A stretch of 64,000 nucleotides of DNA from Planctomycetaceae bacterium (GTDB taxonomy: Bacteria > Planctomycetota > Planctomycetia > Planctomycetales > Planctomycetaceae), in assembly GCA_021732785.1 (NCBI GenBank), contig JAKFUG010000011.1:1-64000 (forward strand), given 5' to 3'. Below are positions 1 to 64,000 of the stretch, piece by piece (the first letter of the stretch is position 1; each line of letters starts with the position of its first letter). The notes beneath the pieces were generated by a model. That model searched no databases. It worked only from the letters and a program-made list of their open reading frames with translations, and was not told the origin of the DNA. The position numbers and the translations under genes were made by a program.

Positions 1-311
1 AAGAGTCGCTGGAGGTGGCGTACTACATCAGCAGCCACGCGCCGAAGGTCCGCGCGCTGGCCGCGCACATCCGCGGCCACTGGGGGATCGAGAACAGTCT
101 GCACCACGTCCTTGATGTCACTTTTACAGAAGACGCCAGCCGCATTCGCCGCGGCAGCGCCCCGGACATCTCCGCGTCGTTGCGCCGCCTGGCGCTCAAC
201 ATTTTACAGCGCGACACTTCGGTCAAAGACAACATCCGCGGCAAACGACTCCGCGCCGGCTGGGACGAGGACGTCCTCGAACAAATTTGGACCGCTTTTT
301 CCGCGGTTTAA
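1..311 (+). CDS. ISAs1 family transposase, C-terminal fragment
   Basis: The open frame enters from the window edge (an upstream in-frame stretch reads ESLEVAYYISS) and stops at 311. The fragment contains the family's typical C-terminal block: HIRGHWGIENSLHHVLDVTF, followed by EDASRIRRGSAP. The Glu of GHWGIEN is the last acidic residue of the DDE catalytic triad in this family. A complete protein is usually about 350-380 residues, so roughly the last quarter is visible. The rest of the gene is off the window, so whether the element is active cannot be judged. The family assignment is secure; the completeness is unknown. Confidence 0.85.
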   Translation, partial: ESLEVAYYISSHAPKVRALAAHIRGHWGIENSLHHVLDVTFTEDASRIRRGSAPDISASLRRLALNILQRDTSVKDNIRGKRLRAGWDEDVLEQIWTAFSAV

Positions 312-326
312 CATGCAATTGCCCTG
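1..326 (+). mobile_element. Right end of an ISAs1-family insertion sequence
   Basis: The first 311 bases encode the C-terminal end of an ISAs1-type transposase. The element seems to end at base 326, where the 15 bases from 312 read, on the opposite strand, CAGGGCAATTGCATG. This is a CAGGG-type terminus as expected for ISAs1 elements. The left end lies outside the window, so the terminal repeat cannot be compared with its partner. The sequence right after 326 belongs to a glycosyltransferase gene. Confidence 0.7.
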
Positions 327-1045
327 AGCAACTTCTGGACGATTACAAATCGGCACATGATGTCGATCTGAATCTTGTGGATGAATTTCATCAGTGGAGA
401 GCTGCGACACCCATTCCTGATGAACCGCTTGTGACTGTATGTGTTGCGACATGGGATCGACCTGAACTTCTTGTTAACCGCTGCGTGGCGTCGCTGCTGA
501 ACCAAACCTATCGCAAATTGGAGATCATCGTCGTCGGGGATGCCTCACCACAGTCGACGGTCGATGCAATGGATGGAATCTCTGATCCACGTGTCCGGTT
601 CGTCAATCTTCCACAACGTGGAGTTTACCCGGCGGTACCAGATCTCCGCTGGTTGGTTGCCGGAACGGCTCCCGTCAATCATGCCCTCTCAATTGCTAAC
701 GGAGATTACATCACTCATCTCGACGATGATGATGAACATCTTCCCGAACGGGTTGAAGTTTTGGTGAAACATGCGGTTACGACGGGTGCCGATGTGTTGT
801 GGCATCCTTTTTGGATCTGCCGCCCGAGCGGTGAGTCCACACTTATTGAAGCTTCGTGGTTCCGGTACGGCCACGTCACTACGGGGAGCGTGTTCTATCG
901 CGGTTGGTTGAAGCGAATCCCGTACAGTCTCGATGCCGCAGGGCTGCGTGAACCCGGTGACTGGAACCGATTCCGGAAGTTTCAATATCTGCGTGCAAAA
1001 ATCGAACGATGTTCTATGCCTTTGATGAGGCATTATCGTCGCTGA
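287..1045 (+). CDS. Glycosyltransferase family 2 protein, 5'-truncated by the IS
   Basis: This is a GT-A fold sugar transferase. The first strand reads PLVTVCVATWDRPELL (about residue 46), followed by SLLNQTYRKLEIIVVGDAS. A metal- and nucleotide-sugar-binding acidic cluster, THLDDDDEHLPERVE, lies near residue 145. The frame is formally open from an ATG at 287, but the first 13 codons lie inside the insertion sequence. The native 5' end was therefore probably removed by the insertion at base 326. No ATG occurs in frame between 326 and the glycosyltransferase core. At 252 residues it retains the catalytic domain but no acceptor-specific C-terminal extension. The sugar and acceptor cannot be predicted. 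It is probably a pseudogene or an unexpressed remnant. Confidence 0.75.
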   Translation: MDRFFRGLTCNCPEQLLDDYKSAHDVDLNLVDEFHQWRAATPIPDEPLVTVCVATWDRPELLVNRCVASLLNQTYRKLEIIVVGDASPQSTVDAMDGISDPRVRFVNLPQRGVYPAVPDLRWLVAGTAPVNHALSIANGDYITHLDDDDEHLPERVEVLVKHAVTTGADVLWHPFWICRPSGESTLIEASWFRYGHVTTGSVFYRGWLKRIPYSLDAAGLREPGDWNRFRKFQYLRAKIERCSMPLMRHYRR

Positions 1046-1053
1046 GCCAGTGA

Positions 1054-1141
1054 CGTAGGGTGGAACGAGTCCGCGAGTTCCACCTTTCTTCCACCGTGTA
1101 TCATCCGATGTGGTGAAACTCGAAGACTCGCTCCACCCTAC
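1054..1141. repeat. Palindromic repeat, family F variant
   Basis: The two arms, cgtagggtggaacgagtc and its near inverse ending ctccaccctac, bracket a short divergent centre. It resembles the elements at 4551-4634 and 25131-25212, which share the TAGGGT...GAGTCxGCGAG arm. It is noncoding and lies after the truncated glycosyltransferase. Confidence 0.75.
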
Positions 1142-1151
1142 ACTCGTGCCA

Positions 1152-1254
1152 TTTTAGCCGCGACCCGGAGTCCGCGGAGGGGAGCGCTCGCGTGGAGCGC
1201 GCCGCACGCGCCGTGTGTTCCGCGCCGCGCTCCCCTGGCGGGTCGCGGCTAAAC
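1152..1254. repeat. Palindromic repeat, family G
   Basis: The outer arms TTTAGCCGCGACCCGG and CGGGTCGCGGCTAAA form a near-perfect inverted repeat around a GC-rich centre containing GGGGAGCGCTCGCGTGGAGC. A second copy lies at 58561-58658. Confidence 0.85.
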
Positions 1255-1261
1255 GATGACG

Positions 1262-2350
1262 TTATTTCCGGCCCGTCAGCACCCAATACTCTTTCACTTG
1301 TTCTGCGCCGACTTCCTGGAAGTACATGGGCATCTTTTCGGCGAACCAGTTCGGTGTCTTGGTCACCACATGAACCAGGCCGCCGGGTTTGAGGGCGCGG
1401 TGGGACATTTGCAGGAAGAGCAGAGCGATCTTGTAGTGCGAGAAGTACGGCGGGTTCGCGAGGACCAGATCGAACTCGCCTTTGGGGATGAGGTTGCCGC
1501 TGGCGTCGAGGGCGGTTTCGATGTCGCTGAGACCGTTCTCCGTCGCCCCGAGATGGACGCATTCCAGCGCGCGGGGATTGGAATCGACCGCGAGGACATG
1601 CACGCCCTCCGCCCGGCTGGCCGCGGCAATGGCGACCGCTCCAGAGCCGCAGCCGAGATCGAGAACGTGCTGGCCGGGTTGCACGTCCATGAAGTTGATG
1701 AGCGTGCGGGCACCGACATCAATGTGGCGATGGCTGAACACGCCCGGCCGCGAATAGGCTTTGATCAGTTTGTCGCCGTCGCGGAAGACGAACTCGGCCT
1801 GATAATTCTTCACCTTGGCGAGCGGCCCCGGTTTCGTGCAGAGATAGATCACGCCGCGATCAATCGGATTACGGGTCACCTTCGGAAAGAGTTTTTTCAG
1901 TTCGGCGTGCAGCCATTGGTCTTCGGCGTTATCGATCACCGCGATGAAGCGGCCGTTGTCTTTGAGGCGTTGATAACCAATCTGCAGCATCTCGCGGACG
2001 AGCTCCGTTTCGCCGCGGGTGCCGAAGCCCCAGACGACGAGATCGTACGGGTCTTCCGGCGGATCGGGCGTGCAGACCCATTCGATGCGGTCGTCGTGCT
2101 CGGTTTGTTCGTTGTACGATGTCTGGTCACGCTGATAGATATCCAAGAACCAGCAGACGGCGGTCGCTTCGGGATGCGCCGCGACATATGCCCGCGGGAA
2201 CTGGCCGCGGCCGACGGTATTGCAGAGCATCCGCCCGGACGGTAACTCCGCGGCGTAGTCGATGCGGAGTTGCTCCGTCGTCCGCACCCGGACCGCGGTC
2301 GGTTGGTCGAAGTCATCATCGTCGTCAAAATCAGGCGGGCGGCGGGCCAT
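1262..2350 (-). CDS. Class I SAM-dependent methyltransferase, RsmC-like
   Basis: This is a methyltransferase of the type that modifies guanine N2 in small-subunit rRNA (RsmC/RlmG group), so it is likely cytoplasmic and ribosome-related. SAM motif I, HVLDLGCGSGAVAIAAA, lies near residue 230. The catalytic LVLANPPYFSHY near residue 298 is the NPPY signature of N-methyltransferases acting on planar amines. The N-terminal half would be the degenerate methyltransferase-like domain typical of RsmC. The start at 2350 (MARRPPDFDDDDD) is preceded by GAGGAA. A longer frame upstream reads through a palindromic repeat and is rejected. At 362 residues it has normal family length. The substrate base is inferred, not shown. 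Confidence 0.8.
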   Translation of the reverse strand: MARRPPDFDDDDDFDQPTAVRVRTTEQLRIDYAAELPSGRMLCNTVGRGQFPRAYVAAHPEATAVCWFLDIYQRDQTSYNEQTEHDDRIEWVCTPDPPEDPYDLVVWGFGTRGETELVREMLQIGYQRLKDNGRFIAVIDNAEDQWLHAELKKLFPKVTRNPIDRGVIYLCTKPGPLAKVKNYQAEFVFRDGDKLIKAYSRPGVFSHRHIDVGARTLINFMDVQPGQHVLDLGCGSGAVAIAAASRAEGVHVLAVDSNPRALECVHLGATENGLSDIETALDASGNLIPKGEFDLVLANPPYFSHYKIALLFLQMSHRALKPGGLVHVVTKTPNWFAEKMPMYFQEVGAEQVKEYWVLTGRK

Positions 2351-2360
2351 TCTGGTTCCT

Positions 2361-2527
2361 CGTTCCCATGCTCGATGTGGGAACTCTCTTCTTTTGAACG
2401 CTGTCGGTGGGGAAAGCACCCCGGCTGCTCGGAAGCAGCCGGGGTGCTGGCGTTACGTTTGTTGTCAACGATGAGACGACGCGGAGCGTCTCGGCCGTGC
2501 GTTCCCACGCGGAGCATGGGAACGAGT
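2361..2527. repeat. Palindromic repeat, family B
   Basis: CGTTCCCAtGCtcgatGTGGGAAC at the left and CGTTCCCACGCGGAGCATGGGAACGAG at the right bracket a second hairpin, CACCCCGGCTGC...GCAGCCGGGGTG. Related elements are at 5441-5567 and 26910-27033. Read in one frame, the unit gives a peptide like FPRRAWERE, which contaminates the apparent N-termini of adjacent genes. Confidence 0.85.
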
Positions 2528-2587
2528 TGTGTTCGTTGTCAGCCTCTTGCCCTTTTCTGGCTGTCCACTATTCCCTGTCCACTTCTC

Positions 2588-3799
2588 TCACACCACGCGG
2601 CACAAATAACACTTCAGGTAGTCAGTTTCGAGGCAATGGACCGACGCGGGGTGGTCGGGACCGGGGCCGCGGGCTTCGAGGATCTGCACGTGACGGCCCG
2701 ATTGCAGCGACACCCGCGACAACATTTCGGTGAACATCTCGTGGGTGACGTGGCCCGAGCAACTGCATGTCATCAGCAGGCCGCCGGGTACGAGGGCGTC
2801 GACCGCAAGCCGGTTCAGACTGTAGTAACCTCGCAGCGCGGCTTCGATGCCATCCCGATGTTTGGCGAGCTTCGGCGGATCGAGAATCACCGTCGAAAAT
2901 TTGTCCCCCGCGGCGACGATCTGTTCGAGAGCTTTGAAACCGTCTTCCTGCATGACCTGCAACCGACCGGCGACGCCGTTCCCTTCGGCATTGGCGTACG
3001 TCAGTTCGAGAGCCGCGGCGGAACTGTCAACGGCGATGACCTCGGCCGCGGGTCCATGCACGAGGCAATTCAACCCGAAGCCGCCCGAGTAACAGAACAT
3101 ATCCAGCACGCGCGAATTCGCGGAGAACGACGCAATCCGTCGCCGATTCTCACGCTGATCGAGAAAGAAGCCAGTCTTCTGCCCCGCGGTGAGATCGACC
3201 GCGTAAATGATGTCATTCTCACGGATGAGCAACGGGTTCGGCGGTTCGATGCCCCGCGCGAGACCGTCGGTCATCTCCAACCCCTCGGCGGCACGAATCC
3301 CCTTTTCCGACCGCAGCACGATTCCTTTCGGTGCGAGTTTCTGTTCGAGGAGATCGAGCAACCGCTCTTTACGATCAGCCAAAGCGCGCGAGGTGAATTG
3401 CACCGTCAGCCAGTCGCCGAAGCGGTCGATAATCAGCCCGGAGAATTGATCGGCTTCCGAATAAACGAGGCGACACGCAAGTTCGGGCGTGAAGTGTCCG
3501 AAGAGTCGTCGCCGCAAACTGATGGCGTCGTCCAGGCGGCGAGACCAGAAGAGATCATCAAGGGCCTGGTTTTCGTCCCAACAGTACAAACGAACGCGGA
3601 TATTGCTGTTCGGATTGTAAAGACCGCGGGCGATGAACTTGCCGTCGTGGGTCCGGAGCACGACTTCGCTGCCGGGGGCAATGTCATCGGTCATGCTGAC
3701 GATGGCGCTATGGTAGACCCACGGATGCTTGCTGTAGAACGGGAGCGCCTTGCGGGCGTGGATACGGACTTCGGGGAGGACGAGCGTCGCGGACGGCAT
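2588..3799 (-). CDS. rlmI: RlmI-like 23S rRNA (cytosine-C5) methyltransferase
   Basis: This enzyme is predicted to methylate cytosine C5 in 23S rRNA using SAM. The N-terminal roughly 80 residues resemble a PUA RNA-binding domain (HPWVYHSAI, then GLYNPNSNIRVR). It is followed by the family signature GQKTGFFLDQRENRR near residue 218, motif I RVLDMFCYSGGFGLN, the catalytic-loop VILDPPKLAKHR near residue 305, and LLMTCSCSGHV carrying the expected motif VI cysteine. Its length of 403 residues is typical. It is the next minus-strand gene upstream of the RsmC-like gene, but a 237-base repeat-filled gap makes cotranscription uncertain. The exact cytosine is inferred from family membership only. Confidence 0.88.
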   Translation of the reverse strand: MPSATLVLPEVRIHARKALPFYSKHPWVYHSAIVSMTDDIAPGSEVVLRTHDGKFIARGLYNPNSNIRVRLYCWDENQALDDLFWSRRLDDAISLRRRLFGHFTPELACRLVYSEADQFSGLIIDRFGDWLTVQFTSRALADRKERLLDLLEQKLAPKGIVLRSEKGIRAAEGLEMTDGLARGIEPPNPLLIRENDIIYAVDLTAGQKTGFFLDQRENRRRIASFSANSRVLDMFCYSGGFGLNCLVHGPAAEVIAVDSSAAALELTYANAEGNGVAGRLQVMQEDGFKALEQIVAAGDKFSTVILDPPKLAKHRDGIEAALRGYYSLNRLAVDALVPGGLLMTCSCSGHVTHEMFTEMLSRVSLQSGRHVQILEARGPGPDHPASVHCLETDYLKCYLCRVV

Positions 3800-3956
3800 G
3801 CGCGGGGTGTTTCAGAAGAGAAATCCGAATGTCGCAATCCGAAATTCGAAGGAAATCATAAGTTCTGGAAAAGAAAAATATCATCAGCAAGAAGGCACGT
3901 TTTCCCCTTGGGATTTTCGTGCTTCCTTCGGATTTCGAGATTCGGATTTTGAATTT

Positions 3957-4418
3957 TTATGGGGTGACAGGCCGGGCGGCGGCGTCGACTTCTTCGAGGT
4001 ACGCCAGCAGCCGGTCCCGTTCGTTGGTCAGGTGGCGGACTCGCAGCAACGACCGGACACGAGTCGTCAATTCCAGCCGATGCACCGGCTTGGTGAGGAA
4101 ATCATCGGCTCCGGCTTTCACGGCTTTTTCGATGTCGCCCATTTCGTTCAGGGCGGTGACCATGAGAATCGGAATGTTTTTTGACGCCGGGTTCTGCTTG
4201 ATCCGCTGGCAGACTTCGTAGCCACTCATTTTCGGCATCATGATGTCGAGCAGAATCAGATCGGGCTGAAATTCCTGCACTTTGTCGAGTGTGGACGCGC
4301 CGTCGCTGGTCATCACAATCTCGTACGGCTCGCCGCTTTCGGAGAGATACGCATCCAGCAATTCGCAGTTTTGCAGGTTATCATCGGCAATCAGAATTTT
4401 GGAAACAGGCGCGGACAT
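3957..4418 (-). CDS. CheY-like response regulator
   Basis: This is a stand-alone phosphoacceptor receiver domain of two-component signalling. The acidic pocket D12-D13 (ILIADDN), the phosphorylation site D58 (LILLDIMMP), T88 (MVTALN) and K110 (FLTKPV) are all present, so it should be phosphorylatable. After the receiver (about residues 8-125) comes a short helical C-terminal tail rich in Arg and Glu (LLRVRHLTNERDRLLAYLEE). This may be a dimerisation or coiled-coil segment rather than a DNA-binding output domain. No histidine kinase gene is adjacent, so its partner is unknown. Confidence 0.9.
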   Translation of the reverse strand: MSAPVSKILIADDNLQNCELLDAYLSESGEPYEIVMTSDGASTLDKVQEFQPDLILLDIMMPKMSGYEVCQRIKQNPASKNIPILMVTALNEMGDIEKAVKAGADDFLTKPVHRLELTTRVRSLLRVRHLTNERDRLLAYLEEVDAAARPVTP

Positions 4419-4550
4419 AGCAATCAGCCCCGGTGGGGGAATGGTTATGGAATTCAGGCGACGCAGGTGACATCCGGAGACGTACTGTCGCCGCAGTAAA
4501 AGTATACCGCATCAGCCGCACGGACGAAACCGGTCGGTTTTCCGCTGATT

Positions 4551-4634
4551 CGTAGGGTTTGCCGAGTCCGCGAGGCGAACCACGAATTGTCCCCGCTCTC
4601 TGAGGTTCGCCTCCCGGACTCGGCAAACCCTACG
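4551..4634. repeat. Palindromic repeat, family F
   Basis: CGTAGGGTTTGCCGAGTCC and its exact inverse GGACTCGGCAAACCCTACG form long terminal arms, with inner arms GAGGCGAACC and GGTTCGCCTC. It ends one base before the stop codon of the glutaredoxin gene. A homologue lies at 25131-25212. Confidence 0.9.
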
Positions 4635-4635
4635 G

Positions 4636-5193
4636 CTATATCGGTGGCGTCCCTTCGATGAGACGTTGCAGCAGTTCCGGGGCGATGCGGCCGCGGAAAC
4701 GGACTTTCCCGTCGAACGCCACCACGGGGATGCTGGTGCCGTACTTTTCGACCAACTGCGGATCGGTATCGATGTTGACCAGCGTGATGTGCGGCAGCCA
4801 GCGCTGATAAGTCGTGAGCAATGCGACGGCGTCATCGCACAGCGGGCACGTGTCGCGGGTGTAAAGTGTCAATTGCCGAAATCGCAGGCCGGTGCGCGAC
4901 GGTCGCCATTTTGTCCGGTGTGTCGCCGACGAAAACGGGGCGAGCAACCACGCCCCGCCGCCGACTCCGGTCAGCCCGATCATGAACCACAATGGCTGAT
5001 TCGCATGCCAGAACCGCGGCATTCCCCGAATCCCGGTCTTCGCTTCGATCACGCATCCCACAAGCAACACCACGCCGAGCATCACCGCCAGGACACCCAA
5101 TCCCGCCAGTCGCGAACCGGGCTGATCATCTACTGCATGGGCCACGAAGAGTTCCTTCGCTGCTGTTTTGAGTGTTGGGAGGATGATATCCAC
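4636..5193 (-). CDS. Membrane-anchored glutaredoxin-like protein
   Basis: This 185-residue protein has two predicted transmembrane segments (about residues 30-49 and 68-86). They are followed by a C-terminal thioredoxin-fold domain starting near 106 (LTLYTRDTCPLCDDAV) with a redox CxxC at C116 and C119. The cis-Pro segment TSIPVVAFDG fits the DUF836/glutaredoxin-like group. It probably performs disulfide exchange at the membrane. The orientation of the domain is not clear. No redox partner is adjacent. The stop codon abuts a palindromic repeat that may serve as the transcript end. Confidence 0.75.
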   Translation of the reverse strand: MDIILPTLKTAAKELFVAHAVDDQPGSRLAGLGVLAVMLGVVLLVGCVIEAKTGIRGMPRFWHANQPLWFMIGLTGVGGGAWLLAPFSSATHRTKWRPSRTGLRFRQLTLYTRDTCPLCDDAVALLTTYQRWLPHITLVNIDTDPQLVEKYGTSIPVVAFDGKVRFRGRIAPELLQRLIEGTPPI

Positions 5194-5230
5194 GGAAACA
5201 CAGAAAGAGGAGAGGCGGAGGGATTCGGAG

Positions 5231-5384
5231 GGGAACCACGGAATACACGGAAACGGAAGAAGATGAGGAAAAGGAGTGAGAAAAATGCGATGGGTATGTA
5301 GCGCGCATTAAACGAGCAACATACCCATCTTCTGCCTTCTCCTCTTTCCCTTCCGTGTCCTCCATGTATTCCGTGGTTCCCCTC
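5231..5384. repeat. Palindromic repeat, family H
   Basis: The left arm GGAACCACGGAATACACGGAA and right arm TTCCGTGT...GTATTCCGTGGTTCC enclose an AT-richer centre. Related copies are at 25309-25422 and 41942-42078; the three share the arms but differ in the centre. Confidence 0.85.
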
Positions 5385-5440
5385 CTCGTCTTCATTTTAT
5401 TCTGTGCCTTGTCACGGATCCTCCGCTCTTTCGACTTACT

Positions 5441-5567
5441 CGTTCCCACGCTCTGCGTGGGAATGCCTGGCCGCGACGCTCTGCGTCGCATTTCTGTGAA
5501 CAGCAACAAATCGCATTCGACGCGGAGCATCTCGACCGTGCGTTCCCACGCGGAGCATGGGAACGAG
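5441..5567. repeat. Palindromic repeat, family B
   Basis: CGTTCCCACGCtctGCGTGGGAA at the left and CGTTCCCACGCGGAGCATGGGAACGAG at the right flank inner GCGACGCTCTGCGTCGC-type arms. It lies just downstream of the molybdopterin oxidoreductase stop codon at 5597. Confidence 0.85.
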
Positions 5568-5596
5568 TTCGCCGACATCGGATCGCGGGAAAGATT

Positions 5597-7768
5597 TCAT
5601 CCAACGGCTTCCACTTCCACAAGGTTATCGAAGAACGTCGCGCCGCCGCCCCAGTCGGTGGTGCGGCTGCTGGTGGTGAGGTTGGCGTTGCCGACGTCGT
5701 CCGTCAGTTTATGCCACCAGATGCCGGGGGCGACGACCACGCCGGGGCGGACGGTTTCGCCGACCATCGCTCTGGCATGGAATGAGCCGCGGTCGTTGCG
5801 AATGCGGACGCGCTGACCGTCGATGATCTCCCGTTCTTCCGCGTCGTCGGGGTGGATTTCCAGCGTCGGTTCCCCGGCGGATTTTCGCAGCGTTTCGGTT
5901 TCGACAAACGTCGAATTCAAAAAATGCGGCGACGGCGGCGACAGCAATTGCAGCGGGAACCGGGCCGCAAGTTCCGGCTGCGAATCGATGGATTCCGCAG
6001 GCGGGACATACCACGGCAACGGGTCCTCCCCCTGCTCTGCCAGCTTCGTGGAGAAGAACTCGCATTTCCCCGTCGGCGTCGGGAAATTTCCGTTGGCGAA
6101 GGGAACGAACGGCCGCGGCAACCGCAGGCGTTGCGGACCTTCGTTGCGTAAAACATCGACGGTGATGCCGCGCAAGGCCGAGGGTTGTTCGGGGGCTGTT
6201 TCCCACAAGGCTTCCCGCGCGAGTTGCTCATCGGTGACGGCGAACAATTCCGGTTCCAATCCGAGGCGTGATGCGAGTTGACGGAAGACATCGGTGTTGC
6301 AGCGCGCTTCGCCGAGCGGGGCAATCGCCGGTTCGTTGAGCTGGACGTAATGATGCCCGTAGGTCGTGTGCAGGTCGATGTGTTCGAGTTGCGTCGTCGC
6401 GGGGAGCACGATGTCGGCGTAGTCGGTGGTGTCGGTCAGGAACTGTTCGTGAACGACGGTGAAAAGATCGTCTCGCATCAATCCTTGCTGGACCCGCACA
6501 GAATCGGGAGCGATCGCCGCGGGGTTGCTGTTGTAGACAAACAGCAACCGCACCGGTGGACCGGGCGGTTCGCTGTGTGCCACTGGCTCTGCCAGTGTCT
6601 TCTCTTGTCTATCGGGGGCACTGGGATTCATCGGGAAGACACTGGCAGAGCCAGTGGCACACAAGGCGTCGGCGAGACGGCTCATGTTAATGGTGCGTGT
6701 CCCCGGCGGGCTCAATAACGGCCGTTGCAACCCGGCGGTGTTGATGGGGAACAGCCCGCTGGTGGTGAGCAGAATCCCGCCCGACGGATCCCGCCACGCA
6801 CCGATGAGCGCGGGCAGACACGCAATCGTGCGGACCGCCATGCCGCCGCCGTAGTGCCGTTGCAGGCCGTAATTGACACGGATCACCGCGGGTTTCGTCG
6901 CCGCGTATTCGTGAGCCAGCCGTTCGATATCGACCGCAGTGAGTCCGGTGATTTTCGCCACGACATCGACGGCATACTGCGTCAGCACCCGATCGCGCAG
7001 GGCATCGGTCCCGTGACAATAGCGTGTGAGATAATCCGCATCGGTCAGCCCATCTCGAAACATCACGTGCATGATGCCGAGCGCCAGCGCCGCATCCGTC
7101 CCCACGCGGGGCATCAGATGCCAATCACTCCGTTCGGCCGTACGCGAGCGGTACGGGTCGATGGTGACGATCTTTGCGCCGCGTTTGCGGGCGGCGACCA
7201 TCCGCACCCACAGATGCGAATTCGTGACCGCGGTGTTTGAACCCCAGTTGATGATGTAGCGACTATCATCAATCGCTTCGGGATCGGTCCCGATCCGGCC
7301 GCCGATGGTGTAGCTGTATCCGGCTACCCCGGCCGTGGCGCAGATCGTGCGATCCAGCATCGACGCCCCGATGCGATGGAAGAATCGCCGGTCGAGGCTT
7401 TCGCTCTGAATGCGGCCCATCGTGCCGCAGTAACTGTACGGCAAAATCGCCTGCGGTCCCTCCGGCGATGCGATGACCTCGCGAAATTTTGCGGTGATCA
7501 GATCCAGCGCGGTGTCCCAGTCGATCCGCTCAAACTGCCCGCTTCCTTTCGGCCCAATGCGTCGCAGCGGATGTAGGACACGGTTGGGGTTATAGACCCG
7601 TTCGAGATAATGCGACACCTTGTGGCACAGAAACCCCTGCGTAAAGGGATGCGCCGGATCGCCACGCAACCGCGACGCCCGGCCGTCCTTCACATCGACC
7701 AGCATCGAGCAGGTATCGGGACAATCGAGCGGGCAAACCAACCGATGCGCTGCAGCATCACAAAGCAT
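5597..7768 (-). CDS. Molybdopterin-dependent oxidoreductase
   Basis: This is a Mo/W-bis-MGD enzyme of the DMSO reductase superfamily, 723 residues. The N-terminal cysteines C12, C16, C20 and C48 (VCPLDCPDTC ... GFLCHK) form the expected [4Fe-4S] site. The cofactor-binding core follows (IINWGSNTAVTNSH, IVTIDPYRSRTAE), with a C-terminal molydopterin-binding domain (LLSPPSPHFLNSTF ... VRIRNDRGSF). A cysteine in TICATAGVAG near residue 143 is a candidate metal ligand. There is no twin-arginine signal, so it is probably cytoplasmic. The substrate is unknown. About 30 residues near 369-399 are encoded by a palindromic repeat inserted in frame. It starts 24 bases after the receiver gene, suggesting an operon. 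Confidence 0.85.
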   Translation of the reverse strand: MLCDAAAHRLVCPLDCPDTCSMLVDVKDGRASRLRGDPAHPFTQGFLCHKVSHYLERVYNPNRVLHPLRRIGPKGSGQFERIDWDTALDLITAKFREVIASPEGPQAILPYSYCGTMGRIQSESLDRRFFHRIGASMLDRTICATAGVAGYSYTIGGRIGTDPEAIDDSRYIINWGSNTAVTNSHLWVRMVAARKRGAKIVTIDPYRSRTAERSDWHLMPRVGTDAALALGIMHVMFRDGLTDADYLTRYCHGTDALRDRVLTQYAVDVVAKITGLTAVDIERLAHEYAATKPAVIRVNYGLQRHYGGGMAVRTIACLPALIGAWRDPSGGILLTTSGLFPINTAGLQRPLLSPPGTRTINMSRLADALCATGSASVFPMNPSAPDRQEKTLAEPVAHSEPPGPPVRLLFVYNSNPAAIAPDSVRVQQGLMRDDLFTVVHEQFLTDTTDYADIVLPATTQLEHIDLHTTYGHHYVQLNEPAIAPLGEARCNTDVFRQLASRLGLEPELFAVTDEQLAREALWETAPEQPSALRGITVDVLRNEGPQRLRLPRPFVPFANGNFPTPTGKCEFFSTKLAEQGEDPLPWYVPPAESIDSQPELAARFPLQLLSPPSPHFLNSTFVETETLRKSAGEPTLEIHPDDAEEREIIDGQRVRIRNDRGSFHARAMVGETVRPGVVVAPGIWWHKLTDDVGNANLTTSSRTTDWGGGATFFDNLVEVEAVG
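6574..6663. repeat. Palindromic repeat, family E, in frame inside the oxidoreductase gene
   Basis: TGTGTGCCACTGGCTCTGCC (continuing AGTGTCTTC) and the inverse arm GACACTGGCAGAGCCAGTGG make a 90-base hairpin element. It keeps the reading frame of the surrounding gene and adds about 30 residues. A second copy, at 62874-62952, is intergenic. Confidence 0.9.
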
Positions 7769-7792
7769 TCCCGTTTCCTTGTCTGCGTCCGT

Positions 7793-8278
7793 TCACGAGA
7801 AGCCCGGTACCGACGGACTGACAGCCAGTGAAGCCGCGTCGACCGCATCGAGAATGCACTTTCGAAACTCCGGAAACCATGCTTCGGAAATCCATTCCAG
7901 ATCACCATACGGCGTCACTCGGTGAACAGGATATCCGGCTTCGTCCAGGACGCGTTCCATGCCGTCCACGGCCGCTCGGTTTGTGCTGTGAATGACGATG
8001 GGCAGACGTGGCCCATCCGCGGGGAGTTGAGCGAGAAAGTCGGCCGCGTCGCGTCCCGTTCCCGGCTCCGGATTTTGATTGTTCACCGGTTCGAGATCGT
8101 GATCGAGCGAGATGGCAAGCACGCGTTCCGGAGCTTCCCGATAGGCTGCGATAAACGAGGGCGCATCGGGTAAAATCAGCGTTTCATATGGGGAGAATCG
8201 ATCTTCCAGCCGTTCCCGCATCGCCGCGGTCCGACGTGGGTCGTCTTCGAGAATCAGCAATCGCATCCGATTTGTCAT
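7793..8278 (-). CDS. Cyclic-phosphate-processing receiver domain protein (cREC)
   Basis: This 161-residue protein has a receiver-like fold. It begins MRLLILEDDPRRTAAMRERL (acidic cluster E11-D12-D13), continues AISLDHDLE (D59, H60, D61), then IVIHSTNRAAVDGM (H97-N100) and a final HRVTPYG...W block. The LDHDL plus HSTN pattern distinguishes this group, predicted from comparative genomics to act on cyclic nucleotide or RNA phosphates, from ordinary CheY proteins. Catalysis is inferred. The chosen ATG at 8278 matches the start of the fold. The gene overlaps the 3' part of the upstream frame and lies 24 bases from the oxidoreductase gene, suggesting a transcription unit. Confidence 0.75.
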   Translation of the reverse strand: MTNRMRLLILEDDPRRTAAMRERLEDRFSPYETLILPDAPSFIAAYREAPERVLAISLDHDLEPVNNQNPEPGTGRDAADFLAQLPADGPRLPIVIHSTNRAAVDGMERVLDEAGYPVHRVTPYGDLEWISEAWFPEFRKCILDAVDAASLAVSPSVPGFS

Positions 8279-8660
8279 GGGACTCTTCACGCCAATCGCC
8301 GGGGACGGCTGCCGTTCGCTGGAAAAAATCGGCCCCCCCCACTTCCACATCCCATCCTTGTTGTACCAAAATCTCCCACACCGCATGCAGTCCAGTTTCA
8401 GAGTCACATTGAAACGTACCGGAGAGATTGGTCAGGTCGATGATCCGTCCTTGATCGATCGTTAAGTCACCGGCGTACCGAGCCGGCTGACCCCCGCCGA
8501 GCACTTTCGGATGCCGATGAGCCGCATCGGGAGCAACCCAGATGTCGCCGTTCACATCTTGAACGTAGACGTATAGCCCGTCGGACAATTGGCGATGGAT
8601 TCGGCAGGCCCTTCGGTCTTGTTTGTACGGATACGGATCGAGGGGTGGGTAAATCGGCAT
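8184..8660 (-). CDS. Hypothetical protein overlapping the cREC gene
   Basis: This frame encodes 158 residues. The first roughly 110 look protein-like: LYVYVQDVNGDIWVAPDAAH, a GGGQPARYAGDLTI block, and LSGTFQCDSETGLHAVWEIL. A run of eight C (8333-8340; G on the coding strand) follows, after which the frame overlaps the receiver gene by 95 bases and its composition becomes low-complexity. The native C-terminus may lie in the neighbouring frame after the run. It could be a sequencing error, phase variation or programmed slippage. I do not recognise the family. Position suggests a partner of the receiver protein. Confidence 0.5.
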   Translation of the reverse strand: MPIYPPLDPYPYKQDRRACRIHRQLSDGLYVYVQDVNGDIWVAPDAAHRHPKVLGGGQPARYAGDLTIDQGRIIDLTNLSGTFQCDSETGLHAVWEILVQQGWDVEVGGADFFQRTAAVPGDWREESHDKSDAIADSRRRPTSDRGDAGTAGRSILPI

Positions 8661-8816
8661 CGAATCATTTTTCAGCGCCGAGCACGGAAGTCGGCCTGAA
8701 GGTTTGCGTGAGGAATACTACCCCGGAGGCGAGTGGCATGGTAAGGTACGGTTTCGGCAGTGCATTCGCGGAGAGCCGCCGTAGCGGTGTCGTTTTCCCC
8801 TCTGAATTTATGGCGT

Positions 8817-11800
8817 ATGGCAACCAGCAGCCCCCTGAATGGCGAAACGTTTCTGGCGGTCGTCACCAAAAGCATGCTCGTCGACACGGAACGGCTGAAG
8901 CGCGCGGTGGACGACTTCAAAGCGGCCGGCGGCGACGCGAACCATGCCGCCGATCTGGCCGAGCATCTCACGGCCAAATCGCTCATCACCAAATGGCAGT
9001 CCGAAAAGCTGCTGCAGGGGAAGCACAAAGGGTACTTTCTCAGCAAATACAAGCTGTTATCGCTGCTCGGTAAGGGGGGCATGAGTTCGGTTTTCCTGGC
9101 CGAACACACGTTGATGAAACGCCGGTGCGCGATCAAGGTGTTGCCGCACAAGCGCGTGGCCGATTCGTCGTATCTGGCGCGATTTCATCGCGAAGCGCAG
9201 GCGGTGGCGTCGCTCGATCATCCGAACATTGTGCGCGCATACGATGTGGATCATCAGGATGAGCGCGAGACCGTCATTCACTTTCTGGTGATGGAACACG
9301 TCGACGGGTTGAGCTTGCAGGAACTCATCGCGAAAAGCGGGCGGTGTTCGCTGGTCGATAGCGTCGATTACGTGCGTCAAGCGGCGGTCGGATTGGCCCA
9401 CGCTCACAAAGCCGGGCTGGTCCATCGCGACATCAAGCCCGGAAATCTGCTGCGCGATCAGTCGGGGGTGGTGAAGATCCTCGATCTCGGTCTGGCACGG
9501 TTCTTTGACAATCAGGGACAGGAAGAATCGCTGACGATTCAGCACGATGAAAAAGTCCTGGGAACCGCCGATTATCTCGCGCCGGAACAGGCGCTCGACA
9601 GCCACACGGTCGATGCGCGAGCCGACATTTACAGCCTGGGTTGCACCCTTTATTTCCTGCTGACCGGGCACCCCCCGTTCACCGAAGGAACGCTGACGCA
9701 GCGGCTGATGGCCCATCAAACCAAAGAGCCGCCTGCAGTGGAAACGGACCGTCCGGAGATTCCGCCCTCGTTGACGGCCATCGTCCGCAAAATGATGGCG
9801 AAGAAGCCGGACGACCGGTACGCCACGGCCGACGAAACGGCCGAAGCGTTGCGGAAGTGGCTTGGTGTTTCCGCCCCCGAAGAGTGGAAAACAGCGCATC
9901 GCCAACTGTTTGCCACGGATACCACACGAAGGGCGGCCCCGGTGATGGCGCAAGTGGTGACCCCCAAGGCCGCGGTGCCGGTGGCCCCCCCTGCTCCGCC
10001 GCCGGTCGCGCCGATGGTTCCTCCCCCTTCGTCGAAGATGAAGATGGCCCCGCCCCCTCTACCGGTTGAGCCCGCGTCCTCCTCCAACATTTTCTCGTTC
10101 GGACCACCCGCGGAAACTACCGCCCCGGCAAGCACGCCGAGTGCCGATCCGAATCTCGCCGCATTTTTTGCCGGGTTGGGTGAATCCAAGCCAACGCCGA
10201 CAAAGCCCGCACCGAAGCCGGAACCGAAGTCGACGCCCGTGCTTAAAAAACCGGAAAAGCCAGCCCCCCAAGTTCCCGATGCGCCCGCACCGAAATCCGC
10301 CGTTCCCGCCAAGGCAGCGAAGCCATCCTCGGTCGTGAAAAAACAGACCGCTCCGTCGACCATTGTCGCGACGCCCTCAGCGATCGCCTCGCCGACGGGT
10401 GGAGCCGATTTTTCGTTTCTCGCGGCTGCCCCTGCCGCTCCGGTGGCGGAATCGGGAAACAGCAGTGGCCTGTTCGATTTTCTGGGCACTCCCGCGCCGG
10501 TTGCAGAACCGACTCATCCCCCCGCACCGGTTGTCACGGTCCAGGCGCCTCCCGTTCTCGAACCGCCGGCAGTGGTTGAACGTCCCCCTGTCGAAGAACC
10601 GCCGGTCGCCGTCGAAACTCTACCGGAGCCGATGTTCGAAATTGGCCCTGCCGTGAGCGCGCCGGTGGCCGCCGAAGGGCTGTTTCAGTTCGGGGATTTC
10701 ACCGCTCCGGTTGCGGCACCACCACCGGCACCCGCCGTCCCGGTGGTGGCGGCGGCACCAGAACCCGTTGTAGCGCCGGCCCCCCCCGTCACGCCCCCAG
10801 CGGCCAAGGTGATTGCGAAACCGGTGGCCCCGCTTCCAGAACCGGAATTTCACTTCGGTCCCCCCGCGGACACGGCTGCGGTGGCGATTTCACCCGTTCC
10901 GAGTTTTGATTTCGGAGCGCCCGCGCCGATATCGACTTTTGTTTCCCCTGTGGTCGCGGAATCCGCGCCCGTGGCCGTCGCTGCTGTCAGCGGTGACTTG
11001 GCAACCATCGAGCCCGCTGCCCCCGTTGGGGAAGCGCCCGCGGTTCCCAGGAAGAAGGCCAAAGCGGCGCTCCCGCCTTTCAAATTGCCGCCGGCCTTGC
11101 AGGATCGCCGCGTGCAGATGGGAATCGGCGGCGGGGTCGGAGTCGTGTTGCTCGTGGGGTTGGCGTTGGCTTTCGGATTGTTCGGAGGGGGCCAGTCGAA
11201 AGGCGTGACCAGGAAATCGGCGGGGAAAAAGACGACCGCCCCGGTGGTTCAGAAATCGTCATCTGCTTCCAAGAGCGGTACGGCATCCGCATCGCGGGCA
11301 TGGTCGGGCAAGAAGTCGGCACTGGTGGGGGCCACGGGCGACTTCAAAACCCTGGGGGAGGCCCTGCAGACCGTCAAACAGAATTTCAAACCGGCAACCC
11401 GGACCGATCGTTTCACGATCAAAGTGGCCGCGGGGAATTATGCAGAACGCATCGTGCTGGATGCGAAATCGTGGCCGAACAACATCGTCATCACCGGCGA
11501 AGGGGGGGCGATCGTTCTGGAACCGACGGGGGCCGACCCGGTCATCAAAATCACCGGTCTCGAAGGCATACAAATCTCCAACGTGGTGGTGAAAGCCCAG
11601 GGGAAGCCGGTCGCGATTGAACTCGGCGGCAATCTGGCACGCGTGCATCTGCAGAAATTTACCGTGCAGGGATTTAGCGAAGCCGGCATCCACTTCCGTG
11701 GCGGTTTGGGGCTGAGTTTCTCGGATGCCCGCTGCCAGATCGAAGAAGGACAGTTTGAACCCGGCAGCGCGAGTGCCGTCGGGGTGAAATGCACGGCGGG

Positions 11801-12383
11801 CGATGGTGCCGACGCGCTGGATACCCAGAACGTGCTCCTGCAAAAACTCCGGTTTCTGGGACCGATGGCCGCCGGGATTACCATCAGCGGTAAAGACCCG
11901 GTCAATCTCGAATTCCGCGAGTCGATTTTCAGTGACACCAAGGTCGGCGTGCAGATCGTCGGCAAATCGAGCTGGCGTGATTTTCAGTTTGTGAACAACA
12001 CGTTCTACAAGTCACCGAATCCGGTCCTCGTGGCCGAACAACCGGAATTCAGTTCGAAAGGGGTGAGTTTCCGTCGCAACCTGTTCGTGGAATGCGGGCC
12101 GGAAGTGGTGGTCGAAAAAGGTTTCGATGAGAAGCAACTCATCGACAAACAGGTGCTCGGAAAGAACCGGTTGAATTTCTCGACGCGTGCAAAACCGGAA
12201 GGGGCCAAAAACGAGTTGAGCATCTTCGGCGACGGCGGTCAGCAAGGGAACGCCGGGTTGAAGTTCGCCTCCACGGACGGCAAGAACGGACGCTTCCTTG
12301 CTCCTGCGGATGATGCCCCGCAACGGAACGTCGGCGGACAGGAAGCGGACGAGAAACCGTACGTCGGGGCGGTCGCGCCGTAG
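8817..12383 (+). CDS. Giant Ser/Thr protein kinase with C-terminal beta-helix-like domain
   Basis: This 1188-residue Hanks-type kinase has an N-terminal helical region of about 75 residues. The kinase domain spans about 77-350, with G-loop LLGKGGMSSVFLA, ATP lysine K107 (AIKVLP), catalytic HRDIKPGN (D205) and metal-binding DLG at 223-225, so it should be active. A roughly 400-residue Pro/Ala-rich linker with repeated FxFG- and FDFG-like motifs follows. A single transmembrane helix lies near 768-790 (GVGVVLLVGLALAFGLFGGG). The roughly 390-residue exported part contains parallel-beta-helix-like repeats (ITGLEGIQISNVVVKA, NLEFRESIFSDTKVGVQIVG). The start at 8817 is chosen over an in-frame ATG 57 bases upstream because the conserved-looking region starts there. 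The ligand and substrates are unknown. Confidence 0.88.
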   Translation: MATSSPLNGETFLAVVTKSMLVDTERLKRAVDDFKAAGGDANHAADLAEHLTAKSLITKWQSEKLLQGKHKGYFLSKYKLLSLLGKGGMSSVFLAEHTLMKRRCAIKVLPHKRVADSSYLARFHREAQAVASLDHPNIVRAYDVDHQDERETVIHFLVMEHVDGLSLQELIAKSGRCSLVDSVDYVRQAAVGLAHAHKAGLVHRDIKPGNLLRDQSGVVKILDLGLARFFDNQGQEESLTIQHDEKVLGTADYLAPEQALDSHTVDARADIYSLGCTLYFLLTGHPPFTEGTLTQRLMAHQTKEPPAVETDRPEIPPSLTAIVRKMMAKKPDDRYATADETAEALRKWLGVSAPEEWKTAHRQLFATDTTRRAAPVMAQVVTPKAAVPVAPPAPPPVAPMVPPPSSKMKMAPPPLPVEPASSSNIFSFGPPAETTAPASTPSADPNLAAFFAGLGESKPTPTKPAPKPEPKSTPVLKKPEKPAPQVPDAPAPKSAVPAKAAKPSSVVKKQTAPSTIVATPSAIASPTGGADFSFLAAAPAAPVAESGNSSGLFDFLGTPAPVAEPTHPPAPVVTVQAPPVLEPPAVVERPPVEEPPVAVETLPEPMFEIGPAVSAPVAAEGLFQFGDFTAPVAAPPPAPAVPVVAAAPEPVVAPAPPVTPPAAKVIAKPVAPLPEPEFHFGPPADTAAVAISPVPSFDFGAPAPISTFVSPVVAESAPVAVAAVSGDLATIEPAAPVGEAPAVPRKKAKAALPPFKLPPALQDRRVQMGIGGGVGVVLLVGLALAFGLFGGGQSKGVTRKSAGKKTTAPVVQKSSSASKSGTASASRAWSGKKSALVGATGDFKTLGEALQTVKQNFKPATRTDRFTIKVAAGNYAERIVLDAKSWPNNIVITGEGGAIVLEPTGADPVIKITGLEGIQISNVVVKAQGKPVAIELGGNLARVHLQKFTVQGFSEAGIHFRGGLGLSFSDARCQIEEGQFEPGSASAVGVKCTAGDGADALDTQNVLLQKLRFLGPMAAGITISGKDPVNLEFRESIFSDTKVGVQIVGKSSWRDFQFVNNTFYKSPNPVLVAEQPEFSSKGVSFRRNLFVECGPEVVVEKGFDEKQLIDKQVLGKNRLNFSTRAKPEGAKNELSIFGDGGQQGNAGLKFASTDGKNGRFLAPADDAPQRNVGGQEADEKPYVGAVAP

Positions 12384-12808
12384 CGGTAATCTCGCCGCGA
12401 CCGTTACAACCCCACCGATGGCGCGGCGCAACTCGAATTGCGGCATGATTTTAAGAAAAGCAGTGAACATCCGGGGGACCGGCTCGCACACGGTGATTTT
12501 CGGTGCGCTCCCCGCTTGATGACGCAACCTGATGTCGCCCGCCATGTTAAGAATCGGCGGTTCTCATCGCCGCGCGGGGTGGCTCCCAAGGGGCTTTCGA
12601 CCCGAAAAAAATCTTTGCTCGCAAACCCGCCCGGCGACGCCACTTAGGGTGTACAGTTGCTCGGTGTCGCCCAGCGTGTCTAGGATGGATGCAGACGGCT
12701 AGATGCTGTTCGTCGCGGGTCACTCCTCCTTGCGGCACGGGAACACGGACGCCATGGACCACCACCCGCCCTGCGGACTTTTGTCTGCCCCTGCCGTCCC
12801 GCTTCATC
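12384..12808. other. Intergenic region without recognised features
   Basis: These roughly 425 bases follow the kinase gene. Short open frames exist on both strands, but they have the composition of shadows and no recognisable motif. A GC-rich stretch around 12540-12610 contains weak inverted repeats that match none of the repeat families seen elsewhere. Confidence 0.5.
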
Positions 12809-13453
12809 ATGCCTTCCCGCATCGCCTTTCATCAGCGGCAACTGGCCGCGTCTGCGCATCAACGTGCCCAGCACGGAATCCGTCCCGCGGCGGCATATCG
12901 TCGGCGGGGTGAGGGTTCGATTCGTTCGACAGATTTCGCGGCACCGGAAGTCTGGCATCCCCCTGTCGGTCGCGAAGAAGCCAAGTATGTCGTGCAACCG
13001 GCCGGTAATGGTTTCATTCACCCGGTATCGCCGAAGGAAATTACCGAGCGGCTCGCCGATTTGGCACCTACGCTGGTGGCTCCGCTGGAAGTCGTCCAAC
13101 TGTCGACGATGACCCGCAAGCGGAAACTTTTTCCGTGTTATGGCATGCAATGGGGACCGAACGTCTATTTGTATCCCATTGAAGATTCACTGATCGAAGT
13201 CTATTCGCGTTCGCCCAAGCCGCAGCAGTTGATTGAAGCCAAAATGTTCGGCGGGGTCTGGAGTCAGCACGGTCAGCAGTGGCATCTGAGTTGGACCGAA
13301 GCCGCAATCAAGGACTTCTACCTCAACAACGTCCTGATTCACGAACTCGGTCACGTGCTCGACACCCGCAATACCAATTCCGACGCCCGTGAACGCTATG
13401 CCATCTGGTTCGCCACCGAATATGGCTACCGCGCGAGTCGTGGACGGCGGTAA
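12809..13453 (+). CDS. Hypothetical protein with HELGH metalloprotease-like motif
   Basis: This 214-residue protein has no recognised family. Near residue 177 it carries NVLIHELGHVLDTRN, a HExxH-like zinc-binding signature followed by ERYAIWFATEYG, where the Glu could be a third ligand. This suggests a zinc peptidase fold, but the catalytic role is an inference from the motif alone. The N-terminal 70 residues are basic and low in complexity (MPSRIAFHQRQLAASAHQRA). There is no signal peptide. The start at the ATG 12809 is preferred, because upstream codons of the longer frame are not protein-like. No obvious functional neighbour. Confidence 0.6.
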   Translation: MPSRIAFHQRQLAASAHQRAQHGIRPAAAYRRRGEGSIRSTDFAAPEVWHPPVGREEAKYVVQPAGNGFIHPVSPKEITERLADLAPTLVAPLEVVQLSTMTRKRKLFPCYGMQWGPNVYLYPIEDSLIEVYSRSPKPQQLIEAKMFGGVWSQHGQQWHLSWTEAAIKDFYLNNVLIHELGHVLDTRNTNSDARERYAIWFATEYGYRASRGRR

Positions 13454-13576
13454 GCCCTCGGTCATGAAAAATTCTGAAACCGCGGGGCGAGTTGCGGCAT
13501 CTCAGAGTGACTTCGCGTAAAATGATCTGGTGCTGAACGAGCGCAAGACAGTCTACGTCGCTCCCGGAGTTCTTTC

Positions 13577-14173
13577 ATGCGGTGTTCGCGATCACAGTCG
13601 ATTCTGTCGACGCTTTTGGCGGTTGGTTATCTGATTCCCCAGGTCGTGGGTTGCAGCGGCGTGAATGGTGCGGCATCGGCCCGCGCCGCAGTCGAAACCG
13701 TTCCCATGGCCGCCGCGATGTCCCCCATTCAGGAAGAAGCGATGTCTGCCGAACCCTCAGGTGTGAGTCCGGTCCAATACAACCCGCTGACACCGGCCGA
13801 AGAACGGGTCATTGTGCATGCGGGAACCGAACGGCCGTTCGTCGGTGAATACACGGACAAAAAAGACCCGGGAACATACGTCTGCCGCCGCTGCAACGCC
13901 CCGCTCTACCGTTCCGCGGACAAATTTGACAGTCATTGCGGCTGGCCGAGCTTCGATGACGAACTGCCGAACGCGGTCCGCAAGAAGAAGGACCTCGACG
14001 GCGAGCGGACGGAAATCCTCTGCAAAAACTGCGGCGGGCATTTGGGCCACGTCTTCGTCGGCGAACGGCTGACCGAGAAAAACACGCGGCACTGCGTGAA
14101 TTCCATTTCGATGAAGTTCTATGCCGACGGGGCCAAACTGCCGGCAGTTCTCAAGAAAAAAGACGTGGAATGA
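13577..14173 (+). CDS. msrB: Lipoprotein-type peptide-methionine (R)-S-oxide reductase
   Basis: MsrB reduces methionine-R-sulfoxide in proteins. The catalytic domain (about residues 70-190) shows both structural zinc CxxC pairs ([10 protein letters not shown] near 103-106 and [14 protein letters not shown] near 149-152), the HCGWPSF substrate pocket, and [11 protein letters not shown] with the catalytic cysteine near 172. The first 26 residues form a signal with a lipobox-like VVGC (C26). This suggests an exported, membrane-anchored enzyme repairing envelope proteins; lipidation is inferred. Its length of 198 residues is about 60 more than cytosolic MsrB, all at the N-terminus. Confidence 0.9.
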
Positions 14174-14237
14174 TGAGCGCGGCCGCTGCCGCAGGGAACA
14201 CGTGAATCGGGGAGTGAGTCAGTTCGGATCCAAAGCC

Positions 14238-14310
14238 GTCGGGGCGGGGACCCCGACCTATGATTTTAGGTGAATTTCACATCCATAGGTCGGGGCCCCC
14301 GCCCCGACTC
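14238..14310. repeat. Palindromic repeat, family A
   Basis: GTCGGGGCGGGGACCCCGAC, then CTATG, and the inverse arm CATAGGTCGGGGCCCCCGCC (CCGACTC) flank an AT-rich centre. Five copies occur in the window (also near 29312, 31872, 34349 and 61913). Confidence 0.9.
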
Positions 14311-14463
14311 TTCAAGCAGACCCACTACCGAAATTCGCATTTGCGCGGTTCATCTATCGTTGGCTCCGCGATCTGTGATAAGCTGTTGGGACAGGGCAAC
14401 GGTCGTGCGCAGCGACCGAACAACAGGATGTGAACAGCCCTGAGTTCTTGAGCGGCGGCGTCG

Positions 14464-15912
14464 ATGAGTGCGGGTCTTGTACGGGATCGGAAAGTACGGT
14501 CGGAGCCAGCGGTCGCGTTAACGCCCCCTGCCCCTCCCGTCGCGGAAGAAACCCATTCTCCGTCGCTGCGCCGCGACCTCACCATGAGCATCGGCGATGG
14601 CACCGCCTTCGGCATGATGGTCGGCATTGGTGAAACTTATGTCCCTGCATTCATGCTGTTCGTCGGCATGGGCGAAGTCTTTGCCGGGCTGATCACGACG
14701 GTTCCGTTGCTGATCGGCAGCATTTTGCAGTTGATCTCGCCGTGGGCCGTGCAGAAACTCGGATCGCATCGCCGCTGGGTGGTGTTGTCTTCCGGCACGC
14801 AGGGATTGTGTTTTCTTCCGCTCCTCACCGCGGCGTTGACCCAATCGATTTCCCCCTGGCTCGCCATGTCGGTCGCGGCGATCTATTGGGGATCGGGACT
14901 GGCCACGGGACCGGCGTGGAATACATGGCAGGGAACGCTCATCCCCCGCACGATTCGAACACACTTCTTTGCCCGCCGAGCCCGCTTGCAACAGATTGCG
15001 ACGATGACCGGCTTTCTCATTGGTGGCTTCGCGCTGGATTACGGTCGACGGTCGCAGTCGCCGGAAACTCAGGCCATGATTTTCGCCGGGCTCTTCGCCG
15101 TGGCCACGGTTTGCCGATTGATCTCCACGGCATGTCTGGCGTCGCAGAGCGAACCCTCACCCATTCCCGTTGGCGTACGGTGGTTGAGTTGGCGCGAAAC
15201 CTGGCAGCAAGCTTCGCGCGGGTCGACGGGCCGGTTACTGATGTTCGCAGTGGCGATGCAGTCCGGGGCGTTTGTCGCCGGGCCGTTTTTCAATCCGTAC
15301 ATTCTGAAAGTGCTGCAATTCTCGTATGCCGAGTATGCAGCGCTGCTGGGGGCGTCATTCGTCTCGAAGTTCCTGCTGTTGCCGTTCTGGGGCAAGCTGG
15401 CCCATAAAGTGGGGGCTCAACGGTTATTGTGGGCGGGCGCGTTGGGCATGATTCCGCTCGCCGGCGCGTGGAATGTCAGTTCGAACTATACATGGCTGCT
15501 GATCGTGCAACTGTTTGCTGGGGCGGCGTGGGGGGCGTATGAGTTAGCGCTCGTGCTCCTCTTCTTCGAGACGATCCCGGAACGGGAACGGACCAGCATT
15601 CTGACGTTGTACAATCTCGCCAACTCCGGCGCGATCCTGTTCGGCTCGGCCATCGGTGCCCTGATTCTGCAATGGGGAGCGGTGACCGCCGAAGCATACC
15701 ATTGGGTGTATGCGGTCTCGACACTGATTCGCATGCTGGCCGTGATTCAACTCGCTGTCTTTCGCCCCACCGAGAATCCCAAAGGAGGCGAAGAGGCCGT
15801 GTTTCAACCGCTCGTTTGCCAGCCCAACATGGGTTCGATGGACCAGCCGATCATCACCGGTTCTCCGACCAACGATGCCGCAACCGTGGTCGACTACCGA
15901 GAATCCGCGTGA
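14464..15912 (+). CDS. Major facilitator superfamily transporter
   Basis: This 482-residue integral membrane protein has about 11-12 hydrophobic helices starting near residue 45. Motif A-like features are degenerate (QKLGSHRRWVVLSSG). Helices contain GMMVGIGETYVPAFML, LAGAWNVSSNYTWLLIVQLF and similar stretches. Two cytosolic-looking tails flank the core: a Pro-rich N-terminus of about 40 residues and a C-terminus of about 45. The family is clear, but the substrate cannot be assigned and no adjacent pathway gene suggests it. It stands alone between hairpin repeats. Confidence 0.85.
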   Translation: MSAGLVRDRKVRSEPAVALTPPAPPVAEETHSPSLRRDLTMSIGDGTAFGMMVGIGETYVPAFMLFVGMGEVFAGLITTVPLLIGSILQLISPWAVQKLGSHRRWVVLSSGTQGLCFLPLLTAALTQSISPWLAMSVAAIYWGSGLATGPAWNTWQGTLIPRTIRTHFFARRARLQQIATMTGFLIGGFALDYGRRSQSPETQAMIFAGLFAVATVCRLISTACLASQSEPSPIPVGVRWLSWRETWQQASRGSTGRLLMFAVAMQSGAFVAGPFFNPYILKVLQFSYAEYAALLGASFVSKFLLLPFWGKLAHKVGAQRLLWAGALGMIPLAGAWNVSSNYTWLLIVQLFAGAAWGAYELALVLLFFETIPERERTSILTLYNLANSGAILFGSAIGALILQWGAVTAEAYHWVYAVSTLIRMLAVIQLAVFRPTENPKGGEEAVFQPLVCQPNMGSMDQPIITGSPTNDAATVVDYRESA

Positions 15913-15924
15913 CGTTTCTCTCCG

Positions 15925-15997
15925 TGAGCGGCCCGGCGCTAGCCGCCGGTTCTTCGCATCGTTAAAAGACACCGGCGGCTAGCGCCGGGCCGCTCAT
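15925..15997. repeat. Palindromic repeat, family D
   Basis: TGAGCGGCCCGGCGCTAGCC (then GCCGGT) pairs with ACCGGCGGCTAGCGCCGGGC (then CGCTCA). A second copy lies at 53795-53864, after pheS. Both lie just downstream of a stop codon. Confidence 0.9.
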
Positions 15998-16004
15998 GGA
16001 AAAC

Positions 16005-16036
16005 AAAAAAGCTCCGCAGAGAGAACTCTGCGGAGC
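16005..16036 (-). terminator. Intrinsic terminator for a minus-strand transcript
   Basis: GCTCCGCAGAG and CTCTGCGGAGC make a perfect 11-bp stem. On the minus strand it is followed by TTTTTTG, the layout of a Rho-independent terminator. No protein-coding gene is recognisable on the minus strand upstream (16037-16391). Confidence 0.75.
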
Positions 16037-16260
16037 GGGAAGGCACCATGCGTTCGGGAGTGGATAAATGGGGATGAGGACAATGACCCTGTTACACGCA
16101 TGGAACAATTTCGGGCCCGGCCTGCGCCCGATACTCCGTGCATAGAGGAAATGCCGTGCCAGTCCGACGGATTTCCATCCTTGCCGAAAACCGCGGCATT
16201 TCGCGATTTCTGTTCGCGGTTCCCTATTAAAGAACGTAGCAATTCGCAACAGCCGTGTCT
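16037..16260 (-). ncRNA. Candidate small RNA ending at the 16005-16036 terminator
   Basis: The gap between the MFS gene and the prepilin peptidase gene (both plus strand) holds a strong minus-strand terminator with no gene before it. The only open frame reads straight through the terminator stem and is not protein-like. A short untranslated RNA is therefore proposed. The 5' end is not defined; a TTTAAT around 16230 is a possible -10 element without a convincing -35. Confidence 0.3.
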
Positions 16261-16391
16261 CGGTGACTCATTTTCACACAGGCGCAAGTTGGCGGCGTGA
16301 TCCCTTCGGTGTTGTGCGCCCCCTCGAACCGATACGATAGGCCCGTGATCCGGTTTTATCGTCCCTAAAAACAGCGACTCGCCGCCAGGAA

Positions 16392-17315
16392 ATGAACGTG
16401 GAGTGGATCGTCGGCGGTGTTGTGGCCACGGTTGTCTCGGGAATCGCCGCCTGGTGGCTCGAACGGCTGATCGATCATGAGCGAAAGCTGCTCGGGCTGA
16501 CGCCGTCATTCCCCTCGGTGCGCCGTCTGCGACCATTCATCGTCATGGCGGCCTCCGTGGGCCTGATGCTGGGGCTCGCCTACGCGGAGACCATCGGGCA
16601 ATGCCTCGCAACTCCGGAAGTTCGTCCGGAATCACACCACATCATGCACCGCATTGTGTTTCATTGCGGGTTGATTCTGTTTCTGGTTCTCGGGACGGCG
16701 ATCGACCTCGATTGTTATTTGCTGCCCGACCAGATCACCATTCCGGGAATGATCTGGGGCGTGGGAGCCGCGGTGTTCATTGCCGACGCGCAAATTGCCC
16801 ATCTGTGGGTCGATTGGGGACAGGCGATTCCGCAACTCACGGGGCCGTACATTCCCGCATGGTACGATCAGCACCGCGTCTGGCACGCGCTGGCCTGGAG
16901 CACTGCGGGCTTGCTCACCGGCGGCGTTTTTACCGCGGTCGTCCGGTCCATCAGCAGCCGGATTCTGGGTCAGGAGGCGATGGGCTTCGGCGACGTCACA
17001 CTGATGGCCATGATCGGCAGCGTGGTCGGCTGGCAGGCGGTTCTGGCCACCTTCGCCCTCGCCCCCTTGACCGGCGTTTTGATTGCCATTCTCGGATATC
17101 TGTTGTTCGGCAAGACGTATTTGCCTTACGGTCCGTGTCTGGCGGCGGCCGCGATTCTGGTCCTCTTTGGGTGGTCGGCGATCTGGGAACAGACCCGGCT
17201 CTTCTTCAGCGACCCGGTCGCCATCGGGATCATTCTCGGCAGTGCGCTGGCGGCTCTCGTGATTCTGCTCGGTGCCCTCCGCCTGTACCGCGCGATTCCG
17301 ACACGCTCGACATAA
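16392..17315 (+). CDS. Prepilin peptidase-like A24 aspartic protease
   Basis: This polytopic membrane protease of the GxGD class would cleave class III signal peptides of type IV pilin-like or pseudopilin proteins. It has 307 residues and about eight membrane segments. The first catalytic Asp lies in TAIDLDCYLLPDQIT (near 104) and the second in MGFGDVTLMAM (near 200), the family's GFGD motif. The cysteine-rich N-methyltransferase domain of canonical PilD is absent; instead there is a different N-terminal membrane region. No pilin gene is adjacent. Function as a peptidase is inferred from the two conserved motifs. Confidence 0.85.
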   Translation: MNVEWIVGGVVATVVSGIAAWWLERLIDHERKLLGLTPSFPSVRRLRPFIVMAASVGLMLGLAYAETIGQCLATPEVRPESHHIMHRIVFHCGLILFLVLGTAIDLDCYLLPDQITIPGMIWGVGAAVFIADAQIAHLWVDWGQAIPQLTGPYIPAWYDQHRVWHALAWSTAGLLTGGVFTAVVRSISSRILGQEAMGFGDVTLMAMIGSVVGWQAVLATFALAPLTGVLIAILGYLLFGKTYLPYGPCLAAAAILVLFGWSAIWEQTRLFFSDPVAIGIILGSALAALVILLGALRLYRAIPTRST

Positions 17316-17366
17316 TTGCCGGCCGTTTCTTCGGCTGTTGCCCCGGTCGGCGAAAATTACGATCGA

Positions 17367-17810
17367 TTATTGCAGCAGATCTTCGAGCGTGAGTGCCTTG
17401 GGCTTCGCGGCGTCGAATGTCACTCCAGGCAGAATGACGTAGACGCTGCCCGGCCGCAGTTCCGACGCCTTCTTGTATCCCGGCCGCAATTTGATCGTGG
17501 CGTCTTTCTTGAAGACATGGCCGGAATGGATTTCTTCGCCTTGGAACAACGGCCCCTTCACCGGATCAATGCGCAGTTCAACGGCGACTTCGCCATCGCC
17601 AAGAAAGATCCGTCGAGATTCCACCGAGGAATTCTCGGTTTCCAGCCGGAGCGTGAAATCGCCGGGCGCTTCCAGATACACCAAAGTGGCGTCTTCCCCC
17701 GGCAGCCGGATTTGAACCACGCTGCTATCAAGGGATCCTGCCCGCACCGGAGTGTCGACAAACGCGACAACAACGACGAGCAATGTGATGGCGGACGCAA
17801 GACGCAACAT
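17367..17810 (-). CDS. Exported hypothetical protein
   Basis: This 147-residue protein starts with a clear signal peptide (MLRLASAITLLVVVVAFVDT, cleavage likely after PVRAG). The mature part of about 122 residues is predicted mainly beta, with strands such as ATLVYLEAPGDFTLRLET and GEVAVELRIDPVKG, and no cysteines. It is convergent with the prepilin peptidase gene (51-base gap). No family is recognised. A periplasmic or surface structural role is possible but unsupported. Confidence 0.65.
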   Translation of the reverse strand: MLRLASAITLLVVVVAFVDTPVRAGSLDSSVVQIRLPGEDATLVYLEAPGDFTLRLETENSSVESRRIFLGDGEVAVELRIDPVKGPLFQGEEIHSGHVFKKDATIKLRPGYKKASELRPGSVYVILPGVTFDAAKPKALTLEDLLQ

Positions 17811-17882
17811 GGTTTCCTCCCTGAAAGACGGCAGTTGAGCGTCTTTCCTGCACAGTCAATCCATCGGCCAGCGAGCCCATGA

Positions 17883-18107
17883 CTGTCGACGATATCCCGC
17901 GACATACAAGAGATCAATGGCGATTTGCCCGCAGACTTTCCGCGTTTCCCGCTATGGGCAGGATCATTGCTGGTCCGAGAGGAGGGATTGTATCGACCGA
18001 GCGGGAAATGCCGCTTTTACGTCTTGCACTGTTTCTGTGGTCCGGCACTTCTACGGCGACACGCCAACAATAAAGTCATGCATTTGGTCGTGAAGGCCGT
18101 CGAGTGA
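17883..18107 (+). CDS. Possible short gene or gene remnant
   Basis: The frame lacks ATG (CTG at 17883, TTG at 17925), yet reads like folded protein: DLPADFPRFPLWAGSLLVRE and later RFYVLHCFCGPALLRR. It may be a 3' remnant of a decayed gene. No family is recognised, and no ribosome-binding site is visible. It is listed only because composition and sequence look coding. Confidence 0.25.
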   Translation: MSTISRDIQEINGDLPADFPRFPLWAGSLLVREEGLYRPSGKCRFYVLHCFCGPALLRRHANNKVMHLVVKAVE

Positions 18108-18150
18108 ATCGCTCGGTGGCCTAGATTAGTCGAAAAGTGTTTTCACTCTT

Positions 18151-19395
18151 GTGAAGTCGTTTTCGGGTGTCAACGTGCATGAAGTTCTAGTCGGACGACA
18201 GCCCATTTACAACCGGGCTCTCGACGTCGTCGCTTATGAATTGCTGTTTCGCAGCAGCGCTGAAAACCGCGCGCAAGTCACGGATGGAGATGCCGCCACC
18301 GGCCAGCTTCTGTTGAATGCCTTGGTGGAGATTGGGCTGGAAAATCTCGTTGGGAATCGGCTGGCGTTTATCAATTTCACCCGCCGGTATCTGATGGATG
18401 AAGGCCTTCTGCCCCAGGACAAATCACAGATCGTCCTCGAAGTTCTCGAAGACATCGAGCCGGACGACGAATTTGTGAATGCCCTGCGCCGTGTTGCCGA
18501 CGCGGGTTACCACGTCGCGCTCGATGACTTCGCCTTCTCCGAGAAATACGAAGCACTGGTCCGCGTGGCGAAGACCGTCAAGCTCGATGTCCGCGCGTTG
18601 AATCGTCAGCAGCTTCAGGAACACGTGAACCTGCTACGACAACGGGGCGTGCAGCAACTGCTCGCGGAAAAGGTCGAGACGCGCGAAGACTTCGAGTTCT
18701 GCAAGCAGCTTGGCTTCGATCTGTTCCAAGGCTACTTCCTGTCGCGGCCCCTGATTGTCACTGGGAAAACCGTCCCCAGTAACCGCATGGTGGCGTTGCA
18801 ATTGCTGTCCCAAATGCAGGACCCGAAAGTTCGTCTCGAACAGTTGGATACCATCGTCGGCCGCGATGTGACGCTCAGTTTCAAACTGCTGCAGTGCGTG
18901 AATTCGTCGGCGATGGGTCTGCGCCGGAAGGTCGAATCAATCCGGCAGGCAATCATGCTGCTCGGTTTTGATCGCCTGCGGATGCTGGTGTCGCTGATCA
19001 CCTTGAACGGCTTCACAGATACGCCACAGTCGGTGATGACCGCGGCGCTTGTGCGCGGGAAGATGTGCGAACTGCTCGGCCATGCCTTGAAACGTGATGA
19101 CGCCAGTTCGTTCTATCTCGCGGGTCTCTTTTCACTGCTCGATGTGTTGCTGAGTCGCCCGCTCGAAGAAATCATCAAAGCGCTGCATCTCGCCGACGAT
19201 GTGAAGAACGCGATTCTGCATCACGATGGCGTGATCGGCGAGGTGCTGAGTTGCGTGATCGCGGTCGAGCGCACCGAATGGGATGGCAACGGCTGTCCCG
19301 GCCTGACGCCGACGCAAATCCAGGACGCCTATCTGAAGGCCATTGCCGCAGTCGACGAAAGCCAAGCCGCGGTCAACGAACAACCGGTGAAGTAG
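18151..19395 (+). CDS. EAL-HDOD domain signalling protein
   Basis: The 414 residues consist of an EAL-like domain (about 8-200) and an HDOD domain (about 205-400), the YuxH-type architecture. The EAL domain starts VLVGRQPIYNRALDVVAYEL. Its signature residues are changed (YELLFR in place of the metal-binding EAL) while ALDDFAF is kept, so cyclic-di-GMP hydrolysis is doubtful and a binding or scaffold role is more likely. The HDOD part (DPKVRLEQLDTIVGRDVTLS, LLQCVNSSAMG) lacks the HD metal ligands, as usual. The start is a GTG at 18151; alternative GTGs lie up to seven codons downstream. Confidence 0.85.
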   Translation: MKSFSGVNVHEVLVGRQPIYNRALDVVAYELLFRSSAENRAQVTDGDAATGQLLLNALVEIGLENLVGNRLAFINFTRRYLMDEGLLPQDKSQIVLEVLEDIEPDDEFVNALRRVADAGYHVALDDFAFSEKYEALVRVAKTVKLDVRALNRQQLQEHVNLLRQRGVQQLLAEKVETREDFEFCKQLGFDLFQGYFLSRPLIVTGKTVPSNRMVALQLLSQMQDPKVRLEQLDTIVGRDVTLSFKLLQCVNSSAMGLRRKVESIRQAIMLLGFDRLRMLVSLITLNGFTDTPQSVMTAALVRGKMCELLGHALKRDDASSFYLAGLFSLLDVLLSRPLEEIIKALHLADDVKNAILHHDGVIGEVLSCVIAVERTEWDGNGCPGLTPTQIQDAYLKAIAAVDESQAAVNEQPVK

Positions 19396-19576
19396 CGTCC
19401 GTCCGTGGCGACAAGCACCCTTCGGGAGGCGAAGACTTCGCCCTGCCCTCTGGCGGTTCGCGGCTCTCTCGACAAAACTTCGGTCGGGTTGTCGATGTCG
19501 ATTCTTTCCGTTCGACTACGCGGTGAGAGTCGAGGCGATCTCGACACAGGGAACCCACTTCAAGGAGCACGCCACG

Positions 19577-20035
19577 ATGTCTGCCACTACCGGAACCGTC
19601 CGTCTGCACCGAGTTTTCAGTGCCCCGCCGGAACGGGTTTACAAGGCGTTTCTCGACCCCGAAGCGATGGTCAAATGGCTGCCGCCAGCCGGATTCGTGG
19701 GGAAGGTGCATCACATGGACGCCCAAGTTGGCGGCACCTACAAGATGTCCTTCCGAAACTTCGGCACCGGATATGTTCACTCATTCGGCGGGAAGTATCT
19801 CGAACTGAAGCCGGGCGAACTGCTGCGGTACGTTGACAAGTTCGACGACCCGAACCTGCCGGGCGAAATGACCGTGACCGTGACGTTGAAAAAAGTCTCC
19901 GTCGGCACCGACATCCAGATCGTCCAGGAAGGCATCCCCGCCGCCATCCCCGCGGAAGGCTGCTACCTGGGTTGGCAGGACTCTCTCAACCAACTCGCCG
20001 CTATCGTCCAACCCGAAATTCCCGACGGGGCGTGA
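19577..20035 (+). CDS. SRPBCC (AHSA1-like) domain protein
   Basis: This 152-residue protein has the START/Bet v 1-like fold of the activator-of-Hsp90-ATPase family. It begins VRLHRVFSAPPERVYKAFLD, continues KWLPPAGFVGKVHHMD, and ends in the typical helix GWQDSLNQLAAIV. Such proteins bind hydrophobic ligands; the ligand and role here are unknown. An AAGGAGC sequence sits about eight bases before the ATG at 19577, which fixes the start against a longer open frame. It is a single-gene unit followed by a cluster of nested repeats. Confidence 0.85.
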   Translation: MSATTGTVRLHRVFSAPPERVYKAFLDPEAMVKWLPPAGFVGKVHHMDAQVGGTYKMSFRNFGTGYVHSFGGKYLELKPGELLRYVDKFDDPNLPGEMTVTVTLKKVSVGTDIQIVQEGIPAAIPAEGCYLGWQDSLNQLAAIVQPEIPDGA

Positions 20036-20055
20036 TGCAGCAACGATTCGGCACT

Positions 20056-20361
20056 GGGTGGCTCAGATGGCTTCGCCATCTGGGGCGGCGCAGCCGCAGA
20101 GAGGTTTTGTTGCAGCGGGTTCAAGGGGGCCACCGCTCAGTAATTCGGACAGTTTCCGGGTGGCCCAGACGCCGCCTTGGGCGTCTGGGTTTACAAGAGG
20201 TGATTCAATTCCATGGACTGTCGAATCAAGATGACTTCTTGTGAACCCAGACGCTGAGTACAGCGTCTGGGCCACCCGCCGCTCAGTAATTCGGACAGTG
20301 ATCCTGATGACCTCTTTGTGGCTACGCCACCCCAGATTGCCAGAGGCAATCTGAGCCACCC
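20056..20361. repeat. Nested palindromic repeats, family I
   Basis: The outer arms GGGTGGCTCAGATGGCTTCG and its inverse, ending AATCTGAGCCACCC, enclose an inner hairpin at 20158-20277 (GGGTGGCCCAGACGC...GCGTCTGGGCCACCC). Exact 20-base direct repeats, CGCTCAGTAATTCGGACAGT, flank the inner unit at 20134-20153 and 20280-20299. A related hairpin occurs near 23185-23272. Confidence 0.85.
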
Positions 20362-20748
20362 GGTCAATTAAGGGCACTCGGGATGTGGCGTGAACTGCAC
20401 GCCGTTCAACGAGTGGCTGGGTGGAGTCTTCGACAACCCAGTCGATGGTATGTTCATGCCACGACTCACAACTGTTTCTTTAAGGTGAGGCAGGGGCGCG
20501 AATCCATCAGGCATTCGGCCGAAGAATGAACCTGCGAACAGAGTAACTAATCTACTATGGACTCGAAAGGGGGCGAGACCGATTTCGGATGTCGCTTAAT
20601 TCGTCAGGATCGCTGACTGCCCCCCACGGCGATTGGAAAAGCCATTAAGACTATCTTCGGTCATCTTCGTCACGTGCCCGATTGTCATTCTCAACGCACG
20701 CGCAGACAAGCGGATCTGCAGCACCCGGTCCCGCTCGCCAGGGTACCG
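20362..20748. other. Intergenic region without recognised features
   Basis: These 387 bases lie between the nested repeats and the 3' end of fur. I see no tRNA-like cloverleaf, no palindromic family member and no convincing open frame. Confidence 0.5.
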
Positions 20749-21246
20749 CTAGATCATATCCAGCTTACGATGCGACCGTTGCGGCGGGCGGCTGCAGGCG
20801 GCGCAGACGCCTTCTACTTCCAACCGGTGGCCGGACATGCGGAAGCCGTGGTCGGCGGCGATTTTTTCGAGGATCTCTGCGACGGCGGTGTTGAGGAACT
20901 CGATCATCGTGCCGCACTTCTTGCAGATCAGGTGATCGTGCTGCGGATAGCCGTAATCGTGTTCGTAGACTTCGCGATCGTTTGACCGCGCGACCCGGCG
21001 AAGTAGACCCGCCTCCACTAGCAGATTGAGAGTACGGTAGATGGTGGACCGGCTGGCGGACGATTGCCCTTTCGGCCGAGCAAGGTTTCCCACCCATTGC
21101 TCGGCATCGAAATGGTCGTGCGTGGCGTAGACCGCCTCGACGATGGCTTCCCGCTCGGGGGTCAGCCGCATTCCCTTCGTGAGCAGAAACTCGCGAAACT
21201 TGTCGGCGGGTGCGACCGCGACATCCATCGATGCGAGATGACTCAC
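20749..21246 (-). CDS. fur: Fur family transcriptional regulator
   Basis: This 165-residue metal-dependent DNA-binding regulator begins with a winged-helix domain (about 15-95: LTPEREAIVEAVYATHDHFD, then SRSTIYRTLNLLVEAGLLRR). The metal-binding dimerisation domain follows (PQHDHLICKKCGTMIEF and GVCAACSRPPQRS, two CxxC zinc sites). The Fur-type HDH metal site is present (QHDHLIC). Which metal or peroxide it senses (Fur, Zur or PerR) cannot be decided from the sequence. It lies 30 bases downstream of flgM on the same strand, suggesting cotranscription. Confidence 0.88.
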   Translation of the reverse strand: MSHLASMDVAVAPADKFREFLLTKGMRLTPEREAIVEAVYATHDHFDAEQWVGNLARPKGQSSASRSTIYRTLNLLVEAGLLRRVARSNDREVYEHDYGYPQHDHLICKKCGTMIEFLNTAVAEILEKIAADHGFRMSGHRLEVEGVCAACSRPPQRSHRKLDMI

Positions 21247-21276
21247 GATTTCCCCCGGCCCTTTTCCACCCTGGTG

Positions 21277-21705
21277 TTATGCGTCGTTGAAGTCCACGCC
21301 CATCGCGTCGAACATCTTGCCGAGTGCGGCATCCAGCTTCTCGTCGGTATCATACGTGCCATTCTCGATGGCCGCCTTGATTTGGGCGAGGCGTTCCTGC
21401 CGGATATCGGAGTTGTTGCTGAGCTGGTCCAATTTCTTCGCCGCAGAAGAGATTTGCAGTTCGTCGCGCGGAAACTGCGGCTTGGCGACCGTCGAATCGC
21501 GCGTGACTGGCGGGCTGGTGGTCGGCCGAATGGGCACGTTGCCAGGAACGGAACCTACACCGCGGACGTCCATGTCCCCCCTCCCCTCTTGGACGGGGCT
21601 GTGCATTGTCCGGGCGGAGAATCCCGCCGTCCGCACTCCCCGAAGGGTGACATTGTAGTCCACGACCGCCAAACGATTCAATCGGGTCTCAAATCCGGAT
21701 GCCAT
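21277..21705 (-). CDS. flgM: Anti-sigma-28 factor FlgM
   Basis: FlgM holds flagellar sigma-28 inactive until it is secreted through the completed hook-basal body. The C-terminal half matches the family: SNNSDIRQERLAQIKAAIEN, then GTYDTDEKLDAALGKM, the sigma-binding helices. The N-terminal about 75 residues are disordered and Pro/Thr rich, as usual for a secreted unfolded protein. Its 142 residues exceed the roughly 97 of enterobacterial FlgM. The start at 21705 follows GGGGAA, and six upstream codons of the longer frame are rejected. It heads a likely flgM-fur unit. A GCCGATAA, the sigma-28 -10 consensus, occurs about 180 bases upstream on the coding strand. Confidence 0.82.
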   Translation of the reverse strand: MASGFETRLNRLAVVDYNVTLRGVRTAGFSARTMHSPVQEGRGDMDVRGVGSVPGNVPIRPTTSPPVTRDSTVAKPQFPRDELQISSAAKKLDQLSNNSDIRQERLAQIKAAIENGTYDTDEKLDAALGKMFDAMGVDFNDA

Positions 21706-21802
21706 GATACGTTCCCCCTGCATTGCGGCAGAAGCTGACAGACCGTCGACAAGGACGGCCGCCGGGGGAACGTCTTGATCCCAGACCGAGCGTTACCGAA
21801 AT

Positions 21803-21823
21803 ACTTGCCTATCATTGGCAAGT
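21803..21823. promoter_or_regulatory. Perfect 7-bp inverted repeat upstream of flgM
   Basis: ACTTGCC-TATCATT-GGCAAGT is an operator-like dyad in the gap upstream of flgM, about 100 bases from its start codon and between it and the sigma-28-like -10 element at 21888-21895. No known regulator is assigned. Confidence 0.35.
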
Positions 21824-21887
21824 CGTGCTGTGAAAAAGAGTTACAGCATGAATTCGGTCAGCGGCGGAGTTGATCCGCGTAGTAAGA

Positions 21888-21895
21888 TTATCGGC
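21888..21895 (-). promoter_or_regulatory. Possible sigma-28 -10 element upstream of flgM
   Basis: GCCGATAA on the minus strand equals the -10 consensus of flagellar sigma factor FliA, but the expected TAAA -35 at a 15-bp distance is not present. The call is therefore weak. Confidence 0.3.
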
Positions 21896-22064
21896 GGAAA
21901 CCGGTGTTCGGAATGCACCTTCCCGGGAAGAATTTCGTCGGATCATCCGGATCGCGACGAAAACGTAAGTGAGGGGTTTCAGGTGGTCTACACAACGCTT
22001 GCCGCTTTGCAGACGCCAAGGTTCGCGCTCTCATTCAATCGTAATCACCCAGCACTCATTCGTG

Positions 22065-22481
22065 TTACTGCGGTTTCAATAGTGCCTTCATCGCCTCATC
22101 CTTGACGTAATCCACCGCCTTCTTTCCCGCTTTGTTGACGAGGGACGGGTCGGCTCCCGCGGCGATCAGCAATCGAATGATCTCGATTGCTTCCCGTTGT
22201 TTCCCCGCGGTTCCCGGAGCACCCGTGGTTGTCACCGCCCGATGCAACGGCGTCGACCCGGACCGCTTGCACTTCTGATTCACATTGGCCCCGCGCTCGA
22301 TCAGCGTCTGCACGGCCGTCGGACTGCGAAACCGGACCGCATGATGCAGCGCAGTCACGCCATTCTTATCCGTCTCATGAACATCCGCCCCCGCTGCTAC
22401 CGTTTCCACCATCCGCGTCCGCTGCTCCGCCGGGTCTGCGTGACGCGCTGTGCAGATTTCAGAGAGGGGATGAATTTTCAT
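22065..22481 (-). CDS. Ankyrin repeat protein
   Basis: This 138-residue protein has about three ankyrin repeats: ADVHETDKNGVTALHHAVRF, ANVNQKCKRSGSTPLHRAVT, and LLIAAGADPSLVNKAGKKAV. Ankyrin repeats mediate protein-protein contacts; no partner can be named. There is no signal peptide or membrane segment. The ATG at 22481 (MKIHPLSEICTARHADP) is preferred to an ATG 30 bases upstream. It ends in a short Lys-rich tail. The gene is isolated from the toxin-antitoxin pair by about 145 bases of repeat-like sequence. Confidence 0.85.
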   Translation of the reverse strand: MKIHPLSEICTARHADPAEQRTRMVETVAAGADVHETDKNGVTALHHAVRFRSPTAVQTLIERGANVNQKCKRSGSTPLHRAVTTTGAPGTAGKQREAIEIIRLLIAAGADPSLVNKAGKKAVDYVKDEAMKALLKPQ

Positions 22482-22625
22482 GAGATTTGATCCAGGATCG
22501 CTGAATGCCACTGGCGAGGGCTTTGGCTCGCCAGTGCTCTTGCCAGGATTACTGCGAAAGCAATGGCGGTTTTGTCGTAGATCAACGCAAAACAGTGGCG
22601 GTCCAAAGCGACCGCCAGCGGCACC

Positions 22626-22880
22626 CTATTCCGGCACGCCCATCGCAAATGGTTTGCGCGGACTCGCTTTGGATTTTGCGACCAGCGCCTGGAATTTCGG
22701 ATTGGACGCCACGAGTTCATCCATCAGCGTGTCATCCGTTCGTGGGTCGAGTGGCTGGATCGTCAGGAATTGTTGACCCGGCATCTCGATGACCACGGTT
22801 TCACGTGACTGTACGCAATCATTCAGCGTCTGCTGCAGGTCCGTCGTCAGTTGACTCAGCGGGATCGTCTTGATGGCCAT
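22626..22880 (-). CDS. Antitoxin-like protein, Phd/YefM-type
   Basis: This 84-residue protein begins MAIKTIPLSQLTTDLQQTLN, like the N-terminal DNA-binding part of Phd/YefM-type antitoxins. The segment VVIEMPGQQFLTIQPLDP resembles the second beta strand. The C-terminal half (LMDELVASNPKFQALVAKSK) would bind the toxin. Its start lies within the 3' end of the frameshifted toxin gene, an overlap typical of such pairs. The usual order is antitoxin first; here the toxin precedes. Assignment is by architecture and context. Confidence 0.6.
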   Translation of the reverse strand: MAIKTIPLSQLTTDLQQTLNDCVQSRETVVIEMPGQQFLTIQPLDPRTDDTLMDELVASNPKFQALVAKSKASPRKPFAMGVPE

Positions 22881-23162
22881 GAAATTCCTCACCTTCGACA
22901 ACCAATTGATTGCCGACCTTGCGGCCGACAATCAGGATGACCACTTCGTCTTCTTCGACATTGTACAGGGCACGGAGATCACCCACCCGCAATTCATATT
23001 CGACCAGCGGGTTCGAGCGTAGGCGCTTGACTGCCTTGATGTCGCCGTCGGCTCGTGTTCCAGTCGCGTCAGAATCGCCGCTTCAAGAATTCGCTGCTCC
23101 CGGACCGAAAGCGACCGAAATTGTCGGTCCGCGTCTTCCGTGATCGTGATCTTGGATGACAT
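22819..23162 (-). pseudogene. RelE/ParE-type toxin gene with a frameshift
   Basis: From the ATG at 23162 the product reads SSKITITEDADRQFRSLSVR, then EAAILTRLEHEP. It continues in a different frame with DGDIKAVKRLRSNPLVEYEL, RVGDLRALYNVEEDEVVILI and VGRKVGNQLVVEGEEF, the classical C-terminal RelE/ParE strands. One base seems to be missing near 23050. The remaining frame would yield a truncated protein without the catalytic sheet. The 3' end overlaps the antitoxin start. Programmed frameshifting seems unlikely, because no slippery run is present at the junction. Confidence 0.75.
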
Positions 23163-23184
23163 GCCCGAAAATCTCGCATCGGTG

Positions 23185-23272
23185 GGTGGCTGGTCTCGGA
23201 GTCCGCGACGACCCAGGATGCCCGCTGCTTTCTGGGGCGGCGAAGACTTCGCCCCAGCCACCCGTCGCGCGG
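23185..23272. repeat. Palindromic repeat, family I-like
   Basis: GGGTGGCTGG at the left and CGCCCCAGCCACCC at the right form inverted arms, with an inner GGCGAAGACTTCGCC hairpin. It resembles the 20056-20361 cluster. It separates the toxin gene start from the 3' end of the next minus-strand gene. Confidence 0.7.
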
Positions 23273-23277
23273 AATTG

Positions 23278-23973
23278 TCATTTCTTTGGCTGTTTGTCTT
23301 TATCTTCGTCCTTGACAGGGAGTTTTACGATACCGACGTGCCGGATTGTTCGAACCGCCCCGTTCGCGGTGTCGTACCTTTTTGTTCCGATAACGGCAAT
23401 TACAACGTCATCTGGAATGATGTAGGTTCTGCCATCAAGCAAGTCCTTCGTGCTGATGATGAACCAGACGTCTTCGTCGAAGTCGTCCACTCGCCCGATC
23501 ACCTCCTCATCGCTGACAACTTGCTTAACGCGGATTTTCTCGACTCGGCCCATTGCATCGGGAACAATGGCTTTGAGTGGTTTTAGAATGAAGCCGTCGA
23601 TGGCTTTTAATTCTTTCAATTCCTCTTCGGCGCGGGTAATGATGTCGAACTGACGCCGTAGGAACACTTCCTTCAGTTGTTTCGAACCGAATGATGTGAT
23701 CTCACCGTCTTTTACCGCGTTGGGTCTCGCGGCACCCATTCGGTGCGGAATCTTCTCGTACGTCTCGTATTTGGACTTTGCATTTGCAATTTCGTTTTCA
23801 AGCCGGGTCGAATTCTTGTTTATGTATTCCTTCGTCAGTTCGGCACATTCAGTTCGATACTTATCGATTGCTTTCGGATGTAATTCTAGCCACTTCTCAA
23901 CTGTGGAATTTTGTTCAGTCGGCATGCTGACGAGAAGAAGCAAGAAGCACAACATCATTGATCTCCTCAACAT
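23278..23973 (-). CDS. Exported hypothetical protein, AT-richer than neighbours
   Basis: The 231 residues begin with a signal peptide (SMMLCFLLLLVSMPTEQ). The mature protein is charged and largely helical at first (STVEKWLELHPKAIDKYRTE, ENEIANAKSKYETYEKIPH), followed by a beta-rich segment (EEVIGRVDDFDEDVWFIIST) and a Lys/Asp tail. Codon use is visibly AT-richer than the flanking genes, which may signal recent acquisition. No family is recognised. Start choice among Met1, Met6 and Met7 is uncertain. Confidence 0.6.
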   Translation of the reverse strand: MLRRSMMLCFLLLLVSMPTEQNSTVEKWLELHPKAIDKYRTECAELTKEYINKNSTRLENEIANAKSKYETYEKIPHRMGAARPNAVKDGEITSFGSKQLKEVFLRRQFDIITRAEEELKELKAIDGFILKPLKAIVPDAMGRVEKIRVKQVVSDEEVIGRVDDFDEDVWFIISTKDLLDGRTYIIPDDVVIAVIGTKRYDTANGAVRTIRHVGIVKLPVKDEDKDKQPKK

Positions 23974-24025
23974 GAGCTTCCGTAAAGTGGAACTCGCGAA
24001 CTCGTTTCACCCTATGTGGCATCCT

Positions 24026-25105
24026 TTAATACGCCAAACTCGCAGGCACTTCCACGCTCACGCGGTCACCGGTGACGCAGTCGCGCAGGATTTTCGCGGC
24101 GGTGAGCAGCTCGTCTTTGGTCACATCCAAGTGCGTGCAGGCGCGGAGGCGTTGGGGGCCGGTGGCGTAGATGTTCACGCCGCGGGATTTCATGCGGACG
24201 GCGAGTTCGGCGGCGGAGCCGTGGCGCGGGTGCAGTTCGAAGAAGACGAGGTTGGTTTCGACCTTTGCCGGGTCGATGATGATGCCGTTGATGTCGGCAA
24301 TCGCCTCGGCGAACACGCGGGCATTGATATGGTCTTCGGCGAGACGGTCGATGTGATGATCGAGGGCGTAAATCGCCGACGCAGCCATCATCCCCGCTTG
24401 TCGCAAAGCACCTCCGAACTGCTTACGGGCACGACGGGCCTTTTTGATCGACTCCGCGTCGCCGACGAGGACTGATCCCATCGGACAGCCGAGGCCCTTG
24501 GAAAAGCAGATGGAAATCGTCTCGGCGTGGGAAACGAATTCCTTCGCCGTGTAACCCTTGGCGATGCACGCATTGAAGATGCGGGCGCCGTCGATGTGCG
24601 TTTTCAGGCCGTGTTCGCGGGACCATTTTCCAATGCGGGCCATCTGTTCGAGGGGGTACGCCACTCCGCCGCCGTGGTTGGTGGTGTTCTCGACACAGAC
24701 CAGCCGCGTGACGCAGTAGTGCTGATTATCGGGCCGGATTTTGCCTTCGAGATCGCTGACATCGATCATGCCGTCACGACCGCGCACTGTCCGCACGGTG
24801 ACGCCGCTGAGAACCGCAGGGCTGCCCGCTTCCCAGTTGGCGATGTGGCCGAATTCGTCGATCAGCAATTCATCGCCCGGCAGACAGTGAGCGCGAATTC
24901 CGAACTGGTTGGATTGCGTCCCCGAGCACGCATAGACGGCCGCTTCCATGCCGAGGAGTTCGCACATGCGGGCTTCGAGGGCGTTGACGGTGGGGTCTTC
25001 CCCCTGCATGTCGTCGCCAACGTCGGCTTCGGCAATCGCCCGCCGCATGCCGGGCGTCGGGCGGGTAACGGTGTCGCTGCGCAGATCAATGAATCGAGAC
25101 GCCAT
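24026..25105 (-). CDS. ltaE: Low-specificity L-threonine aldolase
   Basis: This PLP enzyme cleaves L-threonine or allo-threonine to glycine and acetaldehyde in the cytosol. The 359 residues begin [20 protein letters not shown], the family's classic opening. They contain [16 protein letters not shown], a PLP-contacting CSGTQSNQF, the aspartate in [11 protein letters not shown], and the PLP lysine in [18 protein letters not shown] near residue 204. All catalytic features seem present and length is normal. Upstream of the ATG at 25105 an AGAGGAT serves as a ribosome-binding site. It is a single gene between palindromic repeats. Confidence 0.93.
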
Positions 25106-25130
25106 CGTGAATCACATCCTCTATGAAATG

Positions 25131-25212
25131 GTAGGGTTTGCCGAGTCTGCGAGGCGAACCATGGTTGCCAATCGACCAAAGGTGGGCCTCGAAGACTCGG
25201 CACCACCCTACG
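25131..25212. repeat. Palindromic repeat, family F
   Basis: GTAGGGTTTGCCGAGTCTGC (then GAGGCGAACC) is mirrored by GGGCCTCGAAGACTCGGCAC (then CACCCTAC). Compare 4551-4634. Confidence 0.88.
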
Positions 25213-25308
25213 TGAGTGGGCAAGCGCGGCGAAAGCGTCTAAACTGTATCGTTTTGACGGCTCGCATCGCAACGGGCCGTTGATGCGTCAACCGGCAAAA
25301 TGCCGAGA

Positions 25309-25422
25309 AGAGGAACCACAAAATACACGAAATACACGGAAAGGATGCAGAGGAAAGGAGACTCGCTCTCTGGGTTTCTCCGCCTTCTTTCCGTGTGATT
25401 CGTGTATTTCGTGGTTCCTCTC
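25309..25422. repeat. Palindromic repeat, family H
   Basis: AGAGGAACCACAAAATACAC (GAAATACACGG) is mirrored by CCGTGTGATTCGTGTATTTC (GTGGTTCCTCT). It lies 44 bases before the hisD start codon, so it may form part of its untranslated leader. Confidence 0.88.
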
Positions 25423-25465
25423 CTGCCTTGCTCTTGCTCGCGCTGCGGGCTGGTAAAGAGATTTG

Positions 25466-26836
25466 ATGGACCTCCATATTCCGGTTTTGGATTGCACGAA
25501 AGATAACCCGCTGGCATTACTGGCCGATTTGCGGCGGAAGCTGAGCGTGCAGGGGGACATCGTCTCGGACGCGGGGCGGCAGCGGACGATTGATCTCTTC
25601 GGCGAAGCGTTGTCGCCGCGGCAAGTGGTGCAGCGGATTTGTGCCGATGTCCGCAAGCGCGGGTTGGATGCCGTGCTGGAGTACACGGCGAAGCTCGATC
25701 GCAAAACGCTGTCCCGCGAAACGATGCGAGTGAGCGCGGAAGAACTGGCCACGGCGCATGCGGCCGCGGACCAAAAATTTCTGAAAACACTGCGGCGGAT
25801 TCGCGAGAACATCGTTGAGTTCCAGCAGAGAATCCTGCACGAAGATGTGCGATTAGTGCGGCAGGACGGTCTCGCGCGGGTGGAATTACGACAACGCTAT
25901 CTGCCATTGAAACGGGTCGGCATCTGCGTCCCTGGCGGCGCGGCAGCGTATCCGTCCACGGTGTTGATGACCGCGGTTCCGGCAAAAGTCGCGGGGGTGA
26001 AGGAAATTGCGGTCGTCGTACCGCCCACCGATTTTGGCGGTTACAACAACGAATTGTTGGCGACGTGTGCGGAAATCGGCATCACCGAGGTCTACCGCGT
26101 CGGCGGTGCGCAAGCGGTCGCCGCGCTGGCTTATGGCGTGGATGGTATCCCGCGGGTCGACAAGATCGTCGGCCCCGGCAACCTGTTCGTCGCACTGGCC
26201 AAACAGCACGTTTATGGTGAAGTCGACATCGACAGCATCGCCGGGCCGAGCGAGGTTGTCGTCCTTGCTGACGATTCCGCCGAGGCCCCATTTGTGGCGA
26301 GTGATCTCATTTCGCAAGCGGAACACAGCCCCGGTTCGGGCGTGCTGATTACGTGGCATGCACCGTTGGTCGACGCCGTGAAAACCGAACTGGCGAAACA
26401 ACTCGCCGCTCTGCCCCGTGGCGATCTGGCGCTGACGAGTCTCAATGATTATGGGGCACTCATCATCGCCAAGGATGCCGCACATGCCGCGGAGTTGACC
26501 GATCTGCTCGCCCCCGAACATCTGCACATTTCAACCCGCGATCCGGAAGAAATGCTGGCCCGGATCCAGAACGCGGGGGCGATTTTCATGGGGCATTACA
26601 CGCCGGTGGCCGTGGGCGATTACTTCGCGGGACCGTCGCACGTGTTGCCGACCGGCGGCACGGCCCGGTTCGCGAATGGGTTGTGCGCGAACGATTTCCT
26701 GAAGCGGTCATCGGTGATCGCCTTCAACCGCACGGCTCTCGAAGACGCCGCGGAGGATATCCGCCGGATCGCTGCGGTGGAAGGGCTGACCGCGCACAGT
26801 GCCAGCGTGGATGTGAGGTTGGCGGATGAGGAGTGA
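25466..26836 (+). CDS. hisD: Histidinol dehydrogenase
   Basis: This zinc enzyme oxidises L-histidinol to L-histidine with two NAD, the last two steps of histidine biosynthesis. The 456 residues include the signature VGICVPGGAAAYPSTVLMTA, IDKIVGPGNLFVALAKQ-like sequence (VDKIVGPGNLFVALAKQ), SIAGPSEVVVLAD, the catalytic SQAEHSPGSG (general-base Glu-His pair) and the metal-ligand region EHLHIST. All expected catalytic residues are visible. An ATG at 25466 directly follows an in-frame TTG, and either could serve as start. No other his gene is near. Confidence 0.95.
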   Translation: MDLHIPVLDCTKDNPLALLADLRRKLSVQGDIVSDAGRQRTIDLFGEALSPRQVVQRICADVRKRGLDAVLEYTAKLDRKTLSRETMRVSAEELATAHAAADQKFLKTLRRIRENIVEFQQRILHEDVRLVRQDGLARVELRQRYLPLKRVGICVPGGAAAYPSTVLMTAVPAKVAGVKEIAVVVPPTDFGGYNNELLATCAEIGITEVYRVGGAQAVAALAYGVDGIPRVDKIVGPGNLFVALAKQHVYGEVDIDSIAGPSEVVVLADDSAEAPFVASDLISQAEHSPGSGVLITWHAPLVDAVKTELAKQLAALPRGDLALTSLNDYGALIIAKDAAHAAELTDLLAPEHLHISTRDPEEMLARIQNAGAIFMGHYTPVAVGDYFAGPSHVLPTGGTARFANGLCANDFLKRSSVIAFNRTALEDAAEDIRRIAAVEGLTAHSASVDVRLADEE

Positions 26837-26909
26837 AATGCAGTGCAAAGTGGCCAGTGCAAAATGAAAAGTGCAAAGTGAGAAGACCGGGCGGAGTGCC
26901 GACGACAAC

Positions 26910-27033
26910 TCGTTCCCATGCTCCGCGTGGGAACGCCCGGCCGAGACGCTCCGCGTCGTCTTGGTGCTGTGACAGAATGAATGCGACGCAGAGCGCCGCG
27001 ACCCTGCATTCCCGCGCGGAACGTGGGAACGAG
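26910..27033. repeat. Palindromic repeat, family B
   Basis: CGTTCCCATGCTCCGCGTGG (GAACG) and ATTCCCGCGCGGAACGTGGG (AACGAG) are the outer arms, with inner GAGACGCTCCGCGTCGTC and GACGCAGAGCGCCGCGAC. The preceding bases 26840-26880 contain imperfect short direct repeats of AGTGCAAAGTG, another low-complexity repeat type. Confidence 0.85.
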
Positions 27034-27044
27034 TAACGAACAAC

Positions 27045-27599
27045 ATGAACCGCATTTTTCTTCCGTTGTGCAGTCTGAGCGTGATCTTTTTGGTGATTGC
27101 GTTTGTCCTCGGACTGCAGATTGATGATCCGCGCGTGGCCGATCCCGCCGTGCAAGCCGGGGTGCAGACGCATTTCCTGGCGGCATTAGCATCGCTATTT
27201 TTCGCGACGCTGGTGCATTCGATTGTGCTGACTTATTTCATGGGGACTGGGCGCTGGTTGGAGGAAACGTCCACGGCTTATCGGATCACCCCAACGGCAT
27301 TTCAGGAAAGCAAAGCGATCAAGTATCGCGTCATCCCCGCGATGGTCGGGTGTTTTCTACTGCTGGTGATCACGGGGGCGTTCGGAGCCGCGGCCGATCC
27401 GGGTTCGACGGTGCAGTTTCAGGGTTGGCTTGGTTTTTCGCCGGTCGCGTGGCATCGCACCTTTGCCATCATCACGCTGTTGGCCAACGTCGCTGTCCAC
27501 TTCGTGGAATACACGGCCCTCTTCCGGAATGGCGAACTCGTTGAAGGCGTGATGACCGAGGTTCGCCGCATCCGGCAGGAAAAGGGACTGGCGGTGTGA
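27045..27599 (+). CDS. Four-helix integral membrane protein of unknown function
   Basis: This 184-residue protein has four hydrophobic helices (about 5-25, 43-66, 100-122, 138-160). Histidines at helix ends (VQTHFLAALASLFFATLVHS, GFSPVAWHRTFAIITLLANV, AVHFVEY) could be metal or heme ligands, but this is only suggestive. It has no recognised family. The spacing of His in helices 2 and 4 recalls small heme-binding membrane proteins. It starts immediately after a family B repeat. Confidence 0.6.
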   Translation: MNRIFLPLCSLSVIFLVIAFVLGLQIDDPRVADPAVQAGVQTHFLAALASLFFATLVHSIVLTYFMGTGRWLEETSTAYRITPTAFQESKAIKYRVIPAMVGCFLLLVITGAFGAAADPGSTVQFQGWLGFSPVAWHRTFAIITLLANVAVHFVEYTALFRNGELVEGVMTEVRRIRQEKGLAV

Positions 27600-27716
27600 G
27601 GAGTCGTTGTCAGTTGCGAGTTGTCGGTTGTCAGTGGTGAAGAGGCACTGGCATGATTTTGCAATTACATTCCCTGATTTCTCATTGCCCATCTCCTACC
27701 TCAGTGACGGCACTCC

Positions 27717-28820
27717 ATGTCGACCGACGTTTCCGAATTCACCTTGCAGTTTCCGGAGACACTGTCCGTCTTTGAGCAAGGCCGTGAGCGCGGCGTGCAT
27801 CTCGGGATGCAATTGTGCGTACGACGACACGGGATCGTTCAGGCTGACGTCGCGCTGGGTGAAGCTGCCCCCGGTGTGCCGCTGCGAACGGATCACCGCC
27901 TGTCGTGGCTGTCGGCGGGAAAGCCGCTGACGGTCGTCGCATGGGCCCGCTTATGGCAACGGGGGGCGATCGGTCTCGATGACGCCGTCGCTGCGGTGAT
28001 CCCCGAGTTCGGCAATCGGGGCAAAGAGGCGATCACGTGGCGGCATGTGCTCACGCACACCGCGGGGTTGCGAAATGTCGAAACCGGTTGGCCGGACATT
28101 TCGTGGAGCGAAACGATTCAACGGCTGTGCGCGGCCGCGCTGGATGATGGTGCCGTAGTTGCTATCACGCCAGGGTATCACACGGCATCGACGTGGTTCC
28201 TGTTGGGGGAGGCGTTGCAACGCATCACAGGCCGGGATTACGCCGCGGTGATGCAGTCCGAAATTTTCGAGCCGCTTGGAATGACGAGCACGGTTGCCGC
28301 TGTGCCGGAGTCCAGTGGAACGGAACTCGATGTCCCATTGTATGAGCGTCAGCAAGGCGGACTCGTCGATCTCGGCTGGCACCTTCCGCCACGGTTGTCA
28401 CGACCGTCACCGGGGAGCAGTTTGCGCGGACCGATCCGCGAACTGGCGATGTTTTACGAAGACCTGCGACAGCGCGTCGGTAAGCTGCTCGATCCGCCGA
28501 GCGTGGCCGCTCTTACGGCCCGGCATCGCGTGGGGAATGATGATCTCACACTCGCGCACGTCGTCGATTTCGGCCTTGGATTCATCATCGATTCCAACCG
28601 CTACGGAGTGGCGACCGTTCCGTATGGTTATGGTCGATTCTGTTCGGTGCGCACGTTTGGACATGGCGGGGCGCAGTGTTCGCAGGGATATTGCGATCCC
28701 GAAGCCGGACTGGTGGTGGCGTATGCCTTCAATGGTCGACCCGGTGAGGGGCAACATCAACGCCGCGCACGGGCGCTGAATGAGGCGATCTATCGGGATT
28801 TGGGTTTGGGGGCACGGTGA
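27717..28820 (+). CDS. Serine hydrolase of the beta-lactamase class C family
   Basis: This 367-residue protein has the class C beta-lactamase or esterase fold. The catalytic SxxK tetrad is S66-A-G-K69 (WLSAGKPLTV), followed by HVLTHTAGL. A YHT occurs where YxN is expected (PGYHTASTWF), and the KTG-box equivalent HGG is in FGHGGAQCSQG. There is no signal peptide, so it is probably cytoplasmic. These features are more typical of carboxylesterases or peptidases than antibiotic-hydrolysing enzymes. The substrate is unknown. A stretch of short imperfect direct repeats lies just upstream (27600-27650). Confidence 0.82.
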   Translation: MSTDVSEFTLQFPETLSVFEQGRERGVHLGMQLCVRRHGIVQADVALGEAAPGVPLRTDHRLSWLSAGKPLTVVAWARLWQRGAIGLDDAVAAVIPEFGNRGKEAITWRHVLTHTAGLRNVETGWPDISWSETIQRLCAAALDDGAVVAITPGYHTASTWFLLGEALQRITGRDYAAVMQSEIFEPLGMTSTVAAVPESSGTELDVPLYERQQGGLVDLGWHLPPRLSRPSPGSSLRGPIRELAMFYEDLRQRVGKLLDPPSVAALTARHRVGNDDLTLAHVVDFGLGFIIDSNRYGVATVPYGYGRFCSVRTFGHGGAQCSQGYCDPEAGLVVAYAFNGRPGEGQHQRRARALNEAIYRDLGLGAR

Positions 28821-28857
28821 AGCGTTCGCCGCGGGGCGCGAAACCGCAAGCGGAAGA

Positions 28858-29202
28858 TTAGGTGAGATTCGTGGTCGCGAAACGGTCGAACCCGAATTCT
28901 TCCAGCCGTTGGCGTAACATTTCCGATCGTTCTTCCTCGGTGAGCCCGTGCATCACGCCGAGGAGCACGCACCCCATGACAATGCTGGAAACCTGCACCA
29001 CGCTGAGGGGTAGCCGGTCGGGGCGCAGGTCGGCGTAGATTTCTCGCGCCGTGCAATACTCGCCGAACTTTCGGCCTTGATACAGGAGCGCGACGCCGCA
29101 GAAATCGGGACTCCATTCGTAGTCGAACGGGCCGTACTGAACCTGGCGGTGCGTCACCCAGAATCGTGTGCCGTCCAAGTGGATGGAATGTGCGGCGGCC
29201 AC
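28858..29202 (-). CDS. Hypothetical protein, conserved-looking core
   Basis: The core reads HSIHLDGTRFWVTHRQVQYG, followed by PFDYEWSPDFCGVALLYQGR, then KFGEYCTAREIYADL and a membrane-like SIVMGCVLLGVMHGL, ending in an acidic helix. Its beta-hairpin-like first part and a single hydrophobic segment suggest a small membrane-associated protein. The open frame extends upstream to 29397, but that part translates a palindromic repeat and low-complexity sequence. A GTG at 29202 preceded by GGAG is proposed as start (about 114 residues). Start uncertain; function unknown. Confidence 0.55.
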   Translation of the reverse strand: MAAAHSIHLDGTRFWVTHRQVQYGPFDYEWSPDFCGVALLYQGRKFGEYCTAREIYADLRPDRLPLSVVQVSSIVMGCVLLGVMHGLTEEERSEMLRQRLEEFGFDRFATTNLT

Positions 29203-29311
29203 GATCGAATTCTCCGGGGACGACTCCTCACTGGCATTCGACCCGTTGCCGAATGCAGACGGATTGTGCCCGCGTCGTCCGAACGGAGCAAGACCGGTTC
29301 GTTCCCCCGCC

Positions 29312-29375
29312 GGTGGCCCCGACCTTTGGGTGTAAGAATTAGCGAAAATCATAGGTCGGGGCCCCCGCCCCGACG
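29312..29375. repeat. Palindromic repeat, family A, partial left arm
   Basis: The left arm is shortened (GGCCCCGACCTTTGG), and the right arm ATAGGTCGGGGCCCCCGCCC (CGAC) is intact. It lies upstream of the 28858-29202 gene. Confidence 0.8.
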
Positions 29376-29487
29376 CCTTTGAATTGAAGTTAACCACGAT
29401 CGGGTCGTGAATCGTGTCTTATGAAAATTGACGGATACCGACTCGGCGCTCTATTTTTAGTCGGGAAGCCATTCGATTGGATTTATC

Positions 29488-30015
29488 GTGTTCACAGCTC
29501 AATCCCTGCCCCATCCACCGTGCTTGTCTGATGCGGACAACCACACATCGACGAAAACATCGCCGCCGTGGGGATCACTGGCGATTATCGCCGCGATGGT
29601 GATCGGCGGACTGGCTTTGGAAACGGAGGACGGTCGAGGTGTTCACCTGCGAGGAATCCCGGCGGCGGTCCTGCCGGAAGTTTGCTGGAGCAAGCGTTGG
29701 TTAGGATGGTCGTGCCCATTATGCGGCGCGACGCGCAGCGTGATTTATCTCGTGCGGGGCCGCTGGGTGGACTCATGGTCGATGCAACCCGCGGGCAGTC
29801 TGGTCTTGCTGGCAGCCGTCATTTCCGCAGGAATCGCCTGGATGGCATATCTCCGTGGTGAACATCGGCGCTGGACAACCTCCCTGCTGACGCAAGCGTT
29901 GTGGCTGGGATTATTTATTTTTCTGGTCATCCGACATGCAGCGATTTCGGCAGGATGGATGGAAACGCTGCCAAATCCGCCTCGAACTCATGCTTCTGCC
30001 CTGTCTGTCCGATAA
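29488..30015 (+). CDS. DUF2752 membrane protein
   Basis: The 175 residues (GTG start at 29488) contain the DUF2752 signature SCPLCGATRSVIYLVRG near residue 75, preceded by RWLGW and followed by hydrophobic helices (SLVLLAAVISAGIAWMAYL, LLTQALWLGLFIFLVIRHA). Three transmembrane segments are predicted. The family's function is unknown. The two cysteines of CPLCG could bind a metal or be redox active, but there is no experimental basis here. A long Asp/Thr-rich N-terminus precedes the first helix. Confidence 0.8.
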   Translation: MFTAQSLPHPPCLSDADNHTSTKTSPPWGSLAIIAAMVIGGLALETEDGRGVHLRGIPAAVLPEVCWSKRWLGWSCPLCGATRSVIYLVRGRWVDSWSMQPAGSLVLLAAVISAGIAWMAYLRGEHRRWTTSLLTQALWLGLFIFLVIRHAAISAGWMETLPNPPRTHASALSVR

Positions 30016-30093
30016 ATCGCACGCCGCGACTCACCCTCCGGATGTGAGAATTTGGGAATGGTTTGCCGCGCCTGCTTGACAAGGTGGAAAAAC

Positions 30094-30121
30094 TTGACTA
30101 TCCCATGTGCCGTTCTATAGT
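30094..30121 (+). promoter_or_regulatory. Sigma-70-like promoter for the acidic protein gene
   Basis: TTGACT (30094-30099), a 16-bp spacer and TATAGT (30116-30121) match the housekeeping consensus closely. Transcription would start near 30128, giving an untranslated leader of about 140 bases before the ATG at 30269. An overlapping TTGACA at 30076-30081 could be an alternative -35. Confidence 0.6.
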
Positions 30122-30268
30122 TACGGTCACCTGCCCGGCAAACGAGTCAGCAACCCGCTGAAGTCCTCTCCACACGAGTTGTGGTCCGGTCGTTTTCGAG
30201 TGCCGAGTGTAGGTGCAGCCGTAGAGTGTCACCCGCCCGTTACCAGGTTGAGATCGAGGTTTTTTTCC

Positions 30269-30580
30269 ATGACAACTGTGTTGCTCGACGAAGAACGCTT
30301 CGCCGGCTGGTTGCCTGAATCCCTGCAAACGGGCTGGGCACCGACGCCTCGTCTGGCCGCCGATGACGAAGACGAAGACATGGCCGACGAAGATGACGAA
30401 GCGGAAGGCTTCGAGGAAGAAGAGTTCGAAGACGAAGAAGACGTCGACGAAATTGAAGATCTCGACGGCGACGATCTCGACGAATTCGACGATGACGAAT
30501 TCGAGGACGAGTTCGACGACGATGACGATCTCGATGAAGACGACGACGATCTCGACGAAGACGACGACGAAGACTATTAG
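30269..30580 (+). CDS. Extremely acidic Asp/Glu-rich protein
   Basis: This protein of 103 residues has about 30 residues of normal composition (MTTVLLDEERFAGWLPESLQ, then GWAPTPRLAADD), followed by about 70 residues made almost only of Asp, Glu and a few Phe, Val and Leu, in units like EEFEDEEDVDEIEDLD. It has no Cys or Lys, so it must be intrinsically disordered and strongly negative. Possible roles are ion buffering, nucleic-acid mimicry or a charged chaperone-like tail. The ATG at 30269 is preferred because the longer frame upstream looks noncoding. It is framed by a strong promoter and a terminator, indicating real expression. Confidence 0.65.
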   Translation: MTTVLLDEERFAGWLPESLQTGWAPTPRLAADDEDEDMADEDDEAEGFEEEEFEDEEDVDEIEDLDGDDLDEFDDDEFEDEFDDDDDLDEDDDDLDEDDDEDY

Positions 30581-30660
30581 TCGTCGCGAGTTGCAATTCG
30601 CCGGAATCGAGTATGATGGCCTCGGGCCGTCATCGTCTCGGTGATGAGGGGCATTTTCAG

Positions 30661-30690
30661 GCCTGTCGTGCTTTGGCCGACAGGCTTTTC
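30661..30690 (+). terminator. Intrinsic terminator after the acidic protein gene
   Basis: GCCTGTCG and CGACAGGC form an 8-bp stem with a loop of nine bases, followed by TTTT. It lies 80 bases downstream of the stop codon at 30580. Confidence 0.75.
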
Positions 30691-30740
30691 CATTCCGTTG
30701 AGTCGGTTCGACAGCGAATCGCGGGGAAGTGAGCGGCGAC

Positions 30741-31571
30741 ATGCAGGGGATCTGGGAACAAGTCCAAGCCGCCGTTGACTCGATTCGGGGGAAATGGCTG
30801 GGCACGCCGGCCGCGGGATTGATTCTGGGGACCGGCCTCGGCGGACTCGCGGAACAGATCGACCAGCAGGCGACCATTCCCTATGGCGAGATCCCCGGCT
30901 TCCCGGCGTCGACGGCACCGGGACACGCGGGGCGACTGGTCTGCGGAACATTGCGGGGCGTGCCGATCGTGGCGATGGAAGGCCGCTTCCATTACTACGA
31001 GGGTTATTCGCTCGAACAAGTCACTTTCCCTGTCCGCGTGATGAAAGCGCTCGGGGCGAAGCTCCTGATCGCCACCAACGCCGCGGGGGGAATCAATCCG
31101 CAACTGGACCTGGGCGGTCTGGTGTTGATCGAGGATCACATCAACCTGCTGCCGGACAATCCGCTGCGGGGTGTGAATGACGACCGGCTCGGACCGCGGT
31201 GGCCCGATTTGTGCGCCCCGTACACGCGCACGCTGATCGATTTGACCCGCGAAAAAGCGCTGGCGCTCGGTATTCCGGTGCAAAAAGGCGTGTTCGTCGC
31301 GGTGGCGGGGCCGAATCTCGAAACCCGGGCTGAATACCGCATGCTGAAGGCGATGGGGGCCGACGTCGTCGGGATGTCGACAGTTCCGGAAGTCCTGGTC
31401 GCCGTGCATGCCGGTCTGGAAGTGCTGGCGTTCTCCGTCGTGACGGACCTCTGCCTGCCGGATCACCTGGAACCGGTGGAAGTCCCGAAGATTCTCGCCA
31501 ATGCCGCGATCGGCGGAGAAAAACTCGCCCGCCTCATTCCCGAGGTGCTGCAACAATGGTCATCACGCTGA
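30741..31571 (+). CDS. punA: Purine nucleoside phosphorylase
   Basis: This trimeric, mammalian-type PNP phosphorolyses purine nucleosides for salvage in the cytosol. The 276 residues show the phosphate-binding [58 protein letters not shown] and [20 protein letters not shown]. The catalytic H and E pattern matches family 2 PNPs. The ATG at 30741 has GGGGAAG 11 bases before it; a GTG at 30729 is the alternative. The 3' end overlaps a small lipoprotein gene by 16 bases, so the two are probably cotranscribed. Confidence 0.93.
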
Positions 31572-31825
31572 GAAATTCCGGCCGCGTGCTCGCGCTTCTC
31601 GCCGCCTTCACCATGAGTGGGTGCCAGCCGGAACGCGTTACCAAAGCCAACTTCGATCGCATCCAAGAGGGGATGAAGTTGTCGGAAGTGGAAGCCATTC
31701 TGGGCAAGCCCGCCACGTCCTACCAGGGGGTGGTCTCGTGGACCACGAATCACGAGCGCACGGTGATTTCGATCACGCTCGATGATCGCGGCTGTGTTTC
31801 CGAAAAGAACGCCGACGGCTTATAA
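31556..31825 (+). CDS. SmpA/OmlA-like small lipoprotein
   Basis: The 89-residue product has a signal peptide with a lipobox, [10 protein letters not shown] (C23). The mature domain reads [20 protein letters not shown], followed by a [20 protein letters not shown] beta sheet, the BamE/SmpA-OmlA fold (helix-helix-three strands). Such lipoproteins are often outer-membrane assembly or envelope-stability proteins, but this size and context do not show a Bam role. It overlaps the purine nucleoside phosphorylase 3' end by 16 bases, giving translational coupling. Function unassigned. Confidence 0.8.
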
Positions 31826-31871
31826 GTCACGAAATGGTAGCCCGGTAGTGAGTCAATTTGAATTTAAGAAT

Positions 31872-31944
31872 GTCGGGGCGGGGGCCCCGACCTTTGATTT
31901 CCAGTTGATTTCAAATCCATAGGTCGGGGCCCCTGCCCCGACTC
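31872..31944. repeat. Palindromic repeat, family A
   Basis: GTCGGGGCGGGGGCCCCGAC is mirrored by ATAGGTCGGGGCCCCTGCCC (CGACTC) around TTTGATTTCCAGTTGATTTC. It separates convergent genes. Confidence 0.9.
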
Positions 31945-31975
31945 TTTAAACTGTCCCAATACCGGTGGCCCCGGA

Positions 31976-32010
31976 ATGCAAAAGGACCGAAGCCGCGTTC
32001 GGCTTTGGTC
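31976..32010 (-). terminator. Intrinsic terminator of the leucine-rich repeat lipoprotein gene
   Basis: GGACCAAAGCCGA and TCGGCTTCGGTCC pair on the minus strand and are followed by TTTTGC. It lies about 28 bases after the stop codon at 32038. Confidence 0.75.
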
Positions 32011-32037
32011 CTTGGAGCTGCGGCCAGGCGAAGGGGG

Positions 32038-33297
32038 CTATTTCACCGTCGGCGCGGCATGCGCCGCTTCCAGCGGATTGGTGGAACCGGCGGGCACTCC
32101 CAGCGGTCCAAAGCCATCGACTTCGAGTTCGGGCAGAAACTTGCGCAACGTCTGCACGCCGCCTAAGGTACAACGTGTGCTCGAGAGTCGGAGTGTCTTT
32201 AACGACTTGCATTTGACGAGGTGACGCAGGCCGCTGTCGTCGATCCCTTCGCAGTTGGACGCATCAATCAACGCAATATTTTCGTGACCGACAAACGCCA
32301 TGAAGGCCTGACCCGTGAGCGATTTGCAGTTCCCGAGGTTGATTTCCTTCAGATTTTTCAGCGGTTTAACCATCGGCACGAAATCCTGATCCCGCATCGA
32401 CGCGATATTTCCCAGGCCCAGCCGTTCCAACTGTTGCATCGCCATGATGGCTTTCGCACCCAGAGGGCCCAGCGGGGTGTTGTCTAACGCCAGCCGCTTC
32501 ATCGACTTCAGGCCTTTCGCCTTCACCAGCGGCCCGAATCCGGACCCGTTGACGGCGGTTCCCCCGAGTGCCAGACCTTCGAGGTTGTCGAGATCTTTTA
32601 ACTTCACCAGTCCGCGATCGGTGATGCCCACATTTTGAACATGCAGGATTTTCAGGGACTTCAATTGTCCGATAATTTCCAGAGTGTCGTCTGTGATGTT
32701 GCTGGTGCTGATGTAGAGTTCTTCCAGGTGGGCATGGGTTGCCAATTGGGACCAGCCGCCGGGAGAGAGCCGCACGTTGTAGATCTCCAGATGCCTTAAT
32801 TCCGATAGGGGATTGAGCGCGAGGATCGCCTGATCGGTCAACTCCGCGCCATCGAACTTCAGCGTCTCCAGACTCGTCAACGCCGCAATGGCCGCGGCAC
32901 CGTTCTGATCGATCGGAGAGTTGCGAACGTCGAGTTGCTTCAGATTGGGGAGCTTCGCGAGATGGGCCAGTCCGCCGTTCGTCACTTTGCTGCCGTTGAG
33001 ATTCACTTCTTCGACGACCGCGAGCCCTTCCCCGCCCTTCGACAGATTCAGCAGTGCCGTGTCATCTAATTCAAAAGGTTTGATCGCCTGGAAGCGAGCG
33101 ACGATTTCTTCATCGGTCGGCGGCTTCGGCGGCGGCGGCGGAGTCGGCGGAGTGACGACAACCGGCGCGGGGGGCGTCGGATTCTGGAGCGGAGCATCGG
33201 CCTTTTTGCCGCCCGTCATTTCCGTCCACGTCGGTAAGCCGCACCCGCTTAAAGGCAGAGCGCACAAAGTGACTGTGAGAAATTGCCAGAGGGCCAT
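32038..33297 (-). CDS. Leucine-rich repeat lipoprotein
   Basis: The 419 residues start MALWQFLTVTLCALPLSGCG, a lipoprotein signal with C19 as the lipidated cysteine. A proline-rich linker (about 40-65; PPAPVVVTPPTPPPPPKPPT) follows. The rest is an array of leucine-rich repeats of the cysteine-containing or RNI-like type (LKQLDVRNSPIDQNGAAAIA, LEELYISTSNITDDTLEIIG, LETLKFDGAELTDQAILALN). This predicts a surface- or periplasm-facing protein-binding solenoid. The start at 33297 is chosen because it gives a perfect signal; 18 upstream codons are rejected. Partner unknown. Confidence 0.85.
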   Translation of the reverse strand: MALWQFLTVTLCALPLSGCGLPTWTEMTGGKKADAPLQNPTPPAPVVVTPPTPPPPPKPPTDEEIVARFQAIKPFELDDTALLNLSKGGEGLAVVEEVNLNGSKVTNGGLAHLAKLPNLKQLDVRNSPIDQNGAAAIAALTSLETLKFDGAELTDQAILALNPLSELRHLEIYNVRLSPGGWSQLATHAHLEELYISTSNITDDTLEIIGQLKSLKILHVQNVGITDRGLVKLKDLDNLEGLALGGTAVNGSGFGPLVKAKGLKSMKRLALDNTPLGPLGAKAIMAMQQLERLGLGNIASMRDQDFVPMVKPLKNLKEINLGNCKSLTGQAFMAFVGHENIALIDASNCEGIDDSGLRHLVKCKSLKTLRLSSTRCTLGGVQTLRKFLPELEVDGFGPLGVPAGSTNPLEAAHAAPTVK

Positions 33298-33566
33298 GGA
33301 GAAATTGAACGGTGGGGAAAACAAACGGGTGGGGGAGAAATGTCGGCTCATCGATTTCGCCTGGCTCGGGGAATGGACCGCAGAAAAAAGAGCAATCGCG
33401 AAGGCAATTCAGACAGATACGCTGTCAATCTAGCACTAATCTGAGCGGACGACAATCGGTGAACAAAGGCTTCGAGATGACGGAAATGCAATGAGAGGTC
33501 AATCTGGATGTATGAGACCAAATCACACCAGAAGAATCCCGGAAATCCGTGACTTTGTCACATTTT
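33298..33566. other. Intergenic region between the LRR gene and a pseudogene
   Basis: This 269-base AT-richer stretch contains no recognisable gene, repeat-family member or terminator. It probably carries the promoter of the LRR gene, since a TTGACA exists near 33421 on the minus strand, but no clear -10 could be matched. Confidence 0.4.
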
Positions 33567-34190
33567 TCACAATTTACCAGTGAAAAACCGTTCGTCATTG
33601 CGATCATCGGCCAGCACTGCGAGGCGTCCGCGCTGGATCAACGTGAACCACGCCTGAGCGCCGCCCACCGCGCCGACGATCAACAGGGGGTTCCAGCACC
33701 ATTGTCGAGGCGGCTTCCCACAAGCTGCCGCACCGGCTCAAAAACCGTTTCGGTCAACACCGTGCTGGCATAACCCGCGTTGGCCAAACTGATCACGCGC
33801 ATCAGAATCGCGACATTGGCCAGCACCATGCGACCGGTAAGCTGATACGTCCACCAACCTGTCAGCGCGGTCGTGATAAACACCGCGACATGCTGCAATG
33901 CAATCACCGTTTGCCAGGCGTGTGTGTCGCACAGAAAACGAATCGTGCCCAAACACCACGGATAGCCCGGCGTGCGAAATCCCACGGGATTCACGCGCAT
34001 GGCGAGATCCCCCGCAGCGACTTGTTTTACCCCAGCTTCCAATAGAGTCCCGCATCACCGTCCAGCGGCGCGGGACCTGCCGCGTGCATGAGCACCAGCT
34101 TCCCGGCTTCCAGCAGCAACAACGCCAGTGCGCAAGCCGTTCCCCACGAAGACCAGGGGAAACCGGTTGCGGAACTGCACGAAATGGGCA
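33567..34190 (-). pseudogene. Decayed membrane glycosyltransferase (ArnT/PMT-like)
   Basis: Three pieces in different frames belong to one gene. The first ends ALALLLLEAGKLVLMHAAGP, then LDGDAGLYWKLG (near 34036). The second starts VAAGDLAMRVNPVGFRTPGY (then PWCLG) and runs to LTETVFEP. The last is LLIVGAVGGAQAWFTLIQRG (near 33670) and ends at 33567. These match the N-terminal loop and the C-terminal end of a multi-pass dolichyl-phosphate-mannose-type transferase. Most of the middle is missing, so a frameshift plus a large internal deletion is inferred. No functional product is expected. Confidence 0.65.
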
Positions 34191-34494
34191 CTTCGGACTG
34201 CCTCCCGTAACGTCGCCAGATGCCGATGCGAAGACAGTCTCGCTGTCGCCCGTTTTGACGGGCTGATAGAATTACGCGATTCTACCGGCCCCGCCTCCGT
34301 GCGAGAAGGGGCGGCGATGATTCGGTCGTGGTACTGATTGCAGTTGAAGAGTCGGGGCGGGGGCCCCGACCTATGTTGGCGCTCAAAAAGCAACTGTCAT
34401 AGGACGGGGCCCCTGCCCCGTCTTGTCAAACTGGACCGCGATTAGCAATTTAAGATCCCAATCACCCGCGGGTGAGTAATCCAAGAGCGAGTCG
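34191..34494. other. Intergenic region upstream of ileS
   Basis: Besides a family A hairpin at 34349-34424 (listed separately), I see no gene in this stretch. No T-box leader with its conserved specifier stem was recognised before ileS. Confidence 0.5.
34349..34424. repeat. Palindromic repeat, family A
   Basis: GAGTCGGGGCGGGGGCCCCG (ACCTATG) and CATAGGACGGGGCCCCTGCC (CCGTCTTGTC) are near-inverse arms; the right arm has diverged at two positions. Confidence 0.88.
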
Positions 34495-37400
34495 ATGTTC
34501 GAAAAAGTTGGCGACGCGGATTTTGTGCGCGGTGAGCATGACGTGCTGCGTTTCTGGGCGCAGCAGCAGATTTTCAATCAGCTTCGCAAGAAGAACGATG
34601 GAAATCCCGCGTGGAGTTTCCTCGACGGCCCGATCACCGCCAACAATCCGATGGGCGTGCATCACGCCTGGGGTCGCACGTACAAAGACGCCTTCCAGCG
34701 TTACTGGGCGATGAACGGCCGCGAGTTGCGGTATCAGAACGGCTTCGATTGCCAGGGGCTGTGGGTCGAAGTCGAAGTCGAAAAACAACTCGGCCTCGGG
34801 GCGAAGTCCGAAATCGAAAAATTCGGCATCGACAAATTCGTGTGGGAATGCAAGAAGCGCGTCCTGAAATACGCCGCCGTGCAGACGGAGCAATCGGTCC
34901 GCCTCGGCTACTGGATGGAATGGGACGACCCCTCCTCGCTTCGCCGCTTAGCCGATGCCATCGGGACCGACGAAGAAATTGCCTTTTCCCCGCCGAAGAA
35001 ACCGACCGACGTCATCCGCGCGAAGGCCGAACAAATCGTCGAACGCCTCGGCAACCCCGACTGGGGCGGCAGCTACTTCACGTTCTCGACCGAGAACAAC
35101 GAAACCATCTGGACGTTCCTCAAGAAGTGCTTCGAGCGCGGCAAGGTCTACCGCGGCCACGACGTAATGCCGTGGTCCGGCCGCGGCGGCAGCGCGTACT
35201 CGCAAATGGAAGTCGCTGATGGTCGCAAGCTGACGGTGCATCGCGCGCTGTTTGTGCGGCTGCCGATTTTGGCTAAGGGCTCAGAGCTAAGGGCTAAGGG
35301 ACAGACGGAAAATCCACCGTCTTCCTCCGACCCTCAGCCCTTAGCCCTCAGCCCTCAGCCCTCCGAATATCTCCTCATCTGGACCACCACCCCGTGGACG
35401 CTCACCAGCAACGTCGCGGCGATGGTCAACCCCGACCTCGAATACGTCCAGCTCAAAGCGAAGCGTGACGGCGCCATCTACTACTTCGCGAAAGACAACC
35501 TCGAATTCCAGCGGCTCTCGAAAGAGTTCAAGGAAGGCTTCGGCCGTCCCGAATGGCAGTGGCCGAAGGACGCCCCGAAGCTGAAGTCCCTCGCCCAAAT
35601 CTTCAAAGAACAAGGCGGCTACGAAATCCTCGGTACTGTCTTCGGCCGCGACATGATCGGATGGCGGTACCAAGGACCGTTTGATGACCTGCCGGCACAG
35701 CATCAAGAGGTAGAGTTTCCGCCGGAATCAGAAACCAAACGAAATCAGGCTTGGGCCAAGTATCGCCGCACTGCAGTGACTCAGCGAAAAACTTCGTTGC
35801 TGACGATGATAATTCGTTCCGAACAAGAAAAAACGAATTCTCAACACAGTTTTCGGCAAGCACTTCTTGATGCCATCAATGTTCACTGTGCAGAAGTCGG
35901 GAACGCCTTTCGCGAACTGCATAATGTTTCAACGCCCTCTATCGTGACGGCGGAGAATCTAGAGATCGTTCTCAAAAATGCTGGTCTATTTGACCATGTT
36001 CTAGGCTCATATAAAGAATTGAGTGAATTACGGGTCAGAAGTGAAAATGAAAGTTTCGAGCCGGTTTCGCGTGATTGGCAGCAACTCCGCGATCTTGCTG
36101 AAAAAATTCATCTTGATCTGCAACATGGTTTACGGCTGGTCTTCTTTTCACGAGGAGTTGATTGCCACCGCGTGATCGACGGTGGCCGCGATTTCAAAGG
36201 TTCGCCCAACGTCGTCGCCGGGGAAGGGACGGGTATTGTTCACAGCGCCCCGGGTTGCGGGGACATCGACCATCAGATCGGGCTCGCCAACGGGCTCGTC
36301 ACCATCGCTCCACTCGGTGAAGACGGCCGTTTCCTCGATGGTTTCGGCCCCTTCACAGGCAAGAACTCCGTCGCGCCGGAGACCGTCGATCTCGTCATCG
36401 ACGAATTGAAGAAAAAAGACCTGCTGGTCGCGGTCGAAAAGTATCCGCACATCTATCCGTTCTGCTGGCGGACGGGGGACGAACTCGTCTTCCGTCTCGT
36501 TGATGAGTGGTTCATCAACATGGACTGGCGGAAGGAGATCATGGATGTCACGAAGGAAATCGAGTGGCTGCCCGACAGCGTGCAGGGACAGGAACGCGAG
36601 CTGGAATGGCTCGGCAACATGCGCGACTGGATGATCTCCAAGAAGCGTTACTGGGGCCTCGCGCTGCCGATTTGGATCAATCCCGAGGATCCCAGCGATT
36701 TTGAAGTGATGGGGTCGCTCGCCGAGTTGAAGGGCCGTGCCGTTGAAGGCTGGGAGGCGTTTGAAGGGCACACGCCACATAAGCCGTGGATCGATGCGGT
36801 GAAGATCAAGAGCGCGAAGACCGGGGCGGTGCTGTCGCGCGTGCCGGACGTCGGCAACCCGTGGCTCGATGCGGGCATCGTTCCGTTCTCCACGCTCGGC
36901 TTCAACACGCATCCCGATTACTGGAAGCGGTGGTACCCCGCGGACCTCGTCACCGAGTGTTTCCCCGGCCAGTTCCGCAACTGGTTCTACTCGATGCTCG
37001 CGCTGTCGACGATGATGCAGTACGACCGCACCGACGACGCCGACGAGAAAAAGCCGTTTAAAACGCTGCTTGGTCACCGCCTCGTGATGAACGAAGCGGG
37101 CAAGCCGATGCACAAGTCGGACGGCACCGCCATCTGGTTCGAGGAAGCCGCCGAACAACTCGGCGTCGACACCATGCGGTGGATGTACCTGCAGCAAAAC
37201 CCGGCGACCGACCTGCGATTCGGCACCCGCCACAAAGATCAAAAAGTCACTCTGGAAACGGTCAACGGCCCGACCGACAAGACTATCGACGGCGTCGAAA
37301 CCTGCAAGGTGGAAAGCGGCCCCGCCGACGAAGTCCGCCGGCAGGTGCTGCTGCCGTTGTGGAACTCGTACTCGTTCTTCATCAACTACGCCCGGCTGGA

Positions 37401-38553
37401 CGGCTTCGATCCGAAGACGCCGCCGGTGCCGTTCGCGGAGCGTCCACAGATTGACCGCTGGATTCTGACGAATCTTGGAGACACGATCTTCAATGCCCGC
37501 AAGGGTTTTGAGACATTCGACACATGGTACACGACTGACCATGTCGCGAAGTTCATTGAAGACCTGTCGAACTGGTACATTCGCCGCAATAGAAGACGGT
37601 TTTGGCGTTCTCGTGATGCTGCTGATCGCGACAAACTTGCTGCATACCAGACGCTTCATCACTGTCTTGTGATGATCACGAAAGTCATCGCTCCGATGAC
37701 GCCATTTCTCGCAGAGCGCATGTACCAGAATCTGGTTCGATCATGGGATTCTGGTGCCCCCGAAAGCGTGCATTTGTGCGACTATCCACAGGAAGATCAC
37801 TTGTGGCAAAACTTTGACTTGCTTGCACCAATGCAGCTTGCACAAAGCGTAGTCGCAACTGGCCATAGACTTCGTGAATCGATCGATCAGCGGGTTCGGC
37901 AGCCATTAAGCGAAGTACGTGTTGCATCCCGTGAGCCGACTGATCGAATGCGGCTGAAAGAGATGTGCGACATCATTGCGGATGAGCTTAATGTGAAATC
38001 TGTAGTGATCGTTGACAGCTTGAGTGATATCGTCGCTTACAAATACCGTGCGAATCCGGCCTCGCTCGGGAAGAAGCATGGCAAACTGCTGGGCAAACTG
38101 CGCGAGTTGATCCCCACGCTGCCCGCCGCGACGTTGGCTCCGTTGCGCGATGGTCAATCCGTCACGATTCAGGTCGATGCGGAGTCGATTGAACTCGTGC
38201 CGGAAGACGTGAGCCTGTCGGTCGAAAACGCAGCCGGGTGGGCGAGTGCCGCCGACGGGGACATCGAGATCGCGTTGTCGACGGCCCTCACCCCCGCCCT
38301 GCTCCGCGAAGGCATGGCTCGCGACTTCGTCCGCCAGGTCCAGCAACTTCGTAAAGACGCCGACCTGCAAATCGAACAACGCATCCGCGTGACCTACAAC
38401 ACCACCGATGCCGAAGTGCAAGCCGCGATCACCGAATGGGCGACGTTCATTCAGGGCGAGACGCTCGCGGATGCGCTGGTGATAGGCGACATCGCGGATG
38501 CAAAGTCGGTGAACGTGGGGGATGTGACCGTGAGGTTGAGCATCACAGCGTGA
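34495..38553 (+). CDS. ileS: Isoleucine--tRNA ligase, oversized, with insertions
   Basis: This cytosolic enzyme charges tRNA-Ile and edits Val. The class I HIGH-type motif is [13 protein letters not shown] near residue 62, and a KMSKS-like [13 protein letters not shown] occurs near 870. The editing domain ([30 protein letters not shown]) and the DALRP-type C-terminal helical domain are present. Its 1352 residues exceed the usual roughly 1050 by 300. About 31 residues (259-289) come from an inserted palindromic repeat. About 154 residues (403-556) are an AT-richer unrelated block within the editing region. From 37480 to 38045 codon use also shifts. Both insertions keep frame. Whether it is functional and essential, or replaced by a second copy, cannot be seen. 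Confidence 0.9.
35271..35362. repeat. Palindromic repeat, in frame inside ileS (family J)
   Basis: GGCTAAGGGCT...AGCTAAGGGCTAAGGG forms the left arm and CCCTCAGCCCTTAGCCCTCA the right arm. The two pair imperfectly around GACAGACGGAAAATCCACCG. The 92-base block is spliced between LPILAKG-like and [13 protein letters not shown] codons and contains no stop. Confidence 0.85.
35701..36160 (+). other. Low-GC insertion within the ileS editing region
   Basis: Codons between DDLPAQ (before 35701) and [11 protein letters not shown] (after 36160) do not resemble IleRS. They encode about 154 mainly helical residues ([40 protein letters not shown]). AT content is clearly higher than in the flanking codons. 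The frame continues without a stop. It resembles neither an intein nor an intron by the motifs I can see. Confidence 0.7.
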
Positions 38554-38554
38554 A

Positions 38555-38640
38555 CAAGCCCGAAGCGCGAGCGCCGGGTTCTTTTGTATTCTAAACGAAG
38601 AAGAAAAGGCGAAGAACCCGGCGCTTGCGCTTCGGGCTTG
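38555..38640. repeat. Palindromic repeat, family C, left of RAYT
   Basis: CAAGCCCGAAGCGCGAGCGC (CGGGTTCTT) is mirrored by GAACCCGGCGCTTGCGCTTC (GGGCTTG). It lies directly between ileS and the RAYT gene and matches the element at 39131-39213. Confidence 0.92.
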
Positions 38641-38674
38641 TAGAGCGTGTTATTCTCGTTTCGCGGGGATTTCA

Positions 38675-39127
38675 ATGAGCGCACCGCTCGCGTATCACCT
38701 CACGTGGACGACCTATGGAACGTGGTTACCGGGTGATGAACGCGGATGGCTCACACGCAATGCGAACGAGATTCATCGCGGTGACCGCGAATGGCAACAG
38801 CAAGCGGTGCAGAATCTGAAGCAGGATGCGTTCGTTCTGAATGATGCACAGCGAGAGATTGTTCGCGAGACGATCGTGACCCATTGCGAGTTTCGTCGCT
38901 GGAAATTGCACGCGCTGAATGTGCGGACGAATCACGTTCACCTTGTCGTTACGGCGGATACAGCACCGGAACGAGTGATGGATCAATTCAAGGCGTGGTG
39001 TTCGCGCCGGCTTAATGAGCGCAGCGAGAACCGTGAGCGTTGGTGGACGCGGCATGGATCCACGAGGTGGATCAACGATGAGGCGTATCTCGCGAATGCG
39101 ATTCGATACGTGAACGAGCGGCAATAA
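38675..39127 (+). CDS. REP-associated tyrosine transposase (RAYT)
   Basis: This single-strand-DNA endonuclease of the IS200/Y1 superfamily is thought to spread REP-type palindromes. The 150 residues contain the characteristic opening LTWTTYGTWLPGDERGW, the HUH motif NHVHLVV (H87, H89) and a C-terminal RWINDEAYLANAIRYVNERQ. Y138 is the best candidate catalytic tyrosine by spacing, with Y145 the alternative. The family C hairpins on both sides (38555-38640 and 39131-39213) are its likely substrates, which forms a REPtron-like arrangement. It lacks any helper gene, as expected for RAYTs. Confidence 0.88.
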   Translation: MSAPLAYHLTWTTYGTWLPGDERGWLTRNANEIHRGDREWQQQAVQNLKQDAFVLNDAQREIVRETIVTHCEFRRWKLHALNVRTNHVHLVVTADTAPERVMDQFKAWCSRRLNERSENRERWWTRHGSTRWINDEAYLANAIRYVNERQ

Positions 39128-39130
39128 CCA

Positions 39131-39213
39131 CTAGCCCGTAGCGCAAGCGCCGGGTTCTTCGTATTTTGAATGAGAATGAAATACGAAGAACCCGGCGCTT
39201 GCGCTTCGGGCTC
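39131..39213. repeat. Palindromic repeat, family C, right of RAYT
   Basis: CTAGCCCGTAGCGCAAGCGC (CGGGTTCTTCG) is mirrored by GAACCCGGCGCTTGCGCTTC (GGGCTCG), with an inner TATTTTGAAT...GAAATAC arm. Same family as 38555-38640; a half-unit lies at 43611-43640. Confidence 0.92.
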
Positions 39214-39224
39214 GTTCGCGTTTT

Positions 39225-40307
39225 TTAGAAATTCCCACCCACGCGCAGCATCGCGGTGCTGGGCAGATCGGTATCGCCCACGCCGCTTTGGTATTTGAGG
39301 CTGCGGTTGAAGGACCAGCCGAGTTCGACGCGCGGGGAGAAGCCTTTGGTCCGTTTGACTTCGTAGCCGAGGTACATTCGCAGGACGCTGTAGGTGACGA
39401 CATCGCGGACGAGACCGGGGCGTTCGATGCCGTAGGTGTTGCCGCCGAATTCGCCGCCGAGGTACGCCCAACGGGTCATGTCATCCGTGTTGGACAGCCG
39501 CCGCATGATGCGCGGCCGCGGGAAGAGCACTTCGACTTTCCAGTCGTCGTTCGGCGTCCAAATGGCACCCACCGCGGGCAAGGCTTTGAGGTCTTCGCGG
39601 TCGAGGTAAATCGCACCGAAGGCCCATTGCCACTCGGGGGACGCTGTATAGAGGGCAATCGCGCGGCCGGTGATGCGGACGGCATCGCTGCTGAGATTGT
39701 CGTAGTCGGTGTAGAGTGACGGGCTGACGGCGATGTCCGACGACCAGCGATCGTTCCACTTCTTCAACCAGCGGAACTCGACCCAGTTGTCGTACAGCGT
39801 CCCGGGGAGATCGGTCTTGATCGGACCATTCAGCATGTGCGCCGAATAGCCCGGCGTGATGAGCAGTCCCTGCACATACGGAAAATAGAGCGTGAAGCGG
39901 GCGTCGAGATCGGTGATGCCGAGTTGATCGCCGGTGCCGGAGTTCCAGGTGAACAGCAACTGCGGCGCGACGGGAACGACCCACGGTAAATCGGGTGATA
40001 TCTCTTCCACAACCGGCGGACCGGTTGGCATCGTCAACGGCGGCACAAGCGCATCAATCGGTGCTGGCAGATCACCCGACAGCGGTTCATTCTGCGGCTC
40101 GTAGTTCAGAGCGTTCGCATTGGCGGCGTACCGCACCGGCGCCGTCACGAGAGGTTCGTCCTGATCGGAGAACGGATCGCGCTGGGCTGGTGTCTGTTCT
40201 TCCCGGTAGGACGAATGGGCCACCAGCGTGATGGGCGAAGACTGCGCCCATGCGACGACATCGCAGGCGATTATTACGACGACGAACAGCCATGTCCGCG
40301 GGAGCAT
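39225..40307 (-). CDS. Outer-membrane beta-barrel-like protein (DUF6268-like)
   Basis: The 360 residues start with a signal peptide (MLPRTWLFVVVIIACDVVAW), with cleavage likely near AQSSP. A disordered, acidic, proline-rich stretch follows (residues 25-110). The rest shows alternating amphipathic strands with aromatic girdles (RFTLYFPYVQGLLITPGYSA, WSSDIAVSPSLYTDYD, VGAIWTPNDDWKVEVLFPRP) and a terminal strand ending in F (MLRVGGNF), typical of outer-membrane barrels. It is divergent from the P450 gene across about 190 bases. Function as porin or structural protein is not known. Confidence 0.7.
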   Translation of the reverse strand: MLPRTWLFVVVIIACDVVAWAQSSPITLVAHSSYREEQTPAQRDPFSDQDEPLVTAPVRYAANANALNYEPQNEPLSGDLPAPIDALVPPLTMPTGPPVVEEISPDLPWVVPVAPQLLFTWNSGTGDQLGITDLDARFTLYFPYVQGLLITPGYSAHMLNGPIKTDLPGTLYDNWVEFRWLKKWNDRWSSDIAVSPSLYTDYDNLSSDAVRITGRAIALYTASPEWQWAFGAIYLDREDLKALPAVGAIWTPNDDWKVEVLFPRPRIMRRLSNTDDMTRWAYLGGEFGGNTYGIERPGLVRDVVTYSVLRMYLGYEVKRTKGFSPRVELGWSFNRSLKYQSGVGDTDLPSTAMLRVGGNF

Positions 40308-40501
40308 CGCCGACTCGGTAGAAATGACGGAAACGTGAGGAACCCCATGTTCCGCAGCGAGCGAATCGGGGTCAAGACGGGGTTCGGTGCCGGGCGGATT
40401 CGACTAGCCTGAATTTCCCTCCTTTGCTAGAACCGCAACGCCCATCGGCAGAAATTGCCGATGAAAACGACGCCGTGCCTCCATCCCCGACGACGACAAC
40501 C

Positions 40502-41923
40502 ATGCTGACAGTCCACCACGACGACGCGTTACCGTTGCCCATCACCCACGGCAACCTCTTCGATTTCCCGAACGATCCGCTGGCCTGCATGCGGAAATTG
40601 CAGCAGCAACATGGCTCGGTCGCCGCGCTGCAACAGGATGGGACGAAAATCTATTTCGCGTTCGGACCGGAATATAACCATCAGGTTCTCAGCGATAGCC
40701 AGACGTATCATTCCCGCTTCTTTGCGATTCGTGGCAGCCGGAATTCGTCGCAACGGCGGCTGACCTCCGGCCTGCTCAGCATGAACGGCGACGAGCACAA
40801 ACAACAACGCCGCATGGTGATGGATGCCTTCCTCAAGAAGGCGATTCAGGGATATCTCCCCGCGATCAAACTGCATGTCGAACAGATGCTCGCGGATTGG
40901 CAACCGGGCAAGGAACGGGACATTGCCCGCGACATGACCGAGTTCATGCTGCGACTGACCAGCAGCATTCTGTTCGGCATGAATAATCCCGATCTCGCTT
41001 ACCGCATCGGGCGGATGATCGATCACTGGGTGCATCTCAATCACGAGTTGGGAATGGGGGCTTACATTTCGTCGCCGGAAATCAGCGGGCGGTACGATGA
41101 ACTGCTCGATTTTGCCAACGAACTGGAAGTCGAGATCGCGAGCCTGATCCGACAACGGCGCACGGGCACGGGCGGTCCCGATATGTTGTCGATGATTCTG
41201 CAGGCCCACGATGATCAGGGCAGTATCAGTGACGACCAACTGGTCGGTCAGGCCGCGCTGATTTTCGCGGCGGCACACCTCACCACGGCCCATTCGCTGA
41301 CATGGACGCTCTTCCTCATCGCGCAGCATCCGTCGGTGATGCAGGGGTTGCATGCCGAACTGCGGTCGCAACTTTCGGGCGGATTTCCCACATGGGACGC
41401 GGCCGAAAAATTGCCGGTGATGGAACGGATTATCAAGGAAAGCATGCGCGTGTTGCCGGCATCGGCGTATTCGCAACGGATGACGATGCAGCCGACGCAA
41501 CTGGGGCCGTTCCCGCTTCCGTGCCAGTCGGGGGTGATTTTCAGCCAGTTCATCACGCATCATCTGCCGGAACTCTACCCCGATCCGGAAGCCTTCCGCC
41601 CTGAGCGCTGGCTCGATCTGAATCCGTCGCCGTATGCCTACCTGCCGTTCGGGGCCGGGTCGCGGATGTGCATCGGTGCTCCCTTGGCCATGCTGATTAT
41701 GAAGACGGTGCTGCCGACGATTCTGCAACGCTTCAAACTGACGTCGGTCCCCTACTCCGAAGTCAGCGGCAAGGTCATCTCGACGATGTTGTCGCCGACG
41801 TGCCCCATTCAAATGCACATCGACCCGCAGGACGGCGAATTCGAATCGCAACCGGTGGTCGGAAACATTCACACGCTCGTCACGCTGCAGGAAGCGCAGC
41901 GCCGCTTACACCGCGCCGCATAG
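40502..41923 (+). CDS. Cytochrome P450
   Basis: This heme-thiolate monooxygenase has 473 residues from the ATG at 40502 (an in-frame TTG at 40424 is the alternative). The heme ligand lies in FGAGSRMCIGAPLA (Cys near residue 389). The K-helix ExxR is KESMRVLPAS, and the PERF-like region is FRPERWLDLNPSPYAYL. The I-helix oxygen-activating motif is altered: AAAHLTTAHS instead of AGxxT. No membrane anchor precedes it, so it should be soluble. A redox partner is not encoded nearby. The substrate is unknown. About 50 residues follow the usual P450 C-terminus. Confidence 0.92.
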   Translation: MLTVHHDDALPLPITHGNLFDFPNDPLACMRKLQQQHGSVAALQQDGTKIYFAFGPEYNHQVLSDSQTYHSRFFAIRGSRNSSQRRLTSGLLSMNGDEHKQQRRMVMDAFLKKAIQGYLPAIKLHVEQMLADWQPGKERDIARDMTEFMLRLTSSILFGMNNPDLAYRIGRMIDHWVHLNHELGMGAYISSPEISGRYDELLDFANELEVEIASLIRQRRTGTGGPDMLSMILQAHDDQGSISDDQLVGQAALIFAAAHLTTAHSLTWTLFLIAQHPSVMQGLHAELRSQLSGGFPTWDAAEKLPVMERIIKESMRVLPASAYSQRMTMQPTQLGPFPLPCQSGVIFSQFITHHLPELYPDPEAFRPERWLDLNPSPYAYLPFGAGSRMCIGAPLAMLIMKTVLPTILQRFKLTSVPYSEVSGKVISTMLSPTCPIQMHIDPQDGEFESQPVVGNIHTLVTLQEAQRRLHRAA

Positions 41924-41941
41924 TGCGTAACGGGAATCCGG

Positions 41942-42078
41942 AGAGGAACCACGGAATATACGGAGCACACGGAAAAAGACGAAGGCAAGAGAGTGACCGA
42001 GGCGACTCTGACCTTGGTTGGATGCTCCTCCTTCCGGTATTCTGCCGTGTTTTCAGTCTCTTCCGTGGTTCTTCTCTT
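41942..42078. repeat. Palindromic repeat, family H
   Basis: GAGGAACCACGGAATATACG is mirrored by TTCCGTGGTTCTTCTC at the right, around a divergent centre. It lies 24 bases before the carbonic anhydrase start codon. Confidence 0.8.
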
Positions 42079-42101
42079 CTTCTTCAGGTAAAGGGGCCTC
42101 C

Positions 42102-42791
42102 GTGGATCATTTGCTGAAAGGCATGCATCAATTCCGGACGAAAGTTTTCGATCAGGAACGGGAGTATTTCCAGAAGTTAGCGAAGGGACAAAGTCCCAGC
42201 GCGTTGTTTATCAGTTGTTCGGATTCACGGATTGATCCCAATCTCATTCTGCAGGCCGGCCCGGGCGAACTCTTCTCTTTGCGGAATGCCGGGAACATTG
42301 TGCCGCCGTACGGGGCCTCGAATGGGGGCGAAGGGGCCACGATCGAATATGCCGTGTCTGTTTTGAACGTCAGCGACATCATCGTCTGCGGTCATTCCCA
42401 ATGCGGGGCGATGCGGGCGCTGCTGGATCAGAAATCGACGGACAATTTGCCCTTGGTTCGCTCATGGTTGGGGCAAGCGGAAGCCACACGGCGGATCGTG
42501 ACCGAGAATTACCCGCAGCTCACCGGTGAGATTCAGTTGAACGCCGCCGTCCAGGAAAATGTGTTGGTGCAGCTTGAAAACCTGCAAACGCATCCCGCGG
42601 TCGCCGCGAAGTTGCAGCGCGGAGAACTGACGTTGCATGCGTGGGTGTATCATCTGGAGACGGGCGATATGCTGTCTTTTTCCAGTGACAGCGAAATCTT
42701 CGCGCCGTTGCGGGCCGAATCGCAGACGGGAGTTTCCAAATCGCGTCGCACTCCGGGCACCGTTCGGAAGAAGAAAACGTCCCGCAAGTAG
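42102..42791 (+). CDS. can: Beta-carbonic anhydrase
   Basis: This zinc enzyme interconverts CO2 and bicarbonate. The 229 residues include zinc ligands C39 (FISCSDSRIDP, with the D41-R43 dyad), H98 and C101 (VCGHSQCGAM), plus the typical RNAGNIVPPYG. All catalytic residues are present. The start is a GTG at 42102, preceded by AAAGGGG; a longer frame from 42018 translates repeat sequence and is rejected. A basic Lys/Arg tail extends the C-terminus by about 25 residues. It is separated by 12 bases from a methyltransferase gene on the same strand, suggesting cotranscription. Confidence 0.93.
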   Translation: MDHLLKGMHQFRTKVFDQEREYFQKLAKGQSPSALFISCSDSRIDPNLILQAGPGELFSLRNAGNIVPPYGASNGGEGATIEYAVSVLNVSDIIVCGHSQCGAMRALLDQKSTDNLPLVRSWLGQAEATRRIVTENYPQLTGEIQLNAAVQENVLVQLENLQTHPAVAAKLQRGELTLHAWVYHLETGDMLSFSSDSEIFAPLRAESQTGVSKSRRTPGTVRKKKTSRK

Positions 42792-42803
42792 GATGGTCGG
42801 CCC

Positions 42804-43601
42804 GTGAATGACGGTCAGAACACGGAACGGGAAGCCGAATTCGGTGTCCCGATTCCGGGAGCGATTCTTCCAGAAGACCAATGGGCCAGAACGGCCGTCA
42901 AACGCTTACCGCCGCCGGGACCGCTCGATTTCTCCGCGATGTTCGGCCGAATCGCGCCGGTGCTGCTCGATCTCGGCTGTGGCAACGGACGCTCCACTTT
43001 GTCGAGTGCGCTGGCTCGTCCCGATGTCGATCATTTCGCGGTCGATATTCTTCCCGTGGTGATCCGTTACTTCACACGGCGGGCGAATCAGCGCGGCTTA
43101 TCGAATGTCCGCATCGCCGTCATCGGCGGTCGGGAATTGCTGCGCGATTACATCGCCCCCGGCAGCATCGGCGAGATTCACTGCTATCACCCGCAGCCGT
43201 ATTACGATCGCCGCGAGATCAAGAAGCGATTGATCGTTCCGGAGTTTCTCGCGCTGGTGCATCAATGCCTGCAACCGGGTGGACTGTTCATCGTCCAGAC
43301 CGACAACCCGGCGTATGCCAGGTACATGCGGTCCATTCTCCCTTCATTCTTCACGGTGACGGAGCACACGGAACGCTGGCCGGATGCTCCACAAGGTCGC
43401 ACGCGCCGGGAAATCCTCGCGCTGCAACAGGGATTGCCGGTGTTTCGCGCGGTGTGTCGCCGTCGGGATGAGTTGACCGAGGCGGACCTGCAAGCCGCGA
43501 TGACCGCCCTGCCCCGCCCGACATTCGATGCTGACCGTCGCCTCCAGAAATACGATCGCCTGGAAGCGGGTGATGCTTCACCACGCGACATGCAGCGGTA
43601 A
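42804..43601 (+). CDS. trmB: tRNA (guanine-N7)-methyltransferase-like protein
   Basis: The protein has a TrmB/METTL1 fold, forming m7G46 in tRNA with SAM. The 265 residues (GTG start at 42804, AGGATGG before it) contain motif I VLLDLGCGNGRSTLSSALAR near 53-72, HFAVDILPVVIRYFTRRANQ, and IHCYHPQPYYDRREIKKRL near 127. The latter replaces the canonical FPDPWPKKRHxKRRL, and the PDPW element is changed to HPQPYY. It could thus act on a different position, or be a divergent TrmB. A basic-acidic C-terminal tail of about 35 residues follows. Confidence 0.75.
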   Translation: MNDGQNTEREAEFGVPIPGAILPEDQWARTAVKRLPPPGPLDFSAMFGRIAPVLLDLGCGNGRSTLSSALARPDVDHFAVDILPVVIRYFTRRANQRGLSNVRIAVIGGRELLRDYIAPGSIGEIHCYHPQPYYDRREIKKRLIVPEFLALVHQCLQPGGLFIVQTDNPAYARYMRSILPSFFTVTEHTERWPDAPQGRTRREILALQQGLPVFRAVCRRRDELTEADLQAAMTALPRPTFDADRRLQKYDRLEAGDASPRDMQR

Positions 43602-43610
43602 TCGCATTCA

Positions 43611-43640
43611 CGAGCCCGAAGCGCCAGCGCCGGGTGTATT
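43611..43640. repeat. Family C half-palindrome
   Basis: CGAGCCCGAAGCGCCAGCGC (CGGGTGTATT) corresponds to one arm of the RAYT-flanking element at 38555-38640; the inverse arm is missing. Confidence 0.75.
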
Positions 43641-43666
43641 GTGTTCAAAGGTGAAGAGGTTGGCTG

Positions 43667-44311
43667 ATGGAAGTGACGGACTATGCCTTTTTCCCGACGC
43701 GGGTGGTGACAATCCAATTCCCGGACACCGACCCGTTGAATGCGGAGCTCTGCGATCTGCTCGAGCGCCGACCGGAACTCGACGACCGGTTCAACATGCA
43801 CCCCGACGCACTGAATTTGCTGCGTCTGGCAGACACCGTGCCGGCGATTGATCAGCTCCGGTCCATGTTCATCACCGGGGTGAAACGCTGGTTGGACGCC
43901 GAGGGAATCGCGGGAGCAGAGGGGATCGATCTTTTACTCTTCAGCAACCGCATGGGCCGCGGAGAGTCTACGATTGTTCACAATCACCAGGCCGACCTGA
44001 TCGGCATTTACTATGCCCGCACTGCGGATTCCAATCGACCGCCCATCCATCCGGCCGACGGCGAAGACTATTTCGAGGCCGGCGACGGAGTGCTGCTGCT
44101 CCACGATCCGCGTTTCAATGCCAACCTGACCGCCGTGTGTCATCGCGATCACGTCAAGGTTTTTCCGCGACCGGGCCTGATGCTCATCTTCCCCGCCTAC
44201 GTCTGGCATTCCGTCACGCCGCATCGGGGCGAGTTTCACCGACTGGCGTTTTCGATGAACTTCACGCTGCGGTGGCCGGCCGGCCCGGCGGAGCACCATT
44301 CGTTGCGGTGA
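43667..44311 (+). CDS. 2-oxoglutarate-Fe(II) oxygenase-like protein
   Basis: This is a double-stranded beta-helix dioxygenase of the putative 2OG-Fe(II) oxygenase family (PF13759-type). The first metal ligands H105/H107 and D110 lie in VHNHQADLIGIYYAR. The third histidine H181 is in FPAYVWHSVTPHR, and R192 (EFHRLAFSMNF) could bind 2-oxoglutarate. An acidic AGDGVLLLHDPRFNAN loop lies between. The 214 residues make a single domain without signal peptide. The substrate is unknown. It overlaps the 3' end of a convergent lipoprotein gene by 50 bases. Confidence 0.8.
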   Translation: MEVTDYAFFPTRVVTIQFPDTDPLNAELCDLLERRPELDDRFNMHPDALNLLRLADTVPAIDQLRSMFITGVKRWLDAEGIAGAEGIDLLLFSNRMGRGESTIVHNHQADLIGIYYARTADSNRPPIHPADGEDYFEAGDGVLLLHDPRFNANLTAVCHRDHVKVFPRPGLMLIFPAYVWHSVTPHRGEFHRLAFSMNFTLRWPAGPAEHHSLR

Positions 44312-44750
44312 CGAACTCGTCATGCGTCATCCAGAAATCATCGAGGCGCTGCAGTGGTCGCGATTCATACTGTCCCGGCCCCAGTTCAATGGGACGCCGA
44401 AGATGCTCTGCGACAAGGGCTTCCACACCGGGGCGTGAGAGTTGGCCACGCGGTATCCGCCGCGAGATGAGCGGCCTGCCGTCGGCTTTTCGACCGCGGC
44501 TCGCACAGTCTTCCGGCGGTAGGTAAATCGTGCCATTATTGAAATCGACGGCAAACGCGATCACCCCGGGAATAAAAAAGAACAGCAGGCCCAACCCGTC
44601 CAGTGCCGCGATTTTCCAGTCGATCGGTCCGGCGTTCTGCCCCCGGCGCTCGGGGTGAAGAATCGTGCCGCATCCGGATACCGCCGCCGTTGCCAGGACG
44701 GCCAGCGCCCTCTTCAAACAGATCCGGCGTGACACAAACTGACGCGGCAT
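44262..44750 (-). CDS. YceK/YidQ-like lipoprotein
   Basis: The 162 residues start MPRQFVSRRICLKRALAVLA and continue TAAVSGCGTILHPERRG, with a lipobox ending at C27. The domain DGLGLLFFFIPGVIAFAVDF, then NNGTIYLPPED matches YceK/YidQ-type small lipoproteins, which share this hydrophobic GLLFFFIPG hairpin. A roughly 70-residue C-terminal extension (ISRRIPRGQLSRPGVEALVA) follows. The start at 44750 is chosen over 44816 because it gives a clean signal sequence. Role unknown, probably inner- or outer-membrane anchored. Confidence 0.78.
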   Translation of the reverse strand: MPRQFVSRRICLKRALAVLATAAVSGCGTILHPERRGQNAGPIDWKIAALDGLGLLFFFIPGVIAFAVDFNNGTIYLPPEDCASRGRKADGRPLISRRIPRGQLSRPGVEALVAEHLRRPIELGPGQYESRPLQRLDDFWMTHDEFVTATNGAPPGRPATAA

Positions 44751-44955
44751 ACAACGGTTCCCAGCGGTGACGAACGGGCCCGCGTCGACCGTGTGTTGGC
44801 TCAAAAGTGTCTGCAAGCTTGGACGAAAACGGTGTGTAGCGGACGGGCATCGCTTATGGCAAGATCAGTCGGAAACGCCTGCGGCGACAGTCCCTCACGT
44901 TTGGTACACTGAAGGCGTTAACTCGGGGTAAGTTGACTCGTCGGACACCGCCATC

Positions 44956-45740
44956 ATGCCCAGCCCGTTTCCAGGAATGGACCCGTATCTTGAAGATCCC
45001 GCGGAATGGCCAAGTCTTCACCTGGGCTTGGCCATAACGACAATGACGTACCTCCAGCCCGAATTGGAACGCCGTGGCTATTTCGCCAGTGCTGGACAAC
45101 GGGTGTGGTTGAGCATGCCGGGTGAGGCGATCTTACCCGATGTGACGTTGCTCCAGCCAACTCGCCACCCTCCGCAACAGGAAAATGGAACGACTGCAGA
45201 GGTCGCCGATACCGCTGTTAGAATTCGTCGACGCCGAATCGAGATTCAGGAGCCATTTCTGGAGATTTTCGATGCTGCCGGACGGCGCGTGGTATCGGGA
45301 ATCGAATTCGTGAGTCCCTCGAACAAATATGGAAAAGCAGGTCGCGCTCAGTATCGACGAAAACAGCGAGAGTGCCGCCATGCAGGTGTTCATCTCGTGG
45401 AAGTCGATCTCATTCGCCGAGGCCCGAATATTTGCCAAGTTCCTTCGGGTGTGGTGCGCGAGCGAGGGCGTTCCGAGTATCTCGTCAATGTTGTGCGTGC
45501 ACCGGCTCGCGAGTACGAGTTCTACCCCATCCGCACAAGGCAGCGGTTACCCCGTGTCGCCATCCCGCTGCGAACGGGTGAACCCGATATCGTGCTGGAT
45601 TTACAGGCCGTACTCGACGCTGCCTACGATGACGGTGCCTTTCATTTGCGGATCGATTACACTCGTCCCCCAACGTCCCTGCTCGCGGACGATGACGCAC
45701 TCTGGGCTGATCAACTTTTGAAGGATAAGGGACTCCGCTA

Positions 45741-45741
<1 letters not shown>
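44956..45741 (+). CDS. DUF4058 family protein
   Basis: The N-terminus [20 protein letters not shown] is the hallmark of DUF4058, a family frequent in planctomycetes and cyanobacteria. Further family features are [20 protein letters not shown] and [20 protein letters not shown], followed by [12 protein letters not shown], a PD-(D/E)xK-like beta core suggesting a nuclease-like fold. The 261-residue length is typical. Its stop codon TAA overlaps the ATG of the downstream oxidoreductase by one base (TAATG), so the two are translationally coupled. Molecular function has not been established. Confidence 0.9.
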
Positions 45742-46874
<1,133 letters not shown>

Positions 46875-46949
46875 TGTCATGACCGCACGGCCTTCCGACA
46901 GGTCACCGTCGGGGGCCCGTTGCGATCCTGAGGGTGCATTGGGTAATTG

Positions 46950-47205
46950 GTGGTCACGAAATGGTTGGCCTTCAGCCCCGAAGGGGGCGTGATTCGATAG
47001 CCCTGGGCGCAGCGTCTTCGCGTAGCCCTGGGTCAATGGATCGAAAGACCTTGCCAAGCCCCCACGGGGCGCGACAAACGCATGAAAGAGTCACGCCCCG
47101 TTGAGCCTGCGTGTGCCATGCGATCACGAACCCAGCCCTTCGGAAGACCTCGGGCTGGGCTATCGAATGTCGCCCCGTTGGGGCTGCGGAGTCTGGAATT
47201 GTTCA
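46950..47205. repeat. Composite repeat, family L
   Basis: Interleaved palindromic pieces include TTCAGCCCCGAAGGGGGCGT, AGCCCTGGGCGCAGCG, CACGCCCCGTTGAGCCTGCG, CCCAGCCCTTCGGAAGACCT (CGGGCTGGG) and CGCCCCGTTGGGGCTG. Together with flanking sequence it fills the 450-base gap after the Gfo/Idh gene; no gene is visible there. Confidence 0.75.
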
Positions 47206-47327
47206 CGGATGTTCCCCACCAAATGCCGGATGTACTCCGATCCTGAAAACACGGACATTCGTCTACACGTCGCAGGGCGGGCATGATAAGCTGAACAGGT
47301 TGATCAACGCCGTTTTTCGAGGTTGTC

Positions 47328-47909
47328 ATGTCCACCGCTGATCTCATCGAACCGCGAGCGCTTTCGCACGAGGAAATCATCGGCGCGTTGTCCCATCCCG
47401 ATGCCTTGTGGGAAATCGAATACGGTCGCATCGTCGAGAAGCGGATGAGTGCATTGGCGATTGCGGTTTCCAACCGCCTCATGGAGATGATTGCCGCCGA
47501 CTGCCGTCGATTGGCGCTCGGCTGCTGGTATTTGGAGATGGTCTTCGTTCTGGATTCTGCGAAAAATCTTCGTCGCCGTCCCGATCTTGCCTTTGTTTCT
47601 GTGGCGCGCTGGCCGCTGGATAAGCCGCAACCCTATCGTGGCGATTGGGCGATCGCGCCGAATATCGCCGTCGAAGTCGTCAGCCCCGGTAATTTTGCTG
47701 ACGAACTGGCTCGCAAACGACGCGAGTATTTTCGTTACGGCGTTGAAGAAGTGTGGATCATTTATCCTGAAGAACGGCTGTTAGAAGTCTACGATTCTCA
47801 CGGGAGCCATGAATTTACACATCAAGACCGACTGACATCGCGGCTGTTGCCTGGAATTGAAATCGAGCTCTTGCCGTTTTTGCCGTTGGTCGAGCCAACA
47901 GCACCGTGA
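47328..47909 (+). CDS. Uma2 family endonuclease-like protein
   Basis: Members of this family have a PD-(D/E)xK nuclease fold and are extremely abundant in planctomycetes and cyanobacteria. The 193 residues show the acidic RRPDLAFVSVARWPLDKPQP, the core IAPNIAVEVVSPGNFADELA, and RKRREYFRYGVEEVWIIYPE, then the usual ERLLEVYDSH. The D (near 86), E (near 117) and nearby K/R residues would form the active site. The biological target is not known. Single-gene unit preceding the greA promoter. Confidence 0.9.
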   Translation: MSTADLIEPRALSHEEIIGALSHPDALWEIEYGRIVEKRMSALAIAVSNRLMEMIAADCRRLALGCWYLEMVFVLDSAKNLRRRPDLAFVSVARWPLDKPQPYRGDWAIAPNIAVEVVSPGNFADELARKRREYFRYGVEEVWIIYPEERLLEVYDSHGSHEFTHQDRLTSRLLPGIEIELLPFLPLVEPTAP

Positions 47910-47950
47910 GCCAGCCGCGAAAAACGGGTAGCTTTCCGTTCCTTGGCCGC

Positions 47951-47956
47951 TATAAT
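47951..47956 (+). promoter_or_regulatory. Consensus -10 element of greA
   Basis: A perfect TATAAT lies 164 bases before the greA ATG; no good TTGACA is found 17 bases upstream (closest TAGCTT). Transcription would start near 47963, just before the terminator-like hairpin. Confidence 0.6.
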
Positions 47957-47978
47957 GAAAGTCGCTGAAGCAGTCCCA

Positions 47979-48019
47979 GGAACGGACGACACGTGTGTCG
48001 CCCGTCCCTTTTCTTTTAA
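47979..48019 (+). terminator. Intrinsic terminator inside the greA leader
   Basis: ACGGACGACAC pairs with GTGTCGCCCGT (one mismatch), followed by CCCTTTTCTTTT. It lies downstream of the TATAAT promoter and upstream of greA, so it would release a roughly 50-base leader RNA unless read through. Confidence 0.7.
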
Positions 48020-48045
48020 CAGGGCACGGAAACACGCCCTGTTAA
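48016..48045 (+). promoter_or_regulatory. Second perfect hairpin in the greA leader
   Basis: TTAACAGGGC-N10-GCCCTGTTAA forms a perfect 10-bp stem immediately after the terminator U-tract. It shares the T-rich bases with it, so the two structures could be mutually exclusive at their junction. Confidence 0.6.
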
Positions 48046-48119
48046 CCTCGCCGTGTCCGAGTTTCCGACCGAATGGTGGAACGCCGGACACAAGCATCGC
48101 ATGAGAAGGAGTATCGGGC

Positions 48120-48602
48120 ATGGATCAACAACCCATTACCCGCGAAGGCTACGACAAGCTCAAGGAAGAATTGCGGCATCTCGAAGACGTTGAGATGCCG
48201 CAGATCGCGGAAGCCATCGCGGAAGCCCGTTCCGAAGGCGACCTGAAAGAGAACGCCGAGTACCACGGCCAGCGCGAGCGCCAGGGGATGATGCAGGCGA
48301 AAATCAATTCGCTGCGGGGCAAACTCGCCGGTTGCTATATCGTCGATAAATCGACGCTCCCCAAAGGCGTGGTGACGTTCGGCACCCGGGTGACCGTCAA
48401 GGATTTGAAGTTCGATGACATGGAAAAGTACGAATTCGTCGGCCCGGGCGAAGAGGACTATGACAGCGACATCCAGAAAATTTTGACGACCAGCCCGCTT
48501 GCCACCGCCATGATGGGCAAGAAAGTGGGCGATGTCGTCGAATTTCAGGCTCCGCGCGGAACGCAAAAGTACGAGATCGCCAAAATCGAGGAAACGCTGT
48601 AA
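48120..48602 (+). CDS. greA: Transcription elongation factor GreA
   Basis: GreA rescues backtracked RNA polymerase by stimulating transcript cleavage through its secondary channel. The 160 residues show the N-terminal coiled coil with the acidic tip [20 protein letters not shown] (D43/E46-type catalytic residues) and a C-terminal FKBP-like domain ([20 protein letters not shown], then [15 protein letters not shown]). An AAGGAG precedes the ATG by nine bases. The leader contains a promoter, a terminator and a second stem (see their entries), suggesting premature termination control. A terminator-like stem follows at 48631-48659. Confidence 0.95.
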
Positions 48603-48630
48603 CCGGCGGCTGACCACCCCTGATTTCAAA

Positions 48631-48659
48631 GCGACCCCGGACTCAACCACCGGGGTCGC
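48631..48659 (+). terminator. Hairpin after greA
   Basis: GCGACCCCGG and CCGGGGTCGC form a perfect 10-bp GC stem with a nine-base loop, without a long U-tract after it (GAACATTT). Probably the end of the greA transcript. Confidence 0.6.
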
Positions 48660-48744
48660 GAACATTTACCTAGCTCGCCGTGTCAGCCGGGATTGACAGT
48701 TTCGGCGTTCACCACGATATTTCGCGCAGAGGAGATCGTCCGTC

Positions 48745-50004
48745 ATGACCCATCACGCCGACTATGCCCGGCAAACCGCGGAACGCGCCCGCGCGGCCTC
48801 GCGGCAATTGATGTCGGTCTCGGGTGCCATGAAACAGCGCTGGTTGCATACCGCCGCCGATGCTCTCGTCGCGCGTACGGCGGAAATTGTGTCGCGCAAT
48901 GAGCAGGATGTCGCCCGTGCCCCGGAGTTCGGTCTCACTTCCGCGGCAATCGATCGGCTGCGATTGACGCCCGCCCGTATTGCTGAAATCGCCGAGGCCT
49001 TGCGGGATGTCGCCGCCCTGCCCGACCCGGTCGGCGAAAGCATCGAAGGGTATTCGCGGCCGAACGGATTGCGCGTGCAGAAGGTCCGCGTTCCACTCGG
49101 GGTTGTCTTTTTCATCTACGAATCCCGCCCGAATGTGACGGCCGACGCCGCCGCGTTGTGTGTGAAGAGCGGCAATGCCGTGATTCTCCGCGGCGGTAAG
49201 GAGGCCCTGCACAGCAACGTCGCGCTGTACCGAATTCTCAAAGACACGTTGATTGAAACTGGATTGCCTGAACACGCCGTGCAACTGGTGGCGACCCCTG
49301 ATCGGGAAGTCGTCGGCGAGATGCTGAAACTCCGCGGGTTGATTGATGTGACGATTCCCCGCGGCGGCAAGTCGCTGATTGAGCGCGTTGCCGCCGAAGC
49401 GACCATGCCGGTGATCAAGCATTTTGATGGCATCTGTCATGTGTATGTCGACGCCGCCGCCAATCTGGAGATGGCGCTCGAGATTTTGAAAAACTCGAAG
49501 TGCCAGCGGACGGGGGTGTGCAACGCCGCCGAGTGCGTCCTGATTCACGCGGCGGTTGCGGACCGGTTTCTGCCGATGATGTCCGCGATGTTTGCCACAG
49601 AGAAAATCGAAGTCCGCGGGTGTGTCCAAACCTGTGCGGCGATTCCGTGGGCCAAGTCGGCCACCGACGATGACTACCGCACGGAATACCTCGACAAGAT
49701 CATCTCGTCGCGCATCGTCGATTCGATCGATGACGCGATCAACCACATTGCTCAATATGGTTCGCAGCACACCGACACGATTGTCACGAATGATCTCCGC
49801 GCGGCGGAGCGGTTTGTGGCGCTCGTGGATTCCTCCGCGGTGATGGTGAATGCGAGCACGCGGTTCAACGATGGTGGCGAACTCGGCCTCGGTGCCGAGA
49901 TCGGCATCAGCACCGATAAATTCCACGCGCGCGGCCCCTGCGGCCTCCGCGAGTTAACCAGTTACAAATGGATCGTCCGCGGCGACGGACAGGTACGGGA
50001 GTAG
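48745..50004 (+). CDS. proA: Glutamate-5-semialdehyde dehydrogenase
   Basis: ProA reduces gamma-glutamyl phosphate to glutamate semialdehyde with NADPH in proline synthesis. The 419 residues include [50 protein letters not shown], and the catalytic cysteine in [15 protein letters not shown] (near C259), followed by [13 protein letters not shown]-like helices. The nucleotide-binding features are complete. AGGAGA lies nine bases before the ATG. proB is not adjacent. Confidence 0.95.
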
Positions 50005-50010
50005 TTGGTC

Positions 50011-50085
50011 GGTGGCAGGTGATGGGTGGTAGGCAGGCGGATACGATTCCTGTTCTGCCTACCACCCATCACCGATCACCTGCCC
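50011..50085. repeat. Palindromic repeat, family K
   Basis: GGTGGCAGGTGATGGGTGGT (AGGCAG) is mirrored by CTGCCTACCACCCATCACCG (ATCACCTGCC). It lies between proA and fliM, ending 25 bases before the fliM start codon. Confidence 0.85.
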
Positions 50086-50110
50086 CCTCTCCCTCCGGGA
50101 GACCCCACGG

Positions 50111-51199
50111 ATGGGCGATGTCCTCAGTCAATCAGAAGTCGAATCGCTGCTGGCCGCGCTCGATCCGGGGTTGCAACCGCAGCACACGGTCTCGAACGCC
50201 CGGCGGGATGAGTTCCGCTCGCAAATCAGCGTCTACGACTTCAAACGCCCCGAGCGCGTCAGCAAAGAGCAGATGCGCGCCTTCCAGGCGCTGCACGAAG
50301 GGTTCAGCCGCGAGTTCGGTGCCGGCCTCAGTGGGATGCTCCGCGCCATTATCGAAGTGAAGCTCATCAGCGTCGATCAGCTCACCTACAGCGAGTTCGT
50401 TTTCAGTCTGGAAAACCCGACCTGCTTCAACCTCCTCGCGTCCGAGGGGCTGGAAGGGCACATCATTCTCGACCTCAATCCATCGATTATTTTTCCGATC
50501 ATCGACCGCTTGCTCGGCGGCGGAAAAGAAGCGAGCAATGACTTTCCGGGACGGCCGCTGACGGAGATCGAATTGCAACTCGTCTCGCGGATTACGGGGT
50601 TGGCGATCCAGGGCTTGGAACGATCGTGGTCCAATATCTGCTCGCTGGGGTTGCGGGTCGCACAGGTCGAGAGCAATCCTCAACTCGTGCAGATCGTTCC
50701 GCCGAACGAAGTCATCGTGCTGATCAGTTTTGAAGTGTCGATGGGCGAAGTCCGCGGGATTATGAACCTGTGCATCCCTTTCAATACGATTGAGCCGCTG
50801 GCGGGGAAGCTGTCGTCCGATTCCTGGTCGGCATATACCAAGAAAGCGATCGATCCGCGCCAGTTGCTGAATTTAGAGACAGGAGTTCAGCGGGCAGCGG
50901 TGGAACTGGTGGTGCATCTGGCGCACGGCAAACTCACCGCGGGCGAACTTTCCACGTTGGCGGTGGGGGATGTCATCATGACGGAATCCGAGCGCAACGA
51001 CGGGGCGGAGGTTTTTGTCGAAGGAACCCCTCTGTTTCGGGCGTTTCCCGGCGTTTTGAAGGGACACAAAGCCATCACGATGGGACAGACTTTAACCAAG
51101 CCGCGGGATGTCATTGCGAAAAAAATGGCGGAATTAGGGTTGTCGTACCCGGCAGCCGGAGCGACTGAAGTTAGCCCAGAACGGCGCCGAACGGGTTGA
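50111..51199 (+). CDS. fliM: Flagellar motor switch protein FliM
   Basis: FliM is the middle layer of the flagellar C-ring, binding CheY-P and FliG. The 362 residues open with [17 protein letters not shown], the conserved N-terminal CheY-binding helix. The CheC-like middle domain follows (FEFSLEN-like region [15 protein letters not shown], then [18 protein letters not shown]), and a C-terminal SpoA/FliN-like domain ends [20 protein letters not shown] and [15 protein letters not shown]. All domains are complete. GGGAGA precedes the ATG. The rest of the flagellar cluster is not present; flgM lies 29 kb away. Confidence 0.93.
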
Positions 51200-51204
51200 A
51201 GTTC

Positions 51205-51233
51205 TTGACACGCCGAGGTTTCCGCGTTAATTC
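51205..51233 (+). promoter_or_regulatory. Promoter of the infC-rpmI-rplT unit
   Basis: TTGACA (51205-51210), a 17-bp spacer and TAATTC (51228-51233) match the housekeeping consensus. The transcript would carry a leader of about 90 bases before the infC ribosome-binding site. Confidence 0.65.
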
Positions 51234-51328
51234 TAGTGAATTCGTGCGCGTGGGGTCAGTGGAGGGATTTGATCGGCCGACGGAACACCTCCCCTCACCG
51301 CAATGGTTGAACCAGGGAGAGTTTTGCA

Positions 51329-51838
51329 ATCGAAACGACGCATCGCATCAATGATCAAATCCGTCTTTCGCCCGTTCGGGTGGTCGATCACGAAGGAAAA
51401 ATGCTCGGCGTGATTCCCACCGCCGATGCACTGCGCACCGCGTTTGACGTGGGTCTGGACCTGGTGGAAGTGGCTCCCACGGAGCGCCCACCGGTGTGCC
51501 GGATCATGGATTACGGCAAGTTCAAGTACGAGCAGAAGAAGAAGCACTCCAACTCCACCAAGCAACATCAGGTGCAGTTGAAAGAGATTCGTCTCCGACC
51601 GAAAACCGGCGAGCACGACATCGATTTCAAGGTGAAGCAGGCGCGCGAGTTTCTGTCGCACAAAGATAAAGTGAAGTTGAACATCATTTTCCGCGGCCGG
51701 GAGAACGCGCACCACGATCGCGGCCGGGAAATTCTGGCGGCGATCATCGCTCAACTGGAAGATGTCGCGAAGGTCGAAAAGTCCCCGGGTCTGGAAGGCG
51801 GCCGCAATATGACCGCCGTTCTGACCCCGAAGGCATAG
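51329..51838 (+). CDS. infC: Translation initiation factor IF-3
   Basis: IF-3 prevents premature subunit joining and checks the initiator tRNA and start codon. The usual N-terminal domain is encoded upstream of the first ATG: codons from 51329 read [20 protein letters not shown], the normal start of IF-3. The only well-placed start is an ATC at 51329, with AGGGAGAG seven bases before it. Non-AUG starts in infC are a known autoregulatory device. The C-terminal domain is regular ([20 protein letters not shown], then [20 protein letters not shown]-type). With this start the protein has 169 residues. Confidence 0.88.
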
Positions 51839-51977
51839 CCCGGAATCAGTTTACGGTGAGAATTTCGGGGCCGGTCTCTGGAAATCTCACCCCCGCTTCC
51901 GCTAGAATTCCCGATCCCCGTCTTGGCGTCATGCCGATGATGGGGGCGTTCGGGTACTTGAGTCAGGATGTCTTGTC
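51839..51977. other. Leader between infC and rpmI
   Basis: The 139 bases include inverted repeats TGAGAATTTC / GAAATCTCA and a GGGATCGG...CCCCGTC-like stem. This is the place where ribosomal protein L20 regulates rpmI-rplT in other bacteria, but I cannot confirm its recognition motif. Confidence 0.35.
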
Positions 51978-52178
51978 ATGCCGAAGTTGAAGACCCACAA
52001 GGGAATGAAGAAGCGATTCACCGTCACGGCGAGCGGCAAAGCCATTGCTCGTTCTGCCGGTCGTGGTCACATTCTGAGTTCCAAAACCGCCAAGCGAAAA
52101 CGCCAATTGCGGGGCGACACGATTCTCACCGGGGCCATGGCTCTGAAGATTCGTGAAGGTTTGGCACCGATGAAGTAG
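51978..52178 (+). CDS. rpmI: 50S ribosomal protein L35
   Basis: This 66-residue basic ribosomal protein starts [20 protein letters not shown], the standard L35 signature, and continues [16 protein letters not shown]. Length and composition are normal. It is second in the infC-rpmI-rplT operon, 139 bases after infC and 118 bases before rplT. Confidence 0.95.
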
Positions 52179-52296
52179 TGTTTTCCGTCTGCGGTGGAGT
52201 GGACTCCGCTGTGGGCTGTTGCTTCGGATTTCTCTTTTTTGTCGATCGCTTCCTTCGGGGTGCGATCGGTTCCGTGTGAACAAAGCGGCCCGTGTC

Positions 52297-52656
52297 ATGC
52301 GTATCAGTTACAGTGTTGCTCGTCATAAAGCTCACAAGCGTCTCTTCCGTGAAGCCAAGGGTCGCTTCGGCGCCCGCAAGAATCTGATCCGGACCGTCAA
52401 GGAAGGGGTCGTCAAATCGCGGTGCGTAGCGTACCGTGACCGTCGGAACCGCAAGCGCGAATTCCGGGCTCTGTGGATTACCCGTTTGACCGCTGCCGCT
52501 ACGATGCACGGCCTGCGGTATTCGGAACTGATTCACGGCATGACGCTGGCGAACATCACGTTGAACCGCAAAACGCTCAGCGAACTGGCGATCCACGCGC
52601 CGGAAGTCTTCGCGGAAGTCGTCGCTACGGTGAAATCCGCTCTGCAAGCGGTTTGA
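52297..52656 (+). CDS. rplT: 50S ribosomal protein L20
   Basis: This 119-residue protein initiates 50S assembly and, in many bacteria, represses its own operon. [20 protein letters not shown] is the usual basic N-terminal extension, here with the start variant MRISYSV. The globular domain [20 protein letters not shown], followed by [20 protein letters not shown] and [20 protein letters not shown], is typical. The frame stays open to 52219, but the ATG at 52297 matches the family start. A terminator follows at 52692-52720. Confidence 0.95.
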
Positions 52657-52691
52657 TTTCACAGCGCGATCGAACGGCAATGCACACTTAG

Positions 52692-52720
52692 CCCCCGGTT
52701 GTCTTCAACCGGGGGTTTCT
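52692..52720 (+). terminator. Intrinsic terminator between rplT and pheS
   Basis: CCCCCGGTTG and CAACCGGGGG form a perfect 10-bp stem with a TCTT loop, followed by TTTCTTA. It ends the rplT transcript, so pheS needs read-through or its own promoter. No leader peptide rich in Phe was found. Confidence 0.85.
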
Positions 52721-52767
52721 TACGTGAACGGACACCGATTCCTCCGTTGCGGACAACGGAGGGCTCA

Positions 52768-53784
52768 ATGAGAACGGCGTGCATGGACCCGATCACCGCA
52801 CTCGCCGAGTTTGAACAAGCCGCGCTGGCATCCATTGCCGCGGCGGGGAACTCCGCGGCCCTCGAACAGGCCCGTATCGAGTTCCTCGGCAAGAAGCAAG
52901 GTCGTCTCAAAGACCTGCAATCGCTGCTCGGCAAAGCCACGCCGGAAGAACGCCCCGTTCTTGGAAAACGCTTTAACGACGTGAAGACCGCCGTGGAAGC
53001 CGCGCTCGAAGCCCGGCAGGCGATTGTTGCGAAGCCGAAAATTGCGGCGACCGCGATCGATCTCACGCTGCCCGGAACGTTGCCCGAATTGGGCCGCTTG
53101 CATCCGCTCACGCAAACCGTCCGCGAGTTCCAGCAGATCATGGCCCGCTTCGGTTTCGAAGTGGTCGATGATCGCGAACTCGAAGACGAACGCCACAATT
53201 TCGACGCGCTGAATATTCCGATGGAACACCCGGCGCGCGATCCGCTCGATAATTTCTATCTGGCGGCCGCCTGCACGGCGTCCGGGAAACCGGTTCTGTT
53301 ACGCAGTCAAACAAGCACGGTACAGATCCGCGTGATGGAGCAGCGCCAGCCACCGATTCGCGTGATTTCCCTGGGCCGCGTCTATCGCCCGGATGACATT
53401 GACGCCACGCATCACGTCATGTTCCATCAAATGGAAGGCCTGATGATCGGCCGCGATGTCACGATGGCGTCGCTGAAAAGCGTGCTCCGCATGTTCGCCG
53501 CGGCGTATCTCGGCGGCGACACGGAAGTCCGTTTCCGCCCGTCCTTCTTTCCGTTCACCGAACCCTCCGTCGAAGTGGACGTGCGGTGGAAGAACGGCTG
53601 GCTGGAACTCGGCGGCGCGGGCATGGTCGACCCGAACGTGCTGCAATCGGTCGGCTACGATCCCGAAGAATACGGCGGCTTCGCATTTGGTTTAGGCATC
53701 GCCCGCTTCTGCATGTTGCGACACGGCATCGACGATATCCGTCTCTTCTACCAGAATGATATCCGCTTTCTGCGGCAGTTCTGA
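52768..53784 (+). CDS. pheS: Phenylalanine--tRNA ligase alpha subunit
   Basis: This class II synthetase subunit forms an alpha2-beta2 enzyme with PheT. The 338 residues begin with the coiled-coil tRNA-binding arm ([40 protein letters not shown]). The catalytic core follows: motif 1 [20 protein letters not shown], motif 2 [20 protein letters not shown] and [20 protein letters not shown], motif 3 [20 protein letters not shown]. Active-site residues are complete. The ATG at 52768 has GGAGGG four bases before it. pheT is not downstream, so the beta subunit is encoded elsewhere. Confidence 0.95.
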
Positions 53785-53794
53785 TTCGTCTCCG

Positions 53795-53864
53795 TGAGCG
53801 GCCAGGCGCTAGCCGCCGGTTCTTGGATTCATTTCGGAACCGGCGGCTCGCGCCTGGCCGCTCA
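53795..53864. repeat. Palindromic repeat, family D
   Basis: TGAGCGGCCAGGCGCTAGCC (GCCGGTTCTT) is mirrored by GGAACCGGCGGCTCGCGCCT (GGCCGCTCA). Compare 15925-15997. Confidence 0.9.
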
Positions 53865-53892
53865 CCGGATGTTTTCACTTCTGTGAAATAGC

Positions 53893-53925
53893 AGAACCCG
53901 GCCTGAAGATTCAGGCCGGGTTCTT
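53893..53925. terminator. Bidirectional terminator between pheS and amt
   Basis: AGAACCCGGCCTGAA and TTCAGGCCGGGTTCTT form a 13-15 bp stem between the convergent pheS and amt genes. U-tracts are short on both sides, but the position suits a shared transcript end. Confidence 0.65.
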
Positions 53926-53993
53926 GCTTCAAACGGGTCATCCGTAACCACCTCAGTCCGCGTCTTGCCGACTGGAGTTTCGTCACCAGATTG

Positions 53994-55532
53994 CTAGTGC
54001 GTCGGGGCCTGCATCACGAAGCCGACGTACGCTTCGTTGCCGTGCTCGCCGATGTCCAAGCCACCGGTTTCTTCGTGAGCATCAACCCGCAGGCCGATCG
54101 TGGCCTTGATGACGAACCAGCAGATGGCGGACACGACAACCGTGTAAGCACCGACGGCTCCGACGCCGACCAATTGCTTGATCAGTTGGTCCATGCCGCC
54201 ACCGTGGAACAGGCCGGCCGCGGGAGCCAGGGCCCCTGCGGCGGGAACTTCCGCGAACAGTCCGATCGCGATGCAACCCAAGGTACCACAACCCAGATGC
54301 ACGCTGGTGGCACCCACCGGATCGTCACACTTCAGCCGATCGAAGATCATGACCGAGAAGACGACAAAGACGCCGGCAACAGCACCGATGATCAGCGAGT
54401 CGGTCATGCTGACCCAGGCACAGGGCGCGGTAATCGCGACCAGACCGGCGAGACAACCATTGAGCGTCATGCCGATATCCGGCTTGCCGAGGAACAACCA
54501 CGCCGTGGCTGTTGCCGTGAGCGTGGCCATGGCACCGGCCGCGTTGGTGTTGATCGCGATTTTTGCCACCAAGCCTGGATCGGCCATGCTCATCGTGCTG
54601 CCCGGATTGAAGCCGAACCAGCCGAGCCACAACACGAAGCAGCCGATGAATGCGGCCATCATGCTGTGGCCGGGAATGGCGTTCACTTTACCGTTCGGAC
54701 CATACTTGCCGATGCGGGGGCCCAGAATAATGATGCCCGTCAAGGCGGCCCAACCACCGACAGAATGCACGACAGCACAACCGGCGAAGTCCCAGAACCC
54801 GTAGTCGGCCAGCCAGCCCCCGCCCCAGATCCAGTGTCCCGTCACCGGGTACATGACGACCGCCATGAACACACTGAACACAATGAACGAGAGATACTTG
54901 ATCCGCTCGGCCACGGCACCGGAAACAATCGTCGCGGCGGTCCCGGCGAAGACCAGTTGGAAGAAGAATTTCGCTGCGAGGGGCACGCCGGTCCAGTTAA
55001 TCGAACCGTAATCACCCTTGTAAGCGGGACCAACGGCCGGGCTGTTGTCGGCACCGGACACCATGAGGATGCCGGTCTTACCGATGTAGTCGTCGGCGTG
55101 TTCGACGCCGCCGTCGCCGCCGAACATGATGCCCCAGCCAACGAACCAGTAGGCGACCGAGGTGACCGCGAACACGATGAAGTTCTTTGAGAGGATGTTC
55201 ACGCAGTTCTTAGCGCGACACATCCCGGCTTCGACGCAACCGAAGCCGAGGTTCATGAAGAACACCAGCATGCCGGCGACCATGACCCACATGGTGTCGA
55301 GGCCGACGGTGAGCTTGGCGAGCGTTTCTTCGGTGGTTGGAGCAGGTGCGGCGGGGGGAGCTTCTGCCGGAGCCGCGGGCGTGGCCTCCGCCGGGGCAGC
55401 CGCCTCAGCGGGTTTTGTTTCCGCTGGAGTATCTTGTGCGAAGGTGGGGTTCGCCAACGGCGTCAGCCACAAGAGGCCCAATAGGGCGGCCGCCATCGCG
55501 GGTCGCCAGCCAGTCCACACTCTCGCCTGCAT
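53994..55532 (-). CDS. amt: Ammonium transporter
   Basis: Amt/MEP/Rh family channel for NH3/NH4+ uptake in the inner membrane. The 512 residues begin with a signal peptide (AMAAALLGLLWLTPLANPTF), followed by an Ala/Pro/Glu linker (about 35-70). The family core of 11 helices contains the Phe gate region and twin histidines in VHSVGGWAALTGIIILGPRI and LFHGGGMDQLIKQLVG. The sequence DTMWVMVAGMLVFFMNLGFG is the standard first helix. The ATG at 55532 follows GGAGAT. No glnK/P-II gene is adjacent. A sigma-54-like site lies upstream at 55701-55714. Confidence 0.93.
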   Translation of the reverse strand: MQARVWTGWRPAMAAALLGLLWLTPLANPTFAQDTPAETKPAEAAAPAEATPAAPAEAPPAAPAPTTEETLAKLTVGLDTMWVMVAGMLVFFMNLGFGCVEAGMCRAKNCVNILSKNFIVFAVTSVAYWFVGWGIMFGGDGGVEHADDYIGKTGILMVSGADNSPAVGPAYKGDYGSINWTGVPLAAKFFFQLVFAGTAATIVSGAVAERIKYLSFIVFSVFMAVVMYPVTGHWIWGGGWLADYGFWDFAGCAVVHSVGGWAALTGIIILGPRIGKYGPNGKVNAIPGHSMMAAFIGCFVLWLGWFGFNPGSTMSMADPGLVAKIAINTNAAGAMATLTATATAWLFLGKPDIGMTLNGCLAGLVAITAPCAWVSMTDSLIIGAVAGVFVVFSVMIFDRLKCDDPVGATSVHLGCGTLGCIAIGLFAEVPAAGALAPAAGLFHGGGMDQLIKQLVGVGAVGAYTVVVSAICWFVIKATIGLRVDAHEETGGLDIGEHGNEAYVGFVMQAPTH

Positions 55533-55538
55533 TTGCAA

Positions 55539-55969
55539 ATCTCCTTGAAGCGTCTACGGTTGGAAATCGAATCGAGCACTTGGGAAGCCCAACCCAGGCA
55601 TCCCTCCGGAGGTTACCGGGGCTACTCAGGGGCCGGAAAGCTTGGCACGTACCCTCTCGTCAGCACGTCTTGCCAATGAAATGACCGGTGTGCCTGAATC
55701 GCAAGTCGTGTGCCTGAGAATGTGGCACTTCGCAAAATCCAAGTCGCAACTCATTTTTCAGTCGTGTTTTTCGCCTCGACTGAGATTTAAGTGCGGAGTT
55801 GCTGCGACAGGTGGTTTTCTAAAATTGCCATAATACAAGGCTGTCGTGCTTGTTTTTTGCGCTTGTCGATCTGGTGTGGAAAGTGGCATTGATCCGGGGC
55901 GATCTTGACCAGATTTCGACTCTCGGCATACAAAACCGTCGCGCGAACTGATTCTGTAGGAAGGCAATC
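55539..55969. other. Intergenic region upstream of amt
   Basis: The 431 bases contain the sigma-54-like site (listed separately) and several GC-rich stems closer to amt (about 55570-55640), but no gene. I do not recognise a known riboswitch in the leader. Confidence 0.45.
55701..55714 (-). promoter_or_regulatory. Sigma-54-like promoter upstream of amt
   Basis: On the minus strand GGCACACGACTTGC matches the GG-N10-GC core of RpoN promoters, including GGCAC and TTGC. It lies about 170 bases before the amt start codon, consistent with nitrogen control known for amt in other bacteria. Confidence 0.5.
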
Positions 55970-56398
55970 ATGCGACAATTGGGGCTGTTTATCGCTGCCG
56001 CCATCGTCATCGGCAGCGCTGCCGGTTGCCAGATGACGCCCGCGCCGGGATTGATTTCCTGTCCTCTCCCGGCGGCTGAGCAAACCGCGAAAATCCTCGA
56101 AATCGCACCGCTTGGCACGCCCCGCGACGATGTTCTCAAACGCCTGGATCAAGCCGGCGTCATCGGCAATTTCAGCTCCGGAGACAGCAAGTCGACTTAC
56201 TACTGCGACGTCTGGCAGCAGGGTCAAGACGAGCGATGGCACATTAATGTCGTGCTGCTGTTCGATGAAAACGGGATTCTTTACGGTACCCGCCCGCAAT
56301 TGGCATCAGCCATCACCGAGCGGGAAGCGTCCACGCCTGCTGCTACGGATCCGTTCGCCGATCCGGTGATCGGCAAGGGGGCTGACCCCTTCGAGTGA
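55970..56398 (+). CDS. Small lipoprotein of unknown function
   Basis: The 142 residues start MRQLGLFIAAAIVIGSAAGC with a lipobox cysteine at C20. The domain SKSTYYCDVWQQGQDERWHI and the helix LGTPRDDVLKRLDQAGVIGN, followed by FSSGDSKSTYYCDVW strands, resembles small BamE-like alpha/beta lipoproteins, but too weakly for a call. A disordered acidic C-terminus (TDPFADPVIGKGADPFE) follows. AGGAAGG lies six bases before the ATG. It is divergent from amt. Confidence 0.7.
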   Translation: MRQLGLFIAAAIVIGSAAGCQMTPAPGLISCPLPAAEQTAKILEIAPLGTPRDDVLKRLDQAGVIGNFSSGDSKSTYYCDVWQQGQDERWHINVVLLFDENGILYGTRPQLASAITEREASTPAATDPFADPVIGKGADPFE

Positions 56399-56575
56399 TG
56401 TCGCCAATTTCCCCCCTGCTGAAACGGAGCGGAAATTGTTGACGAAAAATAGACGTCAAAACAACTGTTGTCTTGACGATAGATTGTTTTGCCGATCATA
56501 CTACAAAGGGGATGGGCTGCGGTCCGGCACGATCCGGCCGATGCCGCATGCAACTTTATCAACAGGGAGCGTCCG

Positions 56576-57856
56576 ATGTCTGCGGCGGCGACGAATCGAA
56601 CGGATGTGATTGTGATCGGCGGCGGACCTTCCGGAGCCACGGTTTCGACCCTGGTCGCGCAAACCGGCAAGAAGGTCACCCTCTTTGAACGCGATCGTTT
56701 CCCGCGCTTTCATATTGGGGAATCGCTGATCCCGGAAACTTACTGGGTGCTCGACCGGTTGAAGATGCTCGACAAGATGAAGGGCAGCCACTTCGTCAAA
56801 AAACACAGTGTCCAGTTCGTCACCCAGCACGGCAAGCTCTCGGAGCCGTTCTACTTCTGGGACAACAAGCCCCACGAGTGCTCACAAACGTGGCAGGTCG
56901 TCCGCAGCGAGTTCGACCACCTGATGCTGAAGAACGCCGCGGAACAAGGCGTGGAAGTACATGAAGGAGCCAAGGTTCACGAAGTCTTGTTCGACGGTCA
57001 GCGGGCGATTGGGGTCCGCGTGGCGACAGATGACGGAGTCGTCCGCGAAGTGTTTGCCGAGGTCGTGGTCGATGCCAGTGGTCAAAGCGCGATGCTCATG
57101 GACCACTTCCAGCTACGACAATGGGACACGCAGTTGAAAAAGGCGGCACTCTGGACTTATTGGAAGGGAGCGTACCGCGACACCGGCAAAGACGAAGGAG
57201 CCACGATCGTTCTGCAGGTGGCCGGTAAAAAGGGCTGGTTCTGGTACATCCCGCTGCACGACGACATCGTGAGCGTGGGGGTGGTCGCCAATTTCGACTA
57301 TCTCTTCAAGAATCGGGCCACGAAAGAGCACGAACAGATTTACTTTGAAGAAGTCGCACGGTGTCCGGGACTGCAACCGCGCCTGGAAGGGGCCGAGCGC
57401 GTCGCTCCGTTCCGTGTGCAGAAAGAATATTCGTACAAGGCGAAAAAGGTGGCGGGAGATGGCTGGGTGCTCGTGGGAGATGCGTTCGGCTTTCTCGATC
57501 CGCTTTACTCCTCCGGTGTGCTGCTCGCCTTGAAATCGGGGGAACTCGCCGCGGATGCGATTAACGAAGCCCTCGACAAGAAGGATACTTCCGAAACGCA
57601 GCTTCGCAAGTGGGAACCGGATTACCTCAAGGGCATGGAACGCATGCGGCGGCTGGTGTGCGAGTTCTACGATGGCTTCAGCTTCGGCCGCTTCGTGAAG
57701 CGTTACCCGCATCTGAAGGGCCACCTCACCGACCTGTTGATCGGCGATCTGTTCGACCCCAAAGTCGACGACGTCGTCGAACCGATGGACATCATCCGCG
57801 AAGAACAGCACGCCGCGGGCAAACTGCTGACACCCGAGATGGTCGCGGCACCGTAA
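56576..57856 (+). CDS. FAD-dependent oxidoreductase of the halogenase/geranylgeranyl reductase type
   Basis: The 426-residue flavoprotein has a dinucleotide-binding DVIVIGGGPSGATVSTLVAQ at 10-29, followed by FERDRFPRFHIGESLIPETY, a signature shared by tryptophan halogenases and geranylgeranyl reductase-like proteins. It continues with VVDASGQSAML and a GD motif in GWVLVGDAFGFLDPLYSSGV near 305. The halogenase WxWxIP motif appears only as GWFWYIPLHD, so true halogenation is not assured. The ATG at 56576 follows AGGGAGC. Neighbours do not suggest a pathway, so the substrate is unknown. Confidence 0.85.
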   Translation: MSAAATNRTDVIVIGGGPSGATVSTLVAQTGKKVTLFERDRFPRFHIGESLIPETYWVLDRLKMLDKMKGSHFVKKHSVQFVTQHGKLSEPFYFWDNKPHECSQTWQVVRSEFDHLMLKNAAEQGVEVHEGAKVHEVLFDGQRAIGVRVATDDGVVREVFAEVVVDASGQSAMLMDHFQLRQWDTQLKKAALWTYWKGAYRDTGKDEGATIVLQVAGKKGWFWYIPLHDDIVSVGVVANFDYLFKNRATKEHEQIYFEEVARCPGLQPRLEGAERVAPFRVQKEYSYKAKKVAGDGWVLVGDAFGFLDPLYSSGVLLALKSGELAADAINEALDKKDTSETQLRKWEPDYLKGMERMRRLVCEFYDGFSFGRFVKRYPHLKGHLTDLLIGDLFDPKVDDVVEPMDIIREEQHAAGKLLTPEMVAAP

Positions 57857-57879
57857 AGTGATCGAACCCGCGCCGGGCA

Positions 57880-58287
57880 ATGGCACGGCAATTCGGATTG
57901 CGTCGCCAGGATTCGCTCTGTAAATTGAAGCAGGAGGGCCACGTCGCAGCTCGCCACGCATTTAACCTGCGAGCATTGCAAACTCAGCACGATCGCGAAG
58001 CCCTCCGCGAATTGGTCGTTACCGAGCGATTCATCGAGCACCATGCAGTGTTCTTCAAGATCATCGGTCAGATTCGCGATGAGGAAACGATCGCCACAGG
58101 TCAGGGAATTCGACCAGAGGTTCGAGGCCGGCTCCGCAAGAAATACGGTTCTGGTTCCTGGCGGAAACGAAAAGGGATTGCCCGGGTTGAGTTGGAGAAC
58201 GGTGACGAATGCGAGGCTGAGGTCCACTGGTATGAAGCACATGGAATCGGGAAAAAAGACTTCAAAATCAAGTGCATCCTTGACTAA
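57880..58287 (+). CDS. Hypothetical protein with basic C-terminus
   Basis: The 135 residues are rich in charged amino acids. The C-terminal half ([20 protein letters not shown], then [20 protein letters not shown]) seems conserved in form, with a short RNA-binding-like basic patch and the invariant-looking [12 protein letters not shown] segment. The N-terminal half is less clear. No family name can be given. The stop lies 20 bases before the next gene, suggesting a two-gene unit. Confidence 0.55.
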
Positions 58288-58306
58288 GACTCCGCTGCTA
58301 CGCCTG

Positions 58307-58549
58307 ATGCGCATCACGTCGCCGCAAGTCCGTTACGTGGTTTGCGTCCACAGTGGGGGCTACGTCGATCTGGAGACGTTGAAAGTCTACAAAGTTCGAC
58401 ACGACGCCAGTGCCACGGCAAGGGGGCTGATCCGCGTCATCGACGGTTCCGGCGAGGATTATCTCTATCCAGCCAAGTTCTTCCGCCCGATCCACGCCTC
58501 CAGGACTCTCTTCAAGATTGTGGACTCGTTCGGCGATGCGGATGTTTGA
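58307..58549 (+). CDS. Small hypothetical protein
   Basis: The 80 residues read QVRYVVCVHSGGYVDLETLK, then VYKVRHDASATARGLIRVID and GSGEDYLYPAKFFRPIHASR, forming a compact beta-rich domain. It resembles widespread small proteins that often accompany a larger gene of unknown function, frequently in pairs like this one. The ATG at 58307 is chosen; upstream in-frame sequence overlaps the preceding gene and is unlikely to be coding. Function unknown. Confidence 0.55.
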   Translation: MRITSPQVRYVVCVHSGGYVDLETLKVYKVRHDASATARGLIRVIDGSGEDYLYPAKFFRPIHASRTLFKIVDSFGDADV

Positions 58550-58560
58550 GTGAGCCACAC

Positions 58561-58658
58561 CGTTTAGCCGCGACCCGGTAGGGGAGCGCTCGCGTGGAGC
58601 GCGCCACCCGCGTTGTGCGCTTCACACCAGCGCTCCCCTGGCGGGTCGCGGCTAAACG
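58561..58658. repeat. Palindromic repeat, family G
   Basis: CGTTTAGCCGCGACCCGG is mirrored by GGCGGGTCGCGGCTAAACG around a GC-rich centre (GGGGAGCGCTCGCGTGGAGC). Second copy of the element at 1152-1254. Confidence 0.9.
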
Positions 58659-58668
58659 AACGCGATCA

Positions 58669-60321
58669 TCAACCCACCGTCAGCCGGTTGCTGCACTGAT
58701 CGAGAATCTGTGCCGCGATTTGACGCGGGTTGTAGCCGCCGGGGAGACGGACGAGGGGCTTGCCGTATTGGCGGCAGAAGTCCTGGACTTCGCCGTAGGA
58801 ATGGCTCGACCAGCGGATGGCCAGCAGCACCATGGCCACTTCCGGGCGGGCGACGTACGGCTCAAATCCCGCGGTCGATTCATGGGCCCGCGTGTCGATC
58901 CAGATCAGTTCCGACAGCAGAAACGCCCGTTCGATGGCTTCCGCGGCATGGGGACGCCGCTCGCCGCCGATGATGATTGCGGCTTTGCCCGCCAGCATCT
59001 CTGCGACTTCGCTGAAGAGGGGGTCCGATGCCGGGCTATCATCGTCTTCATCGCGGGAGGGGGACGTCGCGAGATACTTGTCGATTTCACGCATCGTCAG
59101 TTGGAAACCCGCTGACATCCCGGCCATTTCGGGTAACTGCTCGACGTGATCGATCAGGAGTTCCCGGAGATCGAGACTGCTGGGGGCCATGCCGCTTTTG
59201 ACGAGTTCTTCCACGTCATCGGAAATCGACGTCCACATCGCCGCGGCATCTTTGCCCGCGCTGCCCACCTGGGCGAGTTTATAGCGCAACCGACCGAGGA
59301 CCTTCTTCCGCGAGGTCACTTTGCGGCGGCCTTCATCCCAGCGGCCGGCCAATTCCATCACCCGCATGTTCAAGTCGCCCCAGCGGGTCGGTTCGGCGGG
59401 ATCATCAAGTCGCATGAAGCGGCGGATGAAGATCTGCCGGTTTGAGGCCAGGTTTTTCAACCACCCGAACACACGGGCTTGATCGTGATCGGTCGGCGGG
59501 CCATCCATGCGGACGACGGCGATCCGCACGGCCGACTGCGCTTCCGCCAGCAGATCGACGGCTTGCTGAAAGACATCGCTTCCCTCTTCGTTTTCTTCGA
59601 GAAGCTTTTCCATCAGGCCCACGGCATTCGCGAGCGCATCGAAACAACCGGCCAGTCCCAGCCATTCCGCGGCATCGCTGGGATTCGGAGCCGTGGGGTG
59701 CGACATCCACAGGAAGCAATCCGGGATTTGTTTCGCATGCGCGATCAGATCGCGGTCTTTGGGTTCCACTTCGGCACGAAAGTCGGGGCTCGCCATTGCC
59801 AATCGTCGCCGTTGTTCCGACCAGCGACACGCGTCGGCTTTCAACCGGCAGCGTTCTTCAATCAACGGCAACTCGTCATCGGTCGCCGGCAGCGACTTGA
59901 CGAACGGGCGCTTGGGGAGATCGTCAATATACCGCGGTTCCGGCTCGCGATCTTGAGTGGGCTCCGGTTGACCAGGAGAAACAAACTGTCTTAGTTCTCG
60001 AAACGACTGCAACGTTCCGGATCGCCCCACCGGCAAAATCGGCTCACTGGAAACCGGTGGAGTGGGAAGCACGACAGGAATAACGGGGGCGGGTATGTCC
60101 GCCGGGGCGCGGGCCGCGGGCTGTGAAACGGGGCTAATAGGTGGCGGTACAGGTTCGGGCCGTTTGGTTAACGCGGACTGCAAATCAGAAAAGAGGCTTC
60201 TTAGTTCCGATGACTCCTCGCGGAGTTTCGCGACTTCCGCCTCCAAAGCTTCCAAACGTTCAAACCGCGTCAATAATTCAGAAACGACGCCGGACAGAAG
60301 GTCCTTCAGTTCCGATGACAT
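58669..60321 (-). CDS. Coiled-coil protein with C-terminal DUF2325-like domain
   Basis: The 550-residue protein starts with a coiled coil (LKDLLSGVVSELLTRFERLE, ALEAEVAKLREESSELRSLF; 1-50), followed by a Pro/Ser-rich linker (55-100), a large helical middle (about 140-430) and a C-terminal domain (about 450-550) reading AAIIIGGERRPHAAEAIERA, then MVLLAIRWSSHSYGEVQDFC and RQYGKPLVRLPGGYNPRQIA. That last domain matches DUF2325, a small Rossmann-like fold of unknown role. A palindrome and a TACAAT element sit just upstream. The neighbour on the same strand is RtcB, so an RNA-related role is conceivable but not shown. Confidence 0.65.
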   Translation of the reverse strand: MSSELKDLLSGVVSELLTRFERLEALEAEVAKLREESSELRSLFSDLQSALTKRPEPVPPPISPVSQPAARAPADIPAPVIPVVLPTPPVSSEPILPVGRSGTLQSFRELRQFVSPGQPEPTQDREPEPRYIDDLPKRPFVKSLPATDDELPLIEERCRLKADACRWSEQRRRLAMASPDFRAEVEPKDRDLIAHAKQIPDCFLWMSHPTAPNPSDAAEWLGLAGCFDALANAVGLMEKLLEENEEGSDVFQQAVDLLAEAQSAVRIAVVRMDGPPTDHDQARVFGWLKNLASNRQIFIRRFMRLDDPAEPTRWGDLNMRVMELAGRWDEGRRKVTSRKKVLGRLRYKLAQVGSAGKDAAAMWTSISDDVEELVKSGMAPSSLDLRELLIDHVEQLPEMAGMSAGFQLTMREIDKYLATSPSRDEDDDSPASDPLFSEVAEMLAGKAAIIIGGERRPHAAEAIERAFLLSELIWIDTRAHESTAGFEPYVARPEVAMVLLAIRWSSHSYGEVQDFCRQYGKPLVRLPGGYNPRQIAAQILDQCSNRLTVG

Positions 60322-60337
60322 AGCGCAGCACTCCGTG

Positions 60338-60362
60338 CAATGAAGATTTCTTCTTCATTGTA
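60338..60362 (-). promoter_or_regulatory. Operator-like dyad overlapping a TACAAT element
   Basis: CAATGAAGA-AGAAA-TCTTCATTG is a perfect 9-bp inverted repeat on the minus strand starting inside a TACAAT (-10-like) element at 60357-60362. It lies about 17 bases upstream of the DUF2325-like gene. It could be a repressor site or a short mRNA hairpin. Confidence 0.5.
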
Positions 60363-60490
60363 CGCAGGAGCGGCAACACAGTGCAGTGACCTTCGTGCAG
60401 GTGCGGCGATTCTTTTGCGTGCAACTAATGTACTCGCTTGCGCTTACGCACGGCGCTAACGCAGGGGAATACCTCCCGCCGACGTGAATT

Positions 60491-61873
60491 TCAGTCTTCA
60501 GCGCGTCCGTCGTCGCTCATCTTCACGATCCTGGGATCAAATCGCGCGATGGTCTCCACGAGGTCGGTCTGTTCCGCCATGACCTTCAGAATGTCTTTAT
60601 AGACGTAGGGCACTTCATCAGAACCGGCCGAAATCACGCGCACGCCCTTCGCCAGCAAATCTTTTTGCACCGCGCGGAAGTTGTACTTGTCGCGCGCCGC
60701 GGTCCGGCTCATGCACCGCCCTGCCCCGTGCGATGCCGATGCAAAACTCTCCGGATGGTCTTTGCCTTTCACGACAAACGCCGGGCTGGCCATTGTGCCG
60801 GGAATGATGCCCAACACATTCGCCGCCGCCGGGGTGGCTCCCTTGCGATGGACAATCACTTCCCGTCCGTTGTGCATTTCCTTCCAGGCAAAGTTATGGT
60901 GATTCTCCACGCCGGTGATGACCCGCGCCCCCAGCAGCTTCGTCACCAAACGATGGATCACGGCATGATTCGCGGCGGCGTAATCACCCATCAGGTTCAT
61001 CGCCGCCCAGTATTCCTGGCCGGCGTCATCGTCCATATCGAGCCACGCGAGGCGACCGAGCTCCTGATATTTACGCGGCAACCGCGCCTGCGCCATGCGG
61101 CTGTAAACATCGCACACCGACGATCCCACGCCGCGGCTGCCGCTGTGGCTGAGGAGCGCCGTGTAGGAACCGGCATCGAGACCGAATTGCTCATCGCGTT
61201 CGGTCACCGTGAGGACGCCGAATTCGACGAAATGGTTACCCGATCCCGAAGTGCCGAGCTGTTTGCGGGCTTTGTCCTTGTGCTCGCGCGTCACACGGGT
61301 GACGGTCCAGTCGGCGTCCATCACGGGGTGGTCCTGTGGCGTTTCGTGCGTGCCGCCGACACCGAACCGCGTGCCGTTTTCGACTGCCGCGCGGAACCGT
61401 TCGTACCGATGGTCCATCTCGTCCGGGGCAATGTCGAGCACGCTCAACTTCATGCGGCACGCGATGTCGACACCCACGGCGTAGGGCACTACCGCCCCTT
61501 CCAGTGCGAGCACACCACCGATCGGCAAGCCGTAACCGACGTGGGCATCGGGCATGAGCGCCCCGCCTACCGCCATCGGTAGCGAGCAGGCCTGCCGCAT
61601 CTGGGCATGTGCTGCGTAGTCGATTTCGCTGCCCCAGGTGCGATACGGAATCGGCGTCAACGGCGCGGGCTGCGGTTCCAGCAACCGCTGTGCCACTTCA
61701 CCGAAGTGTTCGTGGGCGATGTGCGCCGCCGGATCGGCCACGATCTCGGCCAGCAGAGACTTCACATGCTTGCTGTTGAACGCCCCGGACGAAATCGCGG
61801 TTTGAATCGCGCGAATGGCCTCGGGAACGGCGTCATCCGGCAGACCGAGTTTGCGGAGTTGGGTGGGGTTCAT
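60491..61873 (-). CDS. rtcB: RNA-splicing ligase RtcB
   Basis: RtcB joins RNA 2',3'-cyclic phosphate or 3'-phosphate ends to 5'-OH ends using GTP and Mn2+. The 460 residues show the Mn site in YAVGVDIACRMKLSVLD (Cys), GSGNHFVEFG (His), LLSHSGSRGVGSSV and the guanylylated histidine in SASHGAGRCMSR near H382. ARDKYNFRAV and YVYKDILKVMAEQTDLVETI also match. Catalytic features are complete. The ATG at 61873 is chosen over a longer frame that reads into a family A repeat. No archease gene is adjacent. Confidence 0.93.
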   Translation of the reverse strand: MNPTQLRKLGLPDDAVPEAIRAIQTAISSGAFNSKHVKSLLAEIVADPAAHIAHEHFGEVAQRLLEPQPAPLTPIPYRTWGSEIDYAAHAQMRQACSLPMAVGGALMPDAHVGYGLPIGGVLALEGAVVPYAVGVDIACRMKLSVLDIAPDEMDHRYERFRAAVENGTRFGVGGTHETPQDHPVMDADWTVTRVTREHKDKARKQLGTSGSGNHFVEFGVLTVTERDEQFGLDAGSYTALLSHSGSRGVGSSVCDVYSRMAQARLPRKYQELGRLAWLDMDDDAGQEYWAAMNLMGDYAAANHAVIHRLVTKLLGARVITGVENHHNFAWKEMHNGREVIVHRKGATPAAANVLGIIPGTMASPAFVVKGKDHPESFASASHGAGRCMSRTAARDKYNFRAVQKDLLAKGVRVISAGSDEVPYVYKDILKVMAEQTDLVETIARFDPRIVKMSDDGRAED

Positions 61874-61912
61874 CGTCGGTTTCTCGGAATCGGTTTTCAA
61901 ACTCGCGTTTAA

Positions 61913-61990
61913 GAGTCGGGGCAGGGGCCCCGACCTATGCAAGATTGTTTTACCGGTGAAAATAAAAGGTCGGGGCCCCTGCCCCGACTC
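61913..61990. repeat. Palindromic repeat, family A
   Basis: GAGTCGGGGCAGGGGCCCCG (ACCTATG) is mirrored by AGGTCGGGGCCCCTGCCCCG (ACTC). It lies upstream of rtcB. Confidence 0.9.
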
Positions 61991-62017
61991 CTATGCTTTC
62001 CTATTGAAGACCGCTTT

Positions 62018-62851
62018 TCAGAATCGGTCGCGGCTCGGAAGGATTTGGTGGATCAGTCGGATCAATGAGTGCGGACTCAGTTTGTCGGCGAGATGCACAA
62101 TCCCGAGCGACTGCAATTCGCGGCGGAGTTCCGGTGTGGACCAACCGGTGAGTGCAATCGGAATGATCTGGGGATGCCGTGCGATTGCATCGCGGACATG
62201 CACGGCCAACGTCGACGACCATGGTTCGACATCGAACAGCACGACATCCGCGGCTTCCGGCGCGACGGTCTGCCCCGCGGATCGCAGTTGTTCCGTGAGC
62301 CAGGCGGCATACGCCGGATCAGCGATTTCGCGGAGATCGACGCGCAGCCCGGATGCCGAGTCGGTCGGTAATGAAGATGCGTTGCCTTGTTGCCATTGCC
62401 ATGTCTCCTGACGGCTGGCCGTCGCGGGGGGGAAATCGACCGCGACGTCCGATGCGGCGGTTCGACACGCCGCCAGTGCTGAAAGTTCGCGCTCCAGACG
62501 GGGAATCGCATCCCATAACGGCACACGCCACGCGGGGGGCCAGTGCGATCGCGTGCGGCCGACCGCTTCCGACCATGCCCCGGTGATGCACACCGTTCGC
62601 GCCAACGGGGCGATCGTCAGCAACTTTGAGACGTCATCAGCCGTGAATTCATCGGGCCAGCTTTCGCCGATGATGATAATTTCCGGCGGTGACGCCGTCG
62701 CTAACACGTCTGGAACGTTTGCCACGGTTGGTGCGAAATGCAGCATGAGTTGGGGCGCGGATAGCGACAGCCAGTCACGCATCGGACGAAACTCGTCGCG
62801 CTCTTCCAAACCAATCCATAATCCATGCCACTGCACGATTGTTGCGTCCAT
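62018..62851 (-). CDS. Degenerate tandem receiver-like protein
   Basis: The 277 residues seem to hold two receiver-like folds. The first (about 1-135: TIVQWHGLWIGLEERDEFRP, then IIIIGESWPDEFTADDVSKL) has no aspartate at the usual site. The second (about 175-275: DVVLFDVEPWSSTLAVHVRD, then IIPIALTGWSTPELRRELQS, HLADKLSPHSLIRLIHQILP) keeps an Asp and a Lys but lacks the acidic pair at strand 1. Phosphorylation is therefore doubtful. The ATG at 62851 removes an N-terminal stretch translated from a family E repeat. Function unknown; perhaps a scaffold in a signalling pathway. Confidence 0.6.
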   Translation of the reverse strand: MDATIVQWHGLWIGLEERDEFRPMRDWLSLSAPQLMLHFAPTVANVPDVLATASPPEIIIIGESWPDEFTADDVSKLLTIAPLARTVCITGAWSEAVGRTRSHWPPAWRVPLWDAIPRLERELSALAACRTAASDVAVDFPPATASRQETWQWQQGNASSLPTDSASGLRVDLREIADPAYAAWLTEQLRSAGQTVAPEAADVVLFDVEPWSSTLAVHVRDAIARHPQIIPIALTGWSTPELRRELQSLGIVHLADKLSPHSLIRLIHQILPSRDRF

Positions 62852-62873
62852 TTGACTATGCTTTGTGTGCCAC

Positions 62874-62952
62874 TGGCTCTGCCAGTGTCTTTTCTTCGAA
62901 TCAAGGTTTTCGGGATTGATGGAGAGGACACTGGCGGAGCCAGTGGCACACC
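62874..62952. repeat. Palindromic repeat, family E, intergenic copy
   Basis: TGTGTGCCACTGGCTCTGCC (AGTGTCTT) is mirrored by GACACTGGCGGAGCCAGTGG (CACA). Its translation in one frame resembles the insert in the oxidoreductase gene (6574-6663). Confidence 0.9.
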
Positions 62953-63008
62953 AACATGTTGCCCATTGCACGGCCGAAACGGCCGTGGCACTCGGGGGCT
63001 TTATACAG

Positions 63009-64000
63009 TCAGGCGTCCTCGTCTTCGGGATCGGGTTGAATCAGCGGCGAGCGGTACTTGTGCAGCGTTTCCGCGAGCGGACGGATTTGGTTGACCCGGC
63101 AGACCGTCCGATACGGACAGCGCCCGGTGCAATCGGCATCGGGATTGTCCACCACGAACTCCCCGGCGCGAATCCCCGCCGCGAGCCGGGGCAAAATCGT
63201 AGTCAGCAATTGTTCGAGCGACGTCCACACCGCTTGGTCGAGTGGCGTAAAGCCTTTCGGGCCGCGCTGTGCCAATCCCGCTTTGAAACCGGTCTCGCGG
63301 ACGGCCCAGTAACCGAGTTGAAACGGCAAGGCATCCTCAGCGACCAGCCCCAAACTTTTGACGGCGAACGCATACAGCACGAGTTGCACCGCGCGGCCGG
63401 AACGGACATCTTCGATCGAAATCCGTGGGGGGCGACCGGTCTTGTAATCGATCACGTTATAAACCGTGCGTCCCTGAATCTTCGCAACATCAACCCGATC
63501 AATGCGGCCGCGGACGAGAACCATTTCGGTCCCATCGCTGAAGTGCAACGGGGGCGCGAGTGTCAGCCCTTTTTCACTCGGTCGCCGCGGGACATCGCCG
63601 AAAGGAATTTCCGTGCGGTTGATGTCCCAGCCCTCTTCCCAACGCTGTTGCACGAGTTGCCGGTAGTTGTCGAACTGTTGCGAATAGGCTGATGCCCAGT
63701 CGGTGAGCAACCGCTCTTCCAGCCGTGTGAGCGCTCGCTGCAACTCGGTTTCGGTGATGGTCCGCTGTAACCGTTCGGACGCCAGCGCGGTGAACCGTTG
63801 CGTCAGTTCCTCCCGATCAATCCCGGCCATTTCGGAACGGAGATCGGCAAGAACATCGTGGACCACCACCCCGCGACGAAGATGGTTGGTCCCTTCTTCC
63901 ATGGAAGGCAACGGTTCGATGTCGAGCACCGCACTCAACCAGAAGCGGAATGGGCAATTCGCGTAGGCTTCGAATTCGGTCGTGCTGAACTGTCGATTCG
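63009..64000 (-). CDS. RecB/AddB-family PD-(D/E)xK nuclease, partial
   Basis: The frame runs off the window (codons at 64000 read RQFSTTEFEAYANCPFRFWL), so at least 330 residues of a longer protein are visible. This is the C-terminal nuclease part of AddB- or RecB-like proteins. It starts with the iron-sulfur cysteine in YANCPFRFW, shows the catalytic VRGRIDRVDVA and VYNVIDYKTGRPP (D, D/E, K), and ends with the cysteine cluster DCTGRCPYRTVCRVNQ. Such enzymes take part in double-strand-break repair or in CRISPR-Cas4-like processing. Whether a helicase domain precedes it lies outside the window. Confidence 0.85.
   Translation of the reverse strand, partial: NRQFSTTEFEAYANCPFRFWLSAVLDIEPLPSMEEGTNHLRRGVVVHDVLADLRSEMAGIDREELTQRFTALASERLQRTITETELQRALTRLEERLLTDWASAYSQQFDNYRQLVQQRWEEGWDINRTEIPFGDVPRRPSEKGLTLAPPLHFSDGTEMVLVRGRIDRVDVAKIQGRTVYNVIDYKTGRPPRISIEDVRSGRAVQLVLYAFAVKSLGLVAEDALPFQLGYWAVRETGFKAGLAQRGPKGFTPLDQAVWTSLEQLLTTILPRLAAGIRAGEFVVDNPDADCTGRCPYRTVCRVNQIRPLAETLHKYRSPLIQPDPEDEDA

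Follow-up and report, generated by a model that had tools for sequence, protein, structure and literature searches.

The REPIN-RAYT systems of Pseudomonas, which Bertels and Rainey are said to have described in 2011, reportedly comprise inverted REP pairs with a variable spacer and several repeat-specific transposases per genome. The spread of REPs and their recognition by the transposase are known mainly from the enzymes of E. coli, Stenotrophomonas and Marinomonas. TnpAREP of E. coli, a group 2 RAYT, cleaves single-stranded REP DNA and needs both an unpaired AA-GC mismatch region and a GTAG foot (Corneloup et al. 2021, PMC8266576). Class 3 TnpA-Y1 was described from 24 proteins that feature a YxxxxQ motif, an extended N-terminal conservation and a profile of ~155 aa; the atypical secondary structures flanking their genes were given a 5' foot CnGA, with no loop rule (Quentin et al. 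2018, PMC6006769). In Rhodopirellula baltica, numerous genes of this sort have been noted along with their repeats (Di Nocera et al. 2013, PMC3733652). Both the arrangement treated here (the REPtron) and the enzyme group (class 3 TnpA-Y1) are already known.

The locus lies in a window of 64,000 nucleotides, which is the whole stretch of DNA that was analysed, and is very probably a REPtron-like unit consisting of a single-copy, host-maintained class 3-type Y1/HUH single-stranded DNA transposase and of family C, the REPINs that are or once were its substrate (Table 1). An earlier note on this DNA had described a RAYT-type gene with the motif NHVHLVV between two near-identical palindromes, and the open reading frame and the repeat analysis bear this out; the anatomy given for the palindromes also stands, with their ends corrected to those listed in Table 1. 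The gene upstream is, judging from its sequence, presumably an isoleucyl-tRNA synthetase-like (ileS-like) gene. Searching the window with the pattern AGCCCGAAGCGCNAGCGCCGGG and up to three mismatches revealed five REP units, against 0.02 (sd 0.14) by chance in 100 shuffles, none of which reached five. One of these units lies apart from the locus, within what had been reported as a half-copy at 43611-43640; the copy is real and is one REP unit, which we regard as a decayed REPIN because the congener G002 has both units of an inverted pair at the orthologous position. Matches of the long hairpins to Rfam are miRNA-precursor look-alikes, all below the cut-off, and were put down to chance; toxin-antitoxin, CRISPR and attC-like readings of the locus were rejected, with nothing pointing to any of them.

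Table 1. Features of the transposase locus and of the separate REP unit in the window.
Feature	Position	Strand	Remarks
Upstream gene	34495..38553	+	stop codon ends one base before REPIN 1
REPIN 1	38554..38641	.	two inverted family C REP units, 38-nt spacer; DNA fold -42.1 kcal/mol, z -10.9
REP unit AGCCCGAAGCGCGAGCGCCGGG	38557..38578	+	in REPIN 1; foot ACAAG from 38554
REP unit AGCCCGAAGCGCAAGCGCCGGG	38617..38638	-	in REPIN 1
Class 3-like TnpA-Y1 (RAYT-like) gene, 150 aa	38675..39127	+	Pfam Y1_Tnp
HUH motif N86-H87-V88-H89	38930..38941	+	inside the transposase ORF
Y motif Y145-VNER-Q150 (YxxxxQ)	39107..39124	+	inside the transposase ORF
REPIN 2	39130..39215	.	two inverted family C REP units, 36-nt spacer; begins 2 nt past the transposase stop codon; DNA fold -45 kcal/mol, z -13.8
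REP unit AGCCCGTAGCGCAAGCGCCGGG	39133..39154	+	in REPIN 2; one mismatch, in the internal loop
REP unit AGCCCGAAGCGCAAGCGCCGGG	39191..39212	-	in REPIN 2
Single REP unit	43613..43634	+	partner arm lost; whole REPIN at the orthologous G002 place

The 150-aa gene product matches Pfam Y1_Tnp with 38.6 bits (cut-off 23), and its matches to the NCBIfam models IS200 (36.3 bits, cut-off 55) and REP_Tyr_transpos (30.7 bits, cut-off 80) stay below threshold; a weak match to NCBIfam 'BPSL0067' was dismissed as chance. Alignment of 56 relatives revealed a near-invariant N-terminus, TWTTYGTWLPGDxRG (residues 10-24), conserved H87/H89 and Y145, and a Y-x4-Q motif in most of the proteins, which reads YVNERQ in the window protein. 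The AlphaFold2 model (pLDDT 92.6) finds its best PDB matches in IS200/IS605 TnpA (Z ~14) and in the E. coli RAYT 4er8 (Z 10.6; 14% identity over 109 aligned residues), the protein of E. coli TnpAREP being only distantly related to the window transposase. With a dN/dS of 0.11 between its own genome (G000) and G002, the transposase gene is under purifying selection. Like the published class 3 (PMC6006769), it comes from Planctomycetes and encodes a Y1/HUH protein of ~150 aa with YxxxxQ and N-terminal conservation, and several hairpins that are found repeatedly in the genome lie on either side of it. Judged by sequence, it fits the class 3 TnpA-Y1/REPtron group and not the canonical GT[AG]G REPs. 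The name RAYT used for it before is thus right as far as a Y1/HUH, RAYT-like protein is meant, but has to be narrowed to a class 3-like TnpA-Y1, with a foot ACNAG instead of GTAG and the REP_Tyr_transpos score given above.

Each palindrome consists of two inverted REP units of ~26 nt, ACNAG-CCCGAAGCGCNAGCGCCGGG-T, with a free spacer between them, and is thus a REPIN. Consensus and placement were derived from the stretches of the own genome that were read out, which contain 132 units. The consensus of these 132 units is A-C-N-A-G / CCCG-AA-GC-GCNA-GC-GC-CGGG / T, in which two bases alone vary freely, the loop N and the foot N (G, A or C, with a single T), and position 7 of the internal loop and its partner position 18 vary slightly. 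The foot keeps AC, the variable N and AG in 128 of the units, and in seven units stem pair 3 shows a compensatory change from C-G to G-C. A count table inspected by eye gave no clear pairing rule between the foot N and the loop N. For family C, folding favours a 3-bp stem closed by a CNAG loop, and the GNNA loop is to that extent ambiguous in family C itself. Fifty-nine inverted head-to-head pairs, whose spacers measure 13-79 nt, together with 14 singles make up the 132 units, and the family is arranged as REPINs, that is, as inverted and dispersed pairs with a variable spacer. The 3' tails of the REP units in own-genome copies (L022-L039, L222-L255) read TTCTT, TGCATT, TGTATT or TCTCTT, and the two units within one REPIN can differ in their tail, as if units had been swapped between copies.

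This arrangement resembles that of the E. coli REPtron, in which a single gene lies between REPs and inverted pairs are amplified near genes, and the AA/GC internal loop in an imperfect stem is common to family C and the E. coli REPs; the latter differ in their GTAG foot, longer stem and a loop without sequence preference (PMC8266576). Inverted pairs with a variable spacer and several repeat-linked transposases in the genome are likewise reminiscent of the Pseudomonas systems, which differ in having GT[AG]G feet and a transposase of another subclass (PMC6006769). The TIRYT/TIRtrons and the REPs of R. baltica (PMC3733652) share with the present case the placement of Y1 genes between inverted repeats, with several kinds per planctomycete genome, but neither the published GTAG families nor the GGGGWSAS TIRs are found at the foot of family C.

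Pattern searches allowing two mismatches, with the reversed pattern as control, detected 165 family C units in the own genome (6.7 Mb) and none for the control, so that the abundance above chance which the earlier note had asked about is found. The congener G002, whose genome is 64% complete and whose transposase is 83% identical, has 67 units, and the complete genome of the congener G001, whose transposase is 56% identical, has none; thirty-seven other genomes have 0-18 (controls 0-2), mostly as two-mismatch variants such as AGCCCGAAGCGCAAGCGAGGGG, in genomes that have transposase relatives of their own. The family is distributed together with its transposase in the two congeners. The gene of G001 adjoins a unit of its own type, AGCCCGNAGCGCNAGCAAGGGCG, with 26 copies in G001, 7 in G000 and 57 in G002. 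No transposase of the G001 type was detected in G002 (64% complete) despite its 57 units, and the association between hairpin and transposase is therefore strong but not strict.

No clean empty site was found in the comparison with G002, the places without family C holding other repeats or diverged DNA. Of three G002 REPINs without a family C ortholog among the G000 copies read, one has a different REPIN family (GTAGGGTTTGCC...) at its place in G000, and the other two gave no clean junction; the comparison therefore yields neither a target sequence nor a target duplication. A palindrome family GTAGGGTTTGCCGAGTCCGCGAGGCGAACC with a GTAG foot occurs in the window at 4552-4634 and 25131-25161, and a member of it in G000 fills the intergenic place of a G002 family C REPIN (L257 versus L207).

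The own genome contains nine Y1 genes detected by Pfam Y1_Tnp and one (C4) found by protein search. At least three of those other than the window gene sit between hairpins of their own, each family being amplified in the genome with all controls at 0: GTAGCCCTGTCGCTCCGCGACAGG flanks the C37 gene (125 matches), GCACCCCGGCTGC...GCAGCCGGGGTGC the C8 gene (57 palindromes) and GGCGAGCGGGGGGACGTAAGTCC... the C52 gene (19 matches). The genome thus has at least four Y1 genes that each lie beside their own amplified hairpin family, which agrees with the earlier suggestion that similar enzymes may account for other hairpin families.

A scan of GTDB genomes returned 197 relatives, nearly all from Planctomycetota, and 80 loci were kept. 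Repeats common to both flanks of the gene are present in most related loci, and the expectation that related RAYTs carry adjacent hairpins is confirmed by the same architecture in other planctomycetes. In the near flanks (54 kb), 126 hairpins of the 8-4-8 type combine an AG foot with a GNNA loop, versus 13 in the far flanks (154 kb). When a hairpin was required in both flanks, the AG/GNNA combination, one of 256 foot/loop combinations, occurred in 32 of 81 loci, and the other 255 occurred in 0-1 loci each, except for TNNC-loop readings, in which the AG/GNNA hairpins are read from the other strand. A search fixed on AG and GNNA with the pairing left free found a repeated element in 61 of the 81 loci. 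The innermost two pairs of these elements are Watson-Crick in 97% and 95%; pair 7 is far above shuffles (65%, largest 79%), and pair 8, being C-G in almost every case, does not stand out from them. In 25 separate loci from other genomes, outside the set in which the rule was found and under a slightly looser pairing criterion than in the 81-locus search, AG/GNNA was present in 11 and anything else in at most 3.

The stem sequences vary among the related loci, and the AG foot and GNNA tetraloop are common to them. Exceptions are L112, L121 and L127, a small clade with the triloop hairpin CCGC-ATT-GCGG that keeps an AAG foot. The class 3-like loci L063/L191 and L067 have GNNA-type loops and AA instead of the AG foot. 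On the protein tree, hairpin type (internal-loop, perfect, bulged or triloop) requires 10 changes, versus 25.4 (minimum 21) with shuffled labels; part of this association may reflect common descent, because host lineages also pass the type on. Two loci of one assembly, L092 and L130, have different hairpin types, each matching its protein clade.

Compared with the published class 3 set (PMC6006769), the foot may differ, the outermost invariant bases being AG (within ACNAG in family C) where CnGA was described, and a GNNA loop is found across ~60 loci where the set of 24 proteins yielded no loop rule. CCGA is present inside the family C unit (AGC-CCGA-AGC), in the stem and internal loop, and several relatives have perfect stems without CnGA. 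No description of the AG-foot/GNNA-loop rule was found in the openly accessible main texts consulted on REPtrons and class 3 TnpA-Y1, and a text search of the literature returned no paper that joins a REP-associated tyrosine transposase with a tetraloop. The proposal that class 3-like planctomycete transposases read a structural code and not a sequence appears to us evenly balanced between right and wrong. The code would be an AG foot directly 5' of a 20-nt hairpin (8 + 4 + 8) closed by a GNNA tetraloop, whose stem, either perfect or interrupted by a 2x2 internal loop, is free to drift in sequence. If such a code exists, enzyme and hairpin family could diverge fast and several pairs could coexist in a genome, the specificity being set by clade-specific details of the foot (ACNAG, TTAG, TGAG or GTAG) and of the stem (perfect, internal-loop or bulged).

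The placement and conservation of the REPINs call for a comparison with other explanations. For 80% of the REPINs read, the 3' end of an open frame of 200 codons or more is no farther than 20 nt away, versus 3% for places drawn at random from these loci (an open-frame test for REPINs inside genes was dropped, being uninformative in GC-rich DNA). Ten orthologous REPINs were compared between G000 and G002, in a sample that favours recognisable arms and for which the G002 stretches were picked around its REPINs. Their constrained arm positions differ by 2.6%, the two N positions by 47.5%, the spacer by 43% and the flanking 60 nt by 27%, which is suggestive of constraint on the arms. Both results would suit hairpins that are bidirectional terminators or mRNA 3'-end stabilisers under selection, between which the transposase sits with no role in their spread. 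We consider this improbable: no T-run follows the arms, scans of the locus for sigma-70 promoters and for terminators (the latter covering loops of 3-8 nt) found none, the AG foot, which is strand-specific, is no part of the stem in the small hairpin, and a terminator role does not predict a hairpin sequence of its own beside each of four Y1 genes. A secondary role of the hairpins as terminators or stabilisers is compatible with the main explanation.

In G002 the transposase gene likewise follows the upstream gene at the corresponding place, between two REPINs with near-identical REPs, and this bears on two further readings. In one of them another enzyme, e.g. a class 3 relative on contig C52 or C4, spreads family C, and the window gene (on C22) landed by chance between two old REPINs. 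Y1 enzymes can indeed take several REPs, E. coli TnpAREP being cross-active on the Marinomonas REPMa (PMC8266576), and this genome has the further Y1 genes counted above; but the layout is kept in G002, related genes elsewhere keep it with different sequences, and hairpins other than family C flank the C52 and C4 genes, which makes such an origin quite improbable. The other sees in the locus an IS200/IS605-like insertion sequence, mobile as a whole, with the palindromes as its ends. The IS200-type fold, the HUH/Y residues and the hairpins on both sides are what it would have in its favour, yet it is highly improbable for a gene that is single-copy in G000 (next matches 45% and 29% identical) versus ~165 hairpin units, that has stayed in place in G002 and that is under purifying selection.

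We therefore prefer the reading of the locus as a REPtron-like unit, and the earlier proposal that family C is the substrate of this transposase gains support by association, from the abundance of the family, the related loci and the other Y1 pairs. Binding, cleavage site, transposition and lagging-strand targeting are modelled here on E. coli TnpAREP and on IS608/ISDra2. By this analogy, the REP unit would be exposed as a single strand, e.g. on the lagging-strand template, and its top strand would fold into a small hairpin in which the foot ACNAG is followed by a lower stem of 4 bp (CCCG/CGGG), the AA/GC internal loop, an upper stem of 2 bp and, at the tip, the loop GCNA, which is of the GNNA type. 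The enzyme may recognise the AG-ended foot together with the loop or internal loop, and not the stem sequence; Tyr145 would then cleave near the foot, and the inverted pair (REPIN) would be cut out, copied or inserted, with a preference for the short stretch behind stop codons. The wider family comprises dozens of natural enzyme-hairpin pairs with free stems and a fixed foot and loop, and enzyme recognition is therefore directly testable by foot, loop and stem swaps.

Several further repeat families were observed in the window. A palindrome family of ~95 nt, GGTAGGGGAGCGCTCGCGTGGAGCGCGCC..., lies at 1178-1226 and 58561-58658, has ~35 places in the genome and matched a flank query. The family CATAGGTCGGGGCCCCNGCCCCGAC has five copies, at 14278, 29344, 31912, 34392 and 61958, and the family ACTCGTTCCCACGCTCTGCGTGGGAACG...GACGCTCTGCGTCG occurs in inverted pairs at 2477, 5438, 5518, 26908 and 26984. 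The repeat GTGAGCGGCCCGGCGCTAGCCGCCGGTTCTT at 15919-15963 and 53789-53833 is a bulged REP type with a GCTA loop, which lies beside none of the Y1 genes examined in this genome and flanks Pirellula-type transposases (L116, L128 and L146).
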